Part shown: piece after piece, positions 1-64,000 of the stretch | Position numbering within the stretch: position 1 is the stretch's first letter | How the letters are laid out: each line of letters begins with the position of its first letter | Source: Cetobacterium sp. 8H | GTDB lineage: Bacteria; Fusobacteriota; Fusobacteriia; Fusobacteriales; Fusobacteriaceae | Direction: 5' to 3' | Length of the DNA stretch: 64,000 nucleotides | Assembly: GCF_014250675.1 (NCBI RefSeq) | Contig: NZ_JACHTG010000003.1 | Span: forward strand, 186,001 to 250,000 | Position numbers and translations under genes: made by a program | The notes under the pieces: generated by a model | The model's input: the letters and a program-made list of their open reading frames with translations, nothing else | The model's database searches: none | Told to the model about the DNA's origin: nothing

Positions 1-1658
1 AAGATCATCTAAAAAATGTTGAACTTAAGTCTAATATAGGAATAGGACATACTAGATGGGCAACTCATGGAGAACCATCTGATAGAAACTCACACCCGCA
101 TTATAACAAAGATAAATCTATTGCTGTAGTTCATAATGGAATTATTGAAAATTATTCTTCAATAAAAAAGGACTTGCAAGAAAAAGGGTATGTTTTTGAA
201 TCTGATACAGATACAGAAGTTGTAGCGCATCTTTTAGATTATTTCTACGAAGGAGATCTATTTAATGCTGTTACAAGAATGCTAGAAGTTATAAAAGGTA
301 GCTATGCTTTAGGAATTATTCATAAAGATTACCCTAACGAACTTATTTGTACGAGAAAAGATAGCCCTCTTGTTATAGGTATTGGAAACAATGAAAACTT
401 TATTGCCTCAGATGTTCCAGCAATACTTAAGTACACTAAGAATGTGCATTTCTTGGAAGATGGTGACATCGCTAGAATCAGTGCTGAATCTATCAAAATT
501 TTCGATAAAACTCTGACTCCTGTAGAGAGAGAAGTTAAAGTTATCGAATGGGATTACGAGCAAGCAACAAAAGGTGGATACCCTCATTTTATGATTAAAG
601 AGATTCTTGAACAACCAAAATCTATCGAAGAAACTTTAAACAGAAGAATTAAAGATAATGCTCCTGATTTCTCTGATATCTTAACTGATGAAGAGATAAA
701 AAAAATCAACATGGTTCATATTGTTGCTTGTGGTACGGCATATCATGCAGGTCTTCAAGGACAATTTGCTCTTAGAACATTAGCTAAAACGAACTCTTAT
801 GTTGAGATAGCTTCTGAATATAGATATATGAATCCTTTTGTTGATGAAAATACTCTTGCTATTTTTGTTAGCCAGTCTGGTGAAACTTTAGATACTTTGG
901 CAGCTTTAAAAGAAGCAAAAGCTAGAGGAGCTAAAACAATCGCTATTACTAATGTTGTTGGTTCGACTATTTCAAGAGAAGCTGACAAAACTATCTATAC
1001 AATGGCTGGACCTGAAATTGCAGTTGCATCAACAAAGGCTTATACTACACAAGTTATTATGTTACAACTTTTAGCTATTTATTTAGCTGAAAAAAAATAC
1101 GTTATGAATAAAGAAGAGGTTGCAAAAGCAATCAACACTTTATATAGCATTCCAAAAAAAATAGAATTTACTTTAAATAAAATTGAAGAGATCAAACCGA
1201 TTGCTGAAACTTTAAAAAACAAAGTAAATGGTTTTTATATTGGAAGAGGATTAGATTTTTCTATAGCTCTTGAAGGTTCTTTAAAAATGAAAGAAATTTC
1301 ATATATTCATACTGAAGCTTTCCCTGCTGGTGAGTTAAAACATGGTTCTATAGCACTTATCGAACCAGGAACACCAGTTGTAGTTGTCGGTATGCAATCT
1401 AATTTATTAGAGAAAACTATTTCTAATATAAAAGAATTAAAAGCTAGAGGAGCTTACATTATTTCTGTTGGAAGAGAAAATGATCACGAATTAAAAAGTG
1501 TTTCAGATAACTTCATCGGAATTCAAGATATCGAAGATGTCTTCTCGGGTGTATTATCTATCATCCCTTTACAACTACTTTCTTATTATACATCAATCGC
1601 TAAAGGAATTGATGTCGATAAACCTAGAAATTTAGCAAAATCTGTTACTGTTGAATAA
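1..1658 (+). CDS. glmS: Glutamine--fructose-6-phosphate aminotransferase, 5'-truncated by window
   Basis: Makes glucosamine-6-phosphate from fructose-6-phosphate and glutamine, the first step towards UDP-GlcNAc for peptidoglycan and LPS; cytoplasmic. The reading frame is open from base 3, so the true start and the catalytic N-terminal Cys lie upstream of the window. What remains shows the end of the glutaminase domain (TRWATHGEP, HNGIIENY), then two SIS sugar-isomerase domains with SQSGETLDT and STKAYTTQ, and the conserved C-terminal tail KPRNLAKSVTVE. About 550 of roughly 610 residues are visible. The leader where a glmS ribozyme could sit is outside the window. The next gene starts 28 bases downstream, so the two may be cotranscribed. 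Confidence 0.97.
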   Translation, partial: DHLKNVELKSNIGIGHTRWATHGEPSDRNSHPHYNKDKSIAVVHNGIIENYSSIKKDLQEKGYVFESDTDTEVVAHLLDYFYEGDLFNAVTRMLEVIKGSYALGIIHKDYPNELICTRKDSPLVIGIGNNENFIASDVPAILKYTKNVHFLEDGDIARISAESIKIFDKTLTPVEREVKVIEWDYEQATKGGYPHFMIKEILEQPKSIEETLNRRIKDNAPDFSDILTDEEIKKINMVHIVACGTAYHAGLQGQFALRTLAKTNSYVEIASEYRYMNPFVDENTLAIFVSQSGETLDTLAALKEAKARGAKTIAITNVVGSTISREADKTIYTMAGPEIAVASTKAYTTQVIMLQLLAIYLAEKKYVMNKEEVAKAINTLYSIPKKIEFTLNKIEEIKPIAETLKNKVNGFYIGRGLDFSIALEGSLKMKEISYIHTEAFPAGELKHGSIALIEPGTPVVVVGMQSNLLEKTISNIKELKARGAYIISVGRENDHELKSVSDNFIGIQDIEDVFSGVLSIIPLQLLSYYTSIAKGIDVDKPRNLAKSVTVE

Positions 1659-1686
1659 AATTTAAAAAACAAAGGAGGAATTCAAA

Positions 1687-2544
1687 ATTAATAATACATT
1701 AAAAGGTGCCATTTGGATGTGTATTTCGGCTCTTGGAATGGCTTTAATGGGAGCGACCGTTAAATTTATCGGAAGTGACATTTCAACTTTTGAAAAACTC
1801 TTTTTTAGAAATTTAATTGGTGTTTTTCTTCTACTTTACTCTATAAGAGGTAAAAATATTAATATTTGGGGAAGTAGCCCTCACAGTCGATTATTTATGG
1901 TGTATAGATGTGTTGCCGGACTTACAGGTGCCGTTCTTTACTTCTATTGTATAAACAAGCTTTATTTAGCTGATTCATCTTTACTAAATAAACTTTCACC
2001 ATTTTTCGTAACTATTTTTGCCACTATCTTTTTAAAAGAAAAGTTAGAAAAACACCAGATACCTATTTTAATAGTTGTTTTATTTGGAGCATTACTAGTT
2101 ATTAAACCTAAATTTAGTTTTGAAATGCTTCCAGCTCTTGCTGGATTCATGTCAGCTGTTTTTGCTGGTGGTGCATATACCTTAGTTAGATATTTGAGAA
2201 CAATGGAAGAGCCTACGACATTAGTTCTTTGGTTTTCCGCTTTTTCTACAATTGGTATGATCCCACCCATGTTAATCAAAGGGTTTGTTGTTCCAAATAA
2301 TACACAACTACTTTATTTAGTTCTTACTGGTATTTTTGCTACTATCGGTCAAATTGCACTAGCTTATGCATATAAATATGCACTTGCAAGTCAAGTATCT
2401 ATCTATCAATATCTTAGTATTATATTCTCTGCAATAATTGGATTTATATTTTGGAAAGAGATTCCAGATTTATTAAGTTTAATTGGTGGATGTATTATAT
2501 TAGGAGCAGCTTTTTTCAACTATAAAGTATCTAAAAAAATATAA
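1687..2544 (+). CDS. DMT-superfamily (EamA) permease with probable ATT start
   Basis: Inner-membrane drug/metabolite transporter of the EamA type, about ten transmembrane segments over 285 residues; substrate cannot be told. Two EamA repeats are visible, each ending in a Lys/Glu-flanked loop (FLKEKLE, FWKEIP). The first ATG in frame is at 1717, but it would cut the first helix, and no ribosome binding site precedes it. A perfect AAAGGAGGA lies at 1671-1679, and 8 bases after its GGAGG is ATT (1687), followed by codons for NNTLKGAIW, the usual start of this family. I therefore infer initiation at ATT, which is rare. It follows glmS by 28 bases and ends at a strong bidirectional terminator. Confidence 0.8.
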   Translation: MNNTLKGAIWMCISALGMALMGATVKFIGSDISTFEKLFFRNLIGVFLLLYSIRGKNINIWGSSPHSRLFMVYRCVAGLTGAVLYFYCINKLYLADSSLLNKLSPFFVTIFATIFLKEKLEKHQIPILIVVLFGALLVIKPKFSFEMLPALAGFMSAVFAGGAYTLVRYLRTMEEPTTLVLWFSAFSTIGMIPPMLIKGFVVPNNTQLLYLVLTGIFATIGQIALAYAYKYALASQVSIYQYLSIIFSAIIGFIFWKEIPDLLSLIGGCIILGAAFFNYKVSKKI

Positions 2545-2546
2545 AA

Positions 2547-2580
2547 AAAGTGTGGAAATTTAATATAATTTCCACACTTT
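2547..2580. terminator. Bidirectional intrinsic terminator
   Basis: Inverted repeat AAAGTGTGGAAATT / AATTTCCACACTTT with A- and T-runs on both sides, placed between the convergent DMT permease and NlpC/P60 genes. It can serve both strands. Confidence 0.88.
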
Positions 2581-2586
2581 TTATTT

Positions 2587-3054
2587 TTATAAAACTTTTC
2601 TAACTTGCCAAAGATGACTGTTCCAGTAGGAATCTATATTCGAAATAATAACCCCTCTAGATGTTGAAGCATGCAAAAATCTATTTCTTCCCAAATAAAC
2701 TCCCACATGATGTGTTTTTCTCCACCCTATTTTAAAAAATACCAAATCTCCAACTTCCCAGTCGTTACGATTTTTAACTTTTTCTCCCTCTTTTGCCATT
2801 GTTTTAGTTGTTCGAGGAAGCTGCTTTTCAAATCTTTCTCTATACAAACGTTGAACAAGAGCTGAACAATCAACACCTTTTTTAGTTGTTCCACCCAGTC
2901 TATAAGGTGTCCCTTTCCAAACTCTATAAAAACTAGTTATCTCTCCTGTCCTTTTAGCTCTTTCTTTTTCACTTATATGTGCCGATGAACATCCTGTAAA
3001 AAAAATTAACATTAGCAAAAATAGATATTTTATACTTTTTTTATTTTTTATCAA
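2587..3054 (-). CDS. NlpC/P60 family cell-wall lipoprotein (MepS/Spr-like)
   Basis: Predicted peptidoglycan endopeptidase anchored in the envelope. Residues 1-21 form a lipoprotein signal with lipobox LFFTGC. The NlpC/P60 domain follows, with catalytic Cys in DCSALV, His in THHVGVYLG and a second His in LHAS, the expected Cys-His-His triad. Length (155 residues) matches single-domain Spr-type enzymes. The start is TTG at 3054; no ATG is available before the signal peptide, and GGAG lies about 13 bases upstream, so it may be initiated weakly. The gene overlaps the 3' end of the META-domain gene by 14 bases, suggesting translational coupling. Substrate specificity is inferred from the family only. 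Confidence 0.88.
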   Translation of the reverse strand: MIKNKKSIKYLFLLMLIFFTGCSSAHISEKERAKRTGEITSFYRVWKGTPYRLGGTTKKGVDCSALVQRLYRERFEKQLPRTTKTMAKEGEKVKNRNDWEVGDLVFFKIGWRKTHHVGVYLGRNRFLHASTSRGVIISNIDSYWNSHLWQVRKVL

Positions 3055-3427
3055 AATCCAATTGTACTCCTGAAGTTGTAGTTATAACGATTCCTTTTTC
3101 AGTTAATTTAATATTTTTAGCCTCATTTAGATTTTTTAAGTATTCCTGCTCTTGTTTCATTAATTCTTCAGGTCCCATCATTCTTGTTGATCCAGGATTT
3201 TCTATCGTAATTGTTTGTCCATCAATCTTATAATTAGCAAAATAATTATTTACTCCCGCTTTTCCTGACAATCTATCTTTTTCAAAAGTTACATCAACTT
3301 CACTACCATCTATAACTTTTTGTAGAACATATGTGTTCCCAATTATTTTAGAAGCCACATCCTCTTTTTTTCCAAAACATCCTACAAACATTAAACCAGT
3401 AACCATAAATAAAAATATTTTTTTCAC
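3041..3427 (-). CDS. META-domain (HslJ-like) lipoprotein
   Basis: Small envelope lipoprotein of 128 residues. The signal peptide KKIFLFMVTGLMFVGC carries a lipobox ending in Cys. The rest resembles the META/HslJ fold: an N-terminal strand with NTYVLQKV, a central SGKAGVNNYFANYKIDG segment matching the family's G-x-x-x-C/V-N-x-Y/F pattern, and MMGPEELMKQEQEYLKNL, a typical helix. I place the start at GTG 3427 because GAGGTG sits about 5 bases upstream and the signal peptide begins there; the ATG at 3460 would add a non-hydrophobic extension. Members of this family are linked to heat, stress or antibiotic tolerance, but no exact role is established here. It is first in a two-gene unit with the NlpC/P60 gene. 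Confidence 0.8.
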   Translation of the reverse strand: MKKIFLFMVTGLMFVGCFGKKEDVASKIIGNTYVLQKVIDGSEVDVTFEKDRLSGKAGVNNYFANYKIDGQTITIENPGSTRMMGPEELMKQEQEYLKNLNEAKNIKLTEKGIVITTTSGVQLDFDKK

Positions 3428-3524
3428 ACTTTCACCTCTTATTTCAAATTTTGTCACCAATATAAATTGATGAGTTATTTTAACATTTTAAAGATGAGTA
3501 TTCAACTTCTATCTTCAGTATTTT

Positions 3525-4790
3525 TTATATATTCTTTAGAAAAAAATTTAATTTTACATTTTCTAAAACTTCATTATTTCGACTTACCACTTCATATTCA
3601 AAACTATTTTCAAAATTCAACTTATCTGCTCGAGTTAGCATTATATACAAATCCCCATTTTCAACTTTAATTTTTCCTAAGTTAATTTCCAATATATCAG
3701 AGTTCCCCATTTCATCAACTTCTAGCTCTAACTCTTCTTTTCCGACAATAATTTTTTGAGAAATATATTTCCCTAAACTTCTACCTATATTTGAAATCAT
3801 TTTTTGCCCTTCATGTTCCTTTAAATAGTTTGTATTTATGTAGTTGCTAAACAAATATAGTTCATCCAATAATATAGTTTTTTCTACATTATTTTTACCA
3901 TCTGTCAGTACAAATTTTTGAATTATATTTATTTTTTCTTCTCCACAAACTAAACTTAATATATCCCCTTCTAGCTTATATTCTAAATTATAGTCTATTG
4001 GTTTTGAAACTTCAAATGCCAAATAAGCCTCTCTTTTGGTATCTGAAAAATATTCTTGATTCTCCATCTCTTGTAAAACACCTGGTAATTTTTCATATAA
4101 AAAAACCAATTTTACATTTTCAGAATAATCTTTGCCTTGTAACTTTATTTTTTTCCCTTTTATCAATCTTAGTCCTAAGGTATCTATATCATTTTTAGTT
4201 ATTCCTAAATCATAATCATTTAACTTTATTTTTTTAATAATTATGTATTTTTTATTATATATTTGCTTTTTTGTAACTATATTTTCCAAATCAAAATCCA
4301 AGTATATTTTTGAGTTTAATTTTGGGATTTCTATATTTAAAATTTGTTTTTCTATTTTTTTAGAATAATGATACTCTATTTTTATACTTTTTTTAATATC
4401 TTTTAAATTCCAGTTAGAAATCATTATATCTAATCTTTTTTTATTAAGATCACTCCATTTTAAAGATAAATTTACCCCATCTAATTTTATATTTTTTACT
4501 TCAAACCGATGTTTGTTCCATTTAACCTCTTCTTCTCTTAAAACACTCTGCTCTTTCTTTATTATAATTTTTTCTAATTTATTATCATATACCAAAGGAG
4601 CTCCTTTAATCTCCACATTTGAAAAATATCCAAGTGTATTTGAATAGGTTCCAATCGGAAAATCTATCACCGTCAAATAATAACCATCTCCCAAAAGAGG
4701 TTCATTAGGTTTATAAATAATATCCAATACATTTTCTATGCACAATAAACTTTTAAATAGAATTAAAAATAAAACGACTACCTTCCCCAT
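3525..4790 (-). CDS. Exported protein of unknown function, 421 residues
   Basis: I do not recognise a family. The N-terminus (GKVVVLFLILFKSLLC) is a signal peptide, probably cleaved near Cys-17. The mature part is rich in Lys, Ile, Leu, Glu and beta-strand-like alternation, without further membrane helices, so a periplasmic or surface beta-rich protein is likely. There are no Cys pairs or enzyme motifs that I can name. The start ATG is preceded by GGGGGG at a fair distance, and TATAAT lies about 30 bases upstream. The gene ends 97 bases before the META lipoprotein gene on the same strand, so the three exported proteins may belong to one unit. Confidence 0.75.
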   Translation of the reverse strand: MGKVVVLFLILFKSLLCIENVLDIIYKPNEPLLGDGYYLTVIDFPIGTYSNTLGYFSNVEIKGAPLVYDNKLEKIIIKKEQSVLREEEVKWNKHRFEVKNIKLDGVNLSLKWSDLNKKRLDIMISNWNLKDIKKSIKIEYHYSKKIEKQILNIEIPKLNSKIYLDFDLENIVTKKQIYNKKYIIIKKIKLNDYDLGITKNDIDTLGLRLIKGKKIKLQGKDYSENVKLVFLYEKLPGVLQEMENQEYFSDTKREAYLAFEVSKPIDYNLEYKLEGDILSLVCGEEKINIIQKFVLTDGKNNVEKTILLDELYLFSNYINTNYLKEHEGQKMISNIGRSLGKYISQKIIVGKEELELEVDEMGNSDILEINLGKIKVENGDLYIMLTRADKLNFENSFEYEVVSRNNEVLENVKLNFFLKNI

Positions 4791-4868
4791 AGCTATCCCC
4801 CCATTTTAAATTATTCAATCTATTATACAACATTTATTCTCTAATCACATTATTTTTACAAAAAATAA

Positions 4869-4892
4869 AAAAAACTTCTTAAAAAGAAGTTT
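4869..4892 (-). terminator. Terminator of the Leu-Tyr-Thr tRNA operon
   Basis: Hairpin AAACTTCTT / AAGAAGTTT with a 3-base loop; read on the minus strand it is followed by a T-run. It lies just past tRNA-Thr, the last gene of the cluster. Confidence 0.8.
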
Positions 4893-4904
4893 GAATTTCA
4901 TATA

Positions 4905-4980
<76 letters not shown>

Positions 4981-4986
4981 AAATAA

Positions 4987-5071
4987 TGGTGGTGAGAGAA
5001 GGATTCGAACCTTCGAAGGCAGAGCCGTCAGATTTACAGTCTGATCCCTTTGGCCGCTCGGGAACCTCACC
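4987..5071 (-). tRNA. tRNA-Tyr (GTA)
   Basis: Class II tRNA of 85 bases with a long variable arm. Acceptor GGTGAGG pairs with TCTCACC, the anticodon loop carries GTA, and the T loop reads GGTTCGAATCC. CCA is encoded. It sits 6 bases from tRNA-Thr. Confidence 0.95.
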
Positions 5072-5076
5072 ACATA

Positions 5077-5164
5077 TGGTGCCTGGGGCCGGAATCGAAC
5101 CGGCACGCTATCAGATAGCTCAGGATTTTAAGTCCTGTGCGTCTACCTATTCCGCCACCCAGGC
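5077..5164 (-). tRNA. tRNA-Leu (TAA)
   Basis: Class II tRNA of 88 bases. Acceptor GCCTGGG/CCCAGGC, anticodon loop with TAA, long variable arm, T loop GGTTCGATTCC and encoded CCA. It is the first gene of a Leu-Tyr-Thr transcript on the minus strand. Confidence 0.95.
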
Positions 5165-5324
5165 GTTTTCAACATCTTGTTGCGAACAAAATAATAATAC
5201 CATTTTTTTTACGTTATGTCAACAAACTTTTTTATTTTTTTTAAAAAAATGTCACCATTGCTTTTTAGGAACTTTAATGATAATATAAAATGTATTTTTT
5301 ATATTTATTCAATAGGAGATTTTA

Positions 5325-6098
5325 ATGACAAAAAAACACTTAATTTCTGAACATCATGTTCTTCAACTAGCAACTTACGCCGGAAAAATAATACTCACAA
5401 GTGGCGGAGAAGTTTATAGAGTTGAAGACACTATCAATAAAGTCGGTGAATATTTTAATTTAAAAATTGATTGTTTTGCCACACTAACTTGCATCATTGT
5501 TTCAGGTAAAAATTTGAATGGAGAGGTTTTTTCAATAGTAGAAAGAATTAATTCTAGATCTACAAATTTAGATAAGATCCATCAAGTTCATGGAGTTTTG
5601 AATGAAATTGAGAAATATTCTTTCAAGACTTTAAAAGAAAAATTAGAGAGTATAGATAAAGATCCATCTTATGGATTTGGAATGAATCTTCTTGCATCTG
5701 CATTGGGTGGAGCTTGCTTCGTGGTTTCTTTCAAAGGAGGAGCACATGATTTTGCAGCAGCTTTTATTTCTGGAGCCTCTGTCTCTCTTTTCAGTTATAT
5801 TGTTTCAGGATTACAATTGAATAGTTTTTTTATCAATCTTATATCTGGAAGCATTTGTGCTTTAATCTCGAATCTTTTTTATACAGCGGGGATTATTGCA
5901 AATCCTTCTATAAGTATTATTTCAGCTCTAATGCTTTTGGTTCCAGGAGTATCTTTTATAAACTCGATTAGAGATATAATTGCTGGAGACTTAGTTTCTG
6001 GGACTTCCAGAGCTATGGAAGTACTTATGACTGGTGGGGCTATCGCTATAGGTGCCGGTCTAATAATCAAACTATTTTTTAATTTTGGAGGAATATAA
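5325..6098 (+). CDS. yjjP: Threonine/serine exporter-type protein, YjjP component
   Basis: Large subunit of a split ThrE-type exporter. Residues 1-115 form the soluble ThrE N-terminal domain (LTSGGEVYRVEDTI, IVSGKNLNGE), followed by about five transmembrane segments and the family's LLVPGVSFINSIRDII segment (near residue 205). Length 257 matches YjjP (about 256). In E. coli the YjjP/YjjB pair exports succinate; in other bacteria ThrE exports threonine and serine, so the substrate here is open. AGGAGA precedes the ATG. Its stop overlaps the yjjB start by one base (TAATG), which fits a two-subunit complex made in equal amounts. Confidence 0.92.
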   Translation: MTKKHLISEHHVLQLATYAGKIILTSGGEVYRVEDTINKVGEYFNLKIDCFATLTCIIVSGKNLNGEVFSIVERINSRSTNLDKIHQVHGVLNEIEKYSFKTLKEKLESIDKDPSYGFGMNLLASALGGACFVVSFKGGAHDFAAAFISGASVSLFSYIVSGLQLNSFFINLISGSICALISNLFYTAGIIANPSISIISALMLLVPGVSFINSIRDIIAGDLVSGTSRAMEVLMTGGAIAIGAGLIIKLFFNFGGI

Positions 6099-6526
6099 TG
6101 TTTTTTTTAGAAGTTTTGTTTGCTTTTTTCATAACTGCTAGTTTTGCAATATTATTTAATGTTAGAGGTAAACTAATTGTTTATTCTGGAATTGGTGGAG
6201 CCATAAGTTGGTTTTTCTATCTTTTTTTCACTGAAAAAGGATACTCTTATTCAACGTGTTATCTTTTGGCTACTGCTATAACTGCTTTTTATTCAGAAAT
6301 TATGGCAAAAAGATTAAAAACTACAGTTCCAACTCTTCTTATTGCAGCCCTTATTCCTATGGCTCCTGGGGGAGGTGTTTACTATACTATGCTTTATTTG
6401 ATTGAAAACAACTACCAAGAATCTATGCTAAAAGGTATGGAAACCTCTATTATTGCTGGTTCTATGGCACTAGGCATAATTTTAATCACTACTTGCTTCA
6501 GAATCTTTCACCACAGAACTAAGTAG
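6098..6526 (+). CDS. yjjB: Threonine/serine exporter-type protein, YjjB component
   Basis: Small membrane subunit (142 residues, about four to five helices) of the YjjPB exporter. The C-terminal half carries the conserved PTLLIAALIPMAPGGGVYYTM segment (given here across residues 78-98), matching the LVPG region of full-length ThrE. Translation is coupled to yjjP through a TAATG overlap. The last 45 bases overlap the 3' end of the convergent MocR-type regulator gene, so the two transcripts must be complementary at their ends. Confidence 0.9.
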   Translation: MFFLEVLFAFFITASFAILFNVRGKLIVYSGIGGAISWFFYLFFTEKGYSYSTCYLLATAITAFYSEIMAKRLKTTVPTLLIAALIPMAPGGGVYYTMLYLIENNYQESMLKGMETSIIAGSMALGIILITTCFRIFHHRTK

Positions 6527-7927
6527 TAATTCTCTTAATATCTCCATTCCTAATTTTATTTCTTCTAGGGATGGAGATATAAAGCTTAATCTTATCTTGC
6601 AAACATCTCTTTTGTCATTATAAAAAACTGCTCCCGGTAAAAGTGCAACACCTTTTTCTTTAGATTTTTCATAAAATTTTTCTCCATCTATATTTTCAGA
6701 CAACTTGATCCAAATAAAAAAACCTCCATTTGGTTTATGCATTATTTGTAAATTTGGAATTTTTTCAAGCATCTCTATAGCTAATCTTTGTTTCTCTTTA
6801 AACTCTTTTCTCAATTTACTTAGATGTTCTTCTAAATATCCTCTAGCTATAAATTTTTCTAATATCTTTTGATTTAATCCTGAAGTTGTTGTATCTAGTC
6901 CATATTTTATCAATAAAATATTTTGCATCAATCTTTCTGGAACAATCATTACAGCAAGTCCTATCCCTGGCATAAGTATTTTTGAATATGTTCTTATATA
7001 AATGACCCTTTCTTTTCCTGTTTGATCTAGGCTTTTTAATGTTTTAGGTTTTTCAGAACCATAATAAAAATCTGAAAAACTATCATCTTCAACTATATAA
7101 AAATTATATTTTTCTGATAGCTCTAACATCTTTTTTCTTTTTTCCAAACTCCAAGTTACTCCTGTAGGATTTTGAAAATTTACAGTTTCATACACAAAAT
7201 CTATTCTTTCTTCTTTAAGTAGCTTTTCAAATTCATCCATATCCCATCCATCATTTTTTATATCCAAAGATTTTATATTACACCAACCTTTAAATATATT
7301 TAAAGCATTTGGATAAGTCGGATCAGATAAGGCTACTGTTGGTTTGATTTTCTTTGCAAAAAGTTTGATTATTATATCTAATGCCTGCTGAGTTCCTGAA
7401 GTTATTTGAATACTTTCTTTTTTTACAAAAATATCCTCTTTTTCAAACTCTTCAGACAAAAGTTCTCTTAAACTATTAACTCCTTGAACATTTTGATATT
7501 GAAAGATATCTCCACCGTATTTTTTCAAAATTTCATTTACCAAACTATTATATTTCTTTACAGGAAAACAATTAGGATGAGGTGTGCCGTTGTAAAAATT
7601 AATAACATTCTCATCTGAAAGCTGCCCATATTTAAAACTTTCAATCAAAGGCATCTCTTTGTCTTCTACTTTAAACTCTGAGATACTATTTACAAAACAA
7701 CCTTTTCCTGATATTTTTTTTATATATCCTTTTTCTTCTAATATTTTATAACTTTGAATTACAGTATTTTGATTGATATCTAATTTTATTGCAACTTGCC
7801 TTATAGATGGAAGTTTATCTCCCTTTTTTGCATCTCCATTTAAAATTTGTCTCTTTATATTTTTATAGATTTGTAAGTAAATAGTTTCTTTAGAATTCTT
7901 ATCTATATTTACACTTATTTTTAACAT
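6482..7927 (-). CDS. MocR-type GntR regulator with aminotransferase-like domain
   Basis: Transcription factor of 481 residues that uses pyridoxal phosphate as cofactor or signal. Residues 1-75 are a GntR winged helix (YLQIYKNIKRQILNGD, KLPSIRQVAIKLDINQNTV). The remainder is a type-I aminotransferase fold with NFQNPTGVTW, VEDDSF and a Schiff-base Lys in RTYSKILMPGIGLA. I choose the ATG at 7927 because AGAGGTGAAT precedes it; an upstream in-frame ATG at 8017 lacks a ribosome site. It diverges from the MATE pair at 8094 and converges with yjjB, so either could be a target. Family members often control PLP, GABA or amino-acid genes. Confidence 0.9.
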   Translation of the reverse strand: MLKISVNIDKNSKETIYLQIYKNIKRQILNGDAKKGDKLPSIRQVAIKLDINQNTVIQSYKILEEKGYIKKISGKGCFVNSISEFKVEDKEMPLIESFKYGQLSDENVINFYNGTPHPNCFPVKKYNSLVNEILKKYGGDIFQYQNVQGVNSLRELLSEEFEKEDIFVKKESIQITSGTQQALDIIIKLFAKKIKPTVALSDPTYPNALNIFKGWCNIKSLDIKNDGWDMDEFEKLLKEERIDFVYETVNFQNPTGVTWSLEKRKKMLELSEKYNFYIVEDDSFSDFYYGSEKPKTLKSLDQTGKERVIYIRTYSKILMPGIGLAVMIVPERLMQNILLIKYGLDTTTSGLNQKILEKFIARGYLEEHLSKLRKEFKEKQRLAIEMLEKIPNLQIMHKPNGGFFIWIKLSENIDGEKFYEKSKEKGVALLPGAVFYNDKRDVCKIRLSFISPSLEEIKLGMEILRELLLSSVVKDSEASSD

Positions 7928-8093
7928 ATTCACCTCTATTAAATTTAGATAATTATAAATTTCATAATATATAATACTACTAATTTTCACATATTCCAAT
8001 TCTTTATTTATATACAAACAAAATTGATTTTCCTAGACTTTTAAGATATAATAAATATTAGTAAATTACTTAAAATTTAAACAGGGGGAGTTA

Positions 8094-9476
8094 ATGAAAG
8101 AAAAACATAAAGAGATGGGAGAAGAACCTATTAGTAAACTTTTACTAAAATTTTCACTACCTGCTATGGTCGGAATGTTTGTTAATGCGCTTTATAATAT
8201 CGTCGACAGAATTTACATTGGAAACATTCCAGAAATTGGTCCTAACGCTATTGCAGGAGTTGGAGTTGTTTTTCCAATAATGATTATTTCTATTGGATTT
8301 TGCCTTCTTATTGGGATGGGAGGAGCCACAAATATCTCGATTTCTCTAGGACAGAAACAAAAAGATTCAGCTGAAAAATACTTGGGTAATGCAACTTTTC
8401 TTGCTATCATTTTTGGTCTAATACTAACTTTTATCACTATCTTTTCAATGGACCTTTATATTACAAAATTAGGAACTAGTCCTATCACCGAACCATATGC
8501 TAGAGACTACCTTACAATTGTAGCACTTGGATTCCCTTTTTTAATGGCAGGATATGTAACTAATGCTGCAGTTAGATCTGATGGAAATCCTAAAATTTCA
8601 ATGATAACCTTACTTTTAGGAGCTATAACCAATATCATTCTGGATCCTATTTTTATCTTTTGGATGGGTTTAGGTGTTAAAGGTGCTGCTATCGCAACTA
8701 TCATCTCTCAAATAGTTTCTGCTATATGGACTATTTGTTATTTCAACTCTAAATGGAGTGGGATTAAACTTCACTTTAAAAATCTTGCTCTTGAATGGAG
8801 CAAAGTTAAAAATATTTTTATAATAGGAGCTGGGCCTTTCGTTTTACAAATGGGTTCTAGTGTCGTAACACTCGTTTTGAATAGTTCACTTATGAAATAT
8901 GGTGGAGACATTGCTGTTGGAGCTATGACTATTGTAAACGCTGTAAACACATTTATTTTGATGCCTATATTTGGTATCAATCAAGGTGTTCAACCTATTC
9001 TTGGTTTCAACTACGGAGCTCGAAAGTACCACAGGGTTAGAGAAGCTTTTATTTTAGCTGTAAAAGGTGCTATCACAATATCCACACTAGGATTTTTAAC
9101 TATTCAACTTCTATCAAAATACTTTATAGTTATTTTCACTAGTAATCCTGAACTTTTAAATGCTGCTTCTAACGGTCTTAGAATTTTCACTTTAATGTTT
9201 CCTGTAGTAGGTTTCCAAATAATTGCAGCTGTTTATTTTCAGGCGATTGGAAAACCTAAAACTACAATGTTTTTAAGTTTATCAAGACAATTTATATTTT
9301 TAATCCCTATTGTTTTATTATTTTCTAGATTATGGGGTGTTAAAGGTATATGGATGGCTGTTCCATGCACAGATATTCTATCTGTTGTAGTTACATTTAT
9401 AATGACAAAAAGAGAATTAAATAATTTAAAAATTTTAGAAAAAGAAGAGGACTTGAGAATAGATGTCAACAAATAA
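8094..9476 (+). CDS. MATE family efflux transporter
   Basis: Cation-coupled multidrug exporter in the inner membrane, 460 residues, twelve predicted helices in two six-helix halves. Family marks are PAMVGMFVNALYNIVDRIYIG (residues 23-43) and the second-half NQGVQPILGFNYGA. AGGGGGAG precedes the ATG. Its 3' end overlaps the next MATE gene by 14 bases, so two MATE proteins are produced from one message. The drug or metabolite exported cannot be inferred. Confidence 0.93.
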   Translation: MKEKHKEMGEEPISKLLLKFSLPAMVGMFVNALYNIVDRIYIGNIPEIGPNAIAGVGVVFPIMIISIGFCLLIGMGGATNISISLGQKQKDSAEKYLGNATFLAIIFGLILTFITIFSMDLYITKLGTSPITEPYARDYLTIVALGFPFLMAGYVTNAAVRSDGNPKISMITLLLGAITNIILDPIFIFWMGLGVKGAAIATIISQIVSAIWTICYFNSKWSGIKLHFKNLALEWSKVKNIFIIGAGPFVLQMGSSVVTLVLNSSLMKYGGDIAVGAMTIVNAVNTFILMPIFGINQGVQPILGFNYGARKYHRVREAFILAVKGAITISTLGFLTIQLLSKYFIVIFTSNPELLNAASNGLRIFTLMFPVVGFQIIAAVYFQAIGKPKTTMFLSLSRQFIFLIPIVLLFSRLWGVKGIWMAVPCTDILSVVVTFIMTKRELNNLKILEKEEDLRIDVNK

Positions 9477-10803
9477 AAATCAATTAGAAAATCAAACTAT
9501 CAGTAAATTATTTTATAAATTTGCCATACCAGCTTCTATTGGAATGCTTGTAAACTCACTATATGTTGTTGCAGATGGAGTATTCATATCAAGAGGAATA
9601 GGAAGCATTGGGATAGCTGCTGTTAATATCGGATATCCTATCATAAATTTGACTGCCGCTTTGAGTTTAATGTTTGGAGCCGGTGGTGCAACTTTAATAT
9701 CATTAAATAGCGATAATCAAAGTTTTAAAAATAAAAGCTTTACATACACTATTGTATTAAATCTTTTCTTCTATATTCTAATAGCATCTTTAGTTTTCAT
9801 GTTTCCTAACCAAATTATGAAATCTTTAGGAGCTACAGAACTTTTGCTTCCTATGGTTAAGGATTATATGTACCCATGCATTGTTGCTTCATTCTTTCTA
9901 ATGCTTTCAATCTCCTTAAATGCTGTTGTTAGAAATGACAACGCCCCTAAAAAAGCTATGAATTCGCTTTTTATAGGAGCTATCGCAAATATAGTTCTAG
10001 ATTACGTTTTTATATTCATACTTAAAATGGGAATCGAAGGGGGAGCTTATGCCACTGCTATTGGTCAGATTCTTTCAGCCGTTTATCTTTGTATGCACTT
10101 CCCAAACTCTAGTTTTAAATTAGATTTTAATTTAAAAGATATACAATGGGGATTGATGGGAAAAATTTGTTCTTTAGGTTTCTCATCTTTTATCTTAGAG
10201 TTTGCAGTTATGGTAATTACAATCTTACTTAACATAACACTTTCTAAAACCGAAGGACAGATAGGTGTTGCCGCTTACGGCATTATTTCATATTCTTTCG
10301 TTATCTATAGGATGTTATTCACAGGATTAGCTCAAGGGATTCAGCCTATTGTCAGTTTTAATTATGGAAGACACAATTTTAAAAAGGTTTTAGAAATATT
10401 TAAATTTGCTCATAAATTTTGTTTTATATCCACAACTATAGCTCTTATTCTTATGAAATTTTTAGCTTTAGATATTGTTAAAATTTTTACTACAGAATCT
10501 CATCTTTTTGAGTATACAGCTAAAGGTTTATTTTTGTACTCAAGTGCTATAATTTTTGTTGGAGCTAACTTTATGAACATCTCTTACTTACAAGCAATGG
10601 ATAAAGCTCTTCTTGCTAACTTTATATCTGTGTGTAGAGGAATTGTTTTCATGGGTATTGGAATTATGGTTCTTCCTAAACTTTTAGGAGTAAACGGGAT
10701 ATGGCTTACCTTACCTTTTGCCGATGTAATGACATTTATTCTAACTTGTATCATTTTTAAAATATTTGAAATAAATAAAAAATTAAAAAAATCTAATATT
10801 TAA
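9463..10803 (+). CDS. MATE family efflux transporter
   Basis: Second MATE transporter of the pair, 446 residues and twelve predicted helices, with PASIGMLVNSLYVVADGVFI near the N-terminus and QGIQPIVSFNYG in the second half. It starts inside the end of the previous gene (14-base overlap), which points to coupled translation. The two proteins differ through most of their length, so this is not a recent tandem copy. Followed by a strong terminator shared with the convergent nucleoside hydrolase gene. Confidence 0.93.
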   Translation: MSTNKNQLENQTISKLFYKFAIPASIGMLVNSLYVVADGVFISRGIGSIGIAAVNIGYPIINLTAALSLMFGAGGATLISLNSDNQSFKNKSFTYTIVLNLFFYILIASLVFMFPNQIMKSLGATELLLPMVKDYMYPCIVASFFLMLSISLNAVVRNDNAPKKAMNSLFIGAIANIVLDYVFIFILKMGIEGGAYATAIGQILSAVYLCMHFPNSSFKLDFNLKDIQWGLMGKICSLGFSSFILEFAVMVITILLNITLSKTEGQIGVAAYGIISYSFVIYRMLFTGLAQGIQPIVSFNYGRHNFKKVLEIFKFAHKFCFISTTIALILMKFLALDIVKIFTTESHLFEYTAKGLFLYSSAIIFVGANFMNISYLQAMDKALLANFISVCRGIVFMGIGIMVLPKLLGVNGIWLTLPFADVMTFILTCIIFKIFEINKKLKKSNI

Positions 10804-10806
10804 GAT

Positions 10807-10842
10807 AAAAAAGGTTGAGGGAAATTTCCTCAACCTTTTTTT
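10807..10842. terminator. Bidirectional intrinsic terminator
   Basis: Hairpin AAAAAGGTTGAGG / CCTCAACCTTTTT between convergent MATE and nucleoside hydrolase genes, T-rich on both strands. Confidence 0.88.
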
Positions 10843-11770
10843 AAAGTGATTTTATTGACTTGTAAAGCATTTCTATAAATGCTTCTCTATTTATCTTATT
10901 TAAAACAAAAGCATTCTTTGGTTGTTTTAATTTATCATTATAATCTATGATGGTTTCTCCATAAGTGAACTCACCTTTTAACTCAGTTCCTACAAACACT
11001 TTTTTCCCTTCAAACATATTTTCATTCAAAAGATAGGCTATTGTACACGGATCGTGCATAGGAACATTTTTTCTCCCATACGTATCTTTATAAAAATTCA
11101 GTGCATGATTTATCGCTCCAAAAGCAATATCTGCTGCTAGAGTCCCTATAGATTTTATCTTTAGCAACTCCTCTTCTTCTACAAAAGCATTCATTGTTAC
11201 ATCTAATGGACATAATACAATCTCAATACCAGACTTAAAAACTATATCTGCTGCTTCTGCATCAACATATATATTAAATTCTGCTGCAGGAGTCACATTT
11301 CCACCGATTGATGAACCTCCCATTATGACAAATTTTTCTATTTTTTCTTTTAATTCTGGATATGTCATTAAAAATACAGCTATATTTGTCATAGGCCCCG
11401 TTATAACAATAGTTATTTTCTCTGTCGTTTCTTTTAACACTTTAGATAAAAATTCTACAGCATTCAAAGTTTCTAACTCTTTTTCTGTTCGTGGTAAAAC
11501 TACTTCCCCAAGTCCACTTTCTCCATGAACCTCAGGAGCAGTAACTATAGTTTTAAACATTGGCTTTTCACAACCTTTTGCTATTTTTATTTTAGAATTA
11601 AAAATCCCTACCAATCTACGAGTATTTTCAGTCGTATTGTTTATATGTACATTTCCTGCTGATACAGTTATCCCTCTTATATCTAAAGATTTATTTGCAA
11701 AAGCTAGCAAAAGTGCAATTGTATCATCACATCCTGGATCACAGTCTATTATTATCGGTATTTTTTTCAT
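10841..11770 (-). CDS. Inosine-uridine-type nucleoside hydrolase
   Basis: Cleaves the N-glycosidic bond of ribonucleosides to give base and ribose; cytoplasmic salvage enzyme of 309 residues. The calcium-binding, catalytic DCDPGCDD motif is at residues 9-16. Further family marks are VITGPMTNIA, MGGSS and the distal MHDPCTIAYLL with the metal-binding Asp. This fits RihA/RihB/RihC-type enzymes, but sequence alone does not settle purine or pyrimidine preference. Monocistronic by position, divergent from the DUF1846 gene. It could feed purine bases to the catabolic locus at 40-50 kb, an inference only. Confidence 0.92.
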   Translation of the reverse strand: MKKIPIIIDCDPGCDDTIALLLAFANKSLDIRGITVSAGNVHINNTTENTRRLVGIFNSKIKIAKGCEKPMFKTIVTAPEVHGESGLGEVVLPRTEKELETLNAVEFLSKVLKETTEKITIVITGPMTNIAVFLMTYPELKEKIEKFVIMGGSSIGGNVTPAAEFNIYVDAEAADIVFKSGIEIVLCPLDVTMNAFVEEEELLKIKSIGTLAADIAFGAINHALNFYKDTYGRKNVPMHDPCTIAYLLNENMFEGKKVFVGTELKGEFTYGETIIDYNDKLKQPKNAFVLNKINREAFIEMLYKSIKSL

Positions 11771-11863
11771 TGTTCAATCCCCCATGTAAAATTTTAAAAT
11801 AATTATAACATAATTACAAAAAAATAATCTAGATTTTTTTTCTACAATATGCTATGATATAGA

Positions 11864-11881
11864 GTCAGAAATCGCTCTGAC
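11864..11881 (+). other. Small 5'-UTR hairpin ahead of DUF1846 gene
   Basis: GTCAGA AATCGC TCTGAC forms a 6-bp stem between a likely -10 (TATGAT, near 11854) and the ribosome site AAGGAG at 11897. Role unknown. Confidence 0.35.
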
Positions 11882-11908
11882 ATAATGAAAATGATAAAGG
11901 AGTGAGTC

Positions 11909-13417
11909 ATGAAAATAGGTTTTGATCACAATAAGTATCTAGAGGAACAATCTAAGTATATTCTAGAAAGAGTTAATAATTTTGATAAGTTATATCTTGA
12001 ATTTGGTGGAAAGCTGTTATTTGACTTACATGCAAAAAGAGTTTTACCTGGATTCGATGAAAATGCAAAAATTAAACTTCTTCAAAGACTTAAAGAAAAA
12101 GTTGAAGTTATTATATGTGTTTATGCTGGAGATATCGAAAGAAACAAAATTAGAGGAGATTTCGGTATAACTTATGATATGGATGTATTCAGATTAATCG
12201 ATGATTTAAGAGAACGTGAACTTGAAGTTAACAGTGTTGTTATTACAAGATATGATGATCAACCATCTACATCTCTTTTTATAACAAAACTTGAAAGAAG
12301 AGGAATCAAAGTTTACCAACATAGAGCAACTAAAGGATATCCTACTGATGTAGATACTATCGTTAGTGAAGAAGGATATGGAAAAAACCCATATATCGAA
12401 ACAACTAAACCAATCGTTGTTGTAACTGCTCCAGGACCTGGAAGTGGAAAACTTGCAACTTGTTTAAGTCAACTATACCATGAAAATAAAAGAGGTAATG
12501 TTGCTGGTTATTCTAAATTTGAAACCTTCCCTGTTTGGAATGTTCCTTTAAAGCACCCTTTAAACATAGCTTATGAAGCTGCAACTGTAGACTTAAAAGA
12601 TGTTAATATGATTGACTCTTTCCATTTGGAAGCTTACGGAGAAACATCGGTTAACTATAATAGAGATATTGAGGCTTTCCCTGTACTAAAAAGAATTATA
12701 GAAAAAATTACAAATAAAGAATCTATATACAAGTCACCAACAGATATGGGAGTTAATAGAGTTGGATTTGGAATTGTAAATGATGAGGTTGTTAGAGAAG
12801 CTTCTAAGCAAGAGATTATCAGAAGATTCTTTAAAACTGGATGTGAATATAAAAAAGGTTATGTAGATAAAGAAACTTTCCAAAGAGCAAGACTTATTAT
12901 GGAAGAGTTAAACTTAAAAGAAAGTGATAGAAAAGTGGTAACAATCGCTAGAGAACACCTTGAAAAACAAAAGCAACTTTGTGGACCTAATGAATTACTT
13001 TCATCTGTTGCTATGGAACTATCTAATGGTATTGTATTAACTGGTAAAAAATCTAATGTTTTAGACTCATCTTCAGCAGTTATCATAAATGCTTTAAAAA
13101 CGATTGCTGGAATCAATGATAAAATACATTTAATTTCACCTAAAATTATTGAAGATATTCTAAAGTTAAAAGAAAATACTTTACAAAGTAAAAATTTAGG
13201 TTTAGATTGTGAAGAGATGCTAATAGCACTTACTATTTCAGCTTCAACTAACCCTATGGCACAAGCTGCACTTGATTCTTTATCAATGCTAAAAGGTGCT
13301 CAACTTCACTCAACAACTATTCTAGGAAAAGGCGACGAGCAAACCCTTAGAAAGCTTGGAGTTGACGTTACTTGTGATCCTGTATTCCCTACAGAAAACT
13401 TATATTACAATGAGTAA
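11909..13417 (+). CDS. DUF1846 family cytoplasmic protein
   Basis: Large conserved protein (502 residues, the usual family length) of unknown biochemical role. It begins [20 protein letters not shown], the family signature, and has [20 protein letters not shown] near residue 173, a glycine-rich phosphate-loop-like turn, and a conserved [14 protein letters not shown] segment near the C-terminus. No membrane helices or signal. Structures of family members are known from structural genomics, but I do not know a proven reaction. AAAGGAGTGAGTC precedes the ATG. A 47-codon membrane-protein ORF follows after 6 bases. Confidence 0.88.
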
Positions 13418-13423
13418 TCAACT

Positions 13424-13567
13424 ATGGAAATTTTAAATGGAATTGCATTTGCTTTTGCTTTTGGATTAGGAGTTCCTGTCCCCTTAGCTTATATTTTAAG
13501 TATATTTATTCTATTCTTACCTATAATTGGTATTATATTAATATATAAGTACTTTAAAAATAAATAA
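13424..13567 (+). CDS. Small hydrophobic protein, 47 residues
   Basis: Open frame directly after the DUF1846 gene (6-base gap). The product starts MEILNGIAFAFAFGLGVPVP and contains one or two membrane-spanning stretches, ending in YKYFKNK, which fits a positive-inside tail. The ribosome site is weak (only TGAG about 10 bases upstream), so translation may depend on coupling with the preceding gene. Two strong hairpins follow immediately. I recognise no family; the position before a terminator and the clean hydrophobic pattern are the main support. Confidence 0.5.
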   Translation: MEILNGIAFAFAFGLGVPVPLAYILSIFILFLPIIGIILIYKYFKNK

Positions 13568-13569
13568 AA

Positions 13570-13605
13570 AATCCAACTCATATTTAGTTAGATATGAGTT
13601 GGATT
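13570..13605. terminator. Hairpin between DUF1846 unit and mgtA
   Basis: Perfect 14-bp inverted repeat AATCCAACTCATAT / ATATGAGTTGGATT with an 8-base loop. On the minus strand it is followed by a T-run, so it can end the mgtA transcript. Confidence 0.75.
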
Positions 13606-13610
13606 AGTAT

Positions 13611-13645
13611 AAAGATGATTCTTATGTGATGTAAGGATCATCTTT
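13611..13645 (+). terminator. Intrinsic terminator of the DUF1846 unit
   Basis: 14-bp stem AAAGATGATTCTTA / TAAGGATCATCTTT (one wobble) with a 7-base loop, then a T-run on the plus strand. Confidence 0.8.
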
Positions 13646-13648
13646 TTT

Positions 13649-16300
13649 TTAAAGCAATTCTCCGTGTCTTTTTATAAACCATTTTTTTAATAAAGTTACA
13701 AGAACAATATAAAGGAAAATAGTTATTGCTAAAAATGGAAAATAAACAAAAGGTAGGGCCATCATACCAAGATTTGTACCCAGACTTGTAAATGGAATAA
13801 TTGTTCCAACCAAAATTCCTAAAGTAGTCAATATCGACAATGTCCAAGAAGCTCTACTTTGAATAAACGGTATTTTAGGCGTTCTAATCATATGAATTAC
13901 AAGTGTTTGTGACCAAAGAGACTCCACAAACCATCCAGCATTAAATAGGGCTATAAATCCAACCTGTTGGCTCTCATTTAACGTATTAAAGCTTCCACCA
14001 AAAACCATAGGACAAATAATAAAATACATTACACCAAATGTTGTGATATCAAATACCGAACTAGAAGGTCCTATAGAAATCATAAACTTTTTAATAGATG
14101 ATGCATCCCATTTTCTAGGAATTTTTAAAAATTCTTCATCAACATTATCCCAAGGAATACCTATACAAGATAAATCATATATTAAATTTAACATTAATAT
14201 CTGTATAGGATACATAGGAAGAAATGGTAAAAATGCACTAGCCACAAGAACAGAAAACATATTTCCAAAATTAGAGCTCGCTGTCATTTTAATATATTTT
14301 ATTATGTTTCCATAAATTTTTCTTCCTTCTATGATTCCCTCTTCTAAAACCATAAGATCTTTTTCTAATAAAATAATATCAGCTGATTCTTTAGCTATAT
14401 CTACAGCTCCATCTACAGAGATTCCAACATCAGCTTCTTTCATAGCTGGAGCATCATTTATACCATCTCCCATAAATCCTACAATATGACCATTTTCTCT
14501 AAGAGTTTTAACTATCATTGTCTTTTGATTAGGAGAAAGTTTTGCAAAAATATTAACTTTTTCCACAATAATTTTAAGCTCTTCAAAAGACATCTTCTCA
14601 ATATCAGAACCCAAAATAATATTATTAGAATCTAACCCAACTTGATTACAAATACAACTAGTTACGATATCATTATCTCCAGTTAATATTTTCACATTAA
14701 CATTATACTCCAACAAAGTTTCAATTGCCTTTTTAGTACTTTGTTTAGGCGGATCTAAAAAAGCCAAGTAACCTATTAAAACCATTTCAGCTTCATCAGC
14801 TATCGAGCACTCTTTCTTCTTAATATTTTTTTGAGAAACACCTAAAATTCTAAGCCCTTTACTATTGTATGATCTTACTTTTTCCAAAATCTCTTTTTTT
14901 ATTTCGTCTGTTAAAGGTTCTATATTCCCTTTATATTCAACAAAAGTCGAAACAGATATCATCTCTTCTATGGCACCTTTAGTTATCAACTGAGTTTTTC
15001 CTTTAAGATCTTCAATCAATACACTCATACGACGACGACTAAAATCAAATGGAATCTCATCTATTTTTGTATAATCTTTAGATAAACTCTTTAAATCCTC
15101 TTCTTGAGAGTGATTTATTATAGCAATATCTATCAAATTTTTTAAGCCTGTCTGATAAAAACTATTTAAAAAAGCATGACGTAGGACACGCTTATCTTCA
15201 TTTCCCTCAATATCTAGATAATGTTCTAGTACTATTTTATCTTCTGTAAGTGTTCCAGTTTTATCTGTACAAAGAACATCAATAGCACCAAAGTCCTGTA
15301 TAGAATTCAAATTTTTAACAATAACCTTCTTTTTAGCCATTTTTGCTGCACCTTTAGCAAGGTTCGCTGAAACGATCATTGGTAACATTTCAGGTGTTAA
15401 ACCGACAGCTATTGAAAGTGCAAATAAGAACGCTTCAAACCAGTCTCCTTTAATTAATCCGTTAATCATAAAAATAAAAGGAACCATAAAAATCATAAAA
15501 GTTATCAAAACTTTCGAAACAGAATTCACTCCTTTATCAAAACTAGTTATAACTTTTTTATTATTCAATTGCTTTGCTATTCCACCGAGAATTGTGTCAT
15601 CTCCAACAGCAATAACTACACCAATAGCTGAACCACTGATAACATTACTTCCCATAAAAACTAGATTACTAGATTCTAGTATAGATAAGTCCGAAGTATT
15701 TTCAAAAGAAAATTTTTCTACAGCATCACTTTCTCCAGTTAGAGAAGATTGGCTTATGAATAGATCTTTTGCTTGGACTATCCTTATATCAGCAGGAACA
15801 ATGTCTCCTGCTGTAAAATAGATTATGTCTCCTACGACAATTTCATCAACTGGAATTTCTTTTTTTTCATTTTTATATCTTTTGATAGAAGCTGTTGTTT
15901 CAACCATTTCATTTAATTTTTCTACTGCATTACTCGAACGTTTTTCTTGAATAAAACGTAACAGTCCACTAACTAAAACCATTGTACTTATTATAATAAC
16001 TCCTGTAAATTCTTTCTCACCTGGCTCAGCTAAACTGATATCTGTAACAAAAGAAACAAAAGCTAAAATAAACAGTATTATTGTAAATGGATTAACAAAA
16101 GCTTCGATAAACTTTTTAAAAGTAGATACTTTCTTTTGTTCAGTAATACTATTCCTTCCAAATTTTTCTCTCATATCCAAAACTAAATTTTGATCATATC
16201 CCTCAAAAGATGTGTTTAATGTTGAAAGAATCTCTTCTTTAGTGGCAGCCATAGCCCACTTAAGTCTGTCATTAGTATTTTTTAATATAGATTTCTTCAT
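13649..16300 (-). CDS. mgtA: Magnesium-importing P-type ATPase
   Basis: P-type (type IIIB) ATPase that brings Mg2+ into the cytoplasm. The 883-residue length is normal. The actuator loop SLTGES is at 186-191, the membrane-embedded VGLTPEMLP at 299-307, the phosphorylated Asp is residue 346 in CTDKTGT, and LTGDN and GDGINDAPA follow in the P domain; about ten membrane helices. AGGAGG lies 9 bases before the ATG. It is controlled by an upstream M-box riboswitch with a terminator, then a short leader ORF and a long-range hairpin, all on the same strand (16331-16750). High intracellular Mg2+ should switch it off. Confidence 0.96.
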
Positions 16301-16330
16301 TTTAATTCCTCCTCGATTTCTTTTTTGAAA

Positions 16331-16450
16331 TAGAGAAGTACTAATTTATATTAGGCGAGTTTAAAAAAGAGCAGCGTTCGAAAATCTTCGATAATAAAAC
16401 TATGCCCAAATTTGTGTTCAAAATATAATAAAACCATAGTACTTCTCCTA
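16331..16450 (-). promoter_or_regulatory. Long-range hairpin spanning the mgtA leader ORF
   Basis: TAGAGAAGTACTA at 16331-16343 is complementary to the segment TAGTACTTCTCCTA at 16437-16450 with one bulged base. In the RNA, codons 8-13 of the leader ORF form the 5' arm and the 3' arm ends about 15 bases before the mgtA ribosome site. A ribosome on the early leader ORF would prevent pairing. The pairing is seen; the control role is inferred. Confidence 0.6.
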
Positions 16451-16473
16451 CTATCTCCGACTCCTACGTCCAT
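16351..16473 (-). CDS. Putative 40-residue leader peptide of mgtA
   Basis: Short ORF between the M-box terminator and mgtA. It has a near-perfect ribosome site AGGAGGTG at 16481-16488, 7 bases before the ATG, much stronger than chance would give. The product begins MDVGVGDSRRSTM, continues with VLLYFEHKFGHSF and ends LLFFKLA. It has no signal-peptide pattern. Its early codons (GDSRRST) coincide with the 5' arm of a long-range hairpin whose other arm precedes mgtA. By analogy with the Salmonella mgtL leader it may sense a translational state, but the sequence is unrelated to MgtL as far as I can see, and the role is inference. Confidence 0.6.
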   Translation of the reverse strand: MDVGVGDSRRSTMVLLYFEHKFGHSFIIEDFRTLLFFKLA

Positions 16474-16507
16474 TCTTTTCCACCTCCTAAAAATTTAATA
16501 AAAAAAA

Positions 16508-16535
16508 TCCCTTGTAGCTTATTAGCAACAAGGGA
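16508..16535 (-). terminator. M-box expression-platform terminator
   Basis: Minus-strand hairpin TCCCTTGT / ACAAGGGA followed by seven Ts (16501-16507), directly after the M-box aptamer. Expected to form when Mg2+ is bound, ending transcription before mgtA. Confidence 0.85.
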
Positions 16536-16561
16536 AAATAATACAATAAAAAAATTCCTTT

Positions 16562-16712
16562 ATTACCGTTCAAGCTTTAACTTCACAGGGCAATGAAATT
16601 ACATTATTCTACGCCTTGAATTCGACGTAGACTGTTAACCATCTCATAGTGTCTCCACTATTTCGCGGCAGCAACCCGTATCCCTGTGGTAGCCTCACCT
16701 ACCAGTATCATA
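16562..16712 (-). ncRNA. M-box (ykoK) magnesium riboswitch
   Basis: On the minus strand the leader carries the M-box hallmarks in order: GGTAGGTGAGGCTACC (near 16690-16705), GGGATACGGGTTGCTGCCGC (near 16668-16687, matching the GGA-TACGC-TGCTGCC core), a CACTATGAGATGGTTAACAG segment and a 3' side ending AAGCTTGAACGG. It sits between a promoter and an intrinsic terminator upstream of mgtA, the classic arrangement for Mg2+-sensing control. Boundaries are approximate. Confidence 0.92.
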
Positions 16713-16721
16713 TTTTTCTAC

Positions 16722-16750
16722 AGAATACTCTAAATAAATTTATTTGTCAA
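16722..16750 (-). promoter_or_regulatory. Sigma-70-type promoter for the mgtA leader
   Basis: -35 TTGACA (16745-16750) and -10 TATTCT (16722-16727) with a 17-base spacer, ending about 10 bases before the M-box. The -35 lies just downstream of, and touches, the stop codon region of elaA. Confidence 0.75.
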
Positions 16751-17195
16751 TTCTTTTTTTTAGAGTCATATCAACATGTGGTATATTATCTTCCAAATAA
16801 ACTTCGGAAATACTCTCAAACCCAAATGTTTCATAAAAGTTTTTCAAATAATTTTGAGCTCCAATAGTTATAGCTTTTTCATTTAACTCATTAAAAATAT
16901 AGTTTATACCAATTTGGACAATTTTTTTAGCAAGACCTTTCCCACGAGCAATTTTTGAAACAAGAACTCTTCCTAAAGAACTATCTGAGTAAGATACTCC
17001 TGGTTTTAAAACTCTTATATATGATAGAATTTGATTCTCTTCTTCCAAAAATATATGAATACATTCATAATCTTTATCATCTAAATCATTATATGGACAG
17101 TTTTGTTCAACAACAAAAATTTCAGCTCTAAGTTTTAAAATTTCATAAAGCTCTCTTGTTGAAAGTTCATTAAATCTCTTTATTTTTAAATTCAT
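16740..17195 (-). CDS. elaA: GNAT family N-acetyltransferase, ElaA-like
   Basis: Small cytoplasmic acyl-CoA-dependent acetyltransferase, 151 residues. It carries the ElaA signature RAEIFVVEQNCPYNDLDDKD (residues 23-42) and the acetyl-CoA pyrophosphate loop RVLVSKIARGKGLAKKIV (about 76-93), then NYLKNFYETFGF in the last strand-helix unit. Family length is about 150. Substrate unknown. Preceded by AAAGGTGGT. Its end overlaps the mgtA leader promoter, so readthrough from elaA would also pass through the M-box. Confidence 0.88.
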   Translation of the reverse strand: MNLKIKRFNELSTRELYEILKLRAEIFVVEQNCPYNDLDDKDYECIHIFLEEENQILSYIRVLKPGVSYSDSSLGRVLVSKIARGKGLAKKIVQIGINYIFNELNEKAITIGAQNYLKNFYETFGFESISEVYLEDNIPHVDMTLKKRIDK

Positions 17196-17258
17196 AACAA
17201 ACCACCTTTAATATATGTTTGTGAAATTATATAACAAAGTAGATAAAAAGGCAAGGAA

Positions 17259-17936
17259 TTACATTCCCATTTTTATTCCTTTTTTAACAAGCCACCAATT
17301 TACTGGATAAGCGGTAAAAAAACCACAGCACATAGCTATTTGCATCATGAACCAAAATTCTGGAGTAGTTGGCGACAGTCTTCCTAAAAAACCAAAAATA
17401 ATTATTGCCATCCAACCATACATTCCTATTTGCCAAGAGGTAAGGGATAAAAAATCAATTTTAAGAGCAGTTAACCAAATTTTTATTCCTTTTTCTTTCA
17501 TCATAGGAGAAATAGCTGCATATTGGAATGTAACTCCTGTAATTAAAGCCAAAACATATTCAAGTGTCCATTCTCCAAAAGTTAGATTTTGAAAAACAGA
17601 AAAAGGGAAGAAAAAGAAAATCCACGAACCTATTAAATCAGCAAGAGTACATCCTGCACCACAATGTAAAGTATCAGCAACCACACCTTGCCAAAATTCT
17701 GAATATTTATTGTCCATATCCGACATATCCATTCCTGACATATCCATTTTACGGTATTTTCCTATTGTAAAATAAGCCCACAAACCAAATATCCCTGCCC
17801 ATAAACCATTTATAGGCCAGACAAGATTCATTATAGGCATTTCCTTTTGAGGATGTCTAAATAGATCTATTGTTATTATAATCGCTGAAAAAAGCCCAAT
17901 AAATAAGAAAAATTTAGAAACAATATTAAGAAACAT
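17259..17936 (-). CDS. DUF4396 family membrane protein with Met-rich loop
   Basis: Integral membrane protein of 225 residues with about six helices. Between the second and third helix lies KMDMSGMDMSDMDNKY (residues 63-78), a Met/Asp-rich stretch like those in copper-handling proteins, and then DTLHCGAGCTLADLIGS, a His-Cys-x-x-x-Cys motif at the start of a helix typical of DUF4396. The C-terminal helix pair has AMCCGF and AYPVNWWLVKKGIKMGM. The role of the family is not established; metal binding or transport is inferred from His, Cys and Met content. It is divergent from the stress-protein gene at 18079 and has its own ribosome site. Confidence 0.8.
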   Translation of the reverse strand: MFLNIVSKFFLFIGLFSAIIITIDLFRHPQKEMPIMNLVWPINGLWAGIFGLWAYFTIGKYRKMDMSGMDMSDMDNKYSEFWQGVVADTLHCGAGCTLADLIGSWIFFFFPFSVFQNLTFGEWTLEYVLALITGVTFQYAAISPMMKEKGIKIWLTALKIDFLSLTSWQIGMYGWMAIIIFGFLGRLSPTTPEFWFMMQIAMCCGFFTAYPVNWWLVKKGIKMGM

Positions 17937-18078
17937 AAAATCACCTCAAATAAAATTAATATAAATTATAGTTATTGATACATAGTATAAAATACTATTC
18001 CTTTAAATTTATTTTATTTCTTCAAAGGATAATAAATATTTATTCAGTAAGAAGACTAAAATTATATGAGGAGGTTCT

Positions 18079-18834
18079 ATGAAAAAGATCTTAGTTTTAT
18101 TTAAATATTATAATAATGCAGAATTAGCACTAAGAAACTATAAAGTTTTAAATGAAAAATTTGGATTTAAAATCTTGCCATTGTACATAAAAGATTTAAG
18201 GACAACAATTCCTATAGGCTCTACGTTTTTAACTTCAGGAATTGTTGTTGATAGTGTCAGAGAATTTGAAGACGAGTATATTGAAAAGTTAAAAAAAATA
18301 TTAAAAAATGAAGGAATTGAAGAAGATATTATCATAGAAACTGGATCAAATAAAGAAATTATTGAAAAATATCTAAAAAAAGCAGACTTATTACTTATGG
18401 AAGAAACTGAATATTTAGATGATGACTTTTTAGAAATATTAAAAGCAATATATAAGCCAATTATCATCGTCAATAAACAAAATTCAGCTTTTCAAAAAAT
18501 AGCAATAGTTTCAGATGATGGAATAAAAATAAATAAAAGTGCCACAAATTTTTTTAACTTATTTCCAGAATACAAAGAAGCTACAATTTTAAGTTGGGAT
18601 TACAATGACGAAGAAAATGATTTATATGAATTTTTAAAAGAAAAAGGTATAGATTTAAAAATTGAACTTTTTAATTCAAAATTTAATACAAAAAAAGATT
18701 TTTTTGAAAGAATTAATGAATTTGATTTTGTTATTATGGGGAATTTAAGTAAATCATTTTTCTTCCAAAAAATAACTAAAAGAATGGGTGTAGATTTAAT
18801 TGAAAAATCAGAAAAACCTATCTTTATAGGGTGA
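18079..18834 (+). CDS. Universal stress protein-like protein
   Basis: Cytoplasmic protein of 251 residues that looks like two degenerate UspA-type alpha/beta halves. It starts KKILVLFKYYNNAELALRNY, has an Asp/Glu-rich helix and strand LLLMEETEY, a KPIIIVNK strand at the midpoint, and again AIVSDDGIKINKSATNFF with KPIFIG at the end. The ATP-binding G-x2-G-x9-G motif typical of one Usp subclass is not clear, so nucleotide binding is doubtful. GAGGAGG precedes the ATG. Family assignment rests on pattern, not on a strong motif. Confidence 0.6.
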   Translation: MKKILVLFKYYNNAELALRNYKVLNEKFGFKILPLYIKDLRTTIPIGSTFLTSGIVVDSVREFEDEYIEKLKKILKNEGIEEDIIIETGSNKEIIEKYLKKADLLLMEETEYLDDDFLEILKAIYKPIIIVNKQNSAFQKIAIVSDDGIKINKSATNFFNLFPEYKEATILSWDYNDEENDLYEFLKEKGIDLKIELFNSKFNTKKDFFERINEFDFVIMGNLSKSFFFQKITKRMGVDLIEKSEKPIFIG

Positions 18835-18866
18835 AAAAGAGAGACTTTCATAAATATTTTCAAAAC

Positions 18867-18896
18867 AAAAGGAAGAGAATTAAAGCTCTTCCTTTT
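18867..18896. terminator. Bidirectional intrinsic terminator
   Basis: AAAAGGAAGAG / CTCTTCCTTTT with an 8-base loop between the convergent stress-protein and tldD genes. Confidence 0.85.
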
Positions 18897-18897
18897 T

Positions 18898-20277
18898 CTA
18901 TCTTCCACCGATAACCATATTCTGAATCTTAACCCTAGGTTGCCCAACATTTGCTGGAATACTTCCAGATACAGAGCCACACATACCCTGTCCATGAGCT
19001 AAATTATCTCCAACCATATCTATTTTTTTCAAGGTTTCAGGTCCATTTCCTATAAGAGTAGCCCCTCTAACAGGTTCTTCAATCTTCCCGTCTCTAATGA
19101 TATACCCTTCCATAATTGAAAAATTGAAATCACCTGTACTAGGATTTACAGAGCCACCACCCATATATTTAGCATATATACCATTTTCAACACCTTGTAA
19201 CATATCTTCTAAACTTGAATTTCCATTTAAAATAAAAGTATTTGTCATTCTTGAAGTTGGAGCATATTTATACGATTCTCTTCTCGCACTCCCTGTACTC
19301 TCCATACCCATTCTTCTTCCATTTAATTTATCTACCATATATCCCTTTAAAATTCCATTTTCAATCAAAAGGTTTCTCTTTGTTGGAGTTCCCTCATCAT
19401 CTATATTTGAAGATCCCCACTCGTTAGATAGAGTCCCATCATCTACCGCTGAAACAACGTCACTAGCTACCTTTTCTCCTAATTTTCCAGCAAAAACTGA
19501 GAGACCTTTAGATACACTTGTCGCTTCTAATCCATGCCCACATGCTTCATGAAATATTACTCCTCCAAATTCATTCTCAATAATTACCGGCATTTTACCA
19601 CTTGGAGCATACTTCGCCCCAAGCGCTGTTTTAGCTATCCTTGAAGCTTCTTTTGCATATTCTTTTACATCTATCTCTTTAAAAAATTCAAATCCTTTTG
19701 ATGCTCCTGGTCTATAAGAACCTGTTTGCATATCGTTCATGTCTGAAGCTATACTTTCTATCCCTATTCTACTTCTTATTCTTTTGTCCTCTGCCCAAAC
19801 GCCTTCTGAATTTGCTATTAAAACATTTTGTGAAGAATCACTATAATTTATTCTTACTTGACTTATACATTCATCAAAGTTTTTTGCAGCCTCATAACCT
19901 TCTCTCATCACTGCTATTTTATCCTCTTTCAAAACACTTGTAGGAGCTATTATAATCTTATTTCGATCCTCTACTTCTTTTTTTATAAGATTAATAACTA
20001 TATCTTCTTTTGTTCCTTTTATAGCCTTCGATGCTTTTTGAGCTGTCTTTATTAAATTATTGGGATTCATATCATTTGTATAAGCATACACTGAAAATAA
20101 TCCTTTAAAAATTCTAATTCCTATACCATAATCTTTTCCTGAAATTGCTTGCTCTACTTTTCCATCAACCATGTAAAAAGAATCGCCACTTTTACTCTCT
20201 ATAAAAACTTCTGCAAAATCGCCACCTGTTAATAATGCTTCATTTAATATATCTTCAATTAAACTTTTCGCTAACAT
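18898..20277 (-). CDS. tldD: Metalloprotease subunit TldD
   Basis: Catalytic subunit of the TldD/TldE zinc protease, which in E. coli processes microcin B17 and degrades unfolded short peptides in the cytoplasm. Length 459 is normal. The zinc motif HExxxH is present as FHEACGHGLEA near residue 240, and the partner gene tldE lies divergently 140 bases away. C-terminal NGPETLKKIDMVGDNLAHGQGMCG matches the family and supplies the third metal ligand Cys region (GMCGSVSG). Start ATG with GGAGAC upstream. Confidence 0.95.
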   Translation of the reverse strand: MLAKSLIEDILNEALLTGGDFAEVFIESKSGDSFYMVDGKVEQAISGKDYGIGIRIFKGLFSVYAYTNDMNPNNLIKTAQKASKAIKGTKEDIVINLIKKEVEDRNKIIIAPTSVLKEDKIAVMREGYEAAKNFDECISQVRINYSDSSQNVLIANSEGVWAEDKRIRSRIGIESIASDMNDMQTGSYRPGASKGFEFFKEIDVKEYAKEASRIAKTALGAKYAPSGKMPVIIENEFGGVIFHEACGHGLEATSVSKGLSVFAGKLGEKVASDVVSAVDDGTLSNEWGSSNIDDEGTPTKRNLLIENGILKGYMVDKLNGRRMGMESTGSARRESYKYAPTSRMTNTFILNGNSSLEDMLQGVENGIYAKYMGGGSVNPSTGDFNFSIMEGYIIRDGKIEEPVRGATLIGNGPETLKKIDMVGDNLAHGQGMCGSVSGSIPANVGQPRVKIQNMVIGGR

Positions 20278-20417
20278 TTTTAGTCTCCTTCTCTTTTTTT
20301 AATAGAGTATACCACAATAATAATTTTTTAGAAAATATTTAATTTTTTTTAATTAGCCCTTTATATTTTAATAATTAGGGGGTATAATCTACTAACTATT
20401 AACATCGGAGGCTAATA

Positions 20418-21758
20418 ATGGAAATAAAATTATTTATAGATAAAGTTTTTGAAAAAGCAAATGCTTTAAATTTAAAAGAGTTTGAGATTTATTTTTTGTC
20501 ATCAGAAAATGAATCTATAAAAGTTTTTAAAAGTGAAGTTGACACTTATAGCAATTCTCAAAATATGGGAATATCTTTCAGAGTTAAAATTGATGGAAAA
20601 ATGGGATATTCTTACACGGAATCTTTAGAAGAAGAGGATATTCTTACACTTATTAATACTGCTATTGTAAACGCTAAAATTATTGAAAATTTAGATATTA
20701 TAGATATCTATGGAGATAAAGAAAATTACAAAACTATTGATTCATTCAACGAAAACTTAGCTAATGTGAATGTCGAAGATAAAATAAAGTTTTTATTAAC
20801 TGCTGAACAAACAGCTTTAGAAATGGATCCAAGAGTAAAAAATGTTAATTATTGTGTAATTGGAAGTGGATATAGTGAAAACATTATAAAAAATTCTAAA
20901 GGACTTGAACTATATCATAAATCTAATTCAATATATGCATATATAGCTGTTGTTGTACAGGATGGCAATTCAATAAAAAATGATTCAGCATATATTGTTA
21001 CGAGAGATTTTTCAGAAATGAATCCTGTTAAACTAGCTCAAGAAGCTGTTCAAAAAGCTTTAAATAAACTTAACTCTTCAGCTATAGAAAATAAAAATTA
21101 TAAAGTTGTTATACAAAATGATGCTTTTGCTGATTTATTAGGTTCAATGAGTGGAATTTTTTCTGCCGAAGCTGTTCAAAAAGGAATATCTAAATTAAAG
21201 GATAAATTAAATACTTCTGTTGCTAGTCCGTTAGTTACGATAATTGATAATCCTCATTTAGAAAACGGATATGATAGTGTTCCTTTTGATGCCGAAGGAG
21301 TTCCTACAAAAGAAAAAAAATTAATTGAGAATGGAATTTTAAAAACATATCTTCATAATCTTAAAACTGCAAAAAAAGATAACATTAAAACAACAGGAAA
21401 TGCCTCTAAAGGTGGGTATAAAGGAACTATGGGTATATCTGCTTTTAATCTTTATTTAGAAAAAGGAGATCTCTCTTTTGAAAATATTTTAGAGTATGTA
21501 AATAACGGTGTTCTTATAACTGGATTTTCTGGGTTGCATTCAGGATTAAATTCAATTTCTGGAGATTTTTCATTAGCTACAGAGGGATTCCTAATAAAAA
21601 ATGGAAAGATTGAAAAACCATTAGATCAAATAACTGCGGCTGGAAACTTCTTTACTCTTCTACAAGATATCGAAAAAATCGGAACAGATATTAAGTTCAA
21701 TCTATCAGCTATTGGTGCTCCTTCAGTGGTTGTGAAAAATTTAAGTATCTCTTCGTAA
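20418..21758 (+). CDS. tldE: Metalloprotease subunit TldE/PmbA
   Basis: Partner of TldD, 446 residues. It has the same two-domain fold (KSEVDTYSNSQNMGISFRV at the N-terminus, PFDAEGVPTKEKKLIENG in the middle) but lacks the HExxxH zinc motif, as expected for TldE. The TldD equivalent region reads LLGSMSGIFSAEAVQKG. Divergent from tldD, sharing a 140-base control region that contains TATAAT near 20390. A mobA-mobB fusion gene follows after 27 bases. Confidence 0.93.
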   Translation: MEIKLFIDKVFEKANALNLKEFEIYFLSSENESIKVFKSEVDTYSNSQNMGISFRVKIDGKMGYSYTESLEEEDILTLINTAIVNAKIIENLDIIDIYGDKENYKTIDSFNENLANVNVEDKIKFLLTAEQTALEMDPRVKNVNYCVIGSGYSENIIKNSKGLELYHKSNSIYAYIAVVVQDGNSIKNDSAYIVTRDFSEMNPVKLAQEAVQKALNKLNSSAIENKNYKVVIQNDAFADLLGSMSGIFSAEAVQKGISKLKDKLNTSVASPLVTIIDNPHLENGYDSVPFDAEGVPTKEKKLIENGILKTYLHNLKTAKKDNIKTTGNASKGGYKGTMGISAFNLYLEKGDLSFENILEYVNNGVLITGFSGLHSGLNSISGDFSLATEGFLIKNGKIEKPLDQITAAGNFFTLLQDIEKIGTDIKFNLSAIGAPSVVVKNLSISS

Positions 21759-21785
21759 AATATAAATTCACAGGAGGTTAACACT

Positions 21786-22874
21786 ATGAATAAAATAAAT
21801 AATGTAGACGCTTTAATCCTTGCCGGAGGAAAAAGCTCTCGAATGAATTTTGCTGATAAAGCCTTACTAAATTTTGATAAAAATCGAACTTTTTTAGAAA
21901 AAATATCTGATGAGATGTCAAAATTTGAAAATTTGATGGTATCTATAAATCAAGATCAAAACTTTCTTGTACCAAGAGGTGTAATTGTTACAGATAGTGT
22001 TCCTAATATAGGTCCTCTTGAAGGTATTCATCAAGGACTTCTCAACGCAAAATCAAACTTTATTTTTGTTACAACCTGTGATATGCCAAATATAACTAAA
22101 GAATTTATAGATTTTGTTATGTTATTTCTTTCAAGTGATTATGATGCTATTATAATAAAGGATAGTCAAGGTAAAACTTATCCTTTATTTGGCTTATATA
22201 ATAAAAGTGCTTTAACCACTATAGAAGGATTTTTAATGGATAAAAATTATAGATTACAAGATGTCTTAGCCGAATTAAATGTTAAATATATCTCTTTAAA
22301 TAACACCACATTTGATTATAAAAAGTTATTGAAAAGTATTGATACTGAAGATGAGCTTAAACATCTTTCTATCTTTATGGGAAATCGTCCATTTATTTCT
22401 ATTTGTGGAGCTAAAAATAGTGGTAAAACTTGGTTAATTCAAGAGCTAATAAAACATTTTAAAGATGCTGGCTATAAGGTAGCTACAATAAAATATAATC
22501 CTAATCTAGATTTAAACTCTTTAGATTCCGACATCAACAAGTATAAAATTGCTGGTGCCCCCGGAACATTAGTTTTTTCAAAAGATAGTTATATTTTATT
22601 AAAAAATAGATCAAATGAGAATTTCTTTCAATATTTAAATCTTTTTAAAGATTTTGATGTCATATTATTAGAAGATTTCAAACACGAGCCTTTTCCTAAA
22701 ATAGAGATTTTAAGAAAAGATATCTCGCCTAAACCGGTTGCTAATCCACAGAATCTTCTTTTTTATGCAACTGATATTCCTGAACTTTTAGAAACTAAAA
22801 AACCTGACACTTTAGATATTAAAGATACTTTGAACATCTTTAAAATACTTTTAAAAATAACAGGTCTTAATTAA
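21786..22874 (+). CDS. MobA-MobB fusion, molybdopterin-guanine dinucleotide synthesis
   Basis: Bifunctional molybdenum-cofactor protein of 362 residues. Residues 1-195 are MobA: LAGGKSSRMNFADKALLNFD (11-30) with the GTP-binding signature, and VTTCDMPN at the metal site. Residues 203-362 are MobB with the P-loop GAKNSGKTWLIQEL (near 209) and KHEPFPKIEI. MobA joins GMP to molybdopterin; MobB is a GTPase that assists. Usually two genes; here one. AGGAGGT precedes the ATG. The product would serve molybdenum enzymes. Whether the xanthine dehydrogenase at 40 kb uses this dinucleotide is not shown. It is followed by dhaL after 12 bases. Confidence 0.88.
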   Translation: MNKINNVDALILAGGKSSRMNFADKALLNFDKNRTFLEKISDEMSKFENLMVSINQDQNFLVPRGVIVTDSVPNIGPLEGIHQGLLNAKSNFIFVTTCDMPNITKEFIDFVMLFLSSDYDAIIIKDSQGKTYPLFGLYNKSALTTIEGFLMDKNYRLQDVLAELNVKYISLNNTTFDYKKLLKSIDTEDELKHLSIFMGNRPFISICGAKNSGKTWLIQELIKHFKDAGYKVATIKYNPNLDLNSLDSDINKYKIAGAPGTLVFSKDSYILLKNRSNENFFQYLNLFKDFDVILLEDFKHEPFPKIEILRKDISPKPVANPQNLLFYATDIPELLETKKPDTLDIKDTLNIFKILLKITGLN

Positions 22875-22886
22875 GGAGGAAGTTTT

Positions 22887-23519
22887 ATGCAAGAGATTGG
22901 TAGAAAAGGAATTAAAAACTTATTTTCCATTACAGCTGATTTTTTATTATCTCACTGTAATGAATTCAATAAAATTGATTCAAAATATGGTGATGGAGAT
23001 CATGGAGTCACTATCACTAAAATTTGTCATACTATAGAAAATCATGTAGATAACTGGGAAGAGAATTATTCAATAAAAAAATTTATTGAAAATTTAGGTG
23101 AGGATATTATGGGTGTTAATGGAGGGTCGGCTGGTCCTTTATGGGGAACACTCTTTATAGGCTTATCAATTCCTTTAGCTAATGAAGAAAAACTTTCTAT
23201 TGAAAGTTTCAAAAAAATGTTTAAAAGCTCTTTAGATGAGCTACAAGAAATAACTTTAGCTAAAATCGGTGACAAGACAATGATGGACTCTTTTATTCCT
23301 GCGGTTGAAAGCATTCTTTCTTATAAGGGAGAATCTCTTGAAGAAATGTTTAATAGCGCTTCTGAGGCTGCTATTAAAGGATGTGAAAATACAAAAGATT
23401 ATACCGCTAAATTTGGAAGAGCTAAAAATTATGGTGATAAAACAATTGGAACTATTGATGCTGGAGCATACTCTATATCATTTTTATTTCAAGGTTTTTC
23501 AAAAGCACTAAAAGCTTAA
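22887..23519 (+). CDS. dhaL: Dihydroxyacetone kinase-type ATP-binding subunit DhaL
   Basis: Nucleotide-binding subunit, 210 residues, all-helical. The metal/ADP loop reads YGDGDHGVTITK (residues 32-43), the form typical of DhaL, followed by VNGGSAGPLWGTLF and a C-terminal GRAKNYGDKTIGTIDAGAYS lid. It needs DhaK to phosphorylate a sugar ketone. The GDGDHG version is found in ATP-using kinases as well as PTS-type ones; no DhaM gene is present here, which favours ATP as donor. Gap to dhaK is 39 bases. Confidence 0.9.
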   Translation: MQEIGRKGIKNLFSITADFLLSHCNEFNKIDSKYGDGDHGVTITKICHTIENHVDNWEENYSIKKFIENLGEDIMGVNGGSAGPLWGTLFIGLSIPLANEEKLSIESFKKMFKSSLDELQEITLAKIGDKTMMDSFIPAVESILSYKGESLEEMFNSASEAAIKGCENTKDYTAKFGRAKNYGDKTIGTIDAGAYSISFLFQGFSKALKA

Positions 23520-23558
23520 AATTTATAAAAGTTTATTTAGTTTATAAGGAGGGGTATT

Positions 23559-24581
23559 ATGAAAATGAAAAAATTTATTAACAATCCTACTGACCTTACG
23601 AAAGAACTTTTAGAAGGATTAGCTTTAGCTAATCCAGAGACACTTGAATATGTTGATCGCAAATTTATTGTAAACAAACATCTTGAAAATGCTAACAGAG
23701 TTACTATTGTAACTCTTGGTGGAACAGGACATGAACCAGCTATAAGTGGATTTGTTGGGGAAGGTATGGTTGATATCTCTGTTCCTGGAGATATTTTTGC
23801 AGCACCTAGTCCTCAAACTTGTTTTGAAGCCATTAAAATGGCAGATAAAGGAAAAGGAGTTTTATTTGTTGTTTTAAATCATGCTGGAGATATGCTTGCT
23901 GGAAATATTGCTATGAAAAATGCAAAAAAAGAGAATTTAAATGTTATCAAAGTTGTAACTCAAGAAGATGTTTCTAACGCAACTAGAGAAAATGCACATG
24001 ACAGAAGAGGCCTTGTTGGATGTATTCCTCTTTATAAAATTGCTGGTGGAGCTGCTGCTATAGGCAAACCTTTAGATGAAGTTGCACAAATAGCTCAATA
24101 TTTTGCCGATAATATGGCCACTATAGCTGTTGCTGCAAGAGGGGCTACACATCCTGCCACAGGTGATCCTATTGCAGAATTAAATGATGATGAAATGGAA
24201 ATTGGTATGGGACAACATGGTGAAGGTGGCGGTGGTAGAATGCCTCTTAAATCAGCAGATGAAACAACTGAAATCATGTTAGAAGCTCTTTTAAAAGATT
24301 TAGATATAAAATCTGGAGAGGAGCTTTTAGTTGTAGTAAACGGAACTGGTTCTACCACTCTTATGGAACAACTTATCATTTTTAGAAAAGCTCATAAATA
24401 TTTAGCTGAAAAAAATATAAAGATTGTTGCAAATATTGTTGGTGAAACTCTTACAGTTCAAGAACAAGCTGGATTTCAGCTAATGATTGCTCGTATGAAT
24501 AAAGAGCTTCTAGAATATTGGAATATGCCTTGTAATACTCCTTACTTTAAAAAAATTAATTCTAAAGGAGGTAATTTATGA
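23559..24581 (+). CDS. dhaK: Dihydroxyacetone kinase-type substrate subunit DhaK
   Basis: Substrate-binding subunit, 340 residues. It shows GGTGHEPAISGFVGEGMVD (residues 49-67), NHAGDMLAGNIAMKNA (about 108-123), and MGQHGEGG near residue 218 with the His that binds the keto group of the substrate covalently in characterised DhaK. DhaK-type kinases act on dihydroxyacetone or on larger ketoses such as erythrulose phosphate relatives, so the substrate is open. The stop overlaps the ATG of the next gene (ATGA), meaning that the small VOC-like protein is translationally coupled. Confidence 0.9.
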   Translation: MKMKKFINNPTDLTKELLEGLALANPETLEYVDRKFIVNKHLENANRVTIVTLGGTGHEPAISGFVGEGMVDISVPGDIFAAPSPQTCFEAIKMADKGKGVLFVVLNHAGDMLAGNIAMKNAKKENLNVIKVVTQEDVSNATRENAHDRRGLVGCIPLYKIAGGAAAIGKPLDEVAQIAQYFADNMATIAVAARGATHPATGDPIAELNDDEMEIGMGQHGEGGGGRMPLKSADETTEIMLEALLKDLDIKSGEELLVVVNGTGSTTLMEQLIIFRKAHKYLAEKNIKIVANIVGETLTVQEQAGFQLMIARMNKELLEYWNMPCNTPYFKKINSKGGNL

Positions 24582-24889
24582 AAGTTATGCATATTGGAGT
24601 CCCAACAAAAAAAATAAAACCAAACGAAAATTATATTGAAGGATTAAAAGTTTTTGTTACAAATCCAGAAGAACATGATTACAAGTTTGAGTTTTTAAGA
24701 TTTGATGAGAATTCTCCCATGGCAAATGAAATTCAAGTTAATCCACATATAGCAATATTAGTTGAAAATATCCATAATGAAATTTTTAAAGCTAATAAAA
24801 TATTACAATCTCCTTTTGATGCAGGAGATTATATCTTAGCATTTATAGAAAGAGATGGCGTAATTTTTGAGTTGATGCAACCTAAATAA
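24578..24889 (+). CDS. VOC/glyoxalase-like small protein coupled to dhaK
   Basis: Protein of 103 residues that overlaps dhaK by 4 bases. The pattern HIGVPTKKI at the start, PHIAILVENIHNEIFKANKIL in the middle and DYILAFIERDGVIFELMQP at the end matches the beta-alpha-beta-beta-beta unit of the vicinal oxygen chelate fold, with His, Glu and Glu in the places of metal ligands. It may isomerise or epimerise a small keto compound handled by the kinase. I do not recognise a characterised subfamily. Followed by a terminator, so it closes the operon. Confidence 0.65.
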   Translation: MKVMHIGVPTKKIKPNENYIEGLKVFVTNPEEHDYKFEFLRFDENSPMANEIQVNPHIAILVENIHNEIFKANKILQSPFDAGDYILAFIERDGVIFELMQPK

Positions 24890-24896
24890 ATTAAAA

Positions 24897-24923
24897 AACT
24901 GAGAGCTAAATTAACTCTCAGTT
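24897..24923 (+). terminator. Terminator of the dhaLK operon
   Basis: AACTGAGAG / CTCTCAGTT hairpin with 9-base loop and a run of Ts. Confidence 0.88.
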
Positions 24924-24964
24924 TTTTTATAAAAAAAAGCACCTAAGTGCTTACAAATTCTAAA

Positions 24965-25041
24965 TGGTGCCTAGAAAAGGATTCGAACCTTCGACCGCTC
25001 GGGTATGAACCGAGTGCTCTAGCCAACTGAGCTATCTAGGC
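24965..25041 (-). tRNA. tRNA-Met (CAT)
   Basis: Cloverleaf with acceptor GCCTAGA/TCTAGGC, discriminator A and encoded CCA; anticodon CAT in loop TTCATAC. Elongator Met is most likely because the acceptor is fully paired, unlike initiator tRNA; Ile (modified CAT) is not excluded. Confidence 0.9.
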
Positions 25042-25050
25042 AAATTAAAA

Positions 25051-25126
25051 TGGCAGGTCAAGAGGGACTCGAACCCCCAACCCTCGGTTTTGGAGACCGA
25101 TGCTCTACCAATTGAGCCATTGACCT
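25051..25126 (-). tRNA. tRNA-Trp (CCA)
   Basis: Acceptor AGGTCAA/TTGACCT, discriminator G, anticodon CCA in loop CTCCAAA, T arm GGTTCGAGTCC, encoded CCA. Confidence 0.95.
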
Positions 25127-25129
25127 GCA

Positions 25130-25206
25130 TGGTCGGAATAGCAAGATTCGAACTTGCGGCCCCCTGCTCCCAAGGCAGGTGCGCTACCGGACTGCGCTAT
25201 ATTCCG
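25130..25206 (-). tRNA. tRNA-Pro (TGG)
   Basis: Acceptor CGGAATA/TATTCCG, discriminator A, anticodon TGG in loop CTTGGGA, encoded CCA. First gene of the Pro-Trp-Met transcript. Confidence 0.95.
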
Positions 25207-25356
25207 ACTATTATTATGTAGCTGGTTGCTTGCTACTTAATAATAGTATCATAAATTATTTTATCTGTCAATAAACTTTTTTATTTTTTTATAAAAAAAT
25301 AAATTTATGCTATAATTAGACTAACTTATTTAGTATTTTATAAACTGGAGGTTCAA

Positions 25357-26118
25357 ATGATGAAACTAATTTCTTGGAATGTCAATGGTCTTAGAGCAAT
25401 TTTACAAAAAAACTTTATGGAATATTTTAAAGAAGTAGATGCTGATATCTTTTGTTTACAAGAAATCAAACTACAGGAAGGGCAGCTTGATTTAAAAATT
25501 GATAACTATAATATATTTTGGAACTATGCAGAAAAAAAAGGATACTCAGGTACTGCTATTTTTACAAAAGAAAATCCACTTTCTGTTACTTATGATATTG
25601 GAATAGATCACCACGATAAAGAGGGGAGAGTTATAACTCTTGAGTTTCAAAACTACTATCTAGTTAATGTATATACACCAAATTCCCAGTCAGAACTAGC
25701 AAGACTAGACTATAGAATGAATTGGGAAGATGATTTTAGAAATTATCTTTTATCTCTTAATTCTAAAAAGCCTGTTATTATTTGTGGTGATTTAAATGTA
25801 GCTCATACAGAAATAGATTTAAAAAATCCAAAATCTAATCAAAATAATGCTGGATTTACTAAACAAGAAAGAGATAAATTTTCAGAACTTTTAAATTCAG
25901 GATTTATAGATACTTTTAGATACAAAAATCCTACACTTACAGGTGCTTATTCATGGTGGTCTTATCGTTTCAGTGCTAGAAAAAATAATGCTGGATGGAG
26001 AATTGATTATTTCTTAGTATCTGATCAAATAAAAGATTCTATTTTAGAAGCTAATATCCATAATGAAGTAATGGGGTCAGATCACTGTCCTGTAGAGCTA
26101 ATTCTTAGCAATATATAA
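25357..26118 (+). CDS. xth: Exodeoxyribonuclease III / AP endonuclease
   Basis: Base-excision repair nuclease that cuts at abasic sites and has 3' exonuclease activity. It is 253 residues, the usual length. Motifs in order: ISWNVNGLRA (4-13), CLQEIKLQ with the metal-binding Glu, YTPNSQ, GDLNVAHTEIDL with the Asp-Asn pair, YSWWSYRF, and the terminal GSDHCPVEL with the catalytic His. Of the two adjacent ATG codons, both fit the CTGGAGG ribosome site. An extended -10 TGCTATAAT lies at about 25308-25316. Monocistronic, ending in a very strong bidirectional terminator. Confidence 0.96.
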   Translation: MMKLISWNVNGLRAILQKNFMEYFKEVDADIFCLQEIKLQEGQLDLKIDNYNIFWNYAEKKGYSGTAIFTKENPLSVTYDIGIDHHDKEGRVITLEFQNYYLVNVYTPNSQSELARLDYRMNWEDDFRNYLLSLNSKKPVIICGDLNVAHTEIDLKNPKSNQNNAGFTKQERDKFSELLNSGFIDTFRYKNPTLTGAYSWWSYRFSARKNNAGWRIDYFLVSDQIKDSILEANIHNEVMGSDHCPVELILSNI

Positions 26119-26157
26119 AAAATAGCTATCTCTAAAATTTAGAGATAGCTATTTTTT
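26117..26157. terminator. Strong bidirectional intrinsic terminator
   Basis: Near-perfect inverted repeat, core AATAGCTATCTCTAAA / TTTAGAGATAGCTATT, about 20 bp stem including A/T flanks, between the convergent exonuclease and permease genes. Confidence 0.9.
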
Positions 26158-27430
26158 ATTTTGAATACTTTTTCATAAGAAAATAAACTGGAACTCCTAC
26201 TAACAATCCTCCCAATCCTATTAAAATTTTTTCTAATTCTGAATTATATACCAACCAACAACTAACCACTATTGCAAATATTGGTATTACTGGACCAAAG
26301 GGCACTTTGAATGTTCTATGTAAATCTGGTCTTTTTTTTCTTAAAACTGGTATTGCTAAGCATGTTGGTAAGTATTGAACAAATCTAGATATTACACTTA
26401 TTGCAGCTAATTTTACAAAACTTCCAGATAAGGCTATTGCTATTGCTAAAACTACAGTTATTATTATGGCTAGTGTAGGAGTTCCAAAACGTCCATTTTT
26501 GGCTATTACTCTTGGCAAGATCCCATCTTCTGCCAAAGCTACACCACATCTTGGAGTCACAAAAGAAGCAGCTATATTTATCCCCCCTATTGATACAAGA
26601 GTTCCTGCAGTTATTATCGCTGATCCTATTGGTCCTAAAAATTTCGATGCCGCAGCAGCTATAGGTTCTGAACTGCTTGAAAGCTCTGTTCCTAAGGTAC
26701 CAATAGATACTATCAGTATCATTGTATAGAACAATGATACCACAAACATCACTACTAATGTTGCTTTAGGCAAATTTTTTTCAGGATTATCCATATCTTC
26801 TGCTGCCACAGCAATTGATTCAAATCCAGTGAAAGCATAAAACATTAGCAGAGCTGCTGGAGCAAAATTAAAACTTTCAACTTCACTATTTGGAAAAATT
26901 GGAACAAAATTTTCACCTTTTATAAAAAATATTCCAACTGCTATAAAAAGAAGAAGTGGCAACATTTTTCCAATTGTTATTATATTATTCAGTATCTTTG
27001 AAATTTTGACTCCTAAAATATTCATAATACCTAAGGCTGATAAAATAATTATAATCATCAAATTTTTAATAAATGGATCTTCAGCCACAGTCCATACTTT
27101 AGCTAGCACTTGAACAAAAGCTGAGGCCATAGCTGCCCATGCTATAATTGCAATCGCCCATTTCATAAAACCAACTTCGAAACCTACAAATTCACCAAAT
27201 GCTTCTTTCGCATATACATATGGACCACCATTTTTTTTAAACATACCACTTGCTTCAGCAAAACATAATGCAATACTTAAAACCAATACCATGTCAAATA
27301 TTATTACAAAAATGCTTCCAACACCCACAAGATTATATGCTTTATTTGGAAGTAAAAATATTCCAGAACCAATTATAGAGTTTATTCCTAAAAGTACAAT
27401 ACTCCAAAACCCCAATTTATCTTTATTCAT
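26156..27430 (-). CDS. APC family amino-acid/polyamine permease
   Basis: Inner-membrane amino-acid transporter, 424 residues and about twelve helices. The first helix holds GINSIIGSGIFLLP (residues 13-26), the family's unwound substrate-binding GSGIF; FYAFTGFESIAVAAEDM in helix 6 is also typical. The start is taken at 27430 because GGAGG lies 6 bases upstream; the ATG at 27448 would lie inside that site. It overlaps the end of the PuuD-like hydrolase gene by 8 bases, so both are one operon, pointing to uptake of glutamate-derived or polyamine-type compounds. Exact substrate unknown. Confidence 0.9.
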   Translation of the reverse strand: MNKDKLGFWSIVLLGINSIIGSGIFLLPNKAYNLVGVGSIFVIIFDMVLVLSIALCFAEASGMFKKNGGPYVYAKEAFGEFVGFEVGFMKWAIAIIAWAAMASAFVQVLAKVWTVAEDPFIKNLMIIIILSALGIMNILGVKISKILNNIITIGKMLPLLLFIAVGIFFIKGENFVPIFPNSEVESFNFAPAALLMFYAFTGFESIAVAAEDMDNPEKNLPKATLVVMFVVSLFYTMILIVSIGTLGTELSSSSEPIAAAASKFLGPIGSAIITAGTLVSIGGINIAASFVTPRCGVALAEDGILPRVIAKNGRFGTPTLAIIITVVLAIAIALSGSFVKLAAISVISRFVQYLPTCLAIPVLRKKRPDLHRTFKVPFGPVIPIFAIVVSCWLVYNSELEKILIGLGGLLVGVPVYFLMKKYSK

Positions 27431-28172
27431 TTTTATCCTCCATCTCAATGCTTACTTCAACAAATCTATTAAATAATTTTTGCATTTTTATATTTTTTTT
27501 ACTTAGCATCTCTGGGTGCCACTGTACTCCTATTATAAACTCTTCTCCACACATTTCAATCCCTTCTATGACACCATCCTTAGATACTGCTACCTTCTTA
27601 AAACCAGGAGCTACATCTTTAATCGCCATATGATGAAAACTATTTACAAACAAATTTTTCTCTTTAAAAATTTCAAATAATTTAGAATTTTTTTCTATCT
27701 CTATGGAATGACTTTCAAAGGTTGGCGTATATCTTTGATTGTGTTTTACAAAACTATCCTTTTTATAGCTTAAATCTTGATATAAAGTTCCTCCAAAAAA
27801 TACATTTAATATTTGCTCTCCTCTACAAATAGCTAAAATAGGTTTTTTTAACTCAAAAACAGTCTCAATTAATAGAAAATCAAATTTATCTCTTTCTACA
27901 AATACCTCACCTAACTCTTTTAAAGGTTCTTCACTCCAAAGTAAAGGATTTACATCATGACCACCAGATAAAATTAAACCATCTATATTTCTAGAGTATT
28001 CTCTAATTATCTCCTCATCTTCTGTTACAGGAATAATATAAGGGATTCCTCCTGCCCTTATAACAGACTGGATGTAATCGTTGTTTACATATGCTCTTTC
28101 ATACCCAGGAAAATCTCCGCTATTTTCTCTTATTATACTTCCAGATATTCCTATTATAGGTTTTCTTTTCAT
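27423..28172 (-). CDS. Class-I glutamine amidotransferase-like gamma-glutamyl hydrolase (PuuD-like)
   Basis: Peptidase C26 family enzyme, 249 residues, cytoplasmic. The nucleophile elbow is AICRGEQILNVFFGG with Cys near residue 114, the catalytic His-x-Glu is VQWHPEM near 220, and LSGGHDVNP is also present. In E. coli PuuD frees GABA from gamma-glutamyl-GABA in putrescine breakdown. Here no other puu genes are near, so the bond cleaved is known only as gamma-glutamyl. The start at 28172 follows AAGGAGACTAATT; an ATG 33 bases earlier has no ribosome site. First gene of an operon with the APC permease. Confidence 0.9.
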   Translation of the reverse strand: MKRKPIIGISGSIIRENSGDFPGYERAYVNNDYIQSVIRAGGIPYIIPVTEDEEIIREYSRNIDGLILSGGHDVNPLLWSEEPLKELGEVFVERDKFDFLLIETVFELKKPILAICRGEQILNVFFGGTLYQDLSYKKDSFVKHNQRYTPTFESHSIEIEKNSKLFEIFKEKNLFVNSFHHMAIKDVAPGFKKVAVSKDGVIEGIEMCGEEFIIGVQWHPEMLSKKNIKMQKLFNRFVEVSIEMEDKNE

Positions 28173-28304
28173 AATTAGTCTCCTTTTTATTTTAATTATA
28201 CTCAATTCTACATTTTCTAGTTTTTATTTCCTTCTTAATAAAGGAAATTTTATTTTTTTAAGTAAATAATTAACAATATCTTTTGCTTTTTTAAGGAGGT
28301 TTTT

Positions 28305-28718
28305 ATGAGTTTAATTAAGAAAAATGAATGGTTTTCTAATCTTTTATCTGATCCTTTTGATGAAGATAAATTACAAAATCCATTTAAAAAATCTTTTCCT
28401 GCTGTTAACATCTCTGAAAATGAAAATAATTATCTTATTGAAGTTTGTACTCCAGGTATAAAAAAAGAAGATTTAAAATTGGATATTAGTGAAGGTACTT
28501 TAGCTATCTCTTATAAAACTGAAGTTTCTAGTGAAGAGAAAAATAAAACATATTTTAAAAAAGAATTTTCTTATAATTCTTTTGAACGTAAAATGACTCT
28601 TCCTAAAAATATTTTAGAAGATCAAATAAAGGCAACTTTTGAAGATGGTATTTTAAAAATAACACTTCCTAAGGATCAAAGTAAAAAAGTTGATTCAACT
28701 TCAATTCCAATAGATTAA
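28305..28718 (+). CDS. Hsp20 / alpha-crystallin small heat shock protein
   Basis: ATP-independent holdase chaperone, 137 residues. The alpha-crystallin domain spans about 35-130, with FPAVNISENENNYLIEVCTPGIKKEDLKLDI shown by its key parts FPAVNI, PGIKKEDL and the end motif GILKITLPK; a short C-terminal tail carries SIPI, the I-x-I type motif used for oligomer formation. AAGGAGG precedes the ATG. I see no CIRCE element upstream, so heat control by HrcA is not indicated. Confidence 0.93.
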   Translation: MSLIKKNEWFSNLLSDPFDEDKLQNPFKKSFPAVNISENENNYLIEVCTPGIKKEDLKLDISEGTLAISYKTEVSSEEKNKTYFKKEFSYNSFERKMTLPKNILEDQIKATFEDGILKITLPKDQSKKVDSTSIPID

Positions 28719-28741
28719 TTATTCTTTATAAGACATTTTTT

Positions 28742-28779
28742 AACAGGTAGTGTTATTTTTTAATCTAACATTACCTGTT
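28742..28779 (+). terminator. Terminator after hsp20
   Basis: AACAGGTAGTGTTA / TAACATTACCTGTT with one wobble pair, followed by TTTTTA. Confidence 0.75.
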
Positions 28780-28803
28780 TTTATTCTGAGGAGGTGAACT
28801 TCA

Positions 28804-30093
28804 ATGTTTTCATTCAATAACCTATATAATAAAAATAAATTTCTTATAATTGTTGAAGGGATGAGCTCTAATATGCTTTCTTTAGGTATACAAGGTTTTG
28901 CTTTAACAGCACTTGCCCTTTATTTTAAATGTGAACCATTTTGGATTTCTGTAATCACTACTCTTCCTTTAGGCTTACAGCTACTTCAAATTTTTATGGG
29001 ACAGTATTATCAATTTTTTAAAACTAAAAAACAAGCTCTACTTTTTAGTGCGATTGCAGCACGGATTCCAATATCTTCCCTCTTTTTTATAGTTTTATTT
29101 GATTTAAATGATTATCGATTTTTAGTTGGTATAGTTGTTATATATTCAATTTTTTCTGCTTTTTTAACTGGTATATGGACAAGCTCAATAGGAGATATTA
29201 TAAAAAAGGAGGATAGAAGCTCTTTTTTTTCAAAAAGATTCACTCTTATTTCTCTATCAACCGTATTTTTTTCATATATTGTTTCTAAAGCTTTAAACTT
29301 TATGCCAGGAAAATCAAGTATCTTAATACTTACAGGAATTATTACAATCTCAGCATTATTTACTATACTTTTTTTATTTTTTCACGATATTCCAAACTTT
29401 AAAGAAAAAAGAAAGAAAATTTCAATTTCTGCTCCATTAAAAGATGCTAATTTTTTTAATTTTCTTACTTTTATTGGTCTCTGGACTTTTTCTATAGAAT
29501 TTACAAAACCATACTTTTATTATTTTGCCGTAGTTAACTTAGATGCTTCGTATAAAATCTTAGGTCTTTCTTCATCACTGACTGCACTTCTTTCCATTTT
29601 TGCATTTTTTATTTATGGAAAACTTGTTGAAAGAATTGGGTATAAAAAACTTTTATCCTTCGGTATAGGTGTAACAACATACGTTGTTATTTTTTACCTG
29701 TTGATGACAAAAGAAACAGTTAATAGTTTAATTATGCTTGATGCTGTCGGAACTGCCATTGGATGGTCTGCTATAAACTTATCCTTATTTAGTCTTCTTT
29801 TAGAACTATCTTCTCCCGATAGAGATTCATATACAGTCGCATACTCTTTGACAGTCGGAGTATTAGGACTTCTAGGTGCATTTTTAGGAGGTTATCTTGC
29901 AAATTTTTTACAAAATAAAACCTTTTCTATTTTTGGGGATGCTTACGCCGGATTAAAATTTATGTTCTTTATAAGCTTACTTTTAAGATTTTATTGTATG
30001 CTTATTCTTACTAAGGTTAGAGCGTATCAAAAGAATCTTTATTATCCTGGATTTTATCCATCTATTGTCTACATATTAAGAAGTAGAAGATAA
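28804..30093 (+). CDS. MFS-type transporter
   Basis: Major facilitator protein of 429 residues with about twelve helices. The loop between helices 2 and 3 carries the short charged pattern YQFFKTKKQALLFSA, a weak form of the MFS motif A, and the second half repeats it as YGKLVERIGYKKLLSFG. The N-terminal half lacks the canonical GxxxDRxGRR. Substrate unknown. GAGGAGG precedes the ATG. Monocistronic, ended by a 15-bp terminator. Confidence 0.82.
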   Translation: MFSFNNLYNKNKFLIIVEGMSSNMLSLGIQGFALTALALYFKCEPFWISVITTLPLGLQLLQIFMGQYYQFFKTKKQALLFSAIAARIPISSLFFIVLFDLNDYRFLVGIVVIYSIFSAFLTGIWTSSIGDIIKKEDRSSFFSKRFTLISLSTVFFSYIVSKALNFMPGKSSILILTGIITISALFTILFLFFHDIPNFKEKRKKISISAPLKDANFFNFLTFIGLWTFSIEFTKPYFYYFAVVNLDASYKILGLSSSLTALLSIFAFFIYGKLVERIGYKKLLSFGIGVTTYVVIFYLLMTKETVNSLIMLDAVGTAIGWSAINLSLFSLLLELSSPDRDSYTVAYSLTVGVLGLLGAFLGGYLANFLQNKTFSIFGDAYAGLKFMFFISLLLRFYCMLILTKVRAYQKNLYYPGFYPSIVYILRSRR

Positions 30094-30129
30094 GAAGGCT
30101 GGAATTAATCAAACTCCAGCCTTCTTATC
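30089..30129. terminator. Bidirectional intrinsic terminator
   Basis: Perfect 15-bp stem GATAAGAAGGCTGGA / TCCAGCCTTCTTATC with an 11-base loop between the convergent MFS and 211-residue-protein genes. Confidence 0.85.
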
Positions 30130-30138
30130 TTTTAATAT

Positions 30139-30774
30139 CTATTTATTTTTTAAACAAAACTCTTCAAAATGAGGAAGAGTTAAACACCAATCACAGAAAT
30201 TACCCCAATCTTCTTTTAGCTTGTGATGTCTTCTTTGAAGATATATTGTTTTTAATTGTAAATATGATGTTGTTACTCTCATTGTCTGTTCTAATCCCAT
30301 TGGACAATTAGAAATTATCTTCATATAAATCTCATATTGTGTATATTTTTTCTCTTCTAATATAACTTCAACTTCTTTAGATTCAATCATTTTGTTATAA
30401 ATATCAATCCATTTATTTAAGTTATCAATTACAACATCATCTACATACTCATTACAAGATTTTTTTAAATCCATTTTTGTAAGTCTGTGCATTTTAGATG
30501 TAGAAGATACAATATCTGCAAAGTGATATCTTTGGAATTGAGGTGTCCAGTAGTTTGGATACGTAACATCAAACTGAACTATAATTCCTTTTAAAAAATT
30601 ATCGTGACCTGTTCCAGTTGGCACATTCCCTAGCTTTCCAGCTCTTTTATAATCCTTTTCTTCTAAATTATATTTCTCGTCCCATTCCTCTATTGATTCA
30701 GCAATCATAGGATAGCCGCTTGCTATCAAACTCTCTTCTAATCCATAAACTTTATCATTAAAAATTTTTAGCAT
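30139..30774 (-). CDS. Conserved protein of unknown function, faint ThyX resemblance
   Basis: Soluble protein of 211 residues. Striking segments are YWTPQFQRYHFADIVSSTSK (residues 75-94) and a C-terminal TTSYLQLKTIYLQRRHHK, then LPHFEEFC. The Arg/His-rich RYH...SS...HR cluster and the LQLKTIYLQRRH helix recall the flavin-dependent thymidylate synthase layout (RHR...S and a later helix with R/Q), but the exact ThyX motif is absent, so I do not assign that activity. Similar proteins occur, as I recall, in low-GC bacteria and their phages. Start ATG with GGAGG upstream; monocistronic. Confidence 0.6.
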   Translation of the reverse strand: MLKIFNDKVYGLEESLIASGYPMIAESIEEWDEKYNLEEKDYKRAGKLGNVPTGTGHDNFLKGIIVQFDVTYPNYWTPQFQRYHFADIVSSTSKMHRLTKMDLKKSCNEYVDDVVIDNLNKWIDIYNKMIESKEVEVILEEKKYTQYEIYMKIISNCPMGLEQTMRVTTSYLQLKTIYLQRRHHKLKEDWGNFCDWCLTLPHFEEFCLKNK

Positions 30775-30850
30775 TTCAAACCTCCATTAATGTTTTTATA
30801 AATTATACCATAATTTATAAAATAATTTTATATTTAATTAGAAGAAAAAA

Positions 30851-30866
30851 GGGAGCATACGCTCCC
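30851..30866 (-). terminator. Terminator of the 64-residue protein gene
   Basis: GGGAGC ATAC GCTCCC hairpin read on the minus strand and followed by TTTTTT. It begins at the stop codon of the gene. Confidence 0.85.
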
Positions 30867-31060
30867 TACACATCTTTTATATTTACCCATTCTATATGAT
30901 CATTTTTTCTTTTTATTTCTTCAACAGCTTGATTTCTAGCTTCTTCCTCTTTTAAATTTTCATCTACTTTCTTTAATTCTTCTAAAATTTTCTCAAGTTC
31001 AACATCTTTTTCTGTCTTTATTTTTTTCTCAATACTTGCAATAGTTTTTTTTAATTCCAT
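30866..31060 (-). CDS. Small charged helical protein, 64 residues
   Basis: Predicted soluble, almost wholly alpha-helical peptide rich in Lys and Glu. Heptad-like spacing of Ile and Leu in the first 40 residues suggests a coiled coil (ASIEKKIKTEKDVELEKILE), and the C-terminus changes to HIEWVNIKDV. A strong AGGAGG precedes the ATG and a terminator follows the stop directly, so it is a real single-gene unit. No family recognised. Confidence 0.7.
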   Translation of the reverse strand: MELKKTIASIEKKIKTEKDVELEKILEELKKVDENLKEEEARNQAVEEIKRKNDHIEWVNIKDV

Positions 31061-31128
31061 AATACACCTCCTAATTCTATTAAGAGTTTATTCAAAAAAA
31101 AATGATTTTTCTTTTTTTATAAAAAAAA

Positions 31129-31149
31129 TCGTACCCATATTGGGTACGA
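31129..31149 (-). terminator. Terminator of gltS (first copy)
   Basis: TCGTACCCA / TGGGTACGA with 3-base loop; eight Ts follow on the minus strand. Confidence 0.88.
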
Positions 31150-31155
31150 AAAATT

Positions 31156-32343
31156 TTAATGTAGTATATTCATGAATAATGTAATTATTCCTGCGTTAAA
31201 GAAATCTATAAATAATCCTCCAACAATAGGAATTACAAAGAATGCTTTTGGTGATGGGAAGTATTTTTCTGTTAAAGCTTCCATATTTGCTAGTGCCTTT
31301 GGTGTAGTTCCAAATCCACATCCACAATGACCACTAGTCATAACAACCGCATCATAATCTTTTCCTGTTAATCTAAATGTTATAAAGTAAGCAAATCCTC
31401 CAATTAAAGCTGTTTGAGCTAAAAGCATAATTACTAGAGGTAATGCTAATCCTTGAAGTTCCCATAATTTGAAACTCATTAAAGTCATTGATAAGAATAT
31501 AGTTAGTGTAAAACCACCAATTATATTGATAATATCTAAATGTACTTCGTATGCTCCTGTAAAATCAGCTAAGTTCCTAATCATTGCAGCAGCAAACATA
31601 GCTCCTATATAAGAAGGCAGTACAATTCCTGCACCTGATAAGAAGTTTGATATTAGACTTCCTATTCCCATAGCTATTATAATTTGGAAAGATGCTGTTG
31701 AAACATTTTTAGGATCTAATGGTTGTTTCTTGTCATCATCAGATTCATAAAGAGATTTTTCATCTCTTTTATCTAAAAGATTATGTTTCTTTATAAGTCT
31801 GTTTGCTAAAGGTCCTGCTATTAAACTCCCCATAATTAAAGCATATGTTGCAGTTGCCATAGCTACAACTGTAGCACCTTCTGCTCCATAACTTTCTAAT
31901 ATTGGAGCAAATGCTCCAGCAGTTCCAGGTCCCCCTGTTGTAGACATTGATCCTGTTGCTAATCCAATAAGCGGGTTCAAATTAAGTATTTGAGCAAGCC
32001 CTACTCCTACTACGTTCTGAGAAATTGCTAATCCTACAGATGCTAATAGAAACATGAACACTGGCATTCCAGCTTTTTTTAATAGCTTTAAACTTGCTGA
32101 ATATCCAACTGTTGTAAAAAATGCAATCATAAAAAGATTTCTTAAAGAATCTTCAAATATAAAATTGAACATACCCGTTTTATATCCAATAAATGTAATT
32201 ATTGAAAAAGCTGTTCCTCCTGTTACTGATTCGGGAATACAGTTTTCCCTTAAAAATTTAAAGTTTTTATTCAAAACTTTTCCTATATACAATACCACAA
32301 CTGACATTGCTATAGTTTGAATAGTTGATAACTCAATTGTCAT
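31156..32343 (-). CDS. gltS: Sodium/glutamate symporter GltS, copy 1
   Basis: Na+-driven glutamate uptake carrier, 395 residues and about ten to eleven helices in two inverted repeats. Typical pieces are GGTAFSIITFIGY, TGSMSTTGGPGTAGAFAP (residues 131-148) and the C-terminal TSGHCGCGFGTTPKALANM (near 340-358), the paired re-entrant Gly-rich loops. GGAGGG precedes the ATG. The 300-base upstream region carries a likely -10 TATAAT near 32390 and a 46-base palindromic segment. A second gltS (57170) codes for a related but clearly different protein. Confidence 0.95.
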   Translation of the reverse strand: MTIELSTIQTIAMSVVVLYIGKVLNKNFKFLRENCIPESVTGGTAFSIITFIGYKTGMFNFIFEDSLRNLFMIAFFTTVGYSASLKLLKKAGMPVFMFLLASVGLAISQNVVGVGLAQILNLNPLIGLATGSMSTTGGPGTAGAFAPILESYGAEGATVVAMATATYALIMGSLIAGPLANRLIKKHNLLDKRDEKSLYESDDDKKQPLDPKNVSTASFQIIIAMGIGSLISNFLSGAGIVLPSYIGAMFAAAMIRNLADFTGAYEVHLDIINIIGGFTLTIFLSMTLMSFKLWELQGLALPLVIMLLAQTALIGGFAYFITFRLTGKDYDAVVMTSGHCGCGFGTTPKALANMEALTEKYFPSPKAFFVIPIVGGLFIDFFNAGIITLFMNILH

Positions 32344-32423
32344 CTCATACCCTCCTTGTTTTATGTTTATAAAGTGTGTGTGTTAATCGATTATAGCACT
32401 TTATCATTCATTTTTGAAATAGA

Positions 32424-32469
32424 ATATATCAATAATTTAAATGTTTTGTCATTTAAATTATTGATATAT
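32424..32469. repeat. Perfect 20-bp palindrome upstream of gltS
   Basis: Two 20-base arms at 32424-32443 and 32450-32469 are exact reverse complements, separated by TTTTGT. They lie about 80-125 bases before the gltS start and just upstream of its likely promoter. The rest of 32344-32657 is AT-rich with no further gene; only a weak promoter near 32390 and the downstream flavoprotein terminator are seen. Could be an operator or a transcript hairpin. Confidence 0.7.
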
Positions 32470-32608
32470 AATTCACTAGTATTGTACTTAACCACCTACA
32501 ATCCCTTTATATATATGGTTATCCTTGTGAAATAATTATTTAAAAAAATTATATATTTCTCTATATTATATAATTTTTTTCAAAAAAAATCAAAAAAAAA
32601 TCAAAAAA

Positions 32609-32650
32609 AGTGCTAGAATAAGTGGTTTTTTACCTCCTTTTTTCTAGCAC
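32609..32650 (-). terminator. Terminator of the flavoprotein gene
   Basis: GTGCTAGAA / TTCTAGCAC stem with a long loop; a T-run follows on the minus strand. Confidence 0.75.
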
Positions 32651-32657
32651 TTCCTAT

Positions 32658-33293
32658 TTATCTAATAAAATGTGTATACTTTTTATTCTCTTTTTCAGGA
32701 GGAATAATAGTATTTTTAGTATAATCTATCATTTTTAGTAGCCAAGCCATATTCTTTCCTAGTAATCTCATAATTTGTTTTCCTTCTTCATCTTGCTCGA
32801 CTTCACCTGGTTTTAAACCATGTATTACATTCCAATAATTTGTTGTAGGCATAAGCATTTCAGAATAATTTAAATAGTTATTTAATTGATCAAATGTTGG
32901 AACACCACCAGAACGTCTAACTGCAACAACAGATGCTCCTACTTTATGTCTAAACATTCCTCCATTTACAGATGCAACATAAAACGCTCTATCTAAAAAG
33001 GCTTTCATTGTTGCTCCTAAAGAGGCAAAATGAACTGGTGATCCCAGTAAAACTCCATCGGCATTTTTTAATTTTTGAATCCAAACATTTACCTTATCAC
33101 CAGGTAAAACACACTCTTCATTTCTATTTTTTGCACACCCATTACAAGCAATACAACCTCTAACTATTTCATTTCCAATATGTATTATTTCAAACTCAAT
33201 GCCTTCTTTTTCTAATTCATCCCCCACCATTTTTAAAGCATGGTATGTATTTCCTTTTTCTTTTGGACTTCCATTAAAAGCAATAACTTTCAT
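32658..33293 (-). CDS. Flavodoxin-fold NAD(P)H-dependent reductase (iron-sulfur flavoprotein type)
   Basis: FMN-binding protein of 211 residues. The N-terminal FMN phosphate loop is NGSPKEKGNTYHAL (residues 6-19). A Cys cluster CIACNGCAKNRNEEC (47-61) is in the place where iron-sulfur flavoproteins hold a [4Fe-4S] cluster, though here only three to four Cys fit. GSPVHFASLGATMKAFLDR is the second flavin loop, and GGMFRHKVGASV is typical. Probably passes electrons to quinones, azo or nitro compounds or oxygen; not resolved. Start ATG with AGGAGG. Monocistronic, divergent from coaBC. Confidence 0.85.
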   Translation of the reverse strand: MKVIAFNGSPKEKGNTYHALKMVGDELEKEGIEFEIIHIGNEIVRGCIACNGCAKNRNEECVLPGDKVNVWIQKLKNADGVLLGSPVHFASLGATMKAFLDRAFYVASVNGGMFRHKVGASVVAVRRSGGVPTFDQLNNYLNYSEMLMPTTNYWNVIHGLKPGEVEQDEEGKQIMRLLGKNMAWLLKMIDYTKNTIIPPEKENKKYTHFIR

Positions 33294-33453
33294 TCATGTT
33301 CCTCCTTGCTAATTTAATTTCATATAAAACAACATATAATTATTATTATATAAAATAATATATAATTTGTCACTATTAAATCTAGATATTATTCCACTTT
33401 TTATAGTATAATAAATATAAAAAGTACTATATTGTATTAGTTAGGAGGAATAA

Positions 33454-34638
33454 ATGAAAAATATTTTAATTGGGGTTACTGGAGGAATTGCAGCCTACAA
33501 ATCTGCAAATATTATCTCTATTCTTAGAAAAAAAGGATATAATGTTAAAGTAATCATGACAGAAAGTGCTACAAAAATAATAACTCCCCAAACTCTAGAG
33601 ACACTATCTAGAAATAGAGTTGTTACTGACATGTGGGAAAGAAATCATCAATTAGAAGTTGAGCATATTTCACTTGCTGATTGGGCTGATGTTATTCTTA
33701 TTGCTCCGGCAACATATAATATTGTTGGGAAAATTGCTAATGGTATTGCTGATGACATGCTATCTACAGTTATTTCAGCATCTAAAAAACCTACTTACTT
33801 CGCTCTTGCTATGAATGTAAACATGTATGAAAATCCTATTTTAAAATCAAATATTAAAAAACTTCAAAGTTTTGGATATAAGTTTATTGAGGCTGATGAG
33901 GGGTTTTTAGCTTGTAATGTTAATGCTAAAGGTAGGCTAAAAAACGAACTTGAAATTGTTGAAATTATTGAAAAGGAAATATTAGCTCCTATTCCTAAAC
34001 TTCTATCTGGAAAAAAAGTTTTAATTACCGCAGGTAGAACGGAAGAACCTATCGATCCTATAAGATATCTTTCTAATAGATCTAGTGGACAAATGGGATA
34101 TTCACTTGCAAAAGTTGCCATTGATTTAGGTGCAGATGTTACTTTGGTTTCTGGTCCTACAAATTTAGAGATTCCACATGGATTAAAAGAATTTGTTAGA
34201 GTGAGAAGTGCTGTAAATATGTTTGATGCTGTAATGGAAAGATTTAATACCCAAAATATAGCTATAGCTTGTGCTGCTGTTGCAGATTATAGACCAAAAG
34301 TATATTCATCTGAAAAAATAAAAAAAGCGGATGGAGATTTAGTTATTACACTTGAAAGAAACCCAGATATTCTTTTAAATATGGGAGAGAAGAAAACATC
34401 TCAAATTCTTGTTGGATTTGCCGCTGAAACTCAAAATATAGAAGAAAATGCAAAAAAGAAATTAATTAAAAAAAATCTAGATATGATTGTTGCTAATAAT
34501 GCTGAAAATATGCAAAAATCTACAAATAGTATTCAAATTATCAAAAAAAATGGAGATATTTTACCTTTTAACGAACAACCTAAAAATGAAGTAGCGAAAC
34601 TTATTTTTAATGAAATTATTAAACTAATAGAGGATTAA
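33454..34638 (+). CDS. coaBC: Coenzyme A biosynthesis bifunctional protein CoaBC
   Basis: Joins phosphopantothenate and cysteine (CoaB) and decarboxylates the product (CoaC). 394 residues, normal. The CoaC flavin domain has GVTGGIAAYKSANI (7-20), HISLADWADVILIAPATYN with the catalytic His, and AMNVNMYENP. The CoaB domain has LITAGRTEEPIDPIRYLSNRSSGQMG (seen as ITAGRTEEPIDPIRYLSN) and ACAAVADYRP, then the Lys-x-Lys-Lys dimer motif KIKKADG. AGGAGG precedes the ATG. Monocistronic with its own terminator. Confidence 0.97.
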   Translation: MKNILIGVTGGIAAYKSANIISILRKKGYNVKVIMTESATKIITPQTLETLSRNRVVTDMWERNHQLEVEHISLADWADVILIAPATYNIVGKIANGIADDMLSTVISASKKPTYFALAMNVNMYENPILKSNIKKLQSFGYKFIEADEGFLACNVNAKGRLKNELEIVEIIEKEILAPIPKLLSGKKVLITAGRTEEPIDPIRYLSNRSSGQMGYSLAKVAIDLGADVTLVSGPTNLEIPHGLKEFVRVRSAVNMFDAVMERFNTQNIAIACAAVADYRPKVYSSEKIKKADGDLVITLERNPDILLNMGEKKTSQILVGFAAETQNIEENAKKKLIKKNLDMIVANNAENMQKSTNSIQIIKKNGDILPFNEQPKNEVAKLIFNEIIKLIED

Positions 34639-34642
34639 TTCT

Positions 34643-34673
34643 AAAAAGAGTTCTAAAAAATAGAACTCTTTTT
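34643..34673 (+). terminator. Terminator of coaBC
   Basis: AAAAAGAGTTCTA / TAGAACTCTTTTT hairpin followed by ATTTTTT. Confidence 0.85.
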
Positions 34674-34747
34674 ATTTTTTAAGAGGATTTTTTATTTATT
34701 TTTAGAATAATTCTATGTAATTTTAATTTATTCACCGAGGAGGGAAT

Positions 34748-36184
34748 ATGAAGAATCATATACTCATAATTTTTTTATCCCTGAACCTTATTAGTTGTAT
34801 GGGAATTCCTAAATTAAAAGAGGAACCTACAAAAAGTTTAGTTCAAACTATCGCACCACAAAATAGTAAAATTGTTTTTCAATCAGATCAATGGTGGTTA
34901 AACAGTAAGGATGAGAAGTTAAACGCTCTTATCACAGAAGTTCTTTCTAAGAACAGTAAAATACAAGTTGCAAGACTAAATCTAGAAAAAGCTATGTCTA
35001 CTCTTGAATCTACTAGGTCAGCTAATCTTTCGCCTATAAATCTTACTGGAAACCTTACTAGAAGTCACATGACAGGAACACATGTAAGCACGGATCTTGA
35101 TCTTGATGATGATGATTTTCAAAGTAATGGAACAGCTTACATAGGTTCATTAAGTATCCAAGCTCAATACACATTAGATCTTTGGGATAAATTTGAATCT
35201 TTAACAAAGCAAGCTGAGTATTCAAAGTTAGCTAATGAACTACAAGAAAAGTGGACAATTTTAAATATTTCTACTTTAGTTACTAATCTTTATGGGAAAT
35301 ATATATTTATTTCTAAAGAAATTGATATTTTAGAAGAAAAACTAATAATTTCAAAAGAGATTGAATCACTACAAAATACTCTTTATTCAACAGGTCTTAG
35401 TGACAAAAATGCTCTTTTAAATGCCAAAAACAATGTACAATCTACAAAACAAACTCTTTCAAATTTAGAAAATAGTAAGTTTGCTTTAAAGAATAGCTTT
35501 TTTTCACTAATTGGCGATGTAAAATCACCTATTATCGAAAAAGTTTTAAATGAAGTTGAATCTAATAAAACTAATTTCAACTATTTTTTTAGTACTCCTG
35601 AATATATAAATTCAGACATTATTATTAATAGACCTGATATTCAATACTTCTTAGCTATAATTAACTCTCAAAAAGAGAAAATTACCTCTATGAAAGCTGA
35701 TTTTTATCCACAATTTGCTATAAGTGGAAAATATGAGTATCAATCTATTGATATCTTAAATTTAATAAATGGAAGTACTAATCTTTGGGGAATAGGTCCT
35801 AGTATCTATCTTCCACTTTTTAATAGAAATGTCCTTGAGCAAAATTATAAAATAGCTGGTACAGATTTAAATATTTTTATTGAAAATTATAATAATAATT
35901 TAGTCGAAGCTTACTTAGAAGCGAACAACAACTTAAATAGTTTAAAAGTATCACAAACAAATAATCAGATGGAAAAAACAAAATTTTCTAATTCAGAGGA
36001 AATTTTCAATGATAATTTAACACTTTATAATGTTGGAAGTATTTCTAAATATAATTATTTAGTTTTTAAAAATCAATATCTAAACGATAAATTAAACTTT
36101 ATTGAAAGTAATTACAATCTATATAAAAACCAAGTTAGTATGATAAGTGCACTTGGCGGTTACTATAAAGAAGAGGTGAAATAA
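34748..36184 (+). CDS. TolC/NodT-type outer-membrane efflux lipoprotein
   Basis: Outer-membrane channel of a tripartite pump, 478 residues. Residues 1-17 end in a lipobox (LNLISC). Two outer-membrane efflux protein repeats follow, with long helices (AMSTLESTRSANLSPINLTG) and the family's NRPDIQ at about residue 293 and YPQFAISGKYEY beta strand. First gene of a three-gene operon: its stop TAA touches the ATG of the next gene with no gap. Presence of this gene shows a double-membrane envelope. GAGGAGGG precedes the ATG. Confidence 0.92.
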   Translation: MKNHILIIFLSLNLISCMGIPKLKEEPTKSLVQTIAPQNSKIVFQSDQWWLNSKDEKLNALITEVLSKNSKIQVARLNLEKAMSTLESTRSANLSPINLTGNLTRSHMTGTHVSTDLDLDDDDFQSNGTAYIGSLSIQAQYTLDLWDKFESLTKQAEYSKLANELQEKWTILNISTLVTNLYGKYIFISKEIDILEEKLIISKEIESLQNTLYSTGLSDKNALLNAKNNVQSTKQTLSNLENSKFALKNSFFSLIGDVKSPIIEKVLNEVESNKTNFNYFFSTPEYINSDIIINRPDIQYFLAIINSQKEKITSMKADFYPQFAISGKYEYQSIDILNLINGSTNLWGIGPSIYLPLFNRNVLEQNYKIAGTDLNIFIENYNNNLVEAYLEANNNLNSLKVSQTNNQMEKTKFSNSEEIFNDNLTLYNVGSISKYNYLVFKNQYLNDKLNFIESNYNLYKNQVSMISALGGYYKEEVK

Positions 36185-37324
36185 ATGGAAAATACTACCA
36201 ACTCCACAATAGATAAACAAAAAGAAGTTAAAAGAAAAATGACACTATTCATTTTAGGAATTTTTATTATCGCAATTCTTTACATCATATATTACATTAT
36301 TTTTGTAAAAAATTATGAAGAAACTGAAAATGCATATATTCACGGAAATCAGACAACTATTACTTCTCAAGTCAATGGAGTTATCAATGAAATTAATGTT
36401 GAAGATACTCAAGCTATAAAAGAAGGGGCAGTTGTGATCAAACTCGATTCTATCGATTACGAAATTGCTTTAAAAAATGCTCAAGCTCATCTTGGGGATT
36501 CTATAAGAAAATATTACTCACTACAAAATAATGTTAAAGTAAATCAAGAAAATTTAAAAGTTGCTCAAGCTAATTTCAAATTAGCTGAAACAACTTTTAG
36601 AAGAGAAACCATATCTAATAAGGCTGGTATAACTAGTGCCGATAAATTTGATAATGTAAACTTTAATTACCAACAAAGTAAAATTAATTTAGATCAAAGC
36701 AGAATTAATTTAGATAATAGTATCGCCCAAGCTAAAAGTGTTGATATGCTATCTCACCCTCTTGTTGCAAATGCTATCGAAAATCTAAAAACGGCTTTTT
36801 ATAATTTAGAAAAAACAAAAATTGCTTCTCCTATTTCTGGTATAATTGCTCAAAAACAAGTTTTCCTTGGACAACAAGTTAGAGCAGGTGAAACTTTATT
36901 TACAGTAACTGACTTAAATAATACTTGGGTTAATGCTAATTTTAAAGAGACTCAGCTAGGTGATATTAAGCCTGGAAATCCTGTTGAAATAACTAGTGAT
37001 TTAAATGGTAAAACTTATAGTGGTGTTGTTTCTGGAATTGCTGCTGGTTCTGGTAGTGCATTTGCTCTTATTCCAACACAAAATGCAACTGGAAACTGGA
37101 TTAAAATTGTTCAAAGAGTTCCAGTACGTATAGATATCTTTAAAGAAAGTTTAGAGAAAAATGGTATCCTTCCCATAGGAACAAGTTTATATGTTAAAGT
37201 TAACACAACTAAAACAATCGATATTCCTAATGAATTCACAGGGAAAACATCTTCTCTTTATCAAATAAATTCAAAAAAATTGGATGAATTAATAGAACAA
37301 ACAATAAGAGACAATAGTCTATAA
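36185..37324 (+). CDS. emrA: EmrA/HlyD-type membrane fusion protein
   Basis: Periplasmic adaptor, 379 residues, anchored by one N-terminal helix (about 17-43). The biotinyl-lipoyl halves are around TENAYIHGNQTTITSQVNG (52-70) and KIASPISGIIAQKQVFLGQ (about 214-232), separated by coiled coils; a beta-barrel segment TDLNNTWVNANFKETQLG follows. This is the EmrA layout. Starts directly at the stop of the TolC-type gene, so made together with it; EmrB follows after 13 bases. Confidence 0.92.
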   Translation: MENTTNSTIDKQKEVKRKMTLFILGIFIIAILYIIYYIIFVKNYEETENAYIHGNQTTITSQVNGVINEINVEDTQAIKEGAVVIKLDSIDYEIALKNAQAHLGDSIRKYYSLQNNVKVNQENLKVAQANFKLAETTFRRETISNKAGITSADKFDNVNFNYQQSKINLDQSRINLDNSIAQAKSVDMLSHPLVANAIENLKTAFYNLEKTKIASPISGIIAQKQVFLGQQVRAGETLFTVTDLNNTWVNANFKETQLGDIKPGNPVEITSDLNGKTYSGVVSGIAAGSGSAFALIPTQNATGNWIKIVQRVPVRIDIFKESLEKNGILPIGTSLYVKVNTTKTIDIPNEFTGKTSSLYQINSKKLDELIEQTIRDNSL

Positions 37325-37337
37325 AGGAGGGGTTAAC

Positions 37338-38828
37338 ATGAACTCATCAATTATTCTAGCTACTCTCGCACTCGCTATTGGATCTTTTATGAATGTTCTT
37401 GATATGACTATTGTAAATGTTTCTTTGAGTCATATCGCTGGTGATTTTGCTGTTGCTCCTGATCAAGGAACTTGGGTTATAACTTCTTATGCCGTTGCAG
37501 AAGCTATTTTTCTTCCTCTGATTGGTTGGTTAACTAAGCGATTAGGTATTATAAAACAATATATTGGTGCCACTCTTTTATTTACTTTAGCTAGTATGCT
37601 TTGTGGAGTTAGTCCAACGTACGAGTTTCTTCTAACAATGAGAATCCTCCAAGGAGTTGTTGGAGCTAGTATGATCCCTCTTTCTCAAACTCTTATGCTA
37701 CAGTTATATCCTAAAGAAAAAAAAGGTATTGCTCTTGGTATCTGGTCAATGACAATTGTTATTGCGCCTGTTGTTGGTCCTGTTCTAGGAGGATGGGTTA
37801 CTGATACTGCATCTTGGAGATGGTGTTTTTACCTTAATCTTCCATTTGGAATAATTTCAAGTTTAATTGTTTATTCTATTTTTAAGAAAGATATTTCAAA
37901 AGAAAAAAGTATAAAAGAACCCATTGATATTGTTGGATTTATATTTTTGGCTATTGGTGTGGGTTCTTTACAATTAATGTTAGACAAAGGAAATGATTTA
38001 GATTGGTTTTCTAGCAACACTATTATTGGTTTAGGAATAAGTGCTTTTATTTTCCTAGTACTTCTGGTCATATGGGAATGGCACCATGAAAGTCCAGTCG
38101 TAAATGTACGATTATTTTTAAATAGGAATTTTTTTGTTGGTTCTTTTGCTTTAATGTTTTCAGTATTAGCTTATTTTAGTGGAGTTGTTGCCATTCCTTT
38201 ATGGCTACAAAATTATATGGGATATACAGCTTTCATAAGTGGAAAATCTACTTCAACTCTTGGTATTGCTATTATGATGGTAGCACCTATTCTCGGGAAG
38301 AAAATAGACAAACTTGATTCTAGAAAAGTAGCTGCTCTTGGATTTTTTACGCTTGGAATTTCTACTTTTTTAACCTCTAATTACTCTCCACAAATTACCC
38401 CACAGTATGTGGCTATGACTAGATTTTTTAATGGATTTGGAGTAGGAATATTCTTTATATCTTTAAACACACTAACTCTTTCTAATATTAGTGATGAAAA
38501 TCTAGCTAGTGCTTCTGGAATCTATAACTTTATGAGAAATATAGGAAGTAGCCTTGGTACATCGCTTGTTATTCCTGCATGGAATCACGCTATGGCTTTT
38601 CATCATACTATGATGGCATCTACCATAACTACTGCTAATCCCAATATAAGCTCTTCTCTTGCGGATTCTCCTAAATATCTAGCTATGATCAATCAACAGG
38701 TAATTCTTCAATCATCTATTATGGGAATTAATGATGTTTTAATTGGAGGTGGAATAATTTCTCTTTTACTTATTCCATTTTTATTTTTAGCTAAATCAAC
38801 AAAGCCAATTCCAGGCGAAATTTTATAA
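37338..38828 (+). CDS. emrB: EmrB/QacA-type MFS multidrug transporter (DHA2)
   Basis: Proton-driven inner-membrane exporter with fourteen helices and 496 residues. Motifs: LDMTIVNVSLSHIAGDF (22-38, DHA2 motif D1), LIGWLTKRLGIIKQY (motif A), WSMTIVIAPVVGPVLGGWVT (motif C, antiporter). Together with EmrA and the TolC-type protein it should expel hydrophobic toxins across both membranes. AAGGAGGGG precedes the ATG. Its stop lies directly before a sigma-54 promoter for the next gene and a hairpin that can end this operon. Confidence 0.94.
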   Translation: MNSSIILATLALAIGSFMNVLDMTIVNVSLSHIAGDFAVAPDQGTWVITSYAVAEAIFLPLIGWLTKRLGIIKQYIGATLLFTLASMLCGVSPTYEFLLTMRILQGVVGASMIPLSQTLMLQLYPKEKKGIALGIWSMTIVIAPVVGPVLGGWVTDTASWRWCFYLNLPFGIISSLIVYSIFKKDISKEKSIKEPIDIVGFIFLAIGVGSLQLMLDKGNDLDWFSSNTIIGLGISAFIFLVLLVIWEWHHESPVVNVRLFLNRNFFVGSFALMFSVLAYFSGVVAIPLWLQNYMGYTAFISGKSTSTLGIAIMMVAPILGKKIDKLDSRKVAALGFFTLGISTFLTSNYSPQITPQYVAMTRFFNGFGVGIFFISLNTLTLSNISDENLASASGIYNFMRNIGSSLGTSLVIPAWNHAMAFHHTMMASTITTANPNISSSLADSPKYLAMINQQVILQSSIMGINDVLIGGGIISLLLIPFLFLAKSTKPIPGEIL

Positions 38829-38829
38829 T

Positions 38830-38846
38830 TTGGAACAAAAATTGCT
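38830..38846 (+). promoter_or_regulatory. Sigma-54 (-24/-12) promoter for hydantoinase gene
   Basis: TTGGAACAAAAATTGCT matches the TTGGCACG-N4-TTGCT pattern with GG and GC exactly 10 bases apart. Transcription would begin near 38857, 34 bases before the ATG at 38891. It is nearly identical to the element in front of ygeX (TTGGAATGATAATTGCT). Confidence 0.75.
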
Positions 38847-38874
38847 TGTTATTACATAGTAACAAGCAATTTTT
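38837..38874 (+). terminator. Terminator of the efflux operon, overlapping the sigma-54 promoter
   Basis: Perfect 15-bp stem AAAAATTGCTTGTTA / TAACAAGCAATTTTT with an 8-base loop. The 5' arm contains the -12 element of the sigma-54 promoter. Confidence 0.8.
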
Positions 38875-38890
38875 ATTTTGGAGGGATTTC

Positions 38891-40237
38891 ATGAATATAT
38901 TATTAAAAAATGGATTTTTATTAACTGAAAATGGTTTAGAAAAATTAGATATACAAATATCTAATTCTAAAATAAAAGAGGTTTCTAAAAATATTTCAAT
39001 TTCAAAAGAGTTTGATAAAATTTTTGATTTTACAAATAAGTTCATTATTCCAGGAGGAATAGATGTTCATACTCACTTAAATATTGATGTCGGTATTAAA
39101 TCTGCAGATGATTTTGTATCTGGAGGTCTTGCAGCTATTTTTGGAGGCACAACAACAATTATAGATCATCCTGGATTTGGTCCTGATAGATGTTCTCTAG
39201 ATTTTCAAATAAATCTTTATAAAAACTATGCCAAATCTTGCCCTATTGATTACTCTTTTCATGGGGTTATTCAACATATTCCATCCGACATTAGAGAGCA
39301 AATGTTAAAACTAAAATCAGATGGTATTACTAGCTTTAAATTATATCTGACTTACACATATTTAATGAACGATTTAGATATTTTAAAAGTCTTTGAAATT
39401 GCTCAAGATCTTGATTTAACTATAGCTGTACATGCAGAAAACCACGGTATTATTGAATTCTTAAAAAATAAATTTAAAAATGAAAAAAAACTTTCTGCAA
39501 TCTATCACGCTAAATCAAGACCCGATTATTCTGAGGCTGAAGCTGTGCAAAGACTTCTTCTTTTAGCTAAAACTGCAAATTTTAACAGATTATATTTTGT
39601 GCACATCTCTTGCAAAAAAAGTTTAGATATTTTAAGTAAAGCAAAGAAAGATGGACAACTATTTTTTGTGGAGTCTTGTCCACAATATCTTCTATTAAAT
39701 GAAAATAAATATTTAGAAGAGAATGGTAACGATTATATTTTAAGTCCCCCCCTTAGAAAAGAGGAGGATAATAAGGCTATCTGTCTGGCTCTAAACAGCG
39801 GCCTAATTGATATTATTGCAACTGATCATTGTTCTTTTTCTAAGGAAAACAAAGATAGTGGAAGATCTGATTTTACAAAGTGTCCAAATGGAATTCCAGG
39901 TATAGAAGAGCGAATCCCTTTGATGTTCTCTGAGTTTTTAAAAGGCAACATTACAGCTAAATCTTTTTTAAATAGCTGTTGTTTAAATCCTGCAAAGATT
40001 TTTGGACTTTTTCCTCAAAAAGGAACTTTATCTGTTAATAGTGATGCTGACATAGTTATTCTTTCTTTGGAAAACTTTAACTTTAAAAATCCTAAGTCTC
40101 AAGCTAAATATTCATGCTTTGACTATATTGATTCCTTAGCTAAAGTTCATTCTGTTTTTATTAGAGGAAATATTGTTTTGGATGAATATAAATTGGTAGA
40201 AAATGCTTACACAGGGGTTTTTCTTCCTAGAAAATAA
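38891..40237 (+). CDS. hyuA: Dihydropyrimidinase/D-hydantoinase family amidohydrolase (HyuA-like)
   Basis: Zinc-dependent cyclic amide hydrolase, 448 residues, cytoplasmic. The metal-binding motif DVHTHLN is near residue 58, the carboxylated Lys is in SFKLYLTYTY near 147, further His in VHAEN and FVHISC, and the metal Asp in ATDHCSF. It resembles the hydantoinases next to ygeXY and ssnA in enterobacteria. It should open a ring formed in purine breakdown, although the substrate is inferred. The start is set by GGAGGG at 38880. It converges on the purine operon and is preceded by its own sigma-54 promoter. Confidence 0.88.
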   Translation: MNILLKNGFLLTENGLEKLDIQISNSKIKEVSKNISISKEFDKIFDFTNKFIIPGGIDVHTHLNIDVGIKSADDFVSGGLAAIFGGTTTIIDHPGFGPDRCSLDFQINLYKNYAKSCPIDYSFHGVIQHIPSDIREQMLKLKSDGITSFKLYLTYTYLMNDLDILKVFEIAQDLDLTIAVHAENHGIIEFLKNKFKNEKKLSAIYHAKSRPDYSEAEAVQRLLLLAKTANFNRLYFVHISCKKSLDILSKAKKDGQLFFVESCPQYLLLNENKYLEENGNDYILSPPLRKEEDNKAICLALNSGLIDIIATDHCSFSKENKDSGRSDFTKCPNGIPGIEERIPLMFSEFLKGNITAKSFLNSCCLNPAKIFGLFPQKGTLSVNSDADIVILSLENFNFKNPKSQAKYSCFDYIDSLAKVHSVFIRGNIVLDEYKLVENAYTGVFLPRK

Positions 40238-40265
40238 AAGAAAAGGAGATCACTCCTTTTCTTTT
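40236..40265. terminator. Bidirectional intrinsic terminator
   Basis: 13-bp stem AAAAGAAAAGGAG / CTCCTTTTCTTTT, loop ATCA, between the convergent hydantoinase gene and xanthine dehydrogenase gene. Confidence 0.88.
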
Positions 40266-42821
40266 TTAGTTCTTATATGCTGTTTCTTTCAATGGCAAAC
40301 TTGTTCTAAATTTTCCATCATATTTATAATATGCTCCTTGAACCGCTGGTGCTGTTGGAATAACAACAATCTCACCAACTCCTTTAGCTCCATATGCTAA
40401 TTCTTCAGTATTTTTCTCAATAATTATTGATTCTATTTCCGGAACATCTGTTGATCTAAATAATCCTAATGTTCCAAACTTTGATTTTATAACTCCATTC
40501 TCTACCTTCAAGTCCTCTGTAAGGGCATAACCCAATCCCATTACAACTCCGCCTTCTATTTGACCTTCGACATTTTTAGGATTTATAGCTTTACCCACAT
40601 CATGTGCCGCTACAACTTTTTTTATTTTTCCATCCTCTCCTAATATTACAACCTGTGTTGCGTATCCATAAGCTACATGACTTTCAGGATTCTTCTTTTC
40701 AGAATTCATAGGATCTGTTATTCCCGAATACTCCCCTATGAACTCTTCACCTTCCAATTCTTCTAAAGAACTCTCCATCAATCTCTCTTTTAATTTTTTA
40801 GCAGCTACTTTTGTTGCCTCACCTGTAAAAACAGTTTGTCTTGATGCTGTTGTCGTTCCTGAATTAGGTGTTCTTAATGTACTTGGTGTTTCTACAACTA
40901 TATCTTTAGGATTTAAACCTGTAGTCTCACAAACCATTTGCATTGCAATTGTTCCAACCCCTTGACCTATACAAGCTGCACTAGTTCTTAAATGAACTTT
41001 TCCTTTCTCTATAGAAAGTATACATCTTCCTATATCTGGCAATCCTACACCTATTCCAGCATTTTTAAAAGCACATGCTATTCCTACTAATCTATTATTT
41101 TCATAAATATCTTTAACTGCTAACAATGTTTCTTTTAATCCGGTTCCTGCATCAGCTATCTGCCCATTTGGTAATGTCATACCTGGTTCAATAGCATTTC
41201 TATATCTTATATCAAATGGAGATATTCCTACCATTTCAGCTAGTTTATTTAAATTACTCTCTGTTGCAAAAGCTGACTGTGTTACTCCAAAGCCTCTAAA
41301 TGCTCCACCTATTGGATTATTCGTATACACAGAAATCCCTTCTATATCTATATTGTGATAGTTATATGGCCCCGCAGCATGTGTACATGCTCTTTGTAAA
41401 ACTGGTCCTCCTAGTGAAGAATATGCTCCTGTATCTGATATTATTTTAGCTTTCATTCCCAAAAGTATTCCATTTTCATCACAAGCTGTTGTCATCTCTA
41501 TTTTCATAGGATGTCTTTTTGTACTTACAACTAAACTCTCTTGTCTTCCTAAAGTCACTTGAACTGGAACTTTAAATTTCCAAGCTAAAAGAGCTGCATG
41601 ATGTTGAACGGACATGTCTTCTTTTCCTCCAAAACCACCACCAACATATGTACTCTCGACTTCTACTTTTGATAATTCCATTCCTAATAATCTTGCTATC
41701 TCTCTTTGCTCATCATAAATACTCTGTGAACTAGTTATTATTTTTATTCCATCCTCTTTTGGAATTGCGGTAGCACTTTCTGGTTCTAAATATGCATGCT
41801 CAGTATAAGGTGTTGTGTATATATTTGTAACTTTATACTTAGCTGATTCTATGGCCTTTTCTGCATCCCCTCTTTTTAAAACTTGTTTAAATAAAAGATT
41901 TCCTTTTTCATGAATTTTAGGTGCTCCCTCTTCTAATGCTTTCTCTGGATCTGTTATAGGTTCTAAAACCTCGTATTCCACTTTTACTAAACTCTTTGCT
42001 TTCTTCAGAGTTTTTTTATCTTTAGCAGCTATTAAAACTAGTGCATCTCCCATATAACGAGTAATCTCACCCTCGGCTATCAAAGCATCCCAATCGGAAA
42101 TAAATGAAAGATGTCCTATATTTCTATGTCCGGGTATATCTTTAGCTTTTAATATTCCAACAACTCCATCTAACTTCTCTACTTCTGAAATATCAATACT
42201 TTTAATTAATGCTCTAGGATGTTGCGTTCTTACTGCACCACCATAAACCATTCCCGGTATTTTTATATCCTCTGCATACTTTCCTTCGCCTAAAGTCTTA
42301 TCTTTAGCATCTATTCTTAAAGTATTTTCTCCTACAAAGCCCTTACATTCAACTTTAGGAACCTCTATTCCCTCTCTAAAAATTCTAGCAGCCTCTAGAA
42401 TAGCTTTTTCTATCTTAACATATCCTGTACATCTACAAATATTTCCTCTTAAAGCCGCTTTGATTTCCTCTTTTGTTGGATTTAATGTTTTTAGAAATAA
42501 ACCTTTTGCACTCACAACCATTCCTGGGATACAAAATCCACATTGAACGGCACCTTCATCCGAAAAAGTATATGCAAAAACATCTCTTTCATACTCATTT
42601 AATCCTTCAACTGTAAACACATTTTTATCGTTTACTTTTTCTGTTGTCAAAATACATGCTCTAAATGGCTTCCCATCTACAAGGACCATACATGCCCCAC
42701 ACGAACCTTCTCCACAACCATTTTTAACAGCTGTAAAATCCATATCATCTCTTAGAAAATCTAATAAATTTTTATTTTCTGTTGTTTCAATTTTTTGACC
42801 GTTTATGATTATTTTGAACAT
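40266..42821 (-). CDS. xdh: Selenium-dependent xanthine dehydrogenase, fused Fe-S and Mo subunits
   Basis: Molybdenum hydroxylase for purine bases, 851 residues. Residues 1-75 hold the plant-type [2Fe-2S] cluster (Cys36, 41, 44, 56), 80-150 the second [2Fe-2S] domain (Cys94, 97, 129, 131). The molybdopterin domains follow, with GGGFGGKED near 393 and the catalytic Glu817 in GAKGVGE. No FAD domain is present, so electrons leave through another partner. This fused, FAD-free arrangement of about 850 residues is that of the selenium-linked xanthine dehydrogenases; the selenium is a labile ligand, not selenocysteine, so it cannot be seen in sequence. Last gene of the operon, 13 bases after the PreA-like gene. 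Confidence 0.92.
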   Translation of the reverse strand: MFKIIINGQKIETTENKNLLDFLRDDMDFTAVKNGCGEGSCGACMVLVDGKPFRACILTTEKVNDKNVFTVEGLNEYERDVFAYTFSDEGAVQCGFCIPGMVVSAKGLFLKTLNPTKEEIKAALRGNICRCTGYVKIEKAILEAARIFREGIEVPKVECKGFVGENTLRIDAKDKTLGEGKYAEDIKIPGMVYGGAVRTQHPRALIKSIDISEVEKLDGVVGILKAKDIPGHRNIGHLSFISDWDALIAEGEITRYMGDALVLIAAKDKKTLKKAKSLVKVEYEVLEPITDPEKALEEGAPKIHEKGNLLFKQVLKRGDAEKAIESAKYKVTNIYTTPYTEHAYLEPESATAIPKEDGIKIITSSQSIYDEQREIARLLGMELSKVEVESTYVGGGFGGKEDMSVQHHAALLAWKFKVPVQVTLGRQESLVVSTKRHPMKIEMTTACDENGILLGMKAKIISDTGAYSSLGGPVLQRACTHAAGPYNYHNIDIEGISVYTNNPIGGAFRGFGVTQSAFATESNLNKLAEMVGISPFDIRYRNAIEPGMTLPNGQIADAGTGLKETLLAVKDIYENNRLVGIACAFKNAGIGVGLPDIGRCILSIEKGKVHLRTSAACIGQGVGTIAMQMVCETTGLNPKDIVVETPSTLRTPNSGTTTASRQTVFTGEATKVAAKKLKERLMESSLEELEGEEFIGEYSGITDPMNSEKKNPESHVAYGYATQVVILGEDGKIKKVVAAHDVGKAINPKNVEGQIEGGVVMGLGYALTEDLKVENGVIKSKFGTLGLFRSTDVPEIESIIIEKNTEELAYGAKGVGEIVVIPTAPAVQGAYYKYDGKFRTSLPLKETAYKN

Positions 42822-42834
42822 ATATCCCCCTTGA

Positions 42835-43932
42835 CTATCTTGGTATTAAAAGAGCTTGTGTTGGACATTTAGATGTGCATACACCACAACCAAAGCATTT
42901 ATCTACATTTATAGTTGCTTTCTTATTTTCTATTTCTACAGCTTTATAGCCACAAACAACTTTGCATATTCCACAACCTACACACTTATCTAAATATACT
43001 TTTGGAGGAACTGTTATATAGTTATTTTCCTTTATATTTTTCATATATTTGATTGTGATCCCTCTAATTTCATCTAGAGAATTATAACCGTGGCTATCTA
43101 ACCAATCATTTGTCTCTTTAGCTATTCTTCCAAAAGCTTTCGCTCCTTCTATTATTCCTTGCGTACAAACTTGTACCGCTGTAGCCCCTGCCATTGTGTA
43201 TTCAATTACGTCTTCTCCTTTTGTTATTCCTCCTACAGCAAAAATTGGGATTTTAACCGCTTGTGCTAACTCAAAAACTACTCTTAAAGCAATTGGTTTT
43301 ATTGCTGGTCCTGACATCCATCCATATCCACTTTTACTTCCCATATGTGGCTTCCCTGTTTCTAAATCTATAGATAGACATGGTCCTACTGAATTTATTG
43401 CAACAAGTCCATCAGCTCCTGCTGTTTCAAGTGCTCTTGCTACATCTCCCAAATTTTCCACTCCTGGAGATACCTTCATAAATACTGGTTTTTTAGTCAA
43501 CATTTTTGCCATTTTTAAAGTATTTAACATTGGAGTTAAATCTCTTCCTACATAGTGACTTGAAATTTCGTATGCATCTGCAAATTTATCTACCATAGGG
43601 ATAAGTTTTTTTATATCTTCTTTTACATATCCTAATCCTATAATTAAAGGTTCTCCTTTTATTTTGCATTTTTCATACTCTTTTTCTACCCAATGCTCTG
43701 GTGACATTTCAGACCACAACTCAGTATTTAAGAAATGCTTCCCTTTAAAATCGTACATACAAGGTTTTGGGATCTCTGCGGCTTCACTTGATATAGTTTT
43801 AGCTACAACTCCTGCTGCTCCTCCCTCTATTGCTTCCTTAATAGCTTGAGCATCCTTAGAAGGTGGTCCTGCTGCTACTATCACTGGATTTTCATATTCT
43901 AAACCTGCAAAATTTACTTTTATATTAGCCAT
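42835..43932 (-). CDS. PreA-like dihydropyrimidine/dihydroorotate dehydrogenase with 2x[4Fe-4S]
   Basis: TIM-barrel flavin oxidoreductase, 365 residues. The FMN barrel has VKFAGLEYENP-like start (VNFAGLEYENPVIVAAGPPS), the active loop near YEISSHYVG and FAVGGITKGEDVIEYTMAGATAVQV (seen at FAVGGITKGEDV). The C-terminus carries two ferredoxin clusters: Cys317, 320, 323, 327 and Cys346, 349, 352, 356. PreA reduces pyrimidine rings with electrons from a partner flavoprotein PreT. No PreT is nearby, so the partner is unknown; it may take electrons from the adjacent FAD-less xanthine dehydrogenase, which is inference. Sits between the permease and xdh. Confidence 0.88.
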   Translation of the reverse strand: MANIKVNFAGLEYENPVIVAAGPPSKDAQAIKEAIEGGAAGVVAKTISSEAAEIPKPCMYDFKGKHFLNTELWSEMSPEHWVEKEYEKCKIKGEPLIIGLGYVKEDIKKLIPMVDKFADAYEISSHYVGRDLTPMLNTLKMAKMLTKKPVFMKVSPGVENLGDVARALETAGADGLVAINSVGPCLSIDLETGKPHMGSKSGYGWMSGPAIKPIALRVVFELAQAVKIPIFAVGGITKGEDVIEYTMAGATAVQVCTQGIIEGAKAFGRIAKETNDWLDSHGYNSLDEIRGITIKYMKNIKENNYITVPPKVYLDKCVGCGICKVVCGYKAVEIENKKATINVDKCFGCGVCTSKCPTQALLIPR

Positions 43933-43949
43933 TTTTATTCCTCCGTTTT

Positions 43950-45290
43950 TTATTTTCTATCAAATTCATTAAATACTATATTCAATATAAGAACCGTCAA
44001 TGTTCCTAAAGTTACTGGACTTTGAAACAAAATTTTTCCCCACTGTGGGAAATTTGTAAATAGTTGTGGTGTTGCAATTGGTGCCAATGCCATTCCTAAA
44101 CTTGTTGCAACGATAACTAAATTTTTATTTCTATCATAGCTTACAGTTCCTAATCTTTTAATTCCATTCGCTGCTACTATTCCAAACATTATTATTCCAG
44201 CTCCACCTAAAACTGGTGATGGAATTGATGTTAAAATAGCTATAACTTTAGGAAAAAAGCTTGTAATTAAAAGTATTATTCCTGCAGCTGTTCCTACATA
44301 TCTACTCTTAACTCCTGTTATTGCTGCTATTCCAACGTTTTGCCCAAATAATGAGTGTGGAAAACTATTAAACATTCCAGCTAACATACTTGTTAAACCA
44401 TGTCCTCTTAATCCAGCAACAATAGTCTTTTGATCCGGATTAACTGAGCATATATCTGAAAGATTTATCTGATTTCCTGTTGCATCCGTCATAATAACTA
44501 GCTGAACTAAAAACAGAGATAAAACTGCCGTCAATTCAAATTTTGGAACTCCAAATTGTAATGGTGTGTTTATTGTAAAAATACCTGCGTTTTGTAGTGT
44601 TGAAAAATCTGCTAATCCCATTGGAATTGCAATAAGTGTTCCCAAAAATATCCCTAAAAGTATAGCTATATTTCCTAAAAACCCTTTAGATAACTTCTGG
44701 ATAGTAAGTATTATTGCGATAGTTATCAAAGCTAAAACTATATTATTTACACTTAGATAATTTGAACTTTTAGGGGCTCCTGCCACCCATCTAAGAGCTA
44801 CAGGAATTAGTGATAGCCCCATAGATGTAACTACCACACCAGAAACTAATGGTGGGAAATACTTCAGTAGCTTTCCAAAAACAGGAGCTACTAAGAATGC
44901 GAATATTCCTGATAATATTGTTGCTCCAAACATAACTTGTAAACCAAAAATTGGATCAGTACCTCGATAACTTAACCCTACAGCAACTAAAGCTGACACC
45001 CCCGCAAAACTAACGCCTTCAACTATCGGTAGTTTTGCACCAACTCTATCGTGAATATTTAACGTTTGAATAAAAGTTCCTATTCCTGCCATCATCAAGG
45101 TTGCACTTACTAAAATATTTATCTCATTTTGACCTAATCCTAAACTTTCACCTAAAATCATAGGAACTGCTATTGCTCCAGCACACATTGCTGCAACATG
45201 CTGTACCCCCAACAAAAATAAGCTTTTATATTCCAGTTTTTGGTGAACTGCTTCTACTTTTTCATTAGCCTCCAATACTTTAACACTCAT
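43950..45290 (-). CDS. NCS2 family purine permease (xanthine/urate type)
   Basis: Proton-linked nucleobase uptake carrier of the inner membrane, 446 residues and fourteen helices. It begins LFLLGVQHVAAMCAGAIAVP (residues 29-48), the NCS2 signature with His in helix 1, and has VTDATG-like VIMTDATGNQI with the conserved Asp/Thr, and FNSFPHSLFGQNVGIAAITG (about 311-330), the family's Q-N-x-G motif. Closest in pattern to xanthine and urate carriers. Position inside the operon supports purine supply to xdh. GGAGGA upstream; the gap to ssnA is 23 bases. Confidence 0.93.
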   Translation of the reverse strand: MSVKVLEANEKVEAVHQKLEYKSLFLLGVQHVAAMCAGAIAVPMILGESLGLGQNEINILVSATLMMAGIGTFIQTLNIHDRVGAKLPIVEGVSFAGVSALVAVGLSYRGTDPIFGLQVMFGATILSGIFAFLVAPVFGKLLKYFPPLVSGVVVTSMGLSLIPVALRWVAGAPKSSNYLSVNNIVLALITIAIILTIQKLSKGFLGNIAILLGIFLGTLIAIPMGLADFSTLQNAGIFTINTPLQFGVPKFELTAVLSLFLVQLVIMTDATGNQINLSDICSVNPDQKTIVAGLRGHGLTSMLAGMFNSFPHSLFGQNVGIAAITGVKSRYVGTAAGIILLITSFFPKVIAILTSIPSPVLGGAGIIMFGIVAANGIKRLGTVSYDRNKNLVIVATSLGMALAPIATPQLFTNFPQWGKILFQSPVTLGTLTVLILNIVFNEFDRK

Positions 45291-45313
45291 ATTTCCTCCG
45301 CTTTTAAATTTAT

Positions 45314-46639
45314 TTAGTTTCTATTCCACATTTTTTTTGAAACTTCTCTTGATTTTTTAAAAACCTCTTTCTCATCTAGTGTTAATATCTTTCTGTCTTT
45401 CATAACTATTTTTCCATCTATTATAGTTGTTACAACATTTTTACCCATAACTCCAAATAATAGATGACTATTGTAATTATTTTGATTTATCTCTGTTAGT
45501 GGGTCATAATCAACAACTATAACATCTGCATTTGCCCCTTCTTTTAAAATCCCAAATTTTCCTTCAAAATATTTTTCTGTTATTTTTTTATTATTTTCAA
45601 ATAACATAACAGGAATCTCTCCCCAAGCAACAGAAGGGTTGCATTTATTATGTTTGTGAAGTATATTTGCAACTTTTAAAGATTCAAACATATCATTTGT
45701 AAATCCGTCCGTTCCTAATCCAATATTTATTCCCTTAGAAAAAGTTTCTAACACAGGTGCACATCCAACAGCATTCCCCATGTTGGATTCTGGATTATGA
45801 ACCACATTTGTATTTGTATTTTTTAGTAACTCCAGTTCAAATTCATTTACATGTATACAGTGAACAGCTATAGTTTTTTCTCCTAAAATATCGAAATCAA
45901 ATAACCTTTCAACGACTCTTTTTCCATATTTATTTAGGCAATCATGTAAGTCCCCTATTCCTTCCGCAACATGAACATGATAACCTGCATTAACTCCTCT
46001 CATAGCATCTTGGCATTTTTTTAAGCTCTCATCTGATAGAGTAAAAGAGGCGTGAAGACCAAACATTCCTTTAATCATATTTGTATTATCTTTTTCACAT
46101 TTTTTTATAAAATCTATATTCTCTTCTATCCCTTCTTGCATTTTATCTAATCCATCTCTATCTGAAACTTCATAACATAAGCAAGTTCTTATCCCTAATT
46201 TTTTAGCAGCTTTAGCTATTACATCTAAACTTCCTTTTATTGATGTAGGTCCTGCATGATGATCAAAAAGTGTTGTTACACCATTTTTTACAGAGTCTAT
46301 ATATGTTGTTAAAGCACTATATTTTATATCCTCATGACTTAATTTTTTATCGACTTTCCACCACAAAGTTTCTAAAATTTCCTGGAAGTTTTGAGGAGAG
46401 GCACCTGTTGATGCCATCCCCCTTGCAAAAGCACTATATATATGGTGATGTGTATTGATAATCCCTGGCATTATAAGTTTATCTTCGGCGTCTATATATT
46501 CTGCTTTTGGATATTTTTCTAGTAGAGATTTTGTTTCTCCAACCTCTATTATTTTTCCTTTAGAGATATAAACCGCCCCATTTTCCAAGTAAGGATTATC
46601 AAAATCATGAGTAATTACTCTTCCATTTCCTATTATCAC
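45314..46639 (-). CDS. ssnA: Putative aminohydrolase SsnA
   Basis: Amidohydrolase-superfamily enzyme of 441 residues. Metal motif NTHHHIYSAFARGM near residue 62, HVHVAEG near 223, CIHVNEFE and GTDGFTNDMFE (Asp as last metal ligand). Related to guanine and triazine deaminases, and to SsnA of the selenium-linked purine clusters. The start is GTG at 46639, with GGAGGG 5 bases upstream. Likely deaminates or hydrolyses a purine-derived ring; the exact reaction is inferred from context. Ten bases after the D-aminoacylase gene. Confidence 0.92.
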   Translation of the reverse strand: MIIGNGRVITHDFDNPYLENGAVYISKGKIIEVGETKSLLEKYPKAEYIDAEDKLIMPGIINTHHHIYSAFARGMASTGASPQNFQEILETLWWKVDKKLSHEDIKYSALTTYIDSVKNGVTTLFDHHAGPTSIKGSLDVIAKAAKKLGIRTCLCYEVSDRDGLDKMQEGIEENIDFIKKCEKDNTNMIKGMFGLHASFTLSDESLKKCQDAMRGVNAGYHVHVAEGIGDLHDCLNKYGKRVVERLFDFDILGEKTIAVHCIHVNEFELELLKNTNTNVVHNPESNMGNAVGCAPVLETFSKGINIGLGTDGFTNDMFESLKVANILHKHNKCNPSVAWGEIPVMLFENNKKITEKYFEGKFGILKEGANADVIVVDYDPLTEINQNNYNSHLLFGVMGKNVVTTIIDGKIVMKDRKILTLDEKEVFKKSREVSKKMWNRN

Positions 46640-46649
46640 TTTTGCCCTC

Positions 46650-48233
46650 CTATTTTCTTCTTATAACTTCTCCCGCTAGAATTTTGTTGTATCTCCCATT
46701 TTCAAGAACAACATTTCCATTTATAACTACATAATCTATCCCTTCTGGATATTGAGTTGGCTCTACATATGTCCCTTTATCTATGACTGTTTCCATATTT
46801 ATAACTAAAATATCTGCAAAATTCCCCTCTTTTAGAACTCCACGATTTTTTATTCCAAAAGCTTCTGCTGCTTTTTTAGTCATTTTATAAATGGCCTCTT
46901 CTGTTGATAAAATCTTCTGTTCTCTCACGTATCTTCCAAGAACTCTTGGAAATGAACCATACGCTCTTGGATGTGGTTTTCCTGATAATAATCCATCCGT
47001 GCATACATTTTGTTCTGGTCTTTTTAAAATCTTTATAACATGCTCTTCTAGACCATAAAAATCTACCATTCCAACAGCATTCTCTTCTTGAAGTAAAAGA
47101 TCAAATGTTGCATTATACGGATCTTTTCCTCTTATTTTTCCTATCTCTAATAAGTTTTTACCAATCAAATCTTTATTCTTATCTGTTTTTACAGAAGTTA
47201 CAAATATTTGATCTAAGCCTGCGAATTCAACAAAATTATCCCATCCTGGAATTCCATTCTCCATGTCAGATATCATTTTATTTCTTTCTTCAGGACTTGC
47301 TAATCGTTTCATAAGCTCATCTGTTCCTCCTGCATGAGCCCAAGGAGGTAAAATTACTCCTAACATTGTACTTCCTGCTGCATATGGATATTGATCAAAA
47401 GATATTTCAATCCCTTCCTTTTTAGCTTCCTCTAATAGCTCAAGCATCTCATCTAAATATTTCCAGTTATTTTTTCCACATATTTTAAAATGAGAAAAGT
47501 GAATTTTTACTCCCGATTTCTTTCCTATCTCTATAACTTCTTTCATTGAATCCACTATTGTGTCAGCTTCACTTCTTTGATGAATAACCAAAGCTCCATC
47601 AAATTCAGCCACAACTTTACACATCTCTATTAGTTCTTCGGTTTCCGAATAAGCGCAAGGAATATAGATTAGTCCTGTTGATAGACCAAAAGCTCCAGCT
47701 TCCATTTCACGCCTTGTTATTTCGCACATTCTTTCTATTTCTGATTTTGTCGCTGCTCTTCCTTCTAGGCCCATGGCTTCCATTCTCACATTTCCATGAG
47801 GAACTAGATAAGCTTCGTTCAATCCAATTCCATTTTTTTCCATCATTTTTAGATAATTATCTGTTGTTTCATACTCCCAATCTATTTCAGCTGATTCACC
47901 ATCTAAGCCCGCTATATTTTTTCTCCAAGAGCTTATATATTGCTTTGGCAATGGAGCCATCGATATCCCATCTTGTCCTAAAATTTCAGTAGTTATCCCC
48001 TGACGAATTTTTATCTGATTATATGGATTAACTAGATTTAAAAGGTCTGAATGACTATGAGTATCAATAAAACCTGGGCACACAATTCGTCCATTAACAT
48101 CTATAACTCTATCGACATCTTCCTCGATTTTTCCTATTTTTTTTATAACTTTATCCTCTACTAAAAGATCTCCTTTATACATAGGAGTTTTATTTCCATC
48201 AACAATATATCCATTTTTTATTAAAATTTTCAT
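46650..48233 (-). CDS. N-acyl-D-amino-acid deacylase (D-aminoacylase) family
   Basis: Zinc amidohydrolase, 527 residues. It begins with the small beta domain, then PGFIDTHSHSDLL (residues 54-66) for the metal site, LSTGLIYIP, SHFKICGKNNW with the Lys/His pair, and DGLLSGKPHPRAYGSFPRVLGRYV (given by DGLLSGKPHPRAYGSF) at the active site. It may remove an acyl, formyl or carbamoyl group from an amino acid formed from the ring. This is compatible with its place between ygeY and ssnA, but the substrate is not known. Start ATG with AAGGAG; gap to ygeY is 14 bases. Confidence 0.88.
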   Translation of the reverse strand: MKILIKNGYIVDGNKTPMYKGDLLVEDKVIKKIGKIEEDVDRVIDVNGRIVCPGFIDTHSHSDLLNLVNPYNQIKIRQGITTEILGQDGISMAPLPKQYISSWRKNIAGLDGESAEIDWEYETTDNYLKMMEKNGIGLNEAYLVPHGNVRMEAMGLEGRAATKSEIERMCEITRREMEAGAFGLSTGLIYIPCAYSETEELIEMCKVVAEFDGALVIHQRSEADTIVDSMKEVIEIGKKSGVKIHFSHFKICGKNNWKYLDEMLELLEEAKKEGIEISFDQYPYAAGSTMLGVILPPWAHAGGTDELMKRLASPEERNKMISDMENGIPGWDNFVEFAGLDQIFVTSVKTDKNKDLIGKNLLEIGKIRGKDPYNATFDLLLQEENAVGMVDFYGLEEHVIKILKRPEQNVCTDGLLSGKPHPRAYGSFPRVLGRYVREQKILSTEEAIYKMTKKAAEAFGIKNRGVLKEGNFADILVINMETVIDKGTYVEPTQYPEGIDYVVINGNVVLENGRYNKILAGEVIRRK

Positions 48234-48247
48234 GAACTTTCTCCTTC

Positions 48248-49435
48248 TTATCTTTTGTAAAGAGATTTTAAAATACCGTAATAACCTTCTGTTCCTTTTA
48301 TTAACTGAGATATCTCTATATGTTCATCTATTGTGTGAGCAAGATTTTCTCTTGAAGGTCCAAACCCTATAGTTGGTATCTTTGCCTCTCCTGCATAGTG
48401 AGACCCATTTGTACAGAACGAATATTGAGTTATTTCTGGATTTAATCCAACTGACTTTAATCCTTCATATGCTATTTTTGTAAATTCATCATCCTTTTCA
48501 TATAGCCATCCTGGGAAGAATCTTTCACCTTCAATTACATTTCCTGTGTAACACATCTCTTTTCCAGTAGAATAAGATACCTTTATTTTCATTTGTGGAT
48601 CTTCTTTCATCAATCTCTCCGCTAATCTCTGTAGTGGTTCTATTACACTTTCCATTGTTTCCCCTACAAGTAATCTTCTATCATATGTTGATCTGCAATA
48701 TTCAGGCACTACAGACGCTCCTGGATATGGAGAAGACTTAATGTCAACTAATTCTAAAATACCTTTACCTAATACTGGATGAACCGGAGCTTCCAATTTA
48801 TTAATCTCTTGAATTACTGTTGCCATTTTATACACAGCGTTTATTCCTTTATCCGGATTTGCAGAATGAGCTGGTTTTCCAAATGTTTCAACAACAATTT
48901 CTCCTCTTCCTCTTTGTCCTATTTTTAAATTAAGCTCTGAACATTCACCGATTACAACATAGTCAGGTTTTACAGCCTCACTTATCTTTCTCGCTGCTAT
49001 TCCTTCAAAACACTCTTCGTGAACTACTCCTGCTACGTATATCTCCCCTGCAAAATCCTTTTTACAATCTTCTGCAAAGTAAGCACAAGCTGAGATCATA
49101 GCTCCTACTTGTCCTTTCATATCAGATGTTCCTCTTCCATAAAGTTTTCCATCAGCTATTGTTGCATCGAATGGTCCATAAGTCCATTTTGATGCATCTG
49201 GAACAGGCACTGTATCTATATGACCGTCAAATAATATCTTTTTCCCTGGATGCTTTCCTTGAATTTTTCCTATTATATTTCCATAAACATCAACAAAACA
49301 CTCATCAAATCCTAATTTTTTAAAAGCCTTCTCAATTACCTGTGCAACTTCTCCCTCTTGTCCAGAATAGCTCGGTGCTTTTATTAAGTCCTGACATAAT
49401 TTTATTAACTGTTCCTCTCTCTCTTTTGAAAACAT
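48248..49435 (-). CDS. ygeY: Selenium metabolism-linked M20 hydrolase YgeY
   Basis: M20-family metallohydrolase, 395 residues, cytoplasmic. Metal ligands and catalytic residues are seen in FDGHIDTVPVPD (residues 70-81), GRGTSDMKGQ (95-104), VHEECFEG (catalytic Glu-Glu) and the distal CTNGSHYAGEAKIPTIGFGP. Length and neighbours match YgeY. The family cleaves peptide or ureido-type bonds; a carbamoyl or formyl amino acid is a fair guess. AGGAGGAAG precedes the ATG. It follows ygeX by 35 bases. Confidence 0.93.
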   Translation of the reverse strand: MFSKEREEQLIKLCQDLIKAPSYSGQEGEVAQVIEKAFKKLGFDECFVDVYGNIIGKIQGKHPGKKILFDGHIDTVPVPDASKWTYGPFDATIADGKLYGRGTSDMKGQVGAMISACAYFAEDCKKDFAGEIYVAGVVHEECFEGIAARKISEAVKPDYVVIGECSELNLKIGQRGRGEIVVETFGKPAHSANPDKGINAVYKMATVIQEINKLEAPVHPVLGKGILELVDIKSSPYPGASVVPEYCRSTYDRRLLVGETMESVIEPLQRLAERLMKEDPQMKIKVSYSTGKEMCYTGNVIEGERFFPGWLYEKDDEFTKIAYEGLKSVGLNPEITQYSFCTNGSHYAGEAKIPTIGFGPSRENLAHTIDEHIEISQLIKGTEGYYGILKSLYKR

Positions 49436-49470
49436 TTTCTTCCTCCTGTATATTTAAATTCTATTATTTT

Positions 49471-50682
49471 TTATTTATGACAATCTCCTAACCAAACTAT
49501 CTCTCTATATTTTTTAGGATCTGTATCCCCCTCAGTACTAAACAATAAAACTTTCGATTCTTCATTTAGTTTTAACTTATCTCTTAACTCCTTATATTCA
49601 TCATTTGTCATGATTTCATAAAGAACACCTGTTGTTACAGCTCCCGATTCTCCTGATTTTACATAGTCATCTTGAGACATTGGATTTCCTAAAATTCTCA
49701 TTCCATTAGCAGCACTCCAATCCGGGCAAGATAGAAAAGCTGTTGAGTAGTTTTTTAAAATTTCCCAACCGATTGTATTTGGTTCTCCGCAAGCTAATCC
49801 TGCCATAATTGTTTGCATTGTTCCTCCAACAAATCTAGGTTTTCCATCTTTTGCTAGAGCTGATTTATATAGACAATCTGCTAAATCCGACTCTGCGATA
49901 ACTGTTATAGGGCAATCTTTTCCATAGATTGATGCGAATACACCCTGAATAGCTGCTGCTAGCGATCCTACACCCGCTTGTAAGATTATATGAGTTGGTC
50001 TATTAACACCGTAAGCTTTTAATTGATCTATCGCTTCTAATGCCATAGTTCCATATCCTTGCATTATCCAAGTTGGAATCTCTTCATATCCATCCCAAGC
50101 TGTGTCTTGTACCATCACACCATTAGTTTCTGCCGCATTCTTAGCTGCTAATCTCACCGCATCATCATAATTCATATCAGTTATAGAAGCATCTGCTCCC
50201 TCTTTTTTTATATTTTCTAGTCTTGTTTTTGAAGATCCAAAAGGCATATATACAACTGATTTTTGTTTTAATTTATTAGCTGTCCAAGCTACTCCTCTTC
50301 CATGATTTCCATCTGTTGCTGTATAAAAAGTAACATCTCCTAATTTTTCTTTTATCTCTTTTGAAGTAAGTCTCTCATAACCTAATTTAGAGATATCCTC
50401 ACCTAATCTCGAGGCCAGGTATTTTGCCATTGCAAATGATCCACCTAAAACTTTAAATGCATTTAGACCAAATCTATATGATTCATCTTTTACATAAATC
50501 CCCGATAAACCTATATTTTTAGCTAGATTATCTAATTTTGCTAACGGTGTTACCTCATATTGTGGAAAGCTACTATGAAAATCTTTCGCTTTTTTTACCT
50601 CTTTTTCAGTTAAAATCTCTAGACATTTTTCTAAATCTCCTTTTTCTATCTCATTAAAAGTATATTTAATTTTATTTGACAT
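49471..50682 (-). CDS. ygeX: 2,3-Diaminopropionate ammonia-lyase
   Basis: PLP-dependent enzyme (DpaL) that turns 2,3-diaminopropionate into pyruvate and two ammonia. 403 residues, matching the family. The Schiff-base Lys is in GLNAFKVLGGSFA (near residue 77), with TATDGNHGRGVAWTA and QAGVGSLAAA for the phosphate loop. I start at 50682 because AAAAGGAGTG lies directly upstream; a further ATG 48 bases earlier lies in the promoter leader. First gene of the seven-gene purine operon, with a sigma-54 promoter about 45 bases upstream. Gives pyruvate and ammonia as end products. Confidence 0.94.
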   Translation of the reverse strand: MSNKIKYTFNEIEKGDLEKCLEILTEKEVKKAKDFHSSFPQYEVTPLAKLDNLAKNIGLSGIYVKDESYRFGLNAFKVLGGSFAMAKYLASRLGEDISKLGYERLTSKEIKEKLGDVTFYTATDGNHGRGVAWTANKLKQKSVVYMPFGSSKTRLENIKKEGADASITDMNYDDAVRLAAKNAAETNGVMVQDTAWDGYEEIPTWIMQGYGTMALEAIDQLKAYGVNRPTHIILQAGVGSLAAAIQGVFASIYGKDCPITVIAESDLADCLYKSALAKDGKPRFVGGTMQTIMAGLACGEPNTIGWEILKNYSTAFLSCPDWSAANGMRILGNPMSQDDYVKSGESGAVTTGVLYEIMTNDEYKELRDKLKLNEESKVLLFSTEGDTDPKKYREIVWLGDCHK

Positions 50683-50725
50683 TTGTTCACTCCTTTTTTT
50701 GTTTTTATTTGCACTAGAATTAATA

Positions 50726-50742
50726 AGCAATTATCATTCCAA
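50726..50742 (-). promoter_or_regulatory. Sigma-54 (-24/-12) promoter of the ygeX operon
   Basis: On the minus strand TTGGAATGATAATTGCT fits TTGGCACG-N4-TTGCT, with GG and GC 10 bases apart. Start of transcription expected near 50715, 30 bases before the ribosome site and ATG of ygeX. Confidence 0.8.
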
Positions 50743-50848
50743 AAAAATTATTTATTGAAATTTTATTGTTCTTTTTATGATGTTAAAAACTTAAAATTAT
50801 ACATATTATTCATTTTTTATATTTTTAAAAAAATAAAATCCATTGTAC

Positions 50849-50867
50849 TATTATCATAATGATAATA
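50849..50867. promoter_or_regulatory. Palindromic activator site candidate (UAS 1)
   Basis: Perfect 9-1-9 palindrome TATTATCATAATGATAATA, about 120 bases upstream of the ygeX sigma-54 promoter. A looser copy TATCATTTTGATA follows at 50870-50882. Fits an enhancer for the sigma-54 activator; a Fur-like protein is an alternative because of the ATTATC/GATAAT half-sites. Confidence 0.6.
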
Positions 50868-50924
50868 AATATCATTTTGATAATTATTAAAATCCTAGTA
50901 TATCAGTTAAATCCAAACAGTTTT

Positions 50925-50957
50925 AACATATAATTATCATAATGATAATTATATGTT
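50925..50957. promoter_or_regulatory. 33-bp perfect palindrome before the activator gene (UAS 2)
   Basis: Perfect 16-1-16 palindrome centred on 50941 with the same core TTATCATAATGATAA as UAS 1, ending 6 bases before the ribosome site of the activator gene. Suggests the activator controls its own synthesis. Confidence 0.65.
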
Positions 50958-50976
50958 TCTTAAAAAGGAGATCAAG

Positions 50977-52701
50977 ATGGAAAACTTTCTTTTAAATATA
51001 AAAAATGAGGTTCAAAAATATGCAGAAACAATTTCTCAAATCATCCAAATGGATGTTGAAATTATGGATTCAAACTTTATAAGAGTTGCTGGAACAGGTA
51101 TACTTAAAAAAAAGGTTGGAATATCTATGAATGATGAATCTCATATTTATAAAAATGTTTTAGAGACTGGAAAAGAAACTATTATTTTAGAACCTAAAAA
51201 GGACTCTCGTTGTTTAAATTGCCCTACTATCAATACATGTAAAGAGCAATTAGAAGTTTCTACTCCAATATTTTTAGGAAATAAAGTTATCGGTGTTATT
51301 GGAATTATTTGTTTTACAAATTCACAAAAGTTAAATTTTATTAAAAAAAAGGATAAGTATTTATTGTTTTTGAAACAGATTTCTGAATTTATATCGTCTC
51401 AGGCTTACCTTTATTTAGAAGCTTCAACAACTCAATCGAAAAAAGATTTTTTAAATACAATTTTAAATAAAATTGAAGATGGGGTTATTATTTATAATAA
51501 CGATTTAGAAGTTATATATATCAACGAGGTTGCGCAAAATCTTTTTGAAACTACACTTACAAAAGAAGTTATTTTTATTGAAAATTTAAAAGATACTTTT
51601 TTAGAAAAACAAGAATTTTCCCTGATTTATAATAATAAAAAAATTAAAGTTTTAGGAACAGAATTTCAATTCTCTTCATTTGAAAAAGCTATCATATTTA
51701 GAGAAAAAAAAGCTCTGCACAACTCTATCTTACAAATTTTAAACTCAACAACAGGAACACTAGTTAAAGACTTTATCTTTTATTCAGATTCTATGAAAAA
51801 ACTTTATGATAGAATTGATAAAATTTCAAAAAATCCATCAACAGTCCTAATAACAGGAGAAAGTGGTACTGGAAAAGAGATTGTAGCTAGAACTATACAT
51901 ATGAATAGTAATAGGGTTAACAACCCTTTTATTGCTGTCAATTGTGGAGCTATTCCGGATACTCTTTTAGAAAGTGAATTCTTTGGATATGTTAAAGGTT
52001 CTTTTACAGGAGCTGATCCTAGGGGGAAAATTGGAAAATTTGAACTTGCTAATGGAGGAACTTTATTTTTAGATGAAATTGGTGACATGCCTCTTTATAT
52101 GCAGATAAAACTTTTAAGAGTTATACAAGAGAGGAAAATAATTCGAATTGGGTCTAATCAGCTTATTGATATAGATGTTAGAATAATTGCCGCGACCAAT
52201 CAAAATTTAGAAAAACTTGTTGAACTTGGTGAATTTAGAAAAGATTTGTATTATAGACTTAATGTTGTCCCCTTGGAAGTTCCACCACTTAGAGCAAGAC
52301 CTGCTGATATTTTTATTTTTGCTGAACATTTTGCTGAAAAATATGCAACTCTATTTAACAAACGATTTTTTAATATATCAACAGAAGTTTTAAAGATATT
52401 TGAAAATTATAGTTGGCCCGGAAATGTCAGAGAACTAGAAAATACAATTGAATATATGATCAATCTTATGGATGAAAAAGGAATACTTCTCCCTATACAT
52501 CTTCCACAAAAATTTTTAGCAGTTGAAAATAATTTTAAATTTGAAAATAAAACTTTAAAAAATATGGAAATAGAAATGATATCTGCTCTTTTGAAAAAAT
52601 ATGGAAATTCTACTGAAAATAAGAAACAAATTGCACAAATTTTAGGAATTGGAATAGCAACTTTATATAGAAAAATAGAGCAATACAATATAAAACACTA
52701 G
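50977..52701 (+). CDS. Sigma-54-dependent transcriptional activator, YgeV-like
   Basis: Enhancer-binding protein of 574 residues. Residues 1-150 form a GAF-like sensor with three clustered Cys (79, 82, 88; RCLNCPTINTC). A PAS-like segment spans about 155-245. The AAA+ domain has Walker A GESGTGKE (294-301), GSFTGA (341-346, the sigma-54 contact loop, Ser in place of Ala) and Walker B FLDEIGD. The last 40 residues are a Fis-type HTH (NKKQIAQILGIGIATLYRKI). The start at 50977 follows AAAAGGAGATCAAG. Gene order and design resemble E. coli YgeV, the activator beside xdh/ygeWXY. Divergent from ygeX, so it likely turns on both sigma-54 promoters. Confidence 0.93.
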   Translation: MENFLLNIKNEVQKYAETISQIIQMDVEIMDSNFIRVAGTGILKKKVGISMNDESHIYKNVLETGKETIILEPKKDSRCLNCPTINTCKEQLEVSTPIFLGNKVIGVIGIICFTNSQKLNFIKKKDKYLLFLKQISEFISSQAYLYLEASTTQSKKDFLNTILNKIEDGVIIYNNDLEVIYINEVAQNLFETTLTKEVIFIENLKDTFLEKQEFSLIYNNKKIKVLGTEFQFSSFEKAIIFREKKALHNSILQILNSTTGTLVKDFIFYSDSMKKLYDRIDKISKNPSTVLITGESGTGKEIVARTIHMNSNRVNNPFIAVNCGAIPDTLLESEFFGYVKGSFTGADPRGKIGKFELANGGTLFLDEIGDMPLYMQIKLLRVIQERKIIRIGSNQLIDIDVRIIAATNQNLEKLVELGEFRKDLYYRLNVVPLEVPPLRARPADIFIFAEHFAEKYATLFNKRFFNISTEVLKIFENYSWPGNVRELENTIEYMINLMDEKGILLPIHLPQKFLAVENNFKFENKTLKNMEIEMISALLKKYGNSTENKKQIAQILGIGIATLYRKIEQYNIKH

Positions 52702-52721
52702 GACCTAAATCCTAGTGTTTT
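52692..52721. terminator. Bidirectional intrinsic terminator
   Basis: 12-bp stem AAAACACTAGGA / TCCTAGTGTTTT, loop CCTAAA, between the activator and the convergent repressor genes. Confidence 0.88.
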
Positions 52722-53398
52722 CTTCTACTTTCTATGACTGAACCATGGCACTTCAAATATTCTAGCTCCTCATCTTTTATAACTATATCTGAATATTTTT
52801 TCTTATCGAAATTATCAGAAATTAATCTAACTATCCCATCTTGAAATTTTACCCTCTTTATATATGTTTGATCATGATAAGTTAAAACACAAACTTTTCC
52901 TTGAATAGACTCTTTATCTTTTGCTTTCGGATCAAGTATTACCAAATCTCCATCAGAAAGTGTTGGAAACATAGAATCTCCTGTTACTTCTACCATAAAA
53001 GCTCCTTTTGGAATCCCTTCACTAGAGATAGAATTTAAAATCTCCATTTTAATATTATCTTCAAAGTTTACATGTCCCATTCCTGCTGCTGCTTTTCCTA
53101 AAACAGGTAATGAAATTATTTTAGATTTTTTTTCTACCTTTATCTCTTCAAGCTTTTTTTTAATTAAATCAGGAGTTCTATCATAAGCAACAATATATCT
53201 TATTAGATTAGCTTCTACTTCATTTTTTACAAATTTTTGGATAAATCTTTCTACAAAATCATCCTTTGGAATTCTAATCCCTTTTCTATAATGACCAACT
53301 ACAGATAAAGAAGATTCTGTTTGTTTGGATATATATTCTAACGTATAGCTGTTTTTATTCATAAATTTTTCTAAGTACTTTCCAAATTCTGTTTTCAA
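52712..53398 (-). CDS. LexA/CI-type repressor with S24 autoprotease domain
   Basis: 228-residue regulator: N-terminal XRE-like HTH (YTLEYISKQTESSLSVVGHYRKG, residues 18-40) and C-terminal S24 peptidase. The self-cleavage site is Ala105-Gly106 (KAAAGMGH), the catalytic Ser142 is in TGDSMFPTL and the catalytic Lys181 in YIKRV. The HTH is phage CI/XRE-like, not the LexA winged helix, so it is probably induced by RecA after DNA damage and controls few genes. It faces a 40-codon ORF across a 133-base region with two overlapping promoters, the layout of a repressor/cro switch, yet no prophage genes follow. Confidence 0.88.
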   Translation of the reverse strand: MKTEFGKYLEKFMNKNSYTLEYISKQTESSLSVVGHYRKGIRIPKDDFVERFIQKFVKNEVEANLIRYIVAYDRTPDLIKKKLEEIKVEKKSKIISLPVLGKAAAGMGHVNFEDNIKMEILNSISSEGIPKGAFMVEVTGDSMFPTLSDGDLVILDPKAKDKESIQGKVCVLTYHDQTYIKRVKFQDGIVRLISDNFDKKKYSDIVIKDEELEYLKCHGSVIESRRKH

Positions 53399-53437
53399 AA
53401 AATCTCCCCCTTATCTTTTTTCTTATTATACTATATT

Positions 53438-53490
53438 TTCTACAAAAATGTAAAAAAATATTTGATTTTTTTTCTACATTAAAGTATAAT
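53438..53490. promoter_or_regulatory. Divergent promoters and likely repressor operators
   Basis: Plus strand: -35 TTGATT (53462-53467), 17 bases, -10 TATAAT (53485-53490) for the small ORF. Minus strand: TTTACA then TATAAT for the repressor gene. The sequence TTTTCTACA occurs twice, followed by TGTA or AGTA half-sites (near 53438 and 53470), and lies within both promoters, so autorepression is likely. Confidence 0.6.
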
Positions 53491-53531
53491 CAAAGCAAGG
53501 TAATTTTTATTTTTTTAAAGGGGGAATTTAA

Positions 53532-53654
53532 GTGAAGTTTAAAAGGATCTCTAATCATTTTTGGAAAGTAGAATCTATGGGAATTATTATTGTAGGAACT
53601 TGGGAGCAATGTCAAAAAGAAATAAAAAATATCAACTTTAAAAAATCATTTTAA
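53532..53654 (+). CDS. Small protein of 40 residues divergent from the S24 repressor
   Basis: GTG-started ORF with AAAGGGGGA 5 bases upstream and a clear promoter. The product reads KFKRISNHFWKVES, GIIIVGTWEQC and KEIKNINFKKSF in order: short, basic, with two Trp and one Cys. It has no signal or membrane segment and no HTH that I can see. It is the only gene directly across from the repressor, so it should be expressed when the repressor is cleaved. Function unknown. Confidence 0.55.
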   Translation: MKFKRISNHFWKVESMGIIIVGTWEQCQKEIKNINFKKSF

Positions 53655-53735
53655 AATTTATTCTTTTCTCACCCTAGAGATAATCCGATATTTATTATAT
53701 AATAACTATATAAATAAAAGTTTCGGGAGGTTTTT

Positions 53736-54416
53736 ATGATTTTTGGTAATCAAATAAAAATTAAATTAGAAAATATTGATAATAGAGTTAAAATATCTAT
53801 CTTTGGGTATCCTAAAGATATTTCTATAACAGCTCTTGATTTCGGAAAAGATTTATCTAGAAGAAAAATGGAGGGATATTCTCCAGATCCTGATGAGGAA
53901 ATCGACGTTATTTCTGGAATTAAAAATGAAAAGACTACTGGTGAAGATATTATATTTCTTTATGAAAAAGGATCTTTTTCTTCTGGATTAATACTAGCTG
54001 GTGTTTTAGCTAAAAAGCTTTTAGATTATCCTATCAAAGCTACACCTTTAGAAATTGGTGGAATTTTTTATGGAGATAAAAATGAAGCTTACATTAGAGT
54101 AGCTATTCAAAAGATGGCAATTACAAATGACTCTTTAGGGAGTTCTTTAGAAATGAATCTTCCCTCAAATGTTGATTTATTAAAATTTAAAAGTCTTTTT
54201 TCTTATATATCTTTTTCTTTAATTCCTGAAGTTCAAGCTATTCAATTTGGACTAGGAACTGCAGCTTCAAAAAAATCTTACTCTAACATGCCTCCTATTC
54301 CTAAGAGAGTAGAGGTTTCATTAGCACCACACTTTGATTCTAAAATACCTGCACTAGCTTGTATATATGATGTTGTTTTTGAATCTATCGCTGCTATTAC
54401 TTTAATTAATATATAA
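53736..54416 (+). CDS. Shortened chorismate synthase-like protein, likely not an active AroC
   Basis: Protein of 226 residues with a clear pattern of AroC but far shorter (AroC about 350-400). Matching pieces in order: FGYPKDISI where AroC has G-x-P-x-x-I, LSRRKMEGYSP where AroC has LxRRxPGxS, DEEIDVISGIKNEKTTG where AroC has ExDxxxxxSGxxxGxTTG, DSLGSSLEMNLP where AroC has DSVGG, and IPEVQAIQFGLGTAASKKS where AroC has IPAVKGxEIGxGF. Missing are GESHG, RPGHAD and SARET, which hold the catalytic His residues and FMN contacts. I infer a pseudoenzyme or new activity. GGGAGG precedes the ATG; monocistronic. Confidence 0.7.
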   Translation: MIFGNQIKIKLENIDNRVKISIFGYPKDISITALDFGKDLSRRKMEGYSPDPDEEIDVISGIKNEKTTGEDIIFLYEKGSFSSGLILAGVLAKKLLDYPIKATPLEIGGIFYGDKNEAYIRVAIQKMAITNDSLGSSLEMNLPSNVDLLKFKSLFSYISFSLIPEVQAIQFGLGTAASKKSYSNMPPIPKRVEVSLAPHFDSKIPALACIYDVVFESIAAITLINI

Positions 54417-54422
54417 ATTAAA

Positions 54423-54453
54423 AAAGGTGGAACTTAAAGACAGTTCCACCTTT
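54423..54453. terminator. Bidirectional intrinsic terminator
   Basis: 11-bp stem AAAGGTGGAAC / GTTCCACCTTT between the AroC-like gene and the convergent 125-residue-protein gene. Confidence 0.85.
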
Positions 54454-54457
54454 ATTT

Positions 54458-54835
54458 TTAATGAATTATTTTTTTCCCATTCTCAGCATCTTCTTTTGTT
54501 CCTAAATGGATTATTTTATTTACACCCATATCGGCATATCTCTCTATTATTGCTGGTAAATCTGAATATTCAACTAAGCTTCTATAGTTTGGATCTTCAT
54601 CTATCTTTGGAGAAACTTTATACTTTGCTTCTTCATTTCCTAAAACAAGCTCAAAATCTCCACCGAATTCTGTATAAATTGGATTTAAATCTGGTTCTAC
54701 TTCCTTTACAATATCTGCTATTACCATACTAAATATTTTTTTTACGTCTTGAACCCCTTGAGCTTTAGATAGTCTTACTTTATAATCTGCCCAATATTTA
54801 GAATCTACTTCTGAAAATGATTTTTTATATCCCAT
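54458..54835 (-). CDS. Conserved cytoplasmic protein of unknown function, 125 residues
   Basis: Soluble protein without signal or membrane segment. N-terminal MGYKKSFSEVDSKYWADYKV and RLSKAQGVQDVKKIFSMVIADI are well formed helices, followed by an acidic middle (YKVSPKIDEDPNYR) and a C-terminal alpha-beta stretch IIERYADMGVNKIIHLG. I have the impression of a widespread family but cannot name it safely. A proper AGGAGGT precedes the ATG. Monocistronic between terminators. Confidence 0.65.
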   Translation of the reverse strand: MGYKKSFSEVDSKYWADYKVRLSKAQGVQDVKKIFSMVIADIVKEVEPDLNPIYTEFGGDFELVLGNEEAKYKVSPKIDEDPNYRSLVEYSDLPAIIERYADMGVNKIIHLGTKEDAENGKKIIH

Positions 54836-54891
54836 TTTTTACCTCCTAAACTCTAGTGTACGTGCTTTATATAATATATTTACTGTATATT

Positions 54892-56229
54892 TTAATGTCT
54901 TCCTTTTATTTTACTAACTTTATTATAAATGTATTTCAAATAAATCAAAGCTATAAATGCAGCACTCCAATTGATAACCATTATTCCAATCCAAATTCCA
55001 AAAATCCCATTTAATTTTTCTATAAATATTGGAAATAAAAGCATTGGCATTAAAAATTGTCTATAAAATCCTATTAAAATTGTAAATTTAGGATATTTTA
55101 ATCCTCTTAAAACTGCATCGGATATGTTCAAAAAAACATAGGAGTTAAATGTAAATAATTCAACTCTAAAATAATCTATTCCGTATTCTATTACATGTAT
55201 ATTTTTTGTAAAAATTCTGAATAAAAAAGGAGCAACTGGCAATATTATAACCATTGCTATACTCATTATTATAAGGCCATAACCTAAAGTTTTATAAAAT
55301 ACCTCTTTGATTCTTAAGAAATTCTTAGCTCCAAAATTTTGTCCTGTTATACTCAAAGCTGCACTATTCAATCCTATCGCAGGCAAAAGGGCTAACTGCT
55401 CTATTCTAGTTGAAATTCCATAAGATGCTATTGCATTTTCACCACCTACTCTTTGAATATAGTGATTGATTACAAAAACTCCAACTGCCATAGTCATCAT
55501 ATTAAAGCTAGCAGGAAGCCCTTGATTTAGTATAGCTAAAATATTTTTTAATTTTGGAATTTTTATACTGTAATTTTCACCACATATCAGTGTTGAACTT
55601 TTTACTTTGAAATACAAGTAAACATTTCCAATCATTTGAACCAATACTGTTGCTATAGCTACCCCATCTGTTGTTGTGTTTAAAACAAAAATAAAAAATG
55701 GATCTAATATCACATTTAAAAAAAATCCCACAACCAAAAAATTTCTATATGTCGCTGTATTTCCCTGTGCTACTAAAATTCCATTAAAAACCATATTTAT
55801 ACAAAAAAATACCGCTCCTATAAAAGTCCATTTTGTATATTTAAGTCCATAATAGAGTGCTTCACCATGTGCACCCATAAGCTCAAAGAGAGCTTTATTA
55901 AAATAGAGTCCAAATATAGTAATAAGAATCCCTATAATAATTGAAAGTGATACTGAATCTCTTGCAATTTCGAGTGCTTTTTCTCTATCTCCTTCACCTA
56001 TTGAATTAGATATCAAAGCACTTACTCCCATACCTATACCAGAACCTATAGATATTAAAATAAAAAAAACTGGAAAAGATAAAGATAATCCAGCAAGAGC
56101 GGTTACTCCTATATAACTTGTAAAATAGGTATCTGTTATATTGAATAAGGTATTAAAAAAAAATCCCATACTTGCAGGAATTGATATTTTCATTATAAGA
56201 TTTTTAATATTTCCTTTTGTTAAATCCAT
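54892..56229 (-). CDS. MATE family efflux transporter
   Basis: 445-residue exporter with twelve predicted helices; PASMGFFFNTLFNITDTYFTSY near the N-terminus (seen as FFNTLFNITDTYF) and GLNSAALSITGQNFGA in the second half. Closer to the NorM/DinF-like subgroup in the second motif than the pair at 8-10 kb. Weak ribosome site AAAGAGGTGTG. Third of four MATE genes in the window. Substrate unknown. Confidence 0.92.
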   Translation of the reverse strand: MDLTKGNIKNLIMKISIPASMGFFFNTLFNITDTYFTSYIGVTALAGLSLSFPVFFILISIGSGIGMGVSALISNSIGEGDREKALEIARDSVSLSIIIGILITIFGLYFNKALFELMGAHGEALYYGLKYTKWTFIGAVFFCINMVFNGILVAQGNTATYRNFLVVGFFLNVILDPFFIFVLNTTTDGVAIATVLVQMIGNVYLYFKVKSSTLICGENYSIKIPKLKNILAILNQGLPASFNMMTMAVGVFVINHYIQRVGGENAIASYGISTRIEQLALLPAIGLNSAALSITGQNFGAKNFLRIKEVFYKTLGYGLIIMSIAMVIILPVAPFLFRIFTKNIHVIEYGIDYFRVELFTFNSYVFLNISDAVLRGLKYPKFTILIGFYRQFLMPMLLFPIFIEKLNGIFGIWIGIMVINWSAAFIALIYLKYIYNKVSKIKGRH

Positions 56230-56367
56230 TTCACACCTCTTTACAATCTTTTATAATTTCTTCAATTTTTTTATTTTTTTCCTTTATTTTTAAAAACTTC
56301 TTGTGTTTAATCTTTTATTTTCTTATAATTAAATTAGAATTGATTAAATATTTTGGAGGATTTTATT

Positions 56368-57015
56368 ATGGCAAAAAAAGTTATTGTGTCTTTTAGCGGA
56401 GGTAAAGATAGTATGTTATCATTACACAAAGCTATTCAAGATGGCTTTGAACCAATCGCTATTATGACAACAATAAATAATACAAAAGGAGAGTCTTGGT
56501 TTCATAACATCTCAATTGATCATCTAAAGCAGGTTTCTTCATCTCTTGGTATACCTTTACTTCTTGTTGAATGTTCTGGTGAAAATTATGAATTATCTTT
56601 TGAAAATGCCCTTAAAACTATGAAAGATTTAGGCGCTGAAGGCTGTGTTTTTGGAGATATTGATATAGAAGAACATAGAACTTGGTGTTCTGATAGATGT
56701 AACAATATTAATTTAACTCCTATCTTTCCACTATGGAATGGAAATAGAGAGGAGCTTGTAAAAGAATTTATCTCTTTAGGGTACAAAGCTATGATTAAAA
56801 AAGTTAATTTAAAAAACATGGGAATGGAATTTTTAGGTGAAACTTTAAGCATTGATTTATTAGAAAAAATCAAAATGACGGGCTCAGACGTTTGTGGTGA
56901 AAATGGGGAATATCACACTTTTGTTTATGATGGTCCTCTTTTTTCAAGAGAGATTCAAATAGAAATTCTAGAAAAACAATCTTCTGAAAATATCGGCTGG
57001 TTAATGGTTTGTTAA
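56368..57015 (+). CDS. DPH6-type ATP pyrophosphatase (diphthine--ammonia ligase family)
   Basis: PP-loop adenylating enzyme, 215 residues. The loop is VSFSGGKDSMLSLHKA (residues 6-21), and the C-terminal hallmark is GSDVCGENGEYHTFVYDGPLF (seen as DVCGENGEYHTFVYDGP). EGCVFGDIDIEEHRTW is also typical. In eukaryotes and archaea DPH6 amidates diphthine on EF-2; bacteria lack diphthamide, so the bacterial relatives must use another acceptor. The start at 56368 follows GGAGG; an ATG 15 bases earlier lies within that site. Ends at a terminator, monocistronic. Confidence 0.88.
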   Translation: MAKKVIVSFSGGKDSMLSLHKAIQDGFEPIAIMTTINNTKGESWFHNISIDHLKQVSSSLGIPLLLVECSGENYELSFENALKTMKDLGAEGCVFGDIDIEEHRTWCSDRCNNINLTPIFPLWNGNREELVKEFISLGYKAMIKKVNLKNMGMEFLGETLSIDLLEKIKMTGSDVCGENGEYHTFVYDGPLFSREIQIEILEKQSSENIGWLMVC

Positions 57016-57061
57016 GTTTTAATATATACCATATATGATACATACATAATTTAAATGATAG

Positions 57062-57087
57062 ATATACAGCATGAATATGCTGTATAT
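57062..57087 (+). terminator. Terminator of the DPH6-type gene
   Basis: Perfect 11-bp stem ATATACAGCAT / ATGCTGTATAT, loop GAAT, then eight Ts. Confidence 0.88.
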
Positions 57088-57169
57088 TTTTTTTGTATTT
57101 GTTCGTTTTATAATCTAAGTGTATAATTAATAACATAAACGTAAGTAAAAATATCACTAGGAGGTTAGT

Positions 57170-58366
57170 ATGTTTGAGTACAAGTTTAACATGGCAGAAA
57201 CATTAGCTATTGCAGTTTGCTTATTATTAATAGGAAGATGGATTAAAAGTAAAGTGTATTTCTTTGAAAAGTTTTTTATCCCTGCACCCGTAATTGGTGG
57301 AGTAATTTTCTCTTTATTTTCTTTAATTGGTTATAATAGTAAGCTTTTTATGTTTAGTTTTGATGGTTCATTAAAAGATCTTTTAATGGTTGCATTTTTT
57401 ACAACAATAGGATTTTTAGCAAGTTTTAAAATGCTAAAAAAAGGTGGAGTTCAAGTTTTCACTTTCCTTTTAGTTGCTGTTATTCTAGTTATTATACAAA
57501 ATGGTGTTGGGGTTTCTCTTGCTAAGGCATTTAACCTTAATCCTTTAATCGGAATAGCTGCTGGTTCTGTTCCTCTTACTGGTGGACATGGTACTTCTGG
57601 AGCCTTCGGACCTGTATTAGAAGCTGCTGGAGCTACTGGAGCTATGTCAGTTGCAATTGCTTCTGCTACGTTTGGATTGGTTGCTGGTTGCTTAATTGGA
57701 GGCCCTGTAGGAAAGAGATTAATGCTTAAAAATGGATTAAAGGGTCCAAAAGAAAACGATATTCTTTCAGATGGTTCAAAGGACTTATCAGAAGAAAAAG
57801 TTAGTTTGAATGAAGAATTATTATTTAAAGCTATCGTATTTATTGTTCTTGCTATGGGAATTGGAGGATTTATAACACCTCTTTCTAAAAATTTAGGAAT
57901 AGTTCTTCCTGTTTATATTGGACCTATGCTAGTTGCTGCAGTTATTAGAAACCTTGCTGATAGTACTAAGAACGAAATTCCTTTAAATGCTATTAATGTT
58001 GTTGGAAACATTTCATTACAATTATTCTTAGCTATGGCATTAATGTCTATGAGACTTTGGGAATTAGCTGCACTTGCTGTACCTTTAGTTGCAATTTTAT
58101 TAGCTCAAAAATTAGTTATGGCTCTTTATGCATATTTCATTACATTTAGATTCATGGGAAAAGATTATGATGCTGCTGTTCTAGCTGTTGGACATTGTGG
58201 TTTTGGTATGGGAGCAACTCCTAATGCAATGGCTAATATGGAGTCTTTCACAGCTGCTAACGGACCTTCTCCTACGGCATTCTTTGCACTACCTCTTGTA
58301 GGTTCTCTATTTATAGATTTTGTAAATGCTTCAGTTATTACAGTATTTATAAATATGTTTTCTTAA
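57170..58366 (+). CDS. gltS: Sodium/glutamate symporter GltS, copy 2
   Basis: 398-residue Na+/glutamate carrier with about ten helices. It holds GSVPLTGGHGTSGAFGPVLE (residues 140-159) and VGHCGFGMGATPNAMANM, the two re-entrant loops of the family. It differs from copy 1 in these loops (GGHGTSG against GGPGTAG; GFGMGATPNA against GCGFGTTPKA), so a different substrate range or affinity is possible. AGGAGGT precedes the ATG. Own terminator at 58379. Confidence 0.94.
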   Translation: MFEYKFNMAETLAIAVCLLLIGRWIKSKVYFFEKFFIPAPVIGGVIFSLFSLIGYNSKLFMFSFDGSLKDLLMVAFFTTIGFLASFKMLKKGGVQVFTFLLVAVILVIIQNGVGVSLAKAFNLNPLIGIAAGSVPLTGGHGTSGAFGPVLEAAGATGAMSVAIASATFGLVAGCLIGGPVGKRLMLKNGLKGPKENDILSDGSKDLSEEKVSLNEELLFKAIVFIVLAMGIGGFITPLSKNLGIVLPVYIGPMLVAAVIRNLADSTKNEIPLNAINVVGNISLQLFLAMALMSMRLWELAALAVPLVAILLAQKLVMALYAYFITFRFMGKDYDAAVLAVGHCGFGMGATPNAMANMESFTAANGPSPTAFFALPLVGSLFIDFVNASVITVFINMFS

Positions 58367-58378
58367 ATAAAATAAAAA

Positions 58379-58407
58379 AATCCAAGCTACGATTTGTAGC
58401 TTGGATT
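58379..58407. terminator. Bidirectional intrinsic terminator
   Basis: 12-bp stem AATCCAAGCTAC / GTAGCTTGGATT, loop GATTT, T-runs on both sides. Confidence 0.88.
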
Positions 58408-58410
58408 TTT

Positions 58411-58827
58411 TTATTGATTAACTACTATTCTTGTTCCATCTGCCATTTCTAGTATTTGACTTCTTTGATCAGAATAAATAACTCTAGCTCCTCTTGAAGG
58501 TTGGTAATAATTTTCCTGATATCCTCTTACTGGCTGATAATAATTTTGTTGATAATTCGGTTGTCTGTAGATTGGTCGTCCATTATTCCCATATCTTCTG
58601 TTAGCATTTTCTATTGCTGCTTGTCTTTCATATCCTCTACGAATCTGTGTATCTATTGTTCTTAAGTCTTGTTGATGTCTATATTCACTTTGATTGTATT
58701 GCGAACCTAATAGAAGAGCAGATCCCGTAACTATAGCTGCTCTAGTACCACCATTTAACTCTCCCCACCAGCTAGCATAGCTTAGTGATGATAAAAGAAT
58801 TAAAAGTGACAGCATAATTTTTTTCAT
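58411..58827 (-). CDS. Small exported protein with Tyr/Gln/Asn-rich repeat
   Basis: 138-residue secreted or periplasmic protein. Residues 1-18 are a signal peptide (KKIMLSLLILLSSLSYA). The mature part starts SWWGELNGGTRAAIVTG, then a charged helix with many Gln and Arg (QDLRTIDTQIRRGYERQ), and a low-complexity section with two copies of Y-Q-x-N-Y-Y-Q-P-x-R-G. It closes with ILEMADGTRIVVNQ. The start is set by AAAGGAGTG before 58827; the longer frame to 58944 lacks a ribosome site. No known family; envelope or matrix role is a guess. Confidence 0.75.
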   Translation of the reverse strand: MKKIMLSLLILLSSLSYASWWGELNGGTRAAIVTGSALLLGSQYNQSEYRHQQDLRTIDTQIRRGYERQAAIENANRRYGNNGRPIYRQPNYQQNYYQPVRGYQENYYQPSRGARVIYSDQRSQILEMADGTRIVVNQ

Positions 58828-58967
58828 GTTTATCACTCCTTTAATAATTGTTTGTATATTATAATAGTTTTTACAACAAAAATCAACTTTTCTATTTTCT
58901 GATTCATATTTCTTTAAAAAATATGATATAATATTTTTTAACAATATGTATTTATAGGAGACTAGTT

Positions 58968-60272
58968 ATGAAAAACAAAAATATGTTAAAAACTTTTTTT
59001 AACTACAGTATTCCATCTGTTTTTGCCATGTGGATTTATTCCCTATACACAATGGTCGATGGAATATTTATTGGGAAGTATGTTGGACCTTTAGGACTTG
59101 CAGGAGTTAATCTTACAATGCCTTTAATCAACTTTATTTTTGCAATTGGAATTATGATAGCTATTGGAAGCTCTACATTAATAGCTATTAAATATGGTGC
59201 TGGTGACTGAACAGAGGGAAATAAAATTTTTACAACAGCTCTTATGTTTTTAGTTATTTTTGGTTTTTTGACCTCTTGTGTTGTACTCTTATTTTCTAAA
59301 AATATCGTTTTGTTTCTTGGTGGAACTGGAGAGCTTTATTCATATACAAAAGAATATTTAAATACTATTATTTTGTTTTCAATTTTTTTTATGAGTGGTT
59401 ATGCAATGGAAGTATATATTCGTTTAGATGGAAATCCAACCTTCCCAATGATTAGTGTCATAACGGGTGGAATAATGAATGTCATTATGGATTATATTTT
59501 AATAGTTGTCTTTCCTTTTGGAATAAAAGGAGCTGCTTTTGCAACTGGTTTGTCTCAAATTACAACTTCATCTATATTATTGATCTATATACTAACTAGA
59601 TCTAAAAATTTAAAATTTGTAAAAATTAATAATTTTTTTAAAAAAATAGGTAGAATTATATATATCGGTTTCTCTGAATTTTTAGCAGAAGTTTCTACAG
59701 GTATCTCAATATTCTTATTCAATATGAATATTTTACATATTCTTGGGGATAACGGTGTCTCTGCATTCAGTATAATAAGCTATATCACAACTTTTGTTAC
59801 AATGGCAATGATCGGCTTCAATCAAGGACTACAACCAATTGTAAGTTATAATCTTGGTAAGAAAAATTTTGAAAATATTAGAAAGGTTTTCAAGATTGCT
59901 CTTGCAACAGTTATTCTATTTGGTCTTTTTTTCTATGGAATTGTTAATATCTTTACTGAAAATATTGTGAAGTCTTTTGTTAATGACCAAAACACTATAG
60001 ATTTAACTGTAAAATCTATTAAAATATATAGTATCGCCTATATTGTAAGTGGAATAAATATTGTTTGTGCTGGTTATTTTACATCTATAAAAAAAGTTAA
60101 ACAAGCTACTTTTATTACAGCACTAAGGGGCATAATTTTAATTTTTATCTTTATAAGTATTTTACCAAAATTTTGGGGAGAAACTGGATTGTGGTTAACT
60201 GTTCCTACTGCAGAGCTAGTTACATTAATTATTTCAGTTTATTTTATTTCAAAATTAAAAAAGGAGCAGTAA
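58968..60272 (+). pseudogene. MATE family transporter interrupted by an in-frame TGA
   Basis: One continuous reading frame of a MATE transporter is broken at codon 81 by TGA (59208-59210); no shift of frame occurs before or after it. The first part has PSVFAMWIYSLYTMVDGIFIG (residues 15-35), the second NQGLQPIVSYNLG. The interrupted place is GAGD-stop-TEGNKIF, in the variable loop after helix 2, where other MATEs in this window have polar residues. The next ATG in frame, at 59244, lacks a ribosome site. It is therefore a pseudogene, a readthrough product, or a sequencing error. YbaK gene follows after 1 base. Confidence 0.85.
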
Positions 60273-60273
60273 A

Positions 60274-60753
60274 ATGTCTATAAAAAAAACTAATGCTATG
60301 AGAGAATTAGATAAAGCTAGTATAAAATATACAGCCATTGAATATCTTGTTGATGAGGAATATTTAGGAGCCATACATGTGGCCTCACAAACAGGTAATG
60401 ATATAACCAAAGTTTTTAAAACTTTAGCACTCACAACCGAAAAAGATGAACTTATTATAGCTTGTATTCCAGGAAGTGATGAATTAAGTTTAAAAAAAAT
60501 TGCAGCTCTTACAAATGTCAAAAAAGTAGAGATGCTTGAATTAAAAAAACTTCAAGAAAAAACGGGATATGTTCGAGGTGGATGTTCTCCGATAGGAATA
60601 AAAAAGAAACACAAATCTTTTATACACGAAACATGCATGACAAAAGATTTTATCTTTATAAGTGGAGGACAAAAAGGTCTTCAAATAAAAATAGATCCTA
60701 AAGACTTAGTATCTTTTTTAAATATGACTGTTTCTAATATCATAATCGAATAA
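60274..60753 (+). CDS. ybaK: Cys-tRNA(Pro)/Cys-tRNA(Cys) deacylase YbaK
   Basis: Trans-editing enzyme that hydrolyses mischarged Cys-tRNA(Pro). 159 residues, normal. Marks: VFKTLALTTEKDELIIACIPG and KKLQEKTGYVRGGCSPIGIKKK (seen as GYVRGGCSPIG, residues 92-102), and ISGGQKGLQIKIDPKDL. The single catalytic-region Lys is in VFKTL. AAAGGAGCAG precedes the ATG, inside the end of the MATE frame, so it may depend on that transcript. An AEC permease follows after 20 bases. Confidence 0.93.
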   Translation: MSIKKTNAMRELDKASIKYTAIEYLVDEEYLGAIHVASQTGNDITKVFKTLALTTEKDELIIACIPGSDELSLKKIAALTNVKKVEMLELKKLQEKTGYVRGGCSPIGIKKKHKSFIHETCMTKDFIFISGGQKGLQIKIDPKDLVSFLNMTVSNIIIE

Positions 60754-60773
60754 TTTATAGGGGAGATTAATTA

Positions 60774-61796
60774 ATGAATATAGCCAATATCTTGCATTCA
60801 CTCATATCTGATAAAAATATAATTGGGGTTATGTCTTCATCTATTTTTATTATGGTTTTAGGATTTTACATGGGAAAAACAGGAAAACTTAAAAGTTCAC
60901 TATCTATACCTTTAGGTGAAATTATCCTTAGTATTTCAATTCCTGCTCTTTCTTTCAATGCTTTCATGAAAGATTTTAATAAAGATACATTTATCAACGG
61001 AATCAACATACTAATTTGGAGCTTTTTTATTCACGTATTTTTAATTTTTATTGGAGATCTTTTCTACAAAAATTTTGACAAAAATAAACAGCTTACACTG
61101 AAAATGATGACAACATTTGGTGGAGTTACCGTTTTTGGAATTCCAATTGCTCAAGCTATCTACGGTGACTTAGGAATTATTTATTCTTCTATATTTTCTA
61201 TTCCTTATAGAATTTTACTTTATTCTTATGGATTTATTAAAATGTCAGGAGTTCAAATTGATAAAAAAAATATAAAAACAATGTTTTTTAATCCCGTTAT
61301 AATTGCAACTTTTTTAGGTTTATTTATTTGGGTTTTTCAACAATACTTACCTCAAGTCAGCATAAACGGTCAAAATTATGCATTATTTAGATTTGATAAA
61401 ACAGCATTTTGGATATATAAACCTCTAGCTTTCTTAGCAGGACTTTGTTCTCCTTTAGCTTGGTTAGCTGCTGGATTAAAGCTTTCAGAAATATCTATCC
61501 AAGATTCTTTAAAAAGTAAAGTTGCTTGGCAGTTTTCAATCATAAAAACAGTCTTTTTACCAACTTTTCTTTTAGTGATTATAATGATTTCAAATCATCT
61601 TAACCTCTTTAAATTATCAGCTACTGGTATTGGAGTTATTATTATTATGATGGCGACTCCAACTGCGTCTGTTATAATAGCATACTCTTTAAAATACAAT
61701 AGAGAACCTCTAATAACATCTAGTTGCTCATTTTTATCAACAATATTTAGTTTAATAACTATTCCAATATTAGTCATGATTTTAAATATTATTTAA
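60774..61796 (+). CDS. AEC (auxin efflux carrier) family transporter
   Basis: Membrane carrier of 340 residues and ten predicted helices in two five-helix repeats. LGFYMGKTGKLKSSLSIPLG opens the first repeat, with ISIPALSFNAF, and MMATPTASVIIAYSLKYN closes the second, the usual AEC features. Bacterial members move malate, malonate or other organic acids. AGGGGAG precedes the ATG. Terminator follows directly. Possibly cotranscribed with the broken MATE frame and ybaK. Confidence 0.9.
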   Translation: MNIANILHSLISDKNIIGVMSSSIFIMVLGFYMGKTGKLKSSLSIPLGEIILSISIPALSFNAFMKDFNKDTFINGINILIWSFFIHVFLIFIGDLFYKNFDKNKQLTLKMMTTFGGVTVFGIPIAQAIYGDLGIIYSSIFSIPYRILLYSYGFIKMSGVQIDKKNIKTMFFNPVIIATFLGLFIWVFQQYLPQVSINGQNYALFRFDKTAFWIYKPLAFLAGLCSPLAWLAAGLKLSEISIQDSLKSKVAWQFSIIKTVFLPTFLLVIIMISNHLNLFKLSATGIGVIIIMMATPTASVIIAYSLKYNREPLITSSCSFLSTIFSLITIPILVMILNII

Positions 61797-61825
61797 AAAA
61801 GCTGAATACTTAATATTCAGCTTTT
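61797..61825. terminator. Bidirectional intrinsic terminator
   Basis: AAAAGCTGAATA / TATTCAGCTTTT hairpin, loop CTTAA, between the convergent AEC and NhaC-type genes. Confidence 0.88.
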
Positions 61826-63150
61826 TTTATTTCTATACTTTTTCTTTCATTTAAAAAAAATTTTTTTAGAAAAATAAAGATTGGCAGAAAATACAAATAA
61901 AAAGAATTTGGCATTATATCAAAAACTCCTATTTCTAACATTGCTGCTGGAACAGTTATTGCTATATTCCAAGGAATTAACGGGCTTAAAATTACACAAC
62001 TATTCTCAATATCTAAAGCTAATTTTTCATTTTCAAAACCACTCTCTTCATATGTCTTTTTCATAATTTGAGAAGTCAATAAAATAGAAGTCGATTGACT
62101 TGAGCTAATTCCAGCTGTAAATATTGCCACTAGTGTTGTATATAAATAAACTTTCCATTCCTCTTTTATTACTCCTATACGCTTGGATATCCAGGTTAAA
62201 ACCTTCAATTCTTCAAATATCTTAACAATACTACATGATAAAAAGGCCATAACAGTAGCGGTACTCATAGATACTATTCCTCCACCCTTTATTATTTCAT
62301 ATAAAGAGTTTGTCGATGGAAGTCTAAATCCTGTTAACATAGTTTTTAATATAATATTAAAATTCCAACTTTGAATTGTAATAGCTATAATTAAACTTGA
62401 TAAAATGCTTACCAACATAGTTTTCTTTATATCAATTCTAAATAAACACATCCCTATTAAAAATATTAATGGTATAAAAACTATGGGAGATAAATTAAAT
62501 TCTTTTGGTAACAGTTCCAACAATTTACTGTCTATCTCTTTTTGAATTTCAGACTTACCTAAATAAAAATATAATGAAATTGTCATTATATATGGAATTA
62601 TTCCTGTTTTGAACATATTTTTTACATTGGTATATATATTGGTATCCGTTAGAACTGCTACAAAGTTTGCACTTGATGAAGTTGGAGAACCTCTATCACC
62701 AAAATATGCTCCAGATATAACTGCACCCGCTGTTATAAATAAATTTAAATCTATTCCCCTTGCCAATGAAATCATAACTATTCCCATTGTTCCAATACTT
62801 CCAAAAGAACTTCCCATTAAAAATGAAAAAACTGATAACATTACAAATGTAAACATATAGAAATAATTAGGATCTATTATTTTTATTCCATAATAAATTA
62901 AACTAGGAATAGTCCCCGATAAAAACCAACTTGCTGATAACATTCCCAATAATGAAAATATTATAACTAAAATATAAGATTTCTTTGCTCCAATACCTGC
63001 TATCTGTAGACTTCTTTTTATTCCTCCTAATTTAAAAGACGATAAAAACACAGTTAAAACAAAAACTATTGATAAAATCATTAAAATATTGGATTTAATT
63101 ATAAACGAATAAACTATTGATAATAAAAATAAAATTAGATGTATTTCCAT
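61810..63150 (-). CDS. nhaC: NhaC-family Na+/H+ antiporter
   Basis: 446-residue inner-membrane exchanger with about eleven helices. The family motif GAVISGAYFGDRGSPTSSS is at about residues 142-160, and a second mark is SSSQSTSILLTSQIMKKTY near 350. Members swap Na+ for H+ or, in some, malate and lactate. A start ATG follows GGAGGGG. Divergent spacing to tRNA-Arg. The exact ions are not deducible. Confidence 0.9.
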   Translation of the reverse strand: MEIHLILFLLSIVYSFIIKSNILMILSIVFVLTVFLSSFKLGGIKRSLQIAGIGAKKSYILVIIFSLLGMLSASWFLSGTIPSLIYYGIKIIDPNYFYMFTFVMLSVFSFLMGSSFGSIGTMGIVMISLARGIDLNLFITAGAVISGAYFGDRGSPTSSSANFVAVLTDTNIYTNVKNMFKTGIIPYIMTISLYFYLGKSEIQKEIDSKLLELLPKEFNLSPIVFIPLIFLIGMCLFRIDIKKTMLVSILSSLIIAITIQSWNFNIILKTMLTGFRLPSTNSLYEIIKGGGIVSMSTATVMAFLSCSIVKIFEELKVLTWISKRIGVIKEEWKVYLYTTLVAIFTAGISSSQSTSILLTSQIMKKTYEESGFENEKLALDIENSCVILSPLIPWNIAITVPAAMLEIGVFDIMPNSFYLYFLPIFIFLKKFFLNERKSIEIKKAEY

Positions 63151-63218
63151 TTCCCCTCCATTTCTTTTAAGTATTTATTATCCCATATTTGTATAAAAGT
63201 CAATAGAGAAATAAAAAA

Positions 63219-63239
63219 GGTCTAGAAGAATTCTAGACC
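63219..63239 (-). terminator. Terminator of tRNA-Arg
   Basis: GGTCTAGAA / TTCTAGACC, loop GAA, followed on the minus strand by TTTTTT. Confidence 0.85.
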
Positions 63240-63257
63240 ATAATTTGTTTTATTTTG

Positions 63258-63334
63258 TGGCGCCTTCAAGAGGAATCGAACCCCTAACCCTCTGATCCGA
63301 AGTCAGATGCTCTATCCGATTGAGCTATAAAGGC
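63258..63334 (-). tRNA. tRNA-Arg (TCG)
   Basis: Acceptor GCCTTTA/TGAAGGC (one G-T pair), discriminator G, anticodon TCG in loop CTTCGGA, T arm GGTTCGATTCC, encoded CCA. Confidence 0.93.
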
Positions 63335-63384
63335 TACACTACTATTAATTGTATCTTATTTTTAAATTTTAGTCAACCAGAAAA

Positions 63385-64000
63385 TTAACTATTCCAGCAC
63401 TCTATTCTTTCTTGATATGGTAAATCAATATCATTTTTATCAAAGTTTGGATCTAAACCTTCTGATTTTTGTCTTGCATAATCTTTTAGAGCATCAAAAG
63501 CAACATTACCAAGTAAGAATATTGCTATCAGATTTAACACCGACATCAATCCCATAAATAGATCTGCCATATTCCATACAAGAACTAGTTCACCTACAGA
63601 ACCAAACATTACCATTCCTACTACTCCTACTCTATACATGTTTAACCAAATTTTATTAGTAGTTAAAAATTCTATATTTGTTTCTCCATAATAGTAATTA
63701 CCAATTATAGAGCTAAATGCGAATAAAAGTATACAAATAGCTATAAAAATATTTCCCCAATGTCCTACTTGAGAACTCAAAGCATTTTGTGTTAACTGTA
63801 TTCCTGTTAACCCTTCAGTATGATGAGCTCCTGAAATTAAAACCATAAAAGCCGTACAAGTACAAATGATTATTGTATCTGTAAATACTCCTAAAGTTTG
63901 TACAAATCCTTGCTTTACAGGATGTGTTGTATCTGCAGCTGCAGCTGCATTTGGAGCAGACCCCATTCCAGCCTCATTTGAAAATAGACCTCTTTTTACT
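63385..64000 (-). CDS. Alanine/glycine:cation symporter (AGCS), 5' part outside window
   Basis: C-terminal portion (about 204 residues) of a Na+-linked alanine or glycine carrier. The frame is open to the window edge, where GLFSNEAGMGSAPNAAAAA matches the AGCS signature N-E-A-G-x-G-S-A-P. Five helices follow, with FAFSSIIGNYYYGETNIEFL (shown at FSSIIGNYYYGE), and a hydrophilic tail ending ERIECWNS. The start and the ribosome site lie beyond base 64000. Confidence 0.93.
   Translation of the reverse strand, partial: VKRGLFSNEAGMGSAPNAAAAADTTHPVKQGFVQTLGVFTDTIIICTCTAFMVLISGAHHTEGLTGIQLTQNALSSQVGHWGNIFIAICILLFAFSSIIGNYYYGETNIEFLTTNKIWLNMYRVGVVGMVMFGSVGELVLVWNMADLFMGLMSVLNLIAIFLLGNVAFDALKDYARQKSEGLDPNFDKNDIDLPYQERIECWNS

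Follow-up and report, generated by a model that had tools for sequence, protein, structure and literature searches.

The leader of mgtA in the window (the whole 64,000-nucleotide stretch of Cetobacterium sp. 8H DNA that was analysed) combines an M-box riboswitch and its terminator with a 40-codon upstream open reading frame (uORF) and an RNA switch, which bears out the three-layer arrangement proposed in an earlier sequence-only reading. The uORF layer is probably a second, ribosome-based Mg2+ sensor in series with the M-box, like the Salmonella mgtQ/MgtL systems. This interpretation is based on the mgtL and mgtQ precedents, and on the finding that the acidic residues of the uORF peptide lie where a ribosome must pause, in the folding calculations, for the mgtA Shine-Dalgarno (SD) sequence to open. 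The elements follow each other on the minus strand, from the promoter-like element through M-box, terminator and uORF to mgtA:

16722-16750, minus strand: likely promoter, TTGACA-17-TATTCT (consensus scan), 9 nt upstream of the M-box
16558-16713, minus strand: M-box Mg2+ riboswitch aptamer (RF00380, 99.7 bits, cut-off 44)
16500-16535, minus strand: intrinsic terminator, the M-box expression platform (12-nt arms and a T-run; inverted repeat and folds)
16481-16488, minus strand: uORF SD, AGGAGGTG (sequence)
16351-16473, minus strand: uORF of 40 codons, MDVGVGDSRRSTMVLLYFEHKFGHSFIIEDFRTLLFFKLA, with acidic codons 2 and 7 (open reading frame; conserved in Cetobacterium, with uORFs of the same type in other Fusobacteriota and in Bacillota)
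16437-16447, minus strand: arm A, GAGAAGTACTA, uORF codons 9-13 (Arg-Arg-Ser-Thr) (inverted repeat, folds and comparison)
16333-16343, minus strand: arm B, TAGTACTTCTC, the predicted anti-SD and partner of A or C (inverted repeat and folds)
16309-16338, minus strand: B:C hairpin, CUUCUC-U-AUUUC-A6-GAAAU-C-GAGGAG, predicted to hide the mgtA SD (minimum free energy structures of the naked and codon-11 states)
16308-16314, minus strand: arm C, the mgtA SD GAGGAGG (sequence)
13649-16300, minus strand: mgtA, magnesium-translocating P-type ATPase of 883 aa (TIGR01524, 1153 bits)

The terminator hairpin spans 16535-16508 and is followed by 8 T; its position ahead of the coding region is as expected for the expression platform of RF00380, and layer one is an ordinary member of this (ykoK-type) family, in which transcription is halted at the terminator in high Mg2+. 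The uORF layer is additional to the family and also occurs without an M-box. The uORF has the almost perfect ribosome site that had been noticed before (AGGAGGUG, 7 nt 5' of its ATG), and no Rfam element matched over it. A TTGACA and a -10-like hexamer are present at the equivalent site in congeneric leaders; in the window, the -35 element overlaps the 3' end of an upstream acetyltransferase-like gene (16740-17195, minus strand). The MgtA protein of a Cetobacterium genus mate is 89% identical to that of the window. A second mgtA-like gene in the genome of the window (G000:C3:154449-157013, about 45 kb away, 50% identical) has a leader without M-box or uORF.

Arm A (GAGAAGUACUA, 16447-16437) and arm B (UAGUACUUCUC, 16343-16333) form 11 contiguous Watson-Crick pairs and one G.U pair over a spacing of 93 nt, so that the long-range hairpin of the sequence-only reading is real and its spacing of about 90 bases correct, its 13 paired bases being slightly high. 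The CUUCUC segment of arm B also complements the GAGGAG of the mgtA SD and, with the AUUUC/GAAAU stem, forms a single hairpin (16338-16309). According to the folding, the A:B state (SD free) and the B:C state (SD locked) are mutually exclusive. The purine-rich Arg/Lys codons at arm A resemble an SD sequence, which may be what lets A mimic C. The A:B pairing is kept in four other M-box-bearing Cetobacterium leaders; in one of these (L004), GUACC/GGUAC takes the place of GUACU/AGUAC, a C-G pair replacing a U-A pair, and in another (L005) the pairing includes one G.U. This conservation, the C-G for U-A replacement and the failure of all 30 shuffled window leaders to switch argue that the pairing is not due to chance. 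A second intrinsic terminator at the B:C hairpin was also considered and ruled out, the T-run being absent 3' of the hairpin.

For a series of ribosome positions on the uORF, each with a footprint of 30 nt, the energy cost of freeing the mgtA SD was calculated, the folding being at equilibrium rather than co-transcriptional. In the window leader, this cost is 8.5 kcal/mol without a ribosome (closed), 0.7-1.1 kcal/mol when codons 1-4 occupy the P-site and 8.3-9 kcal/mol when codons 6-21 do (0.7 at codon 3 versus 8.8 at codon 10). Translation of the uORF is predicted to be coupled to mgtA, as had been suggested, but the simple model in which a ribosome in the uORF opens the A:B hairpin and thereby switches mgtA on is rejected: arm B would then be free to pair with the SD of mgtA, and opening is predicted to lock the gene. 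Nor would any position in the uORF do, the predicted opening position being codons 1-4, at the onset of the acidic residues. Over the 39 leaders that were folded, chosen partly for their acidic start, the median cost is 2.4 kcal/mol at codon 3 and 7.7 kcal/mol at codon 10; in 36 of them the difference exceeds 1 kcal/mol and opening is cheaper at codon 3, and the opposite is seen in none.

The effect is lost on dinucleotide shuffling (mean difference 4.65 kcal/mol for the real sequences versus -0.85 for the shuffled ones, Wilcoxon p 7e-12; 33/39 leaders at P<=0.1, with L006, L010, L013, L014, L050 and L118 not above their shuffles). It is also lost on synonymous-codon shuffling, which keeps the peptide (5.65 versus -0.11 kcal/mol; 27/27 leaders at P<=0.1, these 27 having been picked from the leaders already showing the effect), and this indicates a constraint on the RNA over and above that on the peptide. 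For the window leader, 0/30 shuffles of either kind reproduce the switching. The switching is robust to the footprint size; the real-sequence control pairs of uORF and gene (n=5) are too few to weigh. A model in which the untranslated leader is the on state is not general, the naked RNA being closed in the window leader and open in L044, L045 and L072.

The proposed mechanism has two layers. In the first, the M-box would stop transcription at its terminator in high Mg2+. In the second, the read-through transcripts would carry the acidic-start uORF and the three-segment switch A/B/C. During smooth passage of the ribosome, arm A would be covered, B would pair with C, and mgtA would stay untranslated. 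In low Mg2+, ribosomes would pause or drop off at the early acidic codons (1-5), and a ribosome paused there would keep the uORF start from pairing and leave A free; free A could then capture B, exposing the SD for translation of mgtA. In this scheme, the uORF is presumably translated in the cell, low Mg2+ would be its signal by analogy with the enterobacterial systems, and the folding predicts the direction of control, with an early pause turning mgtA on. The second signal anticipated by the sequence-only reading would be added by the uORF layer and is most likely Mg2+ again, acting through ribosome stability. It has been shown that the early acidic codons of MgtL (EPDP) destabilise ribosomes in low Mg2+ (PMC11282234), and that Asp2 and Glu5 of mgtQ raise MgtB translation via an alternative stem freeing its ribosome binding site (RBS) (PMC8092293). 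As the naked window leader is closed in the folding model, mgtA expression is expected to fall rather than rise when the uORF is no longer initiated; for mgtQ, loss of uORF initiation is reported to lower expression of the pump (PMC8092293).

When 98 Fusobacteriota genomes were searched with the RF00380 profile, M-box/mgtA leaders were found 18 times, in three genera; all 18 have an SD-led uORF between terminator and mgtA, whereas it is found in 0/12 leaders of M-box-less mgtA paralogues of the same family. Nor is there one in the leader L043/L046 (G090:C1:2726594-2726983), whose tandem M-boxes, each with a terminator-like hairpin, stand before a gene other than mgtA that encodes a membrane protein of 230 aa, MgtC/SapB-like in appearance. 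When 80 further mgtA loci were compared, nearly all from other phyla, a profile-detectable M-box was present in only 9, most of which also have a uORF; a uORF of the type MDSDGSPRRxR occurs in many of the 80, and many Bacillota mgtA leaders carry a uORF, mostly without M-box. Altogether, 51/98 mgtA leaders have an SD-led uORF versus at most 16/334 other genes of the same loci, the latter being an upper bound since some of the 334 are second mgtA copies. In several Lachnospiraceae loci (L051-L127), the mgtA leaders often follow the end of a response regulator or a small membrane protein (YISKSxRYR), which suggests a recurring gene order around mgtA.

The uORF peptides belong to the groups MDVGVGDSRRST and MEGDVQSSRRST in Cetobacterium, MDVENSGSS and MDTGNSNSTD in a second genus and MPEEPSxNIEHRR in a third, called Sebaldella-like. 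Nearly all that the peptides share is an acidic start (MDVGVGD, MEGDV, MDVEN, MPEEP, MDSDGSP). With the best SD-led uORF of each leader picked blind to its sequence and similar peptides then removed, residue 2 is D/E in 21 of 25 non-redundant uORFs (ordinary proteins 9%, p 9e-19; as the leaders are related, this and the other p-values overstate independence), and positions 2-8 hold on average 1.96 acidic residues versus 0.59 in ordinary proteins. Position 4 is acidic in 29/39 leaders of the folding set, and basic residues cluster at positions 8-13, the site of arm A. No protein-family match was found for the uORF peptide, and searches of phages and plasmids with it gave no match. The sole match in these phage and plasmid searches is an M-box, an annotated riboswitch of Streptococcus phage MissG2 (OL774866.1:5138-5271) that is 78% identical to the window M-box.

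It is possible, though unlikely, that the uORF mediates ordinary translational attenuation by a cue other than Mg2+, such as amino-acid/tRNA shortage or an antibiotic, with a stall at or before codons 1-5 acting through the same A/B/C switch. The switch reads the position of the ribosome alone, whatever the cause of the pause, and is compatible with such a cue; the peptides, however, contain no single-codon run or known stalling motif, all that they have in common is acidic residues near the start, and the gene under control encodes a Mg2+ pump.

Rather less likely still is a simple coupling, in which a ribosome that has reached the end of the uORF either breaks up arm B or re-initiates on mgtA, raising output without sensing. 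The uORF stop is 7 nt from arm B, the SD of the window leader becomes partly open again with a ribosome near codons 30-36, and a stop-bound ribosome opens the SD in many Bacillota leaders. In the window leader, however, opening the SD still costs 5-6 kcal/mol with the ribosome at the stop, 50 nt separate the uORF stop from the mgtA start, and simple coupling explains neither the acidic start nor arm A. Late pausing at codons 30-36 could, on the folding model, act as well. Very improbable is a functional small protein, for example a regulator of MgtA, which would fit dN < dS in most close pairs but is at odds with the lack of a family match, with the RNA constraint on synonymous positions and with the comparison between genera, where only the N-terminus is common and the length (24 to 41 aa in Fusobacteriota) and C-terminus vary freely.

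Among the closest known systems is mgtQ-mgtB of the Salmonella mgtCBRU operon (PMC8092293), with its short uORF, strong SD and acidic early codons (2 and 5), its alternative stems, an off state in which the RBS of the pump is masked, and the translational control of a Mg2+ P-type ATPase. In the window, mutually exclusive stems, one of which hides the pump RBS, are likewise computed to be set by the position of the uORF ribosome, and the acidic residues (D2 and D7; mostly 2 and 4 in relatives) are near those of mgtQ. The difference is that mgtQ is intergenic, between mgtC and mgtB, has 8 codons and uses a four-segment 1:2/2:3/3:4 wiring, whereas the window uORF (24-41 codons in relatives) lies in the 5' leader of mgtA behind an M-box and has three essential segments, arm A within the uORF pairing directly with the anti-SD.

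The MgtL leader of E. coli and Salmonella (PMC11282234) shares with the window a uORF directly before mgtA and an acidic N-terminus (MEPDPTPLPRRR) followed by basic residues, but it acts on Rho-dependent transcription and has no M-box. Put through the same folding calculation, the mgtA SD of E. coli shows no switching (7.0 kcal/mol at codons 1-3 and 7.2 at codon 10), which fits the transcriptional mechanism of mgtL. The parallel with Salmonella mgtL drawn in the sequence-only reading thus holds functionally, while the wiring, with release of an RBS, is nearer to mgtQ-mgtB; the peptide was called different, and the remainder of its sequence is, but its acidic N-terminus is common to MgtL and MgtQ. 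The window peptide (MDVGVGD) is only mildly acidic, without the proline of MgtL and its EPDP-type motif; near-EPDP starts are seen in the Sebaldella-like genus (MPEEPS) and in some Bacillota (MDPDG). The Mg_sensor model (RF01056, Salmonella mgtA leader) gave no covariance-model match even at E up to 5. In the M. tuberculosis pe20 leader, as far as the accessible text of the report goes (PMC12810186), the uORF (rv1805A) is likewise 3' of an M-box, which acts on it via a translational platform and Rho ahead of another gene, and an acidic-start switch does not figure in that part of the description.

The enterobacterial MgtL and MgtQ are known to sense Mg2+ through acidic codons that destabilise the ribosome, and by analogy the same principle would here be used in a different and simple RNA circuit. 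On balance, the acidic-start mgtA uORFs of Fusobacteriota, Bacillota and Actinomycetota, with or without M-box, seem to form a widespread, unnamed class of ribosome-based Mg2+ sensors, in which only a ribosome at codons 1-4 exposes the pump RBS; a literature search, with most subscription journals outside its coverage, found no report of this class. The predictions are specific as to codons, bases and direction, and can be tested at once. If the proposal is true, the same logic before mgtA in distant phyla would be a general bacterial strategy, and in the window leader one ion would be sensed twice on a single transcript, by an RNA aptamer and by a ribosome, which would make it a clear-cut case in which to ask what cells need the two sensors for.
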